A stretch of DNA of 33,125 nt from Bacteroidota bacterium (GTDB lineage Bacteria; Bacteroidota; Ignavibacteria; UBA10030; UBA8401), in assembly GCA_028749215.1 (NCBI GenBank), contig JAQUOA010000006.1:1-33125 (forward strand), in the 5' to 3' direction. This document shows, in pieces, positions 1-33,125 of the stretch (positions are counted from its first letter, which is position 1; every line of letters starts with the position of its first letter). The notes beneath the pieces were generated by a model. It did no database searches, was not told the DNA's origin, and worked only from the letters and a program-made list of their open reading frames with translations. The position numbers and the translations under genes were made by a program.

Positions 1-94
1 CAAGATAGATTTATCCCTTAGTCGTCTTTCCACGACTCTTTTCACTAGAGGCCGTCATTATTTGATATCGCTAAAAGTATTTGACCAATCACTG

Positions 95-229
95 ACGCAA
101 CGTGGCAACGCTGGTGAATGAAAAGAAGGATGCGAGAAATTATTCCGTGCAATTTAATGCGCACCATTTACCAAGCGGTATTTATTTTTACCGAATGCAA
201 ACGGAAAGTTTTTCCGAAGCGAAAAAATG
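95..229 (+). pseudogene. Fossil T9SS C-terminal sorting-domain fragment
   Basis: From 102 reads VATLVNEKKDARNYSVQFNAHHLPSGIYFYRMQTESFSEAKK then stops; restoring one A in the A-run gives MILMK*, the same ending as the intact T9SS tails at 2630 and 16336. No intact ORF upstream in the window. Confidence 0.75.
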
Positions 230-329
230 ATTTTGATGAAATAGAATATTCTTTTGCAACTAGTGAAGACCGTGCGATGCAAAAATGGGTCGACGTATTC
301 TTCAATTATTTAAAAAGGAGGGTACTTCT

Positions 330-2630
330 ATGAAGTCAACATTCCTACAAAAGCATTCTATAAGCTCCGTCATTTTCATATTTGTGTTTGTTTTGGTTGT
401 ACAAATTGTTAATGCACAAGGTGTGTGGACAAGCCAAGTATCTCCCGCAACCCAGTCACTAATTATGGTCAAGGTGGTAAACCAAAACGTTGCCTGGGCC
501 TGCGGGAATGGAGGAACAGTAGTACGCTGTGTCAATGGTTCGACTTGGACGAAGGTTGATGGCGGAGTGTTCGGGGCAGAGCCATTGTATTTTATATGTG
601 CCATCGACGCCAATACTGCTTTTGTATCCTTTACTAAAGGAATCAATTTGGATCTTCCTCGGGTATCTTCCGATACCACGTGGATCTATCGCACGACGGA
701 TGGAGGTTCATCGTGGCAAATTGTTTTTCAACAGATCGGCGGCCAAATTGAAGACATGCGAATGTCCGATCCATTGAACGGTTTTGCATTCGGTGATCCA
801 ACGCCTGGAGATTCGACACTGACAGTTATCAGAACACGCGATGGAGGAGCACATTGGAACCACATCTCTACAGAACCTGCTGTCACGAACAATACTCCTC
901 AGTCCGCTGAGTTAGGTATTTATGAATCAATGGCTGTGACTGACACCAACCACATTTGGTTCGTAACAGTAGAGGTACCGGCAGCTCCCACATATTGGAT
1001 TCGTCGAACCAGTGATGGAGGTAAAACCTGGAGCCGTATCATATTTCCGCATTTTGGTGCCCGAAACATCACCTTCGCGGACTCGTTGCAAGGATTATTA
1101 ACCTGGGAGTCAATCAGCACAAATAAATTTGGAAGCGACCGTACAACTGATGGCGGGCAAACATGGATTACTGTCTTCCAACGAACGGGGGTTAGAACCT
1201 CGTACGCCGTTTCATCTGTGCCTGGAGGAATATTTTGGATGGTGGATTCATCTAACGTGTATGAAATCAATGCCAGTGATCCGCTTGTACTCGGACTCCC
1301 CGCTGCGCGGAAAACAACTCTTCCTTCTCCCATCATCTATGGGATCGACATGAGGAAGGAGAGCGGTTCATTGTTCGGTTGGCTCGTAACACGGAATGGA
1401 AAGATCTACAAGTATGAACCACGTCAATGGCAATTCAAAAAATATGCAGGCAACCCTGTACTCACTGCCGGGCCAGCTGGATCATGGGATGCAGACGGAG
1501 TTACAAGTGGATCAGTAATGTATCACAATTCAAAATATCATATGTGGTATCCGGGAGTGAAAGGTGCTGTTGTATCAATTGGATACGCGTATTCAGATGA
1601 TGGTGTTGCATGGACGAAGTATGCTAATAATCCTGTCCTAGTACCTGGTGCCGTTGGTAATTTTGATGCAGCTCTGTATGGTTGCAATGTGCTTTTTTGC
1701 TCTGGCAAGTTTCACATGTGGTATGATGGAATTAATTCCGGCGTTACAAAAATCGGCTACGCTTACTCGGACGATGGGATAAAATGGACAAAACATCCGA
1801 CCGCCGTTTATGGACCGGGATCAGTAGGAAGTTGGGACGTTGAATTGGGTGGAGTTGGTCCGGTTGTTAAAGAAGATACAGTACTCAAAATGTTTTATTG
1901 GGGAAAATCATCTACAAGTTCATATATGACTTGTCTTGCAACTTCCCCTGATTCAATTCATTGGACTCGATATAATTCTGGGAATCCTGTTCTGGGTGGT
2001 GGAAGAACGGGTGCATGGGATCAATACAGCCAATATCCTGGTACCGTACTCAAAAATGGTGAGTTCTATGAGATGTGGTACGGCAATTGGACGCCATCAC
2101 CATACTGCATAGGGTACGCAAGTTCAACTGACGGCGGATTCAGTTGGACGACCTATGCCGACAATCCAATACTAAGAGCAGATGCGGGAATGTGGGATGC
2201 CTCATGGACTATTTGGCCAATGATTGTGCGACGTCCAGACGGTCGTTACTTGTTGTATTACACCGGTAGCATCGGTGGTACAAAAGTAGTACAAAGCATT
2301 GGGCTTGCTATCGATTCTGCGATTACTACCCCTGAAATAGTTCATCGTAAAAAACTAGTTATACCTGAATCATTTGCTCTCTCACAAAACTACCCCAATC
2401 CATTCAATCCGACAACTGTGATCAGTTATCAGTTACCAGTGAACAGTTTTGTGACATTAAAGGTGTACGATCTACTTGGACGCGGGGTGGCAACGTTGGT
2501 GAATGAAAAGAAATCGGCTGGAAATTATTCTGTGCAGTGGAATGCAAAAGTTTTATCAAGCGGCATTTATTTTTATCGAATGCAAACAGAAAGTTTTTCT
2601 GATGTAAAAAAAATGATACTAATGAAATAA
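330..2630 (+). CDS. T9SS-secreted double beta-propeller protein: N-terminal BNR/YCF48-like repeats ('RTTDGGSSW', 'RRTSDGGKTW'), C-terminal GH43-like propeller repeats ('NPVL..G..GSWD......V...YHMWY.G'), T9SS type A sorting domain
   Basis: ATG at 330 follows AAGGAGGG (314-321); hydrophobic signal peptide follows; C-terminus LSQNYPNPFNPTTVISYQLP...KKMILMK. The listed ORF start at 285 lies upstream of the RBS. Confidence 0.85.
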   Translation: MKSTFLQKHSISSVIFIFVFVLVVQIVNAQGVWTSQVSPATQSLIMVKVVNQNVAWACGNGGTVVRCVNGSTWTKVDGGVFGAEPLYFICAIDANTAFVSFTKGINLDLPRVSSDTTWIYRTTDGGSSWQIVFQQIGGQIEDMRMSDPLNGFAFGDPTPGDSTLTVIRTRDGGAHWNHISTEPAVTNNTPQSAELGIYESMAVTDTNHIWFVTVEVPAAPTYWIRRTSDGGKTWSRIIFPHFGARNITFADSLQGLLTWESISTNKFGSDRTTDGGQTWITVFQRTGVRTSYAVSSVPGGIFWMVDSSNVYEINASDPLVLGLPAARKTTLPSPIIYGIDMRKESGSLFGWLVTRNGKIYKYEPRQWQFKKYAGNPVLTAGPAGSWDADGVTSGSVMYHNSKYHMWYPGVKGAVVSIGYAYSDDGVAWTKYANNPVLVPGAVGNFDAALYGCNVLFCSGKFHMWYDGINSGVTKIGYAYSDDGIKWTKHPTAVYGPGSVGSWDVELGGVGPVVKEDTVLKMFYWGKSSTSSYMTCLATSPDSIHWTRYNSGNPVLGGGRTGAWDQYSQYPGTVLKNGEFYEMWYGNWTPSPYCIGYASSTDGGFSWTTYADNPILRADAGMWDASWTIWPMIVRRPDGRYLLYYTGSIGGTKVVQSIGLAIDSAITTPEIVHRKKLVIPESFALSQNYPNPFNPTTVISYQLPVNSFVTLKVYDLLGRGVATLVNEKKSAGNYSVQWNAKVLSSGIYFYRMQTESFSDVKKMILMK

Positions 2631-2695
2631 AATATTCTTTCGCAATTCGTCAAAGAAATGCGATAAATGAAAACGTACAAAAGGCGGAGTGTATC

Positions 2696-4021
2696 ATGAA
2701 GACAAGCATGGTGCGTCTCTTCTTTATTCTGTTGGTTATTTGTCACAGCTTTGCATCTTCTGACGAAGCACTTCGCAAAAAACTTGGACAACTGTTTATC
2801 GTCGGATTCACTGGCCCGATTGTTAGTGACTCTGTCTTTGCAGATCTTGCAGTGCAAAACATTGGCGGAGTTATTCTTTCGTATGTCAACGGCAATCTGG
2901 TGTCCCCCGCTCAGATTCAACAGCTCATATCCGAGATTCGAAGTGTGGCCATGACACCCCCGTTTATTTGCGCGGATCAAGAAGGAGGGCGAGTAGCACG
3001 GCTGGATGCTCGCAATGGTTTTACCTCGACCTATTCAGCCTACACCCTCGGTATGGTCTTCCAATCGCCTGATTCAACATATGCACAAGCAGAGTTGATG
3101 GCCTCGTGGATGAAGCAGTGCGGTTTCAATCTAAATCTTGCTCCCGTGGTTGACGTGGCTGCATTCCCATACACTTCTGGGATGTATTATGAGCGCCTCT
3201 ATTCTACTGATCCGATGGTTGTCACGGCACATGCACAAACATTCATCGACGGATTCCACAACGCGAACATCATGACAACCCTCAAGCATTTTCCAGGAGC
3301 TGGGAAATCAACTGATCTAATCCCGTATCGCGTACTTCTGGACAGCACACGCGTCGACATGATCATGGTAGGACACAATTTCATCCGGCAGATCGACAGC
3401 GTCTATCTCATGTCACTCTCCCCCGCAGCTGTGCAGGGTTTGTTGCGTGACTCCCTCGGCTATGATGGTGTCGTTATTACCGACGACCTATTTCAGATGT
3501 CCACAACACGCTATGGGTATGGGAAAGCGGCAAGGCTGGCTCTCAATGCCGGTGATGATATCTTGCTGTATGTTGGCAGCATTGTCAATAACTGTTCGCT
3601 TGTCCGGTTGATCATCGACACTCTGGAAGCAGAGGTACTGCAGGGAAGAATCGCAATGGCGCGCGTTAATGAAGCATATAAAAGGATCATGCGACTGAAG
3701 GACCTCTACAAAGTGACTTCTACACATGCCCCGTTAGAGGCACAACATATTGCCCCTGATGTATTCCATCTCTCGCAAAACTATCCCAACCCTTTCAACC
3801 CAACGACAACAATCGAATATCAAATTCCGAAACAATCATTTGTGACGCTGAAAATATTCGATCTGCTTGGGCGCGAAGTGGCAACATTGGTGAATGAAAA
3901 GAAATTAACGGGAAATTATTTTGTGCAATTTAATGGACGCCAATTACCAAGCGGTGTTTATTTCTATCGAATACAGGCGGGAAATTTTGTTGAAACGAAG
4001 AAAATGTTAGTAGTGAAATAA
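2696..4021 (+). CDS. Glycoside hydrolase family 3 N-terminal domain protein (NagZ / beta-N-acetylhexosaminidase-like) with T9SS sorting domain
   Basis: KLGQLFIVGFTG, CADQEGGRVARL, TTLKHFPGAG, GYDGVVITDDLFQM; signal peptide; T9SS tail HLSQNYPNPFNPTTTIEYQIP...KKMLVVK. Confidence 0.85.
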   Translation: MKTSMVRLFFILLVICHSFASSDEALRKKLGQLFIVGFTGPIVSDSVFADLAVQNIGGVILSYVNGNLVSPAQIQQLISEIRSVAMTPPFICADQEGGRVARLDARNGFTSTYSAYTLGMVFQSPDSTYAQAELMASWMKQCGFNLNLAPVVDVAAFPYTSGMYYERLYSTDPMVVTAHAQTFIDGFHNANIMTTLKHFPGAGKSTDLIPYRVLLDSTRVDMIMVGHNFIRQIDSVYLMSLSPAAVQGLLRDSLGYDGVVITDDLFQMSTTRYGYGKAARLALNAGDDILLYVGSIVNNCSLVRLIIDTLEAEVLQGRIAMARVNEAYKRIMRLKDLYKVTSTHAPLEAQHIAPDVFHLSQNYPNPFNPTTTIEYQIPKQSFVTLKIFDLLGREVATLVNEKKLTGNYFVQFNGRQLPSGVYFYRIQAGNFVETKKMLVVK

Positions 4022-4027
4022 AAAAAT

Positions 4028-4080
4028 GTAGGGACTGTGTCATCACCGTCCCTAAGGCACGGATTATCATCCGTGCCTAC
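4028..4080. repeat. Tandem pair of hairpins (AGGGAC..GTCCCT and GGCACGGA..TCCGTGCC) bounded by GTAGG..CCTAC
   Basis: gtagggactgtgtcatcaccgtccctaaggcacggattatcatccgtgcctac; both stems visible by eye. Confidence 0.6.
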
Positions 4081-4113
4081 AAAAGTAAAGAACAAACTGC
4101 GGGGTAGAAGGAA

Positions 4114-4212
4114 ATGCAGTGGAATACGAAAGATGTATCGAGCGGAATATATTTCTACAAACTGACCGCAGGAAATTTTGTTGAAACGAAGAAAATGATC
4201 CTGATGAAATAA
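4114..4212 (+). pseudogene. Fossil T9SS C-terminal sorting-domain fragment
   Basis: Reads MQWNTKDVSSGIYFYKLTAGNFVETKKMILMK*; only the distal part of the T9SS tail, not preceded by a coding domain. Confidence 0.75.
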
Positions 4213-4216
4213 AATC

Positions 4217-4252
4217 CAAAAGCCTCTGTCGGCGAAATCTGGCAGAGGCTTT
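4217..4252. terminator. Bidirectional Rho-independent-like terminator between convergent genes
   Basis: AAAGCCTCTG tcggcgaaatctgg CAGAGGCTTT between the + strand gene/fossil and the - strand gene ending at 4254. Confidence 0.7.
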
Positions 4253-4253
4253 A

Positions 4254-5402
4254 CTATTTATTTTCTTTACGGTCAGTGGCGAGGTTGTGAAAATACGCGA
4301 ACACGCCAAATGCTCTCAGTGCCTGCGATTGCGCATGCACGGTCCCGACTTCATCAACATTGTATCCATCTTCGCCGCCGTTCGGATTCCATCCGTTGCG
4401 AATACCGTGATCGTATTCTCTGTGCAAAATAACGAGAGCATGTCCGTGATTATTTGTCCAGACATGATCAAGCATTTTTTCAATCTTTGTCGGAACATCG
4501 CTCAATTCCTTCGGTGCAATTTCGTACGCATCTAAAAGGAAATGCACAAATGCGCCGTTGCCATCCATGTGGATTTGATAACAATCCGCTGAATCAATCC
4601 ATTTGGTTTTAGGATCGAGAATATGTTTTGCCGAAGCAACAGCAATAGTTTTATACTTTTCATTTCCGGTCGCTTTATAAAGAGCTGCAAGAACAGACAG
4701 ATAACTTGCCGATTCCCACGGGAGCTGTTTGCCGAATGCCGCGCGTCCCCCTTTTCCTTCCCAGATTCCGTTACCGCGGTAAAATGTTTTTTCCACGCCA
4801 GGAACATTGCGATCGCCTTCCCATACAAGAAGTGCATCATCGAGGAATCGTTTGTCGCCGGTTGCTTCAAACAATTTGCACGCAACACCTACTAATTGAT
4901 TCATGTTGCTGTTGGTGATAATTTGCTCGTTCACATTCCAGTGCGGCGGATAATTGTACCAGCTCCAAAATCCTTCGTGATGTGACAGCCTTCCTTCAGT
5001 GCGGGCTTCCGTGTATCGCTGTTTTGCATCGTTGATCCAAGCAGAATTCTTCCTGCCGGAAAACTCCCACCAATAATATTCGGCAAGACAAATCCACGCA
5101 CGGTCGTCGACCCACGTACCGTTATTCAGTTGTTTTAAATCGAACTGATTTTCATAACGAGTCAGGATAGAAGAATCATGCGTTGCGCGAAAAAGGTAAG
5201 CATCGCCAATGGCTCCATTCGCGCCTTCCCATCCGGCTGTGTACACTTCGTAAAATCTTTTCTGGATGAGATATGTGCGTTCGATCCACTGATTTTTTGG
5301 CTGTGTCTGAAGTGTATCCGGTTGAGAATTCGAGGCCGATTGTTTTGATTGGTTGGTGCAGGATGCAAGAAAAATAATAAGAGTGATGAAAAAATTTTTC
5401 AT
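4254..5402 (-). CDS. GH76-like (alpha-1,6-mannanase-type, alpha/alpha-barrel) lipoprotein
   Basis: Lipoprotein signal MKNFFITLIIFLASC; WVDDRAWICLAEYYWWEF, NSNMNQLVGVACKLFEATGDKRFLDDAL, YRGNGIWEGKGG typical of six-hairpin glycosidases of GH76 type. Confidence 0.7.
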   Translation of the reverse strand: MKNFFITLIIFLASCTNQSKQSASNSQPDTLQTQPKNQWIERTYLIQKRFYEVYTAGWEGANGAIGDAYLFRATHDSSILTRYENQFDLKQLNNGTWVDDRAWICLAEYYWWEFSGRKNSAWINDAKQRYTEARTEGRLSHHEGFWSWYNYPPHWNVNEQIITNSNMNQLVGVACKLFEATGDKRFLDDALLVWEGDRNVPGVEKTFYRGNGIWEGKGGRAAFGKQLPWESASYLSVLAALYKATGNEKYKTIAVASAKHILDPKTKWIDSADCYQIHMDGNGAFVHFLLDAYEIAPKELSDVPTKIEKMLDHVWTNNHGHALVILHREYDHGIRNGWNPNGGEDGYNVDEVGTVHAQSQALRAFGVFAYFHNLATDRKENK

Positions 5403-5479
5403 AAGTATGAAAATGGAGCCCACCTTAAAAAATGGGATCCATTTAAATGAAGATCCGTATCACAAGCGGCAAGGTAGTT

Positions 5480-5536
5480 GTCATGCCAGCGTATGCTGGC
5501 ATCCATCGCATGGATTCCGGCTTTCGCCGGAATGAC
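5480..5536. repeat. REP/BIME-like palindromic intergenic element, copy 1
   Basis: GTCATGCCAGCGTATGCTGGCATCCATCGCATGGATTCCGGCTTTCGCCGGAATGAC; nearly the reverse complement of 7538-7594. Confidence 0.75.
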
Positions 5537-5575
5537 GACACACACATTCGAGTATTGAATCTAAAAAAGAATAAA

Positions 5576-7429
5576 TTATTTCAAAATTCCATCGATTGTA
5601 TTGAAGCTTACAGAGTGATATCCCGGACGCGCTTTCTCGTACACTTCCTTTGCCCATGCTTTGCCTTCGGGAGTTTTTGCTAGCTCCGTGTAAATCGGCT
5701 TCAAGAATTTTCGCCGTCCGGCATTCATTAAAAATCGTCCCATTGCTCCGTAGGCAGTCTCATATTTTGCTTTGATGCAGTGCAGGAACCATTCGCCCAA
5801 AATTTCGGAATTGCCGGATTTTGTAAAATAGAAAGCGTAGTCAAGTTCAATAAGTTTTTCAAGCTGCAAAGAATCCGGCAGATTGCGAAGGAAATAGAGC
5901 CAGTGATGAGTTGTCCAACCCTGCGTATTCAATTGCGACGCGGGTGTGCCTTTCTGCCACGCATCAAACTGCGCGGTGACTTTATTAAACTCGTTTGATA
6001 CCGGCTGCGGACAATTTTCTGGGATGCCTGCGGTGTACACCCACGCGTTGATGTTCAGTTTATCTTTGAGAGATTTATCCTTACTTAAAAGATTTTTATT
6101 CAAATAGGCAAGAAATTTTTCTGTCGTCATTGATGTGAAAGCATTTTCCGCAAAATATTTCTTTAAGAAATTATCCCATTCTTCACGCCCGAACGTCTCT
6201 TCGCATAAGCGCAGGAAGAAATATCCTTTATTGTAGGCGATGTTGGTCATGCCGTCATCAGGGTCTCGGTTTATCAGATCAAGTTTCAGTTTTGTATCAT
6301 CGCTGATTGCTCCAAGGTTGGCTACTTCTTTTTGAAGCTCTTTCAACGTGAGAACAGCGAGCATTTCGGAATAGTCTCTGCCGTATAATTTTTCTATGAT
6401 GCGTTGTTCAAAATACACCGTGAAGCCTTCGTTGAGCCAGAAATCATTCCACGATGCATTGGTGACTAGGTTGCCGGACCACGAGTGTGCCAGTTCATGA
6501 GCGACAAGGGAGACAAGCGAACGATCTCCGGCTAAAATTGTCGGAGTGGCAAATGTGAGCCGCGGATTTTCCATTCCGCCGAAAGGAAAACTTGGAGGAA
6601 GCACCAGGACATCGTATCGTTCCCATCGGTACGGCCCGTATAATTCTTCCGCCGCAGAAATCATTTTTTCAATGTCCACAAACTCGTACGCCGCTTTATC
6701 TACTACCGATGGTTCGGCATACACACCGCTCCGTTTCCCTAATGATCGAAATTCTAAATCGCCGACGCTTAGCGCGAGCAAATATGAAGGGATCGGCTGA
6801 TTCATTTCAAAATGATAGACACCGTCGCTCGTTTTGGTTTCGGAATTTCCGGCGGCGCTCATCACAGCCATCAAATCTGTGGGTGTATGAATTGTTGCCG
6901 AGTAGGTCATGCGTACGCCTGGACCGTCCTGACACGGAACCCACGTGCGTGCAAGGATTGCTTCGGACTGAGTAAACAAAAATGGTTTTTGTTTTCCAGC
7001 GGTCTGCGAAGGTTCGAGCCATTGCAAAGCGGAAGCAGTTGGCGATGTATGGTAATGCACCGTTACCGACTTTGTTTTTGGTGTGATAGAAATTATTAGT
7101 GGTTTGCCGAGATATTTTACTTCTTCACCGAGGGTAAATTGAGCCGGAGTATTTTTCTCATCGAGCGTAACTTTCTCGATGGTCAACTCTTTTGTATCTA
7201 AAACGAGCTTGTGTGTTTTCTTTTTCTGATTGAGAGAAAGAGTCGCACTGCCGGACAAAATCTTTGTGTCAAAATTAACTGACAGGTCTAGATTGAGATG
7301 TGTGACAACGACTTCATCGATGTTGGCAAGAGTGTGAACATCGATCGGTTTTTTTTGTGCCGAGGCAAACACACTCAACATCAGTGTGACAAAAGAAAAC
7401 AACAGCATAGCTTTCATAAATGGCTCCAT
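5576..7429 (-). CDS. M1 family metallopeptidase (aminopeptidase / leukotriene A4 hydrolase-like), exported
   Basis: GGMENPRLTFATPT exopeptidase motif, HELAHSWSGNLVTNASWNDFWLNEGFTVYFE zinc site (HExxH-18x-E), LTA4H-like C-terminal region; signal peptide. Start chosen at MEPFMKAMLL; the ORF begins at 7453. Confidence 0.9.
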   Translation of the reverse strand: MEPFMKAMLLFSFVTLMLSVFASAQKKPIDVHTLANIDEVVVTHLNLDLSVNFDTKILSGSATLSLNQKKKTHKLVLDTKELTIEKVTLDEKNTPAQFTLGEEVKYLGKPLIISITPKTKSVTVHYHTSPTASALQWLEPSQTAGKQKPFLFTQSEAILARTWVPCQDGPGVRMTYSATIHTPTDLMAVMSAAGNSETKTSDGVYHFEMNQPIPSYLLALSVGDLEFRSLGKRSGVYAEPSVVDKAAYEFVDIEKMISAAEELYGPYRWERYDVLVLPPSFPFGGMENPRLTFATPTILAGDRSLVSLVAHELAHSWSGNLVTNASWNDFWLNEGFTVYFEQRIIEKLYGRDYSEMLAVLTLKELQKEVANLGAISDDTKLKLDLINRDPDDGMTNIAYNKGYFFLRLCEETFGREEWDNFLKKYFAENAFTSMTTEKFLAYLNKNLLSKDKSLKDKLNINAWVYTAGIPENCPQPVSNEFNKVTAQFDAWQKGTPASQLNTQGWTTHHWLYFLRNLPDSLQLEKLIELDYAFYFTKSGNSEILGEWFLHCIKAKYETAYGAMGRFLMNAGRRKFLKPIYTELAKTPEGKAWAKEVYEKARPGYHSVSFNTIDGILK

Positions 7430-7537
7430 AGTAGTGAATTTGATCTTTGCCAATATACAAAATCTGAAATGAAATGTCTTTGGCTAGAAAGCTAATGGAT
7501 TATTCTGTATTGAGTCTACTACTCCGACCCTTGTGTT

Positions 7538-7594
7538 GTCATTCCGGCGAAGGCCGGAATCCAGAAACTGGATGCCAGAGTACGCTGGCATGAC
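7538..7594. repeat. REP/BIME-like palindromic intergenic element, copy 2 (inverted relative to copy 1)
   Basis: GTCATTCCGGCGAAGGCCGGAATCCAGAAACTGGATGCCAGAGTACGCTGGCATGAC. Confidence 0.75.
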
Positions 7595-7634
7595 GCCTAC
7601 CTCGCTATTTGAGATGAGGATGGTTATCCTTCAA

Positions 7635-7670
7635 AACAAAACATCCCGCTGAAAGGCGGGATGTTTATTG
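7635..7670 (-). terminator. Rho-independent terminator of the FKBP gene
   Basis: AACATCCCGC tgaaag GCGGGATGTT; read on the - strand it is followed by TTGTTTT. Confidence 0.7.
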
Positions 7671-7695
7671 CAATGCTCAATATCTTTCCGGAAAA

Positions 7696-8388
7696 TTATT
7701 TTTCAATTCCCAATAATTCAACTTCAAAAATCAAAACCGAACCTGGAGGAATGGATCCTGCCGGACGATCGCCGTAGCCGAGCGCTGCCGGAACAAACAC
7801 CTGCCACTTCGATCCCACCGGCATCAATTGCAATGCTTCCGTCCAGCCCGGAATAACGCCGCTGACCGGTAGCACAATGGCTTCGCCGCGTTTGTACGAA
7901 TTATCAAATTCAGTTCCGTCAACCAGCGTTCCGCGGTAATGCACTTTTACTTTGTCCGACGCTTTTGGTTTCTTGCCGTTGGCCGCCGACACAACTCTAT
8001 ACTGCAAACCGCTGGCAGTGGTGACGACTCCCGGTTTAGTTTTATTAGCGGCAAGAAATGCTTCTCCTTCTTTCTTTGCTTTCGCAGAGCGCTCTTGCAT
8101 TTTTGCTTGAGCTTTTTCCATCATCTTTTGCTGGAATGCCATCATGGTGGTTCTGATCTGTTCTTCGGTCATTAATTTTTTGGATGAAGAATCAGCGGCA
8201 TCTTTTATTCCTTGAACGAATGCATCCGGTTCAATGGCAATATCCTGTCGTTGCAATGTGGTCCCAATGTCCAATCCAATGCTGTAGCTGATGCTGTCGC
8301 GGTCAGTTTTAAGATTTGCTTTTTTTCCTGTTTGACTGTTGCACGCCAGAAGTGCAAGGCACATCGAAGCGATGAGGAGTTGTTTCAT
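7696..8388 (-). CDS. FKBP-type peptidyl-prolyl cis-trans isomerase, lipoprotein (FKBP_N + FKBP_C)
   Basis: MKQLLIASMCLALLAC lipobox; TASGLQYRVV...VKVHYRGTLVDGTEFDNSYKRGEAIVLPVSGVIPGWTEALQLMPVGSKWQVFVPAALGYGDRPAGSIPPGSVLIFEVELL. Start placed at 8388. Confidence 0.92.
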   Translation of the reverse strand: MKQLLIASMCLALLACNSQTGKKANLKTDRDSISYSIGLDIGTTLQRQDIAIEPDAFVQGIKDAADSSSKKLMTEEQIRTTMMAFQQKMMEKAQAKMQERSAKAKKEGEAFLAANKTKPGVVTTASGLQYRVVSAANGKKPKASDKVKVHYRGTLVDGTEFDNSYKRGEAIVLPVSGVIPGWTEALQLMPVGSKWQVFVPAALGYGDRPAGSIPPGSVLIFEVELLGIEK

Positions 8389-8563
8389 GACGATTCTTTC
8401 ATTGTTGTGTGAAGAAAAAGATGTACTTAAGAAGATACGATTATTATTGAAAATTTCAGAAGAAAATTTGCTACCATGTATAAAGAAGAATCTTTTCAGT
8501 ATGAAACTAACGAAGTGAGAGATATGTTGTGAATAGAGACAACCATCGGAAGGAAAAAGAAGA

Positions 8564-9655
8564 GTGCTCATCCATATTACCACCGCATCTCCGCCGTACA
8601 AAGTAACCCAGGCAAAAGCCACGGAAGAACTTAAAACACGCATGGCCATTCGCCCTGCTATTGGCAGATTGATCGATGCGGCGTCGCATCATTCCGGTAT
8701 TGAATCTCGATACGTCGTCGTCCCCGATGCCGAAGCGATTCCGTCCAAAAAATTTTACTCGACCGATGCTGGTGCTGTTACACCGGATACGAAGTCACGC
8801 ATGAATGAGTATGAACACTGGACAAAAGTGTTGGCGCACGATGCTGTTTCGCGCCTGCTGGCAGAAACCAGTACCGATCCTTCAACTATTAAACGCTTGA
8901 TTACCGTTTCATGCACGGGTTTTTTTGCGCCCGGTCTTGATTACTATGTGATGAACGAATTTCATCTGCCTGATTCAACTCAACGCACGCATATCGGATT
9001 CATGGGGTGTGCCGCCGCGTTGGTGGGATGCACTTCTGTGCTGGAAGCTTTACGCTCTGCGAGTGATGAACAGAGCACCACGCTGCTGATTGCCGTTGAA
9101 CTTTGCTCCTTGCATCTTCAAACTGAACCGACGCGCGACAACATTCTTGCCAATATGATTTTTGCCGATGGCTGTGCCGCGGCATTGTTTTCCAATTCCG
9201 CACGTTACAAACGACGCCTGCAATTGGTGAGCACACATTCTCATCTGTTTCCAAATTCCGCAGAGTATATGGGGTGGAAAATCGGTAATACCGGTTTTGA
9301 AATGATGCTCTCGTCGGAATTACCGACCATCATTTCTGAAAAAGCGATTCCGGTTTTGCGTGCACTCTTTGCACGTCACAACATCGACTTCCGTTCGGTG
9401 CACCACTGGGTATTGCATCCTGGCGGCAGAGCAATTTTAGATGCGCTGCAAAATGGATTGCAGCTAAACGAAGAAGAGATGATGCCGTCACGAACCATTT
9501 TAAAAAATTATGGCAACATGTCCTCTGCTTCCATTTTGTTTGTCATGAAAGAGCTTCTTGAAACACGAAAAGTAAAGAACGATGAGTATGTGTGCGCCGT
9601 TGCTTTCGGTCCCGGCTTGACAATGGAAGTGGCGTTCTTGAAAGGTGTGGAATGA
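8564..9655 (+). CDS. Type III polyketide synthase (chalcone/stilbene synthase family)
   Basis: GTG start after an A/G-rich RBS; GFMGCAAALVGC (catalytic Cys), HPGGRAILDAL (His), NYGNMSSASI (Asn), C-terminal FGPGLTME. Confidence 0.93.
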   Translation: MLIHITTASPPYKVTQAKATEELKTRMAIRPAIGRLIDAASHHSGIESRYVVVPDAEAIPSKKFYSTDAGAVTPDTKSRMNEYEHWTKVLAHDAVSRLLAETSTDPSTIKRLITVSCTGFFAPGLDYYVMNEFHLPDSTQRTHIGFMGCAAALVGCTSVLEALRSASDEQSTTLLIAVELCSLHLQTEPTRDNILANMIFADGCAAALFSNSARYKRRLQLVSTHSHLFPNSAEYMGWKIGNTGFEMMLSSELPTIISEKAIPVLRALFARHNIDFRSVHHWVLHPGGRAILDALQNGLQLNEEEMMPSRTILKNYGNMSSASILFVMKELLETRKVKNDEYVCAVAFGPGLTMEVAFLKGVE

Positions 9656-10341
9656 TATTTTCGCGCAGCGTACAAAAAGAAATTATGGACGATGTGTTGA
9701 TCAATGATGAACGGATGGATGATGCACTGCGCGAACTTACGGTGATTAACAAATGGCTTGGCGGAAATGCAACCTCGCGAAAAGGGGTAAAAACAATGGC
9801 GCGTAAACTTGCGCCGCGAGAAATGATTTCTATCTTAGATGTAGGTGCAGGAGGATCAGATGTTGCACGAGCATTAGAGTCACTTCGACGCGATGTGAAG
9901 ATTACGTCGCTCGATCTGAATTTGCGGGCGTGCGAATATTCCTGTAAAATTGTTCCGACGGTTGATGTTGTGAATGGAACTGTCCATGCTCTTCCTTTTA
10001 AAGAGGGATCGTTTGATGTCGTTCACGTCTCTCTCTTCCTTCATCATTTTACCGATGATGAACTGAAAGATATTCTTCCGTCTTTACTGCGGATTGCACG
10101 TGTCGGAATTGTTATCAACGATCTTCGCAGAACAGTTATTTCGTATATCGGCATCATCCTGTTGACGCGGTTGTTTTCAAAGAGTGCTATGGTGCGGAAC
10201 GACGGCCCTCTCTCCGTTCGCCGGGGTTTTACACGAAGCGAGCTTGTTCGTGTTTGCTCAATGCTTCCTTCATCATCATTTACGATTCAACGGACGTGGG
10301 CGTTTCGGTGGTTAGTGTGCATTACAAAAAATAATGAATGA
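9652..10341 (+). CDS. Class I SAM-dependent methyltransferase
   Basis: ILDVGAGGSDVARAL motif I, ITSLDLN, LPFKEGSFDVVHVSLFLHHF; ATGA overlap with the PKS stop codon. Confidence 0.85.
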   Translation: MIFSRSVQKEIMDDVLINDERMDDALRELTVINKWLGGNATSRKGVKTMARKLAPREMISILDVGAGGSDVARALESLRRDVKITSLDLNLRACEYSCKIVPTVDVVNGTVHALPFKEGSFDVVHVSLFLHHFTDDELKDILPSLLRIARVGIVINDLRRTVISYIGIILLTRLFSKSAMVRNDGPLSVRRGFTRSELVRVCSMLPSSSFTIQRTWAFRWLVCITKNNE

Positions 10342-11479
10342 AACTCAATTTGATATTGCAATTGTAGGAGGCGGTCCGGCGGGATCGACGGCGGCAATGT
10401 TCTGTGCACGGATGGGATTTCGAACATGCGTGATTGAAAAAAAATCTTTTCCAAGAGAAACCTTGTGCGGAGAATTTTTATCGCGTGAGGTTGTTCAAAT
10501 TCTTGATGAACTGGGGATTACGCAGCAATTCCTAAATCTCCAGCCACATCCATTAAAGTCATTTCGGTACTCATCCGAACACTGGCAATCGTTCGCTTCC
10601 GAGTTATCATTTACCGGGTATGGATTACGGCGCGGAACATTCGACAAGTTTTTATTGGAGAGTGCACGTACTGCCGGAGCAGTGCTATTCCAGCCTGCAA
10701 CGGTTGAACTCATTCAACGAAATACGTCTGGCTTTTCGCTTGTCCTTACGGATGAAATAGGAAAGAAAAATATCACGGCGACGAATGTCATTGGCGCTTA
10801 TGGAAAACAAAATGTGCTGGATAAAAGTCTTCAGCGGAATTTTGTGTCGGAAAAATCTCACCTGAACGGAATAAAATTTCATGTCCCCAAAAAATATTTG
10901 AAACAATTCCCCGAAGATGAAATTCAAATGTTCACCGCTCATAAGCTGTACTGCGGCGTTAACATTGTGAATGATGACACGGCAACAGTCTGTTTTCTTG
11001 AACGGCGGTCGGAGAAGGATGTTCCTCCGCGCGTACGATTGAACGAGCTGCTTTCATCCAATTCGTATTTTGCAGATATCGTGACACCTGATTTTGAATC
11101 GATGATTGACACGTTTCCAATTTACGGCACGGGGAATATTTTTTTTGGAAACAGAAATCTCGTTGAGAGCGGAATTTTTATGATTGGCGATGCCGCCCGC
11201 ATCATCGCTCCACTCGCCGGGGATGGTATTGGTATGGCGATGCAAAGTGCGCATATCATTGCATCGGTGCTGGAGGAAGGAAGGAAAAAAAATCTCGACG
11301 CTCAGGCATTAGGTGATCTCTATACCATTAATTGGACGTCGAGTTTTCGCCGTCGGCTCCGCATTGCCCAACAGGTGCAGCAAGTTCTGCTTTCGGATAT
11401 TGGAAAGAAAATCAGCATATCGGTGCTCGCCGCATTTCCATTTCTGCTTCCCCGCACCATAGAATTTACCCGCGGGTAG
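10334..11479 (+). CDS. FAD-dependent oxidoreductase (geranylgeranyl-reductase / aromatic-hydroxylase-like flavoprotein)
   Basis: DIAIVGGGPAGSTAAMFCARMGFRTCVIEKKSFPRETLCGEFLS Rossmann motif; GDAARIIAPLAGDGIGMAMQSA; overlaps the methyltransferase 3' end by 8 bp. Confidence 0.88.
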   Translation: MNETQFDIAIVGGGPAGSTAAMFCARMGFRTCVIEKKSFPRETLCGEFLSREVVQILDELGITQQFLNLQPHPLKSFRYSSEHWQSFASELSFTGYGLRRGTFDKFLLESARTAGAVLFQPATVELIQRNTSGFSLVLTDEIGKKNITATNVIGAYGKQNVLDKSLQRNFVSEKSHLNGIKFHVPKKYLKQFPEDEIQMFTAHKLYCGVNIVNDDTATVCFLERRSEKDVPPRVRLNELLSSNSYFADIVTPDFESMIDTFPIYGTGNIFFGNRNLVESGIFMIGDAARIIAPLAGDGIGMAMQSAHIIASVLEEGRKKNLDAQALGDLYTINWTSSFRRRLRIAQQVQQVLLSDIGKKISISVLAAFPFLLPRTIEFTRG

Positions 11480-11511
11480 AACAACGCGATGTCATTGCAA
11501 TAACAAGAGAT

Positions 11512-11573
11512 GTCATGCCGAACTTGTTTCGGCATCCAAAACAACTACAGATGCTGACATTCGTCAGCATGAC
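11512..11573. repeat. REP/BIME-like palindromic intergenic element, copy 3 (divergent)
   Basis: GTCATGCCGAACTTGTTTCGGCATCC...GATGCTGACATTCGTCAGCATGAC; same GTCAT...ATGAC boundaries and paired stems as copies 1 and 2. Confidence 0.65.
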
Positions 11574-11685
11574 GAGTTTTTTATAATCAAATAAGACACT
11601 CCCTGCATTTTTGATTTGAACTAATATTTACGTACTCTAAATTAACGTTAAATCCTTCCTGTGGCTTTTTTCTGGAGTACGTGCC

Positions 11686-14600
11686 ATGAAACACATATTT
11701 TCGCTTCCATTTATTTTCATTTTCACCTCCGCCGTGTCCATTTCTCAAACAGTTCAAACGATTGAAGATCGCATTACATCTATCCTGAACCAAATGACGG
11801 TTCAGGAAAAGATAGACCAGCTCCATCCGCAAACCGGATTTACCACTGCCGACAACACGCGTCTTAAAATTCCCGGTTTCATTATGGCGGACGGACCTCA
11901 CGGTGTTCGTGACGGTTCTGCGACTTGTTTTCCCGTAGGGATTGCAATGGCGGCAATGTGGGATACTTCAATGGCGCACAGAATTGGTGTTGCGATGGGA
12001 AAAGAATTTCGCGGCAAAGGGAAAAGTCAGGCACTTGGACCGTGTCTTGATCTTGGCCGCGATGTGCGTAACGGAAGAAGTGCGGAAAGCGGCGGTGAAG
12101 ATCCGTACCTGGATGCACAAACCACGACAGCCGTGGTGAAGGGTGTTCAATCCACGCCGGCAATCGCAACAATAAAACATTACAACGCCAATCATCGCGA
12201 AAACGGCCGTACCACCAACAACATCATTGCGCCGCTTCGTTCGCTCACGGAAATGAATGGTCTTACATTCCGTACCGCCGTGCAAGAAGGGGGTGCGTTC
12301 AGTGTGATGAATGCGTACAATCTTATCAATGGAGAAAAATGCGCCGAGAATACAACGCTCCTCACAACGATCCTTCGCAATTATTGGGGATTTCCATTTT
12401 ATGTTGTGTCGGATTGGGGTTCTATTTGGGATCCGCAAAAAGCAATTACTGCAGGATGCGACCTTGAGATGGGTTCAGATTTATACGGGCAGAATCTTCC
12501 GACACTGGTTGCGAACGGAACCGTATCGCAAGCAACGCTTGATCAGGCTGTGCGCCGCGTGCTGAGAACGAAAATGCTCGCAGGCATTCTTGACTATCAA
12601 CCGGAAGGAAATGCTGATGATGTAAATAGTTTAAAGCATCAGCAACTATGTTTGGATGCCGCACGCAAGTCAATCATTCTTCTGAAAAATAAAAACAATA
12701 TTCTTCCGCTGGTAAAAGATTCTATAACAAAGATTTTGCTGATTGGACCGAGCGCAGCTGTCGCACAAATTGACGGAGGAGGAAGTGCATACGTTACTCC
12801 ATTCTATTCGATATCTCCAAGACAAGGAATTGAGTCAAAAATTGGCAGTGCAAAAGTTGCCTACTTAAAGGGATGCGATATTAACAACAGCGATACCAGC
12901 GGATTTGCTGCTGCACGAATTGTTGCTGCTGCGGCCGATGTTGTCATCTTTGTCGGAGGTCTTGATCCAAGCCAGGAAAGTGAAGGAATGGATCGTAAAG
13001 GCGACTTGCCTGATCTTCCTGGAAAACAACAAGACCTCATCAATGCGCTTGCGGAAGCGAACAAAAAAGTTATTGCCGTAATATACAGCGGCGGTGTCTG
13101 TTCTGTGCATCGATGCATTGATAATATCAGTGGTTTCATCTATGCTTTTTATCCGGGACAAGAGGGAGGGAATGCGCTTGCCGATATTTTATTCGGCGAC
13201 GTGAATCCAAGCGGGCGAATGCCGGTCACAATGCCAACAACTGTCGATCAACTCCCGGCGTGGAATGATAACTTCACCGACGATTATGGATGTGGCTACC
13301 GCTGGTTCGATGGAAGGAATTTTACTCCTGAATTTGCCTTCGGCCATGGATTGAGCTACACAACATTTGAGTACAGCAATCTCGTCATCCCCGCACCTTC
13401 ACCGTACGGTAATCCCGTGTCGATAAGTGTTGATGTAAAAAACAGCGGTACTCGCAGCGGCGAAGAAGTTGTTCAATTATATCTTACCCATGACAGTTCA
13501 TCAATTCCGATGGCAAAGAAAGAGTTAAAGGGATTTCAACGTGTTGCTCTAGCGCCGGGAGAAAAGAAAACGGTGACTCTCACCATCACCAATGATGAAT
13601 TGTATTATTTTAACGAAACAACAGCAATGTACTCCGTAGAACCGGGACAAATAACTGTTCGTGTCGGCACTGCATCGGACAGTATTTTAGCGACAGGAAG
13701 TTTTACGATGCTTGCCGGAACACAAAAACCTGATTTAAGGATTACAAATTTGAAAATGGTTCCGCCGTTTCCGTTACCGGGACAAAAAGTGACCTTTGTT
13801 GCGTTGGTAAAAAATCAGGGAACAGGCCCGACTGCTTCCGGCTCTCCAGTAAAAGTAAAGTTTAGTTTGAACGAAAAAGAAATTGCTTGGTCAACAAATT
13901 ACACACAATCAATTCCTGCCGGAGGTATGGCGTTGATTGAAGCGGACGGCGGACCGGCAGGAACAAATTTGTGGGCGGCAGAATCTATTGGCACATATTC
14001 CGTCCATGCAATTGCCGACCCTGATAATGCGATTGATGAGTGCGTTGAATCGAACAACGATCAGTTTGCAAGTCTCACCGTGTATCCGAATCCTCCACAG
14101 AATCTTGCACTTAATAAGCCTGTAAAAGTCTCTTCTATAGAAGCGACAGGATTAGAAGGAGAAAAAGCTGTGGATGGCAATATAGGAACGAGGTGGTCAT
14201 CAGCATTTAGCGATCCGCAGTTCATTGTTGTGGACCTCGGGAGCGTGCAGAGTATTTCTGAAGTTCTTCTGTACTGGGAAACCGCGTATGCAAAATCATA
14301 TCAGGTCTTGGTTTCAGATGACAGCATCACATTCCGAACGATCGGCACGGCATCGAGCAGTGACGGCGGATTGGATAAAATAACAACGAATGAAAGAGCG
14401 CGTTTCATTTGGATACAATGCACACAGCGGGCAACGCAGTGGGGATATTCTCTGTTTGAGATAGTTGTTCATGGCACTGAGTTGACGTCGGTTTACAATA
14501 ATAGGGGTAACATTCCGACAAAATTTTCACTCAGTAATAATTTCCCTAATCCGTTCAACCCAACCACAGTGATCAATTATCAGTTACCAGTAACCAGTCA

Positions 14601-14781
14601 CGTAACGTTGAAAGTGTATGATCTGCTTGGGCGCGAAGTGGCAACGCTGGTGAATGAAAAGAAAGAAGCGGGGAATTATTCTGTCCAATGGAATGCAATA
14701 AACGCTCCGAGTGGAATTTATTTTGCTCGAATAATGAGTGGTGCATATTCGCAATCAAAGAAAATGTTGTTAGTGAAATGA
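11686..14781 (+). CDS. Glycoside hydrolase family 3 (beta-glucosidase-like) with Fn3-like, CARDB and F5/8-type C (CBM32-like) domains and T9SS sorting domain
   Basis: KHYNANHRENGR, VVSDWGSIWDPQKAITAGCDLEM, FGHGLSYTTFEYSNL; CARDB-like PDLRITNLKMVPPFPLPGQKVTFVALVKNQG; NLALNKPVKVSSIE..GEKAVDGNIGTRWSS; tail FSLSNNFPNPFNPTTVINYQLP...KKMLLVK. Confidence 0.92.
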   Translation: MKHIFSLPFIFIFTSAVSISQTVQTIEDRITSILNQMTVQEKIDQLHPQTGFTTADNTRLKIPGFIMADGPHGVRDGSATCFPVGIAMAAMWDTSMAHRIGVAMGKEFRGKGKSQALGPCLDLGRDVRNGRSAESGGEDPYLDAQTTTAVVKGVQSTPAIATIKHYNANHRENGRTTNNIIAPLRSLTEMNGLTFRTAVQEGGAFSVMNAYNLINGEKCAENTTLLTTILRNYWGFPFYVVSDWGSIWDPQKAITAGCDLEMGSDLYGQNLPTLVANGTVSQATLDQAVRRVLRTKMLAGILDYQPEGNADDVNSLKHQQLCLDAARKSIILLKNKNNILPLVKDSITKILLIGPSAAVAQIDGGGSAYVTPFYSISPRQGIESKIGSAKVAYLKGCDINNSDTSGFAAARIVAAAADVVIFVGGLDPSQESEGMDRKGDLPDLPGKQQDLINALAEANKKVIAVIYSGGVCSVHRCIDNISGFIYAFYPGQEGGNALADILFGDVNPSGRMPVTMPTTVDQLPAWNDNFTDDYGCGYRWFDGRNFTPEFAFGHGLSYTTFEYSNLVIPAPSPYGNPVSISVDVKNSGTRSGEEVVQLYLTHDSSSIPMAKKELKGFQRVALAPGEKKTVTLTITNDELYYFNETTAMYSVEPGQITVRVGTASDSILATGSFTMLAGTQKPDLRITNLKMVPPFPLPGQKVTFVALVKNQGTGPTASGSPVKVKFSLNEKEIAWSTNYTQSIPAGGMALIEADGGPAGTNLWAAESIGTYSVHAIADPDNAIDECVESNNDQFASLTVYPNPPQNLALNKPVKVSSIEATGLEGEKAVDGNIGTRWSSAFSDPQFIVVDLGSVQSISEVLLYWETAYAKSYQVLVSDDSITFRTIGTASSSDGGLDKITTNERARFIWIQCTQRATQWGYSLFEIVVHGTELTSVYNNRGNIPTKFSLSNNFPNPFNPTTVINYQLPVTSHVTLKVYDLLGREVATLVNEKKEAGNYSVQWNAINAPSGIYFARIMSGAYSQSKKMLLVK

Positions 14782-14815
14782 TGGGCTAATTAAATTCAAC
14801 GGAATGGAGTTGATT

Positions 14816-16336
14816 ATGAAAACGAAACTCTCCCTGTTGTACTTTTTCTTGGTACTCTTTCTCGGTACAACGCTTATTGCACAGACAAGCGGGCTGCAAT
14901 ATTATCGTTCAGCAGTAATGAACGGCAATAACATTAAAACTGTATTTGGTAATTGGGGCGTCATTGGTCAGCCGGCTGATACACGGCCGCGCGGCGCATG
15001 GCTTTATGAAACGAATGGATATATCGGCGATGAATCTATTTTACTCGGCATCGAGTTTCCCATTAAGGATTACAATGGCGACTCAAAGTCGGATACTGTG
15101 CATTCAGTAATCACCAGTCCTGTTTCTCGTCCTGCTTCAAGCTTTGATATCAATCCAACAACAAGCGACCCGTGGACATTTTTGCCTGATAGTAATTCAC
15201 TCAACACAAAATCGAACAGTGTTGCACTCAGTTCCGATATAAGCACATGGCCGGCGTCGTGGAAAGACGGCAATGGTTCGGCAGAATGGAACGGCTTTTT
15301 CGGGAAAGGGAAAATGGTTGCAGATCTTGAAGCTTATTTTCAAATGAACGATGAAAATGATCATCGCTTTGATACACCTGCAAATAATTCATATGGCAAA
15401 AATTTTACTGGTAGAAATGGACAGGGAATTTCAATAACAGTTCGATACCTGCAATGGAATCATCCGGCGGTGAAAGATATTCTCTTCCGTGTCTATGACA
15501 TAAAAAATGAAAGTGCGTTAAAATACAATAAGGTGGTTTTTGGGTATTTACTGGGAACGTATGTGGGCATTACCACGACGGATCATTCTCCTCAAGAATA
15601 TAACGATGACTATACTGTTTTTTTCAAAAAGGAAAATGTCCTTGTTTTCGGTGATTATGACAACAACTGTTCCCGTAATCCGCTCTGGAAAGATTCTGTT
15701 GGGAAATGTGGCACTGCATTTATCGACTCGCCGAATAAGAATGAAATCGGGAGTTACAGTTATTTCACTCCGTCAAATCAAATTCGTTTAGGCGATGATG
15801 AGATCTTATGGGCAATGATGAAGGAAGGAAGCTATTCTAATCCCAGCAATGTTTTGAATGATACAATTCCTCTCGCCGGCTCCGATGGCGATTTTGTCTT
15901 TGGCACCTATTATTTTTCTCTTGATAGTGGTGAAGTAAAAAGAATAGCCTCGGTGCTTGCGTATGGATATACCAATGCTGAGGTGTTACAAAAAGTTCAA
16001 GCTGCGCGCGACATATATAAAAATAATTTCTCACTCCCAAACGTAGTATATAATGTTTTGAACAATATTTCTTTATCGTTCGGGCTTCAACAAAATTTCC
16101 CCAATCCGTTTAACCCATCGACAATCATCAATTACCAATTACCAATTACCAGTTACGTGACATTGAAAGTGTACGATCTGCTTGGACGTGAAGTGGCAAC
16201 GCTGGTGAATGAGATGAAGGAAGCAGGATATCATACGTTTCAATTTCACGGTGCAGATTTGGCGAGCGGAATTTACTTCTACCAGTTACGTGCCGGAGAT
16301 TTTTTGCAGACAAAGAAAATGGTGCTGATGAAATAA
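14816..16336 (+). CDS. T9SS-exported protein of unknown function
   Basis: Signal peptide MKTKLSLLYFFLVLFLGTTLIAQ after a GGAG RBS; tail LQQNFPNPFNPSTIINYQLP...KKMVLMK; no recognised catalytic domain. Confidence 0.8.
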   Translation: MKTKLSLLYFFLVLFLGTTLIAQTSGLQYYRSAVMNGNNIKTVFGNWGVIGQPADTRPRGAWLYETNGYIGDESILLGIEFPIKDYNGDSKSDTVHSVITSPVSRPASSFDINPTTSDPWTFLPDSNSLNTKSNSVALSSDISTWPASWKDGNGSAEWNGFFGKGKMVADLEAYFQMNDENDHRFDTPANNSYGKNFTGRNGQGISITVRYLQWNHPAVKDILFRVYDIKNESALKYNKVVFGYLLGTYVGITTTDHSPQEYNDDYTVFFKKENVLVFGDYDNNCSRNPLWKDSVGKCGTAFIDSPNKNEIGSYSYFTPSNQIRLGDDEILWAMMKEGSYSNPSNVLNDTIPLAGSDGDFVFGTYYFSLDSGEVKRIASVLAYGYTNAEVLQKVQAARDIYKNNFSLPNVVYNVLNNISLSFGLQQNFPNPFNPSTIINYQLPITSYVTLKVYDLLGREVATLVNEMKEAGYHTFQFHGADLASGIYFYQLRAGDFLQTKKMVLMK

Positions 16337-16470
16337 CAATTTGTAGAGGGAAGTATTTTTTTGAACGGAGGCCCACACTCATTTTTGAGTACCTGGTTAG
16401 AACACGCACGGCAGAATATTTATATGAGTATTATTTGAAAGATAAGCCACATTGAAGATGATCACAATTA

Positions 16471-16866
16471 TTATGGTATAGATCCATTTGGAATGCTTAT
16501 TTTCACCGAAGATATTGCCGAATAAATAAGATATACCACTACTACACCTCCTACTATAGCAATATATGTTAAATCATTTGGTTTCCCGCCGTGAACTTTT
16601 GTATGCCAACCCACCTGCGCGCGCTGGTAGGCACGAATTGCCGGCTGAGGATAGTGAATGGTAGGCGGCACCACCTTGCCTTCGTTCACCTCAAATTGGT
16701 CTTGATAATATAGGTACCAAGTAGATTCGTTATCCTCTTCAAGAGGCGGCTTATTAATTGTTGCTATTCTAGCGGTGGGTTGCGAGGCACTGCATGAAAC
16801 TAACAATGATGTGATGAGTAAGGGGATTAAAAAACGCGTGAACTTTAGGACCTTGGTGAGTGACAT
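16471..16866 (-). CDS. Hypothetical small lipoprotein
   Basis: MSLTKVLKFTRFLIPLLITSLLVSCSAS lipobox; start chosen inside ORF 16471..16908. Confidence 0.5.
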   Translation of the reverse strand: MSLTKVLKFTRFLIPLLITSLLVSCSASQPTARIATINKPPLEEDNESTWYLYYQDQFEVNEGKVVPPTIHYPQPAIRAYQRAQVGWHTKVHGGKPNDLTYIAIVGGVVVVYLIYSAISSVKISIPNGSIP

Positions 16867-17372
16867 CAGTTCTGATCTATGAGTTGCTGATTGACTAATC
16901 TGTAACATGATTGTATTTCCTTTTATGGTTGAATATTTTTGATTTCAAGATATACAACCGGTGAAGGAACGTTGTCATGAAATTGTCAAAAGAATGTCAG
17001 AAAATGCAGGGCATCATTTTTGTACAATTTGTGTTGTTACGCTATGCTCTTTCGTCTGTTTTAACGCGTGGCCTGGTGTTTATAAAATTTGTCTTTCGCA
17101 ACACGACACTACTCCATCCATATCTCATTCCATCCTTTTTTTACCATTCCGCTAATCAGGAAAATCATGAGCTTTGTCATGACTCTTTTGGTCTTTGCAT
17201 CCATCGTCACGGATAGTGTAGTGTGGTCTTTTTCTTGTCGTACTCGGTGACAGTAAGTTCTGTTTTTGTTCCTTTTCCTTTCATAAGTCTAGTCTCACGA
17301 AAAAGAGTGCCCACACCAAATTTTATATCTGAAAGAAATTCAATTTTGATGATATGAGTTTACAGGCAAAAA

Positions 17373-17393
17373 AAAATGGTACTGATGAAATAA
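17373..17393 (+). pseudogene. Residual T9SS tail fragment (KMVLMK*) with duplicated 3' flank
   Basis: aaaatggtactgatgaaataa...aatttgtagag...atttttttgaacgg at 17373-17438 matches aaaatggtgctgatgaaataa caatttgtagag...atttttttgaacgg at 16316-16371. Confidence 0.55.
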
Positions 17394-17524
17394 TACTTTG
17401 TGTAATTTGTAGAGTCAGATGATTTTTTTGAACGGTAGTCGCAACATCAAGGTTAAACAACGTGTGAGATTGCAAACCGTTTGACGTTTCGAACGTTTTC
17501 AAAGTACTTGGTCAGCGGATGGTG

Positions 17525-17896
17525 CTATATTATTTTACATGGTATGAGAGCGTCTTCATTATAAGAGTAGATCGCACATAATCGATGATATCCATCTGCA
17601 ATAATGACCCTTCCATTGATTGAATCCCTTATCAGAAGCAAAGGAGATAACTCGCGTCCTGATTCTATTTTCTTTTGGTCTTTCTCGACATGAGCATTAC
17701 TGATTCCAAGCGATGATAACCCCGATGCTCTAAAGATATCTTTTGCTTTGAACTCCGTGATAGCCGCTTTTCTCAATTTATTGACATCAGCGGCAGCCTT
17801 CTGTTCATCGTAAATCAGAGACAAGTACGAAAGGGCTGCCGGGTAATTATGTTCTTCCGGTTCACTCAACCATTTTATTTCGGCTTTATTCGACAT
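17525..17896 (-). CDS. Small ParB/Srx-like-fold protein, function unknown
   Basis: SPLLLIRDSINGRVIIADGYHRLCAIYSYNEDALIPCKII resembles the conserved ParB-type core; 123 aa. Confidence 0.6.
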   Translation of the reverse strand: MSNKAEIKWLSEPEEHNYPAALSYLSLIYDEQKAAADVNKLRKAAITEFKAKDIFRASGLSSLGISNAHVEKDQKKIESGRELSPLLLIRDSINGRVIIADGYHRLCAIYSYNEDALIPCKII

Positions 17897-17941
17897 TTTG
17901 CATTCTCCATTGACTTTCTTGATAGTAAAAGCTGTTGAAAC

Positions 17942-18008
17942 CTGACGGACTGGAATTAAATTTTCTTTCTACGTTGTAGTACGTCGTCAATTTTAAGTGT
18001 CCGGTTAG
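17942..18008. repeat. Intergenic repeat with imperfect dyad, attC-like candidate 1 (32-bp core 17944-17975)
   Basis: gacggactggaattaaattttctttctacgtt core; arms GGACtggAATTAAA / AATTTTAAgtGTCC. Confidence 0.5.
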
Positions 18009-18020
18009 ATACTCTATATT

Positions 18021-18461
18021 TCAATTATTTAATATTTTTATCTTTTCAGCCGCCGATTTCAACGTTGATATTATATAGTGTTCTTCACATTGTTTCCACA
18101 CTTCATTTCCAGCAAAAACTAACTCGCCAAACAATGGTAACAAAGAATAAATAATCAACAATCCGATAGTTACTTTCATTGAAAGAACCAAAATGATAAA
18201 AAGTGAAACAATCCCGCCTCGCAGCAGAACGTACTCATAAAGGATAAATCGGATTTTCCCTTTGCTGCGTATCGTATCCCAGTGTAATAATCTTCTCTGG
18301 TGTTCCATTTTTTCTAAATAGTAAATTAACCCAATTAACATAAGTCCAATAATCGTAACTCTAAGATCAGACAATTGTAGGGCATGGTTCCAAACTATTA
18401 TTCCATAAGTAAGGATAATGAAGAAAATGGTAGAATAAGCAGTCATGGATAATTTTTTCAT
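18021..18461 (-). CDS. Hypothetical membrane protein
   Basis: 146-aa ORF with several hydrophobic helices; start directly next to the repeat at 18471. Confidence 0.55.
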   Translation of the reverse strand: MKKLSMTAYSTIFFIILTYGIIVWNHALQLSDLRVTIIGLMLIGLIYYLEKMEHQRRLLHWDTIRSKGKIRFILYEYVLLRGGIVSLFIILVLSMKVTIGLLIIYSLLPLFGELVFAGNEVWKQCEEHYIISTLKSAAEKIKILNN

Positions 18462-18470
18462 TTGAAAACC

Positions 18471-18545
18471 CCTAACGGATTGGAACTACATTGTTCTGTA
18501 ATGCTGTCGTAACTTATAAATTTTTATTAACTGGTCACGCGGTTT
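18471..18545. repeat. Intergenic repeat, attC-like candidate 2 (32-bp core 18474-18505)
   Basis: aacggattggaactacattgttctgtaatgct, alignable without gaps to the cores at 17944, 18988 and 21676. Confidence 0.5.
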
Positions 18546-18548
18546 AAA

Positions 18549-18959
18549 TTATTGTACCACAATCGGATCAAAATGATTCCATGCACCCGTATAAATATCG
18601 ATGAACATTGGTACCCCGCCGCCAAGTAAATCTAAAACTAACCAACCCCAGCCAAGTTTTGGATATCGTGTGATAGAATATTCTTTTTTTGCAGTTTTTA
18701 TCAAGAGCACATGATTCGCATTTGAATATAATGAGATATGATACAATGTAGAATCTATGGAAAAATGAGATCTTGAATCTATTTCAAATTTTTGTTCTGT
18801 CTTGTGAACAGGAATTTGAACGCCATTTATTGTTTGAAATGAAACATCTTCTGAATACTGATAGATGTGAACCGGATCTTCGTACCCTTTGAAAAGTGTT
18901 GCGCATCCATTGAACAGAAATAATAATAGTACAACAAGAATAATTGAGTGTTTTCGCAT
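18549..18959 (-). CDS. Hypothetical lipoprotein
   Basis: MRKHSIILVVLLLFLFNGCATLFKGYED lipobox; ORF opens upstream at 19040 but the signal peptide begins at 18959. Confidence 0.6.
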   Translation of the reverse strand: MRKHSIILVVLLLFLFNGCATLFKGYEDPVHIYQYSEDVSFQTINGVQIPVHKTEQKFEIDSRSHFSIDSTLYHISLYSNANHVLLIKTAKKEYSITRYPKLGWGWLVLDLLGGGVPMFIDIYTGAWNHFDPIVVQ

Positions 18960-18987
18960 AGAGTAATATTCCTTGTTTAAATGTTGA

Positions 18988-19070
18988 TATGGATTGGAAT
19001 TAAATTGCCGCATAACGTTGCAACGCGTCGGCGGTTTCAACGTCTGCGTTGAGCAACTGCTAGGCGGTTT
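18988..19070. repeat. Intergenic repeat with strong dyad, attC-like candidate 3 (32-bp core 18988-19019)
   Basis: tatggattggaattaaattgccgcataacgtt core; arms CCGCATAACGTTGC / GCAACTGCTAGGCGG surround the loop. Confidence 0.55.
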
Positions 19071-20055
19071 ATTTTGTCTTTAAACTTTCTTGATGTTGTT
19101 TTTCGTATTCGGGTAAATGCTTTTTATAGTCTTCAATATCCCACATAATTCCAAATTGATATACATAATCCGAAAGAGGTCCCAATCCTACCTCTGTCCG
19201 TCTTTTATCCACATTGTCAGGATCTTCAAGAGGCGCCACATAGGATTTATGGGTTTGATGATTGGTAAATATTTGACTCCCGTAAATCTGTTTTTTCCCC
19301 TGTCCTAAGGCTGTTCGATCTTCTAACAATGCCAAGGCGCTTGCACTAGCATTACCTTTTTTAACCGCTTCACGCATCATTGGCAGATATTTTTCTTGCG
19401 TTTTCAAATCAGAATGTTGAATGACAAGAAATAATGTTTGATTTGCTTGCATGCCGACTTTGTCTTTTCCCACCCAGCCTTTTTCATCTAAAATTTTTGT
19501 TACTTTAATTAAGTTAATACTGTCTTTGTAGATCATTATTTTCCCTAAACTGTCTGCCGTCGGATTATTGTACCCTAATTTTTTTGTTGCTGTTATATAC
19601 TGATTTCGAATGCTTTGATCATCATTAAAAATTTCCAAAAGTTCTTTTTGCAATGGTTTATCGTAGTTTGCTTCAATAGAATCAATTGTGTTTTGCATCT
19701 TACTTAATAAAGCTATCCATTGGCCGTCATTGTGAAGTCCGTTTAAATCGCTGTCTTTTTTCATGTGGTCAATGTTCAACCATCCGTTTTGACATGCTAA
19801 CTTCAGAAACTCAAAAGAATTTTTAGTGTCACCTGCTAATGCTGCTGAACAAGCAGCGTTGTATAAGTCATTCACATTTTTCTTTTCAAATTTAAAGGCT
19901 TGTTGGTATACATCATTTGATTTTTTATAGTCCTTTGAGTTATACAATGAATCGGCTTGTTTGATAAGTTGTCTGTAGGTCTGTCCCGATACAGTAACCA
20001 TCAGAAGGAAGGTCATTGTACATAAGAGGAGCACTCGAAGAAACACTATTCGCAT
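19069..20055 (-). CDS. Exported TPR-like protein with DUF6624-like C-terminal region
   Basis: Signal peptide; YNSKDYKKSNDVYQQAFKFEKKNVNDLYNAACSAALAGD TPR-like; DRTALGQGKKQIYGSQ...VDKRRTEVGLGPLSDYV. Confidence 0.7.
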   Translation of the reverse strand: MRIVFLRVLLLCTMTFLLMVTVSGQTYRQLIKQADSLYNSKDYKKSNDVYQQAFKFEKKNVNDLYNAACSAALAGDTKNSFEFLKLACQNGWLNIDHMKKDSDLNGLHNDGQWIALLSKMQNTIDSIEANYDKPLQKELLEIFNDDQSIRNQYITATKKLGYNNPTADSLGKIMIYKDSINLIKVTKILDEKGWVGKDKVGMQANQTLFLVIQHSDLKTQEKYLPMMREAVKKGNASASALALLEDRTALGQGKKQIYGSQIFTNHQTHKSYVAPLEDPDNVDKRRTEVGLGPLSDYVYQFGIMWDIEDYKKHLPEYEKQHQESLKTK

Positions 20056-20182
20056 ATTTTTACTTTAATTTGATGGATGGACTTTAAAACAGCGCATGAC
20101 TAAATATTTACCGATGTAAATTCGTTGATTATTCATTCTTAGGTTGTAGACCGGCAAACCTTTTCCATCTATACCGCAAACT

Positions 20183-20261
20183 TGTTAAATGTAATCCATT
20201 AGCATCATAACATCCATCTCAAAAAAGAGAATCAGTCTTTAGACGGGCCAATATAATAATC
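20183..20261. repeat. ~75-bp direct repeat, copy A
   Basis: aaatgtaatccattagcatcataacatccatctcaaaaaagagaatcagtctttagacgggccaatataataatctc versus copy B at 21740. Confidence 0.7.
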
Positions 20262-20499
20262 TCTTGTGCGATCAACGCATCGTGGAACAGTAATTGTAAC
20301 ATCGAGACGGTTGCTTTCACGCTCAAGCACACTAGAAGAAGCTTCAGCATATTGCCCCTCCGTCTGAATGTTGCCTCAACAAAATCTTCGAGGTGATTGA
20401 ACAACTAAAAGATTTCTCTGAATTTGTGCGTTCATAAAAACAGGGTCTATCATACTAATGAATAGCAATCTTTTGAATTGTTTCATGGCGCACCTCATT

Positions 20500-21606
20500 T
20501 TATTTTAGCCATTGACAATACTGGTAATTAACAATAAATGCCTTTGGATTATCTATGTCTTTCAATTTACGAAAATTATTACCATCAGCATTAACAACGT
20601 ATAATGCAAATGTTCCACCATTTTTTGCTGTACCGAAAATAGCAATATGCTTACCATCTGGAGACGGGGTCGTAACGGCATTATAATTAAGACCCCTTGC
20701 TATAAGTTTTCCTTCGGAAGAACTAAAGTTTGAGACAACAAACACTTCATAACTGGTATCTACAGGATTAATCCCGACACAAATCAGCTTCCCATCTGGA
20801 AGCCAAGAATATCCAGCAGGTGATGTTCGTTTCCCATTCACATTTATTTTTTGAGATACTCTGCTTACAATATCAATCACATATAAACCACCCGTTGTAT
20901 CATCCATTGTTTGGTTGGATTTACAATAAGCAATGGTGCGGGAGTCTGGAGACCACGACGGAAGCGAACTCGGTAAAATCGAACCAATGCGGTCAAGCAA
21001 AACTTGATTAGAACCATCTGGATTAATAAGATAAAGATTGTAATCTACCGGTGGTTTGAAAGATGTTTGCCCTATAAAAGTAATATTGCTTCTATCCGAT
21101 GACCAACGAGGCATGACAGCGACAGCAAGCGATGATGTATCTGTCAGATTGTGTAAATTACTTCCATCTTTATTCATAACGCACACTGCTTCTTTGAAAC
21201 CAGGGTAAAACACTCTATTGAAAGCAATTGAGAGACCGTCAGGAGACCAATCGGGCCAGCTATCAGTTAGAGACGGCGAATTGGGTGTTAGGTCAATGGG
21301 AGTACCTCCTGTGATGTTGACCGTAAAGATATCAATCATCCCTGTCTGCGAACCAGTATAAACAATCTTATCACCGTTTGAATTTACTCTAGGTTCATCA
21401 CCGATGGTAACGATTGAGGAAAGAGTTAATTCGGATGAATTCAAATCTATCACATTAATTCCTGAAAGATTTCCACCGTGTAGGTTGAAAATAATTTTCC
21501 CTGATAAATCCCATATCGGGGGAGTAACACTGTTTTCTTTTTTGCATCCCCAATTTATTATGGTTAATGCAACTAGAATAAAAACGGGAGAATATGTTTT
21601 CTTCAT
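20500..21606 (-). CDS. TolB-like / PD40 beta-propeller lipoprotein
   Basis: MKKTYSPVFILVALTIINWGC lipobox; repeated 'SWPDWSPDGLSIAF', 'MPRWSSDRSNITFIG', 'LPSWSPDSRTIAY' blades. Confidence 0.85.
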   Translation of the reverse strand: MKKTYSPVFILVALTIINWGCKKENSVTPPIWDLSGKIIFNLHGGNLSGINVIDLNSSELTLSSIVTIGDEPRVNSNGDKIVYTGSQTGMIDIFTVNITGGTPIDLTPNSPSLTDSWPDWSPDGLSIAFNRVFYPGFKEAVCVMNKDGSNLHNLTDTSSLAVAVMPRWSSDRSNITFIGQTSFKPPVDYNLYLINPDGSNQVLLDRIGSILPSSLPSWSPDSRTIAYCKSNQTMDDTTGGLYVIDIVSRVSQKINVNGKRTSPAGYSWLPDGKLICVGINPVDTSYEVFVVSNFSSSEGKLIARGLNYNAVTTPSPDGKHIAIFGTAKNGGTFALYVVNADGNNFRKLKDIDNPKAFIVNYQYCQWLK

Positions 21607-21675
21607 TAAAATCCTCCTTCCTTAAATGGGGGTCACTTCATTCTTATATAACTGGTTTAAAAGAACAAGCGGTAT

Positions 21676-21707
21676 AACGGATTGGAACTAAATGGCCACG
21701 CAACGTT
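21676..21707. repeat. Intergenic repeat, attC-like candidate 4 (32-bp core)
   Basis: aacggattggaactaaatggccacgcaacgtt. Confidence 0.5.
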
Positions 21708-21739
21708 TTAGAGTCTGGGGAACTGTTTATTGAATTAAT

Positions 21740-21817
21740 AAAATGTAATCCATTATTATCATAACATCAATTTCAAAAAAAGAGAATCAGTTTTTCAGCC
21801 GACCAAAATAATAATCT
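21740..21817. repeat. ~75-bp direct repeat, copy B
   Basis: aaatgtaatccattattatcataacatcaatttcaaaaaaagagaatcagtttttcagccgaccaaaataataatct. Confidence 0.7.
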
Positions 21818-21888
21818 TACCATCTTTCTTCGTTTGATTTTGAGGGAATAAAATTTTATGTTTGATATGTGATGCTACAAAACATCTT

Positions 21889-21963
21889 GGACGTTTAGCT
21901 CAGTTGGTTCAGAGCGTTCGCCTCACACGCGAAAGGTCGTAGGTTCAAGTCCTACAACGTCCA
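21889..21963 (+). tRNA. tRNA-Val (anticodon CAC)
   Basis: Cloverleaf by eye: acceptor GGACGTT/AACGTCC, D-stem GCTC/GAGC, anticodon arm TTCGC-CTCACAC-GCGAA, T-arm GTAGG-TTCAAGT-CCTAC. Confidence 0.93.
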
Positions 21964-21965
21964 CA

Positions 21966-22000
21966 AATAAAAAATCCCGCTGTGCGGGATTTTTTATTTC
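21966..22000. terminator. Terminator downstream of tRNA-Val
   Basis: AAAAAATCCCGC tgt GCGGGATTTTTTATTT. Confidence 0.8.
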
Positions 22001-22040
22001 AACATCCGCCGGCAACTTTTTTTATCAATGCCGCCGGGAC
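21999..22040 (-). pseudogene. Fossil 3' end of a YeeE-rhodanese paralogue (VPAALIKKVAGGC*)
   Basis: Minus-strand codons GTC CCG GCG GCA TTG ATA AAA AAA GTT GCC GGC GGA TGT TGA match the intact KPAALIKKVAGGC* end at 25168; an in-frame TAG lies immediately upstream. Confidence 0.7.
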
Positions 22041-22107
22041 CTACAGTAGTCTTTGGTGTAGAATTACTCACGGAAAAAAAATTGCACATACTTTTTAAGC
22101 TGAAACA

Positions 22108-24993
22108 TTAATGAGCAGTCTTCATGTGTGTTGACTGCGGATTTCGCCTAGACGATGCAAGAATTTCGGAAAGCAGTTTTAATAGAGCGTGTAATGAAAA
22201 TGGCTTTTGAAGAAATCCCGACACTCCGAATTCCTGTGGTTTAAAATCCTGATACGTGGGTGAATTTCCGCTTGTGGCAATAATGGGAATATCTGCGTTC
22301 GTTTGCTGAATTTCCTTTATTGCCGCCGGACCATCCAGAACGGGCATGTTCAGATCTATAATGACGCATGCAACAGAGGGATTTTTTTTGACGAGTTCAA
22401 CTGCTTCTTTCCCGTTCATCGCTGTCATCACTTTGTAATGATGAGTCTCTAATGTTTCTTTTGTCAGTTCAACAATAGAGAGTTCATCGTCAGCAACCAG
22501 TATCAATTCTTCGTTGCCGTACGAATAGGCAACACTCGTTTTACTCTTTTGCACTTCTGGTTCTTCAGGAGCAGCGGGAATAAAAATATTAAAAGTTGTT
22601 CCGGCCCCAAGAATGCTTTCAACATCAATGTGTCCTCCGTGTGCTTTAATGATCGACTGCACGGTGGAAAGCCCCAACCCTGTTCCTTTCCCCGATCCTT
22701 TTGTCGTAAAAAAAGGATCGAAGATTTTTCGTTTCACATCCTCACTCATTCCTGTTCCGGTATCGGTAACAGATATGCAGACGACAGCATTGTCAGAAAC
22801 GTTCTTGGCAGAAATGGAGATCGTCCCGCCGTCAGGCAATGCGTCTCTTGCATTGATGCATAAATTGAGGAAAACTTGATGAAGCTGTGTTACATCACCT
22901 GCAATATGATTGATTTCTTTCGGCACGCTCGTCTTCACGGTAATCGATTTGGGGAATGTTTCGTTTATGATATTTTCAATTTCCATAAGTAATAACTTCG
23001 GATCAATGGTCGATCTCTCCTGTTCCATTCCCTTCGCAAAAGTCAGCACTTGTTTTACCAGAGAGACTCCGCGCCGGGTGCTGACATCCATGTAGTCAAG
23101 TATTTTATTTTTGTCGATATCGGTCCGGCGTCTCAATCTTTCAATGCCCATCATTACTGGTGCAAGAATATTGTTAAGATCGTGAGCAATACCGCTGACA
23201 AGCGATCCAATGCTTTCGAGGCGCTGTGACCGGTAAAACTGTTGTTCTATCATCTTTTTTTCTGTAATGTCTGAAGAAATCATCATCACCGATTCCGGTT
23301 TTCCTGCATCGCCTCGTATGATCGTCCATCGGCTCTGCAGATCCATCGGATTCCCATTGGGAGTGTGAATTTTAATTTCTCCCACCCATTCATTTTTTTC
23401 GATCAAAATTTTAAACGCACGATCAAACGTTTCATAATTGACAGTGGGTATCATTTCTGCGATGGACTTCTCAGCAACGGTGGTTACATCCCAATGGAAC
23501 AGACGCTCAGCAGCGGCATTATAATATTTGATCTTCCCTTTAAGAGTAAACACGACAATAGCGTCATTCGCTTTGTTTAACAATTCCAACTGTTCACGGA
23601 TTTGTTCTTCTGCATCTTTTCGTTCTGTTACATCAAATGCAAGGCCGACGCCTGCTGCATTGCCGTTGATTTCAATTTTCGCCGCAGCGAAATTGAGCCA
23701 TCGAATTCCTCCGTTGTTTCGCTGAATTCTCATTTCATAGTGCGATGGAACATCTTCACCGCGCAAGCGTGCTTCTGCCCGCTGTTGAATACTATCGCGC
23801 ATTTGGGTATCTATTAGCTGCTGGAATTTCATCGTCATCAATTCAGCTTTTGTGAATCCCGTGATTTCTTCGGTTGCCTTATTGACATATAAAAATTTTT
23901 CTTTATCATACAAAAAAATTGCGGCGGGTGCGGCTTCAGAAAGTGCGCGGAACATCGCTTCGCTTTCGCGGAGTTTCTTTTCTGTCTCAACTCTGGACGA
24001 GATGTCACTGGCAACGTAAATCGTTCCTACGGATTCATGTTTATCAAAGATGTTCGAAACCGCAAGCAATACAGGAAAAGTACGTCCATCTTTGCACTGG
24101 TAATTCGTTTCAAAGTGAAGAACTCTATTGGCAGTAAGATCGTCTCGCTTGATATTTCCCGCAAAAAAATCTTCTACACGGGCCGACAGTCCTTCAAATC
24201 CCAGCGTTTGGCGGAATGCACGATTCGTAAACCGTAATGTTCCACTCATATCCGCCACGGCAACAAGATCGCCCATTGTTTCGAGAATTATTGACGCTGT
24301 TGTTTCGGGAGTTAATGACATTAACTGATACTTGACAACGCCGATACTAACCAGCATTACCGTTACCGTTGTAGTAACGACGGCAACACGGAATACTTCA
24401 AAACCAGCCATCGGCAAAAATGCATCGGTCGTAGAACCGATTGTTAGAGGAACGACTGCGCCGAGAATGATCATCAGCGTTTGTGTCACTTCTCGTTTTG
24501 TTGAAGCGGCGCGTAATTTCTTCCAACACCACCAAATACCAATAGTGAAACAAACTTCCAACCACACAATAAAAACTGTGTAGAGAACAGCCGGCGTGAA
24601 TGTGTATCCCCACGGTAACAAAACCGGTTTTGTAATGTAACCCGCCAATTGGAGCGAACATATGATAACTCCAATTCCGTACATTACATGAATTAATCGA
24701 TGGGATGTGTGTGGTTGTTGAGTAAATTCAAATGTGAAATGGAAGAACAATGCAGGGAGGATACAAAATCCGATTCCTCCGAGATTCACTACCGTGTCGG
24801 CGAGAATAGGATCGTGAATAATCCGAAGGAAAAATTCGGCGCTGCCCCAATACACTAAACTGAGGATGGCGAGAGACCACAATTGATTTACTCGGCCGGA
24901 AGGATTCTTGAACAAAACAAAAATTGCAAAGACAAGATTGGCAGCTACAGCAATAAATGACATTGCTGCATAGATGTTGAGATGATAAGCCAA
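22108..24993 (-). CDS. Hybrid sensor histidine kinase: N-terminal 7TM-type sensor, multiple PAS/PAC domains, HisKA-HATPase, C-terminal receiver domain
   Basis: IGSLVSGIAHDLNNILAPV H-box, GTGLGLSTVQSIIKAHGG G-box, VADDELSIVE...IIDLNMPVLDG receiver. Start uncertain (TTG 24993 after AAGGGGATC, or ATG 24963); the ORF's 25134 start overlaps a neighbouring terminator. Confidence 0.9.
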   Translation of the reverse strand: MAYHLNIYAAMSFIAVAANLVFAIFVLFKNPSGRVNQLWSLAILSLVYWGSAEFFLRIIHDPILADTVVNLGGIGFCILPALFFHFTFEFTQQPHTSHRLIHVMYGIGVIICSLQLAGYITKPVLLPWGYTFTPAVLYTVFIVWLEVCFTIGIWWCWKKLRAASTKREVTQTLMIILGAVVPLTIGSTTDAFLPMAGFEVFRVAVVTTTVTVMLVSIGVVKYQLMSLTPETTASIILETMGDLVAVADMSGTLRFTNRAFRQTLGFEGLSARVEDFFAGNIKRDDLTANRVLHFETNYQCKDGRTFPVLLAVSNIFDKHESVGTIYVASDISSRVETEKKLRESEAMFRALSEAAPAAIFLYDKEKFLYVNKATEEITGFTKAELMTMKFQQLIDTQMRDSIQQRAEARLRGEDVPSHYEMRIQRNNGGIRWLNFAAAKIEINGNAAGVGLAFDVTERKDAEEQIREQLELLNKANDAIVVFTLKGKIKYYNAAAERLFHWDVTTVAEKSIAEMIPTVNYETFDRAFKILIEKNEWVGEIKIHTPNGNPMDLQSRWTIIRGDAGKPESVMMISSDITEKKMIEQQFYRSQRLESIGSLVSGIAHDLNNILAPVMMGIERLRRRTDIDKNKILDYMDVSTRRGVSLVKQVLTFAKGMEQERSTIDPKLLLMEIENIINETFPKSITVKTSVPKEINHIAGDVTQLHQVFLNLCINARDALPDGGTISISAKNVSDNAVVCISVTDTGTGMSEDVKRKIFDPFFTTKGSGKGTGLGLSTVQSIIKAHGGHIDVESILGAGTTFNIFIPAAPEEPEVQKSKTSVAYSYGNEELILVADDELSIVELTKETLETHHYKVMTAMNGKEAVELVKKNPSVACVIIDLNMPVLDGPAAIKEIQQTNADIPIIATSGNSPTYQDFKPQEFGVSGFLQKPFSLHALLKLLSEILASSRRNPQSTHMKTAH

Positions 24994-25132
24994 CAGTGAT
25001 CCCCTTTTTGTCTGTTTTGATGAAAAGAGACTGTTCGTCTCCCCACCCTGTACCAACGGAATTAATATACATTTGGCGTACACCCAATGCAAGATTTTCC
25101 CATTAGTGTTTTCTAATAGTAATAACTCCCAC

Positions 25133-25168
25133 AAATAAAAAATCCCGCAGAAGCGGGATTTTTTATTT
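25133..25168. terminator. Terminator after the YeeE-rhodanese gene
   Basis: AAAAAATCCCGC agaa GCGGGATTTTTTATTTT. Confidence 0.8.
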
Positions 25169-26361
25169 TAACAACCTCCGGCAACCTTTTTTATGAGGGC
25201 GGCAGGTTTGGCAGGTTTATTTTTCGACTCTTTAATGAGCAATGCTATTGCTCCGGATGCTTTAGAGCGGAATCTATCTGTGTCGATTTCTTCTCTAGTT
25301 GAAATAGTACCTAGTTTGGTGTACTTGAGAATTGATGCGGTAAATTCGGCCAGCCCCCCCTTTAAAACGCAGAGATTTTCATATCCGATTTCCTGTGCAA
25401 GGAGAGCGGCAATCTTTTCAGAATGTTCGTCAGCGGCGATGAATACTTTCTTTCGATGTTTCTGTCCGAGAATCTCAGTGAACTCTTTTTGAAAAAGCTG
25501 TCCGGTCTTGATATTGATTGCCCCTGGAAGCGATGCACTGTCAAATTCTTTTCCATCGCGCACATCAACAATTTGCAAACGATGATCGCCGTCCAAAATT
25601 CGGAATGCCAATTCATCGGATGTCATTGTTTGCACAGAATGCGTTTGGACAAAATTTTCGTCGCTTACTTTACCGACGAGCCGTTCTTTTCGATCCGGCA
25701 AGAAGAGAAGGACCACACCAAGAAGAATTATGCCTGTACCTGCAAGGCGATGTGAATGCGGATGAAAATCTTTTGCAGGACCTTCCGCATTTACTTTTCG
25801 CTCAATTTTTGTTGTCATAATAAAAGTGACGACGGCAACGACTATCAACAGCAAGGCAAACACACCTTGAGACATACCAAGGGAATTAAAGATACGGATG
25901 TTGCCGAGAAAGCTTGCCATGTAGATGTTTTCAAACATCGGATACCCTTCGGCAAAAAGGAAGACGCCGATCAATCCGCCGCCGACGAAAAACATGGCGT
26001 CAATTTTTCCAATCGCCGCGCCGCATACGCTGGTGCCGGGGCAGTATCCGCCGATGATAAATCCAAATCCCATAATCACTCCGCCGAGAATCGCTCCTTC
26101 AAGGTACGTGGGATTGATATAAATAAAATCCGTGTCAAGCCAGCCGATATATCCTAAAATGATAACGCCGCTCATGGCGGTAACGCCGGCAGTGAAGAAG
26201 ACACGGATTACGGTGAAATCATATCCGTAAAACACGCCGGCAAGTTTTTTTGATGAAGAAAATCCTGCCTGCTCAAGAACGAATCCGAAGGCGATGCCGA
26301 TGAGCAGTGCAACGATGAGATTCAATTCATCGCTGATAAGATCGGGAACTAAAGGGAACAT
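25168..26361 (-). CDS. YeeE/YedE-family (DUF395) transporter fused to a rhodanese domain
   Basis: GFGFIIGGYCPGTSVCGAAIGKIDAMFFVGGGLIG (YeeE); LRILDGDHRLQIVDVRDGKEFDSASLPGAINIKT (rhodanese-like); Gly-Gly-Cys C-terminus. Confidence 0.88.
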   Translation of the reverse strand: MFPLVPDLISDELNLIVALLIGIAFGFVLEQAGFSSSKKLAGVFYGYDFTVIRVFFTAGVTAMSGVIILGYIGWLDTDFIYINPTYLEGAILGGVIMGFGFIIGGYCPGTSVCGAAIGKIDAMFFVGGGLIGVFLFAEGYPMFENIYMASFLGNIRIFNSLGMSQGVFALLLIVVAVVTFIMTTKIERKVNAEGPAKDFHPHSHRLAGTGIILLGVVLLFLPDRKERLVGKVSDENFVQTHSVQTMTSDELAFRILDGDHRLQIVDVRDGKEFDSASLPGAINIKTGQLFQKEFTEILGQKHRKKVFIAADEHSEKIAALLAQEIGYENLCVLKGGLAEFTASILKYTKLGTISTREEIDTDRFRSKASGAIALLIKESKNKPAKPAALIKKVAGGC

Positions 26362-26396
26362 AAAAACCTCATTTCAAATTCAAAATTATATTTTGT

Positions 26397-26451
26397 GACC
26401 CCCTCTTTATCTTTCCCTCCCCTGCAAGGGGAGGGATTAAGGGTGGGGTCA
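26397..26451. repeat. Long palindromic element between the two YeeE genes
   Basis: TGACCCCcTCTTTATctttCCCTCCCCTgcaAGGGGAGGGattaaGGGTGGGGTCA. Confidence 0.7.
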
Positions 26452-26456
26452 GTAAC

Positions 26457-26969
26457 TTATATCCACAACTTTCTAAAAAAGTACGCCACGGCATAACCGG
26501 TTCCGAAAATTGCCGCCATAGTGATAATGCCTCCGGTGGAAAGGACCGCCATTCCGCTTAACGCGGCTCCGCTGGTGCATCCCCGCGCAAATTGAGATCC
26601 GAGTCCAAACAGCGCGCCGCCGATTAACGCAAAACCGAGTCGTGCACTGTTTGAAATGCGAGGCCCGCGTTCTGTTTGAAATGTCAATCGGTCGGAGACG
26701 ACGCCAGAAAGAAATCCTCCGATAACGACGCCAAGAACTTCAAAGACAAGCCATGCTTTCAACGGATTATCATGGAGTGCTTTTAAATTTTCGCTGTAAA
26801 ATTTTGATGCTGCGGCATGCTGCGGGGCAACAGTGTGCACTGTCGCTACAACACTGCTTTTCAACGCACCGCTGGCTCCAAGCCCCCGTCCGGTAATGAC
26901 GATTGCTGCGAGCAGGGTGAGTCCGAGCAGGAAACCTGCCGCGTATGGATTCATGTAATGTGTTTTCAT
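26457..26969 (-). CDS. YeeE/YedE-family (DUF395) membrane protein
   Basis: GALFGLGSQFARGCTSGAALSGMAVLSTGGIITMAAIFGTGYAVAYFF. Confidence 0.87.
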   Translation of the reverse strand: MKTHYMNPYAAGFLLGLTLLAAIVITGRGLGASGALKSSVVATVHTVAPQHAAASKFYSENLKALHDNPLKAWLVFEVLGVVIGGFLSGVVSDRLTFQTERGPRISNSARLGFALIGGALFGLGSQFARGCTSGAALSGMAVLSTGGIITMAAIFGTGYAVAYFFRKLWI

Positions 26970-26982
26970 TTCTATTCGTTCC

Positions 26983-27630
26983 TCATTTTGTTCCGGCGGT
27001 GTGATGCACCTCTGCCGGCGTATGTTCGGTTTCTAATTCTTCAAAACCGGTGATCATGGCTTTAAGGTTTGATGTCACCGTTCGTCCGGTTGTGATTAAA
27101 TAAATATGTGCAATGACGAAAGCGGCAAGGAAAAATGCACCGACGGTGTGCACGACAGCTATCTTCTCCAAACTGTCGATGTTCAAACTTCCTATTCCTT
27201 GTTTTTGCGGATAGCGGTAAAACATATAGAGTAAACCGGATGCAACCATCACTGGAATGACAAGAATTTTAAGGGCGAGATACACGAGCTTTTGAATCGG
27301 ATTGAGTTTGCTGAGCACCGTTTTCTTTGTGGGATGCGGGGCATTGCGGAAAATTCCGCTGATGTAATATTCAAACTGGGCCCGCAGATGTTTACGCGTC
27401 GGTAAATATTGTTTCCATTCGTCCGTGGTAAAGTGCCAAAAAATTGCAAAGGCAATCAGCACCAGGAACATGATGGCGGCTGTGCGGTGGAATGTGACGG
27501 CCTGTTCAAATCCGAAGAAGGAGATCGCTCCGTGAATTTCAAATCCGGTGAGCGCAAGGAAAAGAATCAGCGCGGCTTGTGTCCAGTGCCAGAATCGTTC
27601 AAAGCGTTTATAGACAAATTCTTTTTTCAT
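26983..27630 (-). CDS. Membrane cytochrome b (di-heme b561/hydrogenase-type subunit)
   Basis: ERFWHWTQAALILFLALTGFEIHG, VTFHRTAAIMFLVLIAFAIFWH, VVHTVGAFFLAAFVIAHIYLITTG conserved His helices. Confidence 0.8.
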   Translation of the reverse strand: MKKEFVYKRFERFWHWTQAALILFLALTGFEIHGAISFFGFEQAVTFHRTAAIMFLVLIAFAIFWHFTTDEWKQYLPTRKHLRAQFEYYISGIFRNAPHPTKKTVLSKLNPIQKLVYLALKILVIPVMVASGLLYMFYRYPQKQGIGSLNIDSLEKIAVVHTVGAFFLAAFVIAHIYLITTGRTVTSNLKAMITGFEELETEHTPAEVHHTAGTK

Positions 27631-27634
27631 GGAG

Positions 27635-29203
27635 TCACCCTTTTCCGTTTTTACGTTTTGATACGATACGTAAAGATGCATGCCCGATTACACCGAGCAA
27701 TGTCAACACAATGGCACCCGTGCCAAGAAATTCAACAGAAGCATTGTAGTCTCTTCCAGGCATGTAGAAATCGCGGAGGTTTGCAAGACGGCTGTGATCG
27801 CGCGTATGGCAGCTATTGCACTGCAGCGAATTATTTTTTGGCGATACCATGTGGTTGATGGGCCAGTACATTTCAGTTTCTACAAACGTGTATTTTCCGC
27901 TGAAGGGAAGGTTCACCGATTCCATCCCTTTTTCCGATGCCTGCACCCAATCAAAATCTTTCCAGAACCCTCCTTCGCCTTTTTTTATGGCAAATGTTTT
28001 CGGCTGGATGATCATTTTATAGACGGGATCATAAATTTGTTTTGTGCGATGAATTTTTACCGGAATTATTTTTGCTTCGGGATCGGCGTAGCTGCCGTGA
28101 AGCGTATTCATTTGAATCGGTGCCGTCGGCGTAATTGTATCTCCCAGCAGATAGTGCGACGCTGTTCCGTTAAACCATACATAGTCCGGCTGAACGTTGC
28201 GCTTCCAAACAAATGATCCTTTAATTGACATGTATACTTCATCGCCGAGCGAATCTTTTATTTCAAATGGTTCGCCGTTTTTTAATTGCCCCGCGGTCGA
28301 CCAATCCCATCGCATTTTTGTTGAATTGACTTTGGCGTATTCCGGAATGTGGCATGTTTGGCAGGCAACTTTTAAAGTATGCTCGTTAAGCACGTCGCTC
28401 TTATGAGGAGTTTCGGTGTGGCATTGTTCGCAGGTAGAACGATTACGATTCATCGATGACAGCGAGTACACTTTACCGAGCATCTGATGCTTTTCAGTTT
28501 TATGGCAGCTGATGCATTCCAGATTGACACCGTCGCTTGCCATGTGTACATCAACATCCCGCGTTGCATCGAACAACGTTTTTTCCAGATCGCCGTGCTT
28601 CACGTTGTTTCCGCCGCCGCCAAAGAAATGGCACGTTCCGCAATTTGCCTTCGTCGGCTTGCCGACATGCTGAGCCACATACGTCAGGTTCACCGATGGA
28701 TCGGGCATTCCTGCACCACCGGATTGTTTGGTGTACGTGTTGCTGTTGTCGTGACAGGCAAGGCAGTCAACATTGTTTGGATTATTGAAATCGAACGAAG
28801 GGCTGTTCCATCCATATCCGATGTGGCACTTATTGCAGCTTTGTTCGTTGGAAGAAATGCCGATACAAAAATTGTTCAGGATATTTTTTTTGCCGACGTA
28901 CCGGATGCCGCGCCCTTCAATGTATTCTTCGCGTTCCCAATTCCAATGTGACGACTTCATCACCTCGGTGTGGCGTTCGGTATGGCATTCATTGCAGGCA
29001 GCCGTTACATCCTGAGGACGTGAAAACTTTTTTTTCAGCTGGGAAAATTTTGTATGGTCAACAGACGGGGGCTGTTTCTTTTTTGTGAATTGTTCTTTTA
29101 AATCTGCTAATGGTGTCGGTTCAACGCTCTTCTTGACGATGCTTGTCAGAAACAGGATCGTCAACAGTCCCATGGTGATGAGTGGAATGATTATTCTTTT
29201 CAT
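27635..29203 (-). CDS. Octaheme cytochrome c, tetrathionate reductase (OTR) family
   Basis: Eight CXXCH motifs: CNECH, CNKCH, CLACH, CGTCH, CISCH, CEQCH, CQTCH, CNSCH; N-terminal signal MKRIIIPLITMGLLTILFL. Confidence 0.9.
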   Translation of the reverse strand: MKRIIIPLITMGLLTILFLTSIVKKSVEPTPLADLKEQFTKKKQPPSVDHTKFSQLKKKFSRPQDVTAACNECHTERHTEVMKSSHWNWEREEYIEGRGIRYVGKKNILNNFCIGISSNEQSCNKCHIGYGWNSPSFDFNNPNNVDCLACHDNSNTYTKQSGGAGMPDPSVNLTYVAQHVGKPTKANCGTCHFFGGGGNNVKHGDLEKTLFDATRDVDVHMASDGVNLECISCHKTEKHQMLGKVYSLSSMNRNRSTCEQCHTETPHKSDVLNEHTLKVACQTCHIPEYAKVNSTKMRWDWSTAGQLKNGEPFEIKDSLGDEVYMSIKGSFVWKRNVQPDYVWFNGTASHYLLGDTITPTAPIQMNTLHGSYADPEAKIIPVKIHRTKQIYDPVYKMIIQPKTFAIKKGEGGFWKDFDWVQASEKGMESVNLPFSGKYTFVETEMYWPINHMVSPKNNSLQCNSCHTRDHSRLANLRDFYMPGRDYNASVEFLGTGAIVLTLLGVIGHASLRIVSKRKNGKG

Positions 29204-29681
29204 GATGATGGTCCCGCGCCGCTTCAACAGCGGTGTGGTCTTTCGTGTAACTCATTTTGATGATCTGTTCTTTAATATATCCGGTATGGCTTGCCAATTT
29301 ATACACTTTGCACACACGGCACTCCATGTCGCCGCACAGTGAATGTTCATGGTTGTACGTCCAACAACCGGCAGTCTGATTCTTGAACGCCGGGCATTTC
29401 TCCCGCTGTTCTTCAGGGCATTCCATGATGTTCCAGCAAGGAATCATTGAGTGAATTTTTTTCATTCCCCCGATACTGATTTTTTCAAGATTGATCGCTT
29501 TGCGGATACATTCGAGACGTTCAACATCGGCATCGGAATAGAGGCGTTGGTTGCCGTCGGTTTTGTAGGGAGCAAGAAGACCTTCGCTTTCGTACATGCG
29601 CAATGTCTGTGCGGAAACGCCAAGCATTCGCACCACGGTGCCGATTGAATACAGAGGAGTGTCGGGATTATGATTTTTCAT
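29121..29681 (-). CDS. MerR-family transcriptional regulator with Cys-rich (two-CW-like) domain and His-rich tail
   Basis: PLYSIGTVVRMLGVSAQTLRMYESEGLLAPYKTDGNQRLYSDADVERLECI; CWNIMECPEEQREKCPAF...CW...CGDMECRVC; HHHEKNNHSTHHH. Confidence 0.87.
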   Translation of the reverse strand: MKNHNPDTPLYSIGTVVRMLGVSAQTLRMYESEGLLAPYKTDGNQRLYSDADVERLECIRKAINLEKISIGGMKKIHSMIPCWNIMECPEEQREKCPAFKNQTAGCWTYNHEHSLCGDMECRVCKVYKLASHTGYIKEQIIKMSYTKDHTAVEAARDHHHEKNNHSTHHHGTVDDPVSDKHRQEER

Positions 29682-30147
29682 AGGTGCACTTATAATTAGC
29701 AACTAATATGCCAGCCGGAGCAACTGATTTACAGTTCATTTGACGGATTTTTTTTCTGTATCTCTTATCATTAAGAAATCGGCAGACGATATTCTTAACG
29801 GTGAAAATATCTCCCTATTTTATTGGGTTATTCTGTCAAGTATTCATGCCCTGAGGACGGTTACATCAAAAAAAATCTCAAAAAAAGAAAATGTTTTGCT
29901 CTGATTTTTTGGAAGAATTTCGTATTTTGTTCCCGCCAACAATTAATATGAATAAGGCTTCTGGAAAATTTCAGAATGGTGTCGCTGCGATACGCCAACC
30001 GACGAAGCGGTGTTCAGCCGAAGTGACAAAAAGGAACCGGTTGTTTCTTGAAGAAATCTCCGAACGACAAAACTCTTCGCAAGACTTACGGAAAATTTTT
30101 TAGAAGTTTATATCAGTTTTATGAATCTTTGAAAGGAATTACTTGCT

Positions 30148-32877
30148 ATGCCTAAATATGTCTATTTTTTTGGGAAGGGAAAAGCTGAGGGGAAAGCGGA
30201 AATGAAAAACCTGCTCGGCGGAAAGGGAGCGAACCTTGCGGAAATGACGAACATTGGTTTGCCCGTGCCGGCCGGTTTCACCATTTCTACGGAAGTGTGT
30301 ACGTACTACTACGACAACAAAAAAACATTGCCGAAATCACTGGCGAAAGAAGTTGCAGCGGCTCTTAAAAAAGTTGAAAGTGCCATGGGTGCAAAATTCG
30401 GCGATGTAAAAAATCCATTGTTGATGTCCGTTCGTTCCGGCGCGCGCGCTTCAATGCCCGGCATGATGGACACCATTTTGAATCTTGGAATCAACGATGC
30501 CATTGCCGAAAGTCTTGTAAAGAAGACAGGCAATCCGCGTTTCGTGTATGATTCGTACCGCCGCTTCGTGCAAATGTACGGCGATGTTGTGCTCGGATTG
30601 AAACCGGTTCATAAAGATGAAATTGATCCCTTCGAAGTCATCATTGAAGAAAAGAAGCATCAAAAAGGCGTTCACCTCGATACGGAGTTAACTGCCGACG
30701 ATATGAAAGATTTGATTGCAAAATTCAAAACTGCAATCAAAGAAAAAACCGGACACGATTTTCCTCAAGATCCGCTGAAACAATTATGGGGTGCAGCAGG
30801 AGCAGTGTTCAATTCGTGGAATAATGACCGCGCCATTGCCTATAGAAAGATGTATGACATTCCCGCTGAATGGGGAACAGCTGTCAACATTCAATCCATG
30901 GTCTTCGGAAATATGGGCGAAGATTCCGGAACCGGCGTGGCGTTCACACGCGATGCGGCAACGGGTGAGAATGTTTTCTACGGCGAATATTTAATGAACG
31001 CACAAGGCGAAGATGTTGTTGCGGGAACGCGCACGCCGCTTCACATTTCTGAACTCGAAAAACAAAATCCGAAAATTTACAAAGAGCTTGACAAGATTCG
31101 CTTGAAACTTGAAAAGCATTATCGGGATATGAACGATATCGAGTTCACCATTCAGCAGGGAAAATTGTACATGCTGCAATGCCGCGTCGGGAAACGTACC
31201 GCATTCGCCGCAATTAAAATTGCTGTTGATATGGTAACCGAAAAATTGATCACCGATAAAGAAGCGCTCCAAAGAATCGAACCCGATCAGCTGAACCAAC
31301 TGCTTCGGCCGATTTTCGATTTAAAAGAAAAGAAAGGTGCTGTTGACAGCGGTCGTTTACTGACAAAAGGATTGAACGCAGGTCCCGGTGCAGCAACAGG
31401 CCGTGTTGTGTTCAACGCTCCCGATGCCGAAGATTGGAAAAAGCGGGGCGAGAAAATTATTCTTGTCCGCATCGAAACATCACCGGAAGATATCAAAGGG
31501 ATGGATGCCTCCGAAGGTATTCTCACGGCACGCGGCGGAATGACGTCGCATGCGGCGCTCGTTGCTCGTCAGATGGGTAAAGTCTGCGTGGCAGGATGTT
31601 CCGAATTGAACATCGATTACGGAACACATTCCATGGTGGTGAAAGGAAAGACAATCAAAGAAGGCGATTGGATTTCACTTGACGGAACCACCGGTGAAGT
31701 GATCGAAGGAAAAGTTGCAACGAAGCCATCGGAAGTTCTTCAAGTGCTTGTTGACAAAACACTCGACGCAAAACAAGCGCCTGTGTATCAACAGTATGCA
31801 AAGATCATGTCGTGGGCAGATAAGTATCGCAAACTGAACATCCGCACCAACGCCGATCAGCCGGATCAGGCAAGCAACGCCGTGGCATTCGGCGCAGAAG
31901 GTATCGGCCTCTGCCGCACAGAGCATATGTTCTTCGGCGAGGGAAAGATCGGCCCGATGCGCGAAATGATTCTTGCCGAAAATGTTGAAGACCGCAAGAA
32001 AGCATTGGCGAAATTATTGCCGCTGCAGCGCGCAGACTTTGCAGGAATTTTTGAAGCGATGAACGGTCGTCCGGTGACTATCCGTACCATCGATCCGCCG
32101 CTCCATGAATTTGTTCCTCATGAAGAAAAAGAGCAACGTGAACTTGCGCAGACAATGGGTGTCAGTTTTGAAAAAGTAAAACGCCGCGTGGCAAGTCTGC
32201 ACGAGTTTAACCCGATGCTTGGTTTCCGCGGATGCCGCTTAGGAATTATCTATCCTGAAATTACCGAAATGCAATCGCGGGCAATTTTTGAAGCCGCCGC
32301 GCAGATCCAGGCAAAAGGAATCAAAGTATTTCCTGAAGTGATGATTCCGCTGGTGGGCAATGTCAATGAACTTGCCGACCAAGAAAAGATTGTTCGCCGC
32401 GTTGCTTCAGAAGTTATGGCGGAGAAAAAAGTAAAATTTCAATATTTAGTCGGAACAATGATTGAAGTTCCGCGCGGTGCAGTGACGGCGGATGAAATTG
32501 CGAAAGTTGCAGAGTTCTTCTCTTTCGGAACAAACGACTTAACACAAACCACCATGGGGATGAGCCGCGACGACTCGGCAAGCTTCTTGGTTCCGTACGT
32601 CGCGCGTGAAATCTACGCGAAAGATCCGTTCGAAGTTCTCGACCGCGACGGCGTCGGTGCATTGATGAAGATCGCCATCGAAAAAGGGCGCAGCACACGT
32701 CCGACGTTGAAAGTCGGAATTTGCGGCGAGCATGGCGGAGAACCGTCGAGCGTTGAATTCTGTCACATGATCGGCAACAACTACGTCAGCTGTTCGCCGT
32801 TCCGTGTGCCGATTGCACGTCTTGCAGCGGCTCGTGCGGCATTGAAAGATTTGAAAACAGCAAAAAAGAAAAAATAA
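30148..32877 (+). CDS. ppdK: Pyruvate, phosphate dikinase
   Basis: [45 protein letters not shown] (catalytic His), [15 protein letters not shown]-like, [29 protein letters not shown]. Confidence 0.97.
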
Positions 32878-32911
32878 GCTGTAGAAAATCTTACAAGATA
32901 CGTACTCATGT

Positions 32912-32946
32912 GAAGCCACGACACACCGTTGTGGCTTCGCTGTTTT
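32912..32946 (+). terminator. Rho-independent-like terminator of ppdK
   Basis: GAAGCCAC gacacaccgtt GTGGCTTC gctgtttt. Confidence 0.7.
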
Positions 32947-33125
32947 AAATAGCAATGCAACTCTATTTTCTGAAGTATTGACGCTAACAGTTAAAACCAA
33001 TACATTCTATCCAACAAAAATAGTGACTCCGGCGCCTTTCGATATTCCGCACGCACGGGCTGACTGCAATTACTCATTAGGTGCAATTGTTGTTGTCACC
33101 ATTCACATTGAAACAATATGAAGAT

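Follow-up and report, generated by a model that had tools for sequence, protein, structure and literature searches.

Relation to described integrons and CALINs

The integron integrase (IntI) recombines a folded attC strand at the R′ box, and cassettes are inserted one after another. In sedentary chromosomal integrons of the Vibrio type (VCR arrays), the attC sites are long and mutually alike within one lineage. Clusters of attC sites that lack an integrase are termed CALINs (IntegronFinder, PMC9024848); these carry fewer cassettes than complete integrons and are read as degraded integrons (PMC9024848). The locus described here occupies approximately 17.5–21.7 kb on the minus strand of the window, by which we mean the whole 33,125-nt stretch that was analysed. 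It is very probably a CALIN, namely a short array left from an integron type that still exists in genomes of the same family.

As in a CALIN, the locus contains at least two close candidate attC sites, one-direction genes between them and no integrase nearby. Specifically, a matrix and a covariance model (CM) trained on relatives, together with arm alignment, placed four sites within 3.8 kb; the genes between them are in a single orientation, and no IntI is found in the neighbourhood. The difference is that the sites in the window are more eroded than the model attC sites of the relatives. With the chromosomal integrons of Chlorobi/Ignavibacteriae and of several relatives (G002, G004, G005 and others), the locus shares an attC 3′ arm close to TTARTTCCARTCC-GTTRRRY, the 9- and 11-nt spacers and an A-T rich spacer and L-box junction. 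The type-IX-secretion-like tails encoded in the window suggest an origin in the same broad group. However, the relatives' integrons combine intI with well-paired attC sites of 125–200 bp, whereas the window has no intI and its damaged sites span only about 61–82 bp. The locus resembles the Vibrio VCR arrays in having long attC sites that are alike within the lineage but, unlike those arrays, the genome carries few cassettes, its sites are scattered over three contigs, and it has no integrase.

The original prediction had read the region as an integron-like or CALIN array. This reading is supported by the fact that sites of the same type form arrays in intI-bearing relatives, and that a CM built from those relatives detects the array in the window. 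We regard the locus as one more instance, in eroded form, of a gene-capture system that is already known; it leaves the understanding of integrons unchanged. It does, however, illustrate attC erosion where no integrase was found, beside relatives with intact integrons, and it yields a family-specific description of attC.

attC sites and integrases in related genomes

Motif and integrase searches covered 41 genomes, comprising the genome under study and its relatives. The repeat motif was found in 13 of the 41, commonly two or three times per contig, while a reversed control pattern gave zero matches in the same genomes. An integron integrase scoring over the curated TIGR02249 cut-off was present in 14 of the 41; none of 14 control genomes matched at the same E-value. 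Arrays of attC are evident in these relatives, with eight sites in G002:C7 and with intI nearby in G004:C152 and G005:C52. A complete attC in the relatives is approximately 125–200 bp long. R′′ (CCTAAC), a 9-nt spacer and the L′′ box are separated by a long variable loop from the L′ box, which is followed by an 11-nt spacer and R′ (GTTAGGY); the R boxes agree with the R′′/R′ consensus RYYYAAC / GTTRRRY. Most of these sites can be folded into a structure of 22 pairs plus one extrahelical base, and 14 of the 22 pairs have changed on both sides, a level of covariation reached by 0 of 500 shuffles.

These sites served as the basis for models that were independent of the locus itself. The 3′ arm matrix was built from 49 arms of relatives with the genome under study excluded, and the CM from 23 attC sites of relatives with the window array absent from training. 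Since the truncated loop of the CM underscores the long-loop attC sites of the relatives, per-genome counts obtained with it are lower bounds. A matrix of the 5′ arm by itself was too weak for site finding, its best scores in the window falling within those of shuffles. One further array, G002:C37, is of a divergent kind: it has about eight attC sites with an almost identical 3′ arm, in which a GGGGTCCCTTTGGGA hairpin replaces the usual L box.

Four eroded sites in the window

The locus had been noticed because of four 32-mers on the plus strand, starting at 17944, 18474, 18988 and 21676, and each of these was present at its coordinate. An unguided repeat search of the window likewise returned 17947–17975, 18477–18505, 18991–19019 and 21679–21707 as a single four-copy family. 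On the minus strand, each repeat reads TTTARTTCCARTCC or TGTAGTTCCAATCC and then one of GTTAGGG, GTTATAC, GTCAGGT and the mutated CATATCA; we take the repeats to be attC 3′ arms (L′ box, unpaired spacer and R′ box). The claim that the repeats adjoin minus-strand ORFs slightly upstream of a start codon was also borne out: sites A, B and C each occupy the gap between a minus-strand stop codon and the ATG of the gene that follows, and site D precedes gene 1. When the window was scored with the matrix derived from relatives only, sites A–D occupied the top four ranks in the 33 kb, all on the minus strand, and the scores of A, B and D exceeded the maximum (12.4) of 200 dinucleotide shuffles.

Site A (17940..18010, minus strand, 71 nt) has both arms recognisable, with R′′ ATCTAAC, a 9-nt spacer, a degraded L stem, L′ ..AATTTAATTCCAGTCC and R′ GTCAGGT. 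Its 3′ arm scores 19.1 bits with the relatives' matrix, and it is the only one of the four sites that the CM finds significant by itself (30.0 bits; E 3.8e-6 for the window and 3.5e-4 genome-wide). In site B (18470..18540, minus strand) the 3′ arm is clear (18470–18505, R′ GTTAGGG; 22.5 bits, above all 200 shuffles) and the 5′ arm is eroded, the CM giving 12.7 bits (E 0.28). Site D (21672..21732, minus strand), upstream of the first gene, likewise has a clear 3′ arm (21672–21707, R′ GTTATAC) that scores 28.2 bits, above all shuffles, and that has 31 of 35 bases in common with the attC next to the integrase of G005; its 5′ arm is uncertain, and the CM gives 14.1 bits (E 0.12). In site C (18984..19065, minus strand) R′ is mutated (CATATCA) and the L stem carries an insertion. 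Its 3′ arm score of 3.7 bits was reached by 34 of 200 shuffles and hence is not above the null by this arm alone; the CM score is only 10.1 bits (E 1.5). The R′′ GCCTAGC, however, lies in a near-canonical 5′ arm, GCCTAGCAGTTGCTCAACGCAGACGTTGAAACCGCCGACGCG, which aligns to a G002 attC with a score of 57 compared to at most 27 for random pieces of the window, and the site folds as DNA with z = -3.0 on the top strand.

Taken together, the matches to the relatives' matrix, CM and arm alignments argue that sites A–D are attC sites, each worn in a different part. Of the imperfect attC hairpin, with its L boxes, its unpaired spacer and its extrahelical base(s), they retain only a part. The original prediction had stated that the R′ and R′′ boxes match the attC consensus only partly. 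Compared with GTTRRRY, the R′ boxes of A (GTCAGGT), B (GTTAGGG), C (CATATCA) and D (GTTATAC) are indeed near but at least one base off in every case; the fit is nevertheless better than first thought, because the R′ box is the extreme end of the repeat. The longer dyads that had been proposed are present at 17940–18010 and 18984–19065; at 18470 and 21672 the 5′ arm is barely recognisable. Two more degenerate copies, reported at 17434–17464 and 20075–20105, did not hold up as attC: their best local scores of 19 and 22 fall within the range given by random pieces of the window (null median 20, maximum 27), and both were rejected.

A loose 16-mer pattern gave 162/150 matches in the genome under study versus 55/40 for the control and was too noisy to use. 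The exact attC 3′ arm pattern matched once in 85,462 named genomes, in a Thiotrichaceae MAG (WFWY01000107.1, 232–254), and this match is weak by the matrix (11.2 bits).

Cassette genes

As predicted, the array consists of one-directional small genes: five genes lie on the minus strand, the same strand as the attC sites. Gene 1 (20500..21606) encodes a lipoprotein-like beta-propeller of 368 aa with TolB-like repeats (Pfam PD40, 5.9e-14; TIGR02800 below cut-off). Gene 2 (19069..20055) encodes a secreted DUF6624 protein of 328 aa (Pfam DUF6624, 5.8e-25), and its stop codon lies 3 bp before site C. Between these two genes is a degraded interval (20056..20499, minus strand) in which a sizeable intact gene is absent; it contains only a 61-aa ORF and one copy of a 77-bp duplication, and arm alignment gave no attC support within it. 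Gene 3 (18549..18959) encodes a small lipoprotein-like protein of 136 aa, gene 4 (18021..18461) a small membrane protein of 146 aa that matches no family, and gene 5 (17525..17896) a ParB-like protein of 123 aa, after which, at the end of the array, no attC is recognisable. The distance from stop codon to attC is 3–10 bp for genes 2, 3 and 4, and that from R′ to the next ATG is 8–65 bp. The DUF6624 protein had a single weak PADLOC match (NsnC, 2.6e-4), which we did not take as evidence of a defence gene.

We compared gene content across relatives rather than strains, the genus being represented by one genome. The cassette genes proved sporadic in the order, and one of them recurs as a cassette elsewhere. 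Among 98 genomes, including the one under study, those with a homologue number 4 for the ParB-like protein, 14 for the membrane protein, 4 for the DUF6624 protein and 6 for the lipoprotein. Homologues of the gene 3 lipoprotein are flanked by two attC sites in G025:C6 and sit inside an attC array in G003:C19, so that at least one gene of the window is an exchangeable cassette elsewhere. A ParB-like homologue with 67% identity sits in G019:C202 just past two attC-bounded units, with no attC between it and the preceding gene. No attC was found within 1.5 kb of the ParB-like homologues in G003, G019 C535 and G078, nor of most membrane-protein homologues. The ParB-like gene moves by other means too, since its family occurs on proteobacterial plasmids.

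The plasmid-borne ParB-like homologues come from Xanthomonas, Pseudomonas and Klebsiella (66 plasmid records) and are located near insertion sequences or toxin-antitoxin genes. The best plasmid identities are 62–65% (Klebsiella, Xanthomonas), and these genes have insertion sequences or a gene for a VapC toxin nearby; most relatives are without the gene.

Integrase and the present state of the array

The array had been described as lacking a visible integrase, with an IntI perhaps located elsewhere. No protein in the draft genome exceeded the TIGR02249 cut-off for IntI (best 83.9 bits versus 265 required), neither IntI nor a fragment of it was recognisable in the whole draft assembly, and tblastn with the relatives' IntI detected no integrase remnant in the window. 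By inspection, the recombinases found in this genome look like XerC, XerD, an integrase of phage type and a further tyrosine recombinase, and the IntI-specific insert of the relatives' proteins is by eye absent from all of them. The complete form of an integron, with intI, attI and a promoter by the array, was not seen here: none of the three was identified. Two further attC sites were detected outside the window, each between two ORFs: C77:6985–7149, with an L stem that by eye is intact, and C179:740–820, where the ORFs run in one direction and the R boxes are perfect.

A fabF-like and a ribonuclease-III-like gene flank the interval that contains the C77 site, and within this interval G000:C77 5759–9562 is an island of small ORFs with the one attC. 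Genes for fabF and ribonuclease III are often neighbours in bacteria.

In the reading that we favour, each cassette unit would comprise a gene followed by its attC, and an integron integrase would once have added the cassettes through recombination of the folded single strand of attC at its R′ box, as the anatomy of the array suggests. Present inactivity is suggested in turn by the lack of an integrase and by the damage to the sites. Since no integrase is recognisable and the pairing of the attC arms is largely lost, the partly eroded array would probably now be frozen, with genes that are inherited like ordinary chromosomal genes. We consider it unlikely that the array is instead live, with an integrase that the cell has but the assembly lacks, or that a plasmid or other element provides, acting on the sites in trans. 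In favour of a live array, the draft assembly comprises 341 contigs and is 96.67% complete, the R boxes of the C179 site are perfect and the L stem of the C77 site is by eye intact, and relatives do have IntI. A missed integrase gene is possible, but at 96.7% completeness it is not likely; moreover, neither IntI nor a fragment of it was found in the draft or the window, and in sites A–D the R′ box is mutated or the stem is broken. There is, correspondingly, little reason to expect that an integrase outside the assembled genome still uses the eroded sites in trans and that the lineage keeps a scattered reservoir of cassettes.

Even more improbable is that the repeats are unrelated to integrons and represent a shared promoter, a regulatory RNA or a REP/MITE-like element between small genes. 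Taken singly, sites A, B and D have MFE folds no better than those of shuffles, and a separate 77-bp duplication exists in the same region, both of which would suit such an element. However, the only Rfam match is tRNA-Val, with none for the repeats; the repeats clearly match the covarying attC arms of integrase-bearing relatives, the independently trained models contradict an unrelated origin, and in the relatives the motif marks the boundaries of arrays and is found on contigs that carry intI.

Array borders and expression

On the right, the array is bordered by tRNA-Val(CAC) (21889..21964, plus strand). A perfect hairpin with a T-run (21965–21999) and the divergent tRNA-Val separate the array from the histidine kinase gene, and because of this arrangement the cassette genes are probably expressed from within the array. 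A promoter scan gave a number of sites not above that of shuffles. The closest homologue of the histidine kinase (62%, G004:C5) was considered as an empty site and proved uninformative, having different neighbours and no adjacent tRNA.

The 77-bp segment at 21741..21817 (minus strand) is duplicated at 20187–20262 with 84% identity, and no other copy of similar length was found in 22 genomes. Genes 1 and 2, both on the minus strand, each have one copy approximately 130 bp upstream, and the duplication could represent a promoter common to the two genes or the residue of a cassette end. At the left border, the 3′ end (16312–16362) of a sorting-tail gene (14804–16336) recurs approximately 1 kb to the right, at 17369–17428 (KKMVLMK stop), which suggests a gene remnant at this edge of the array.
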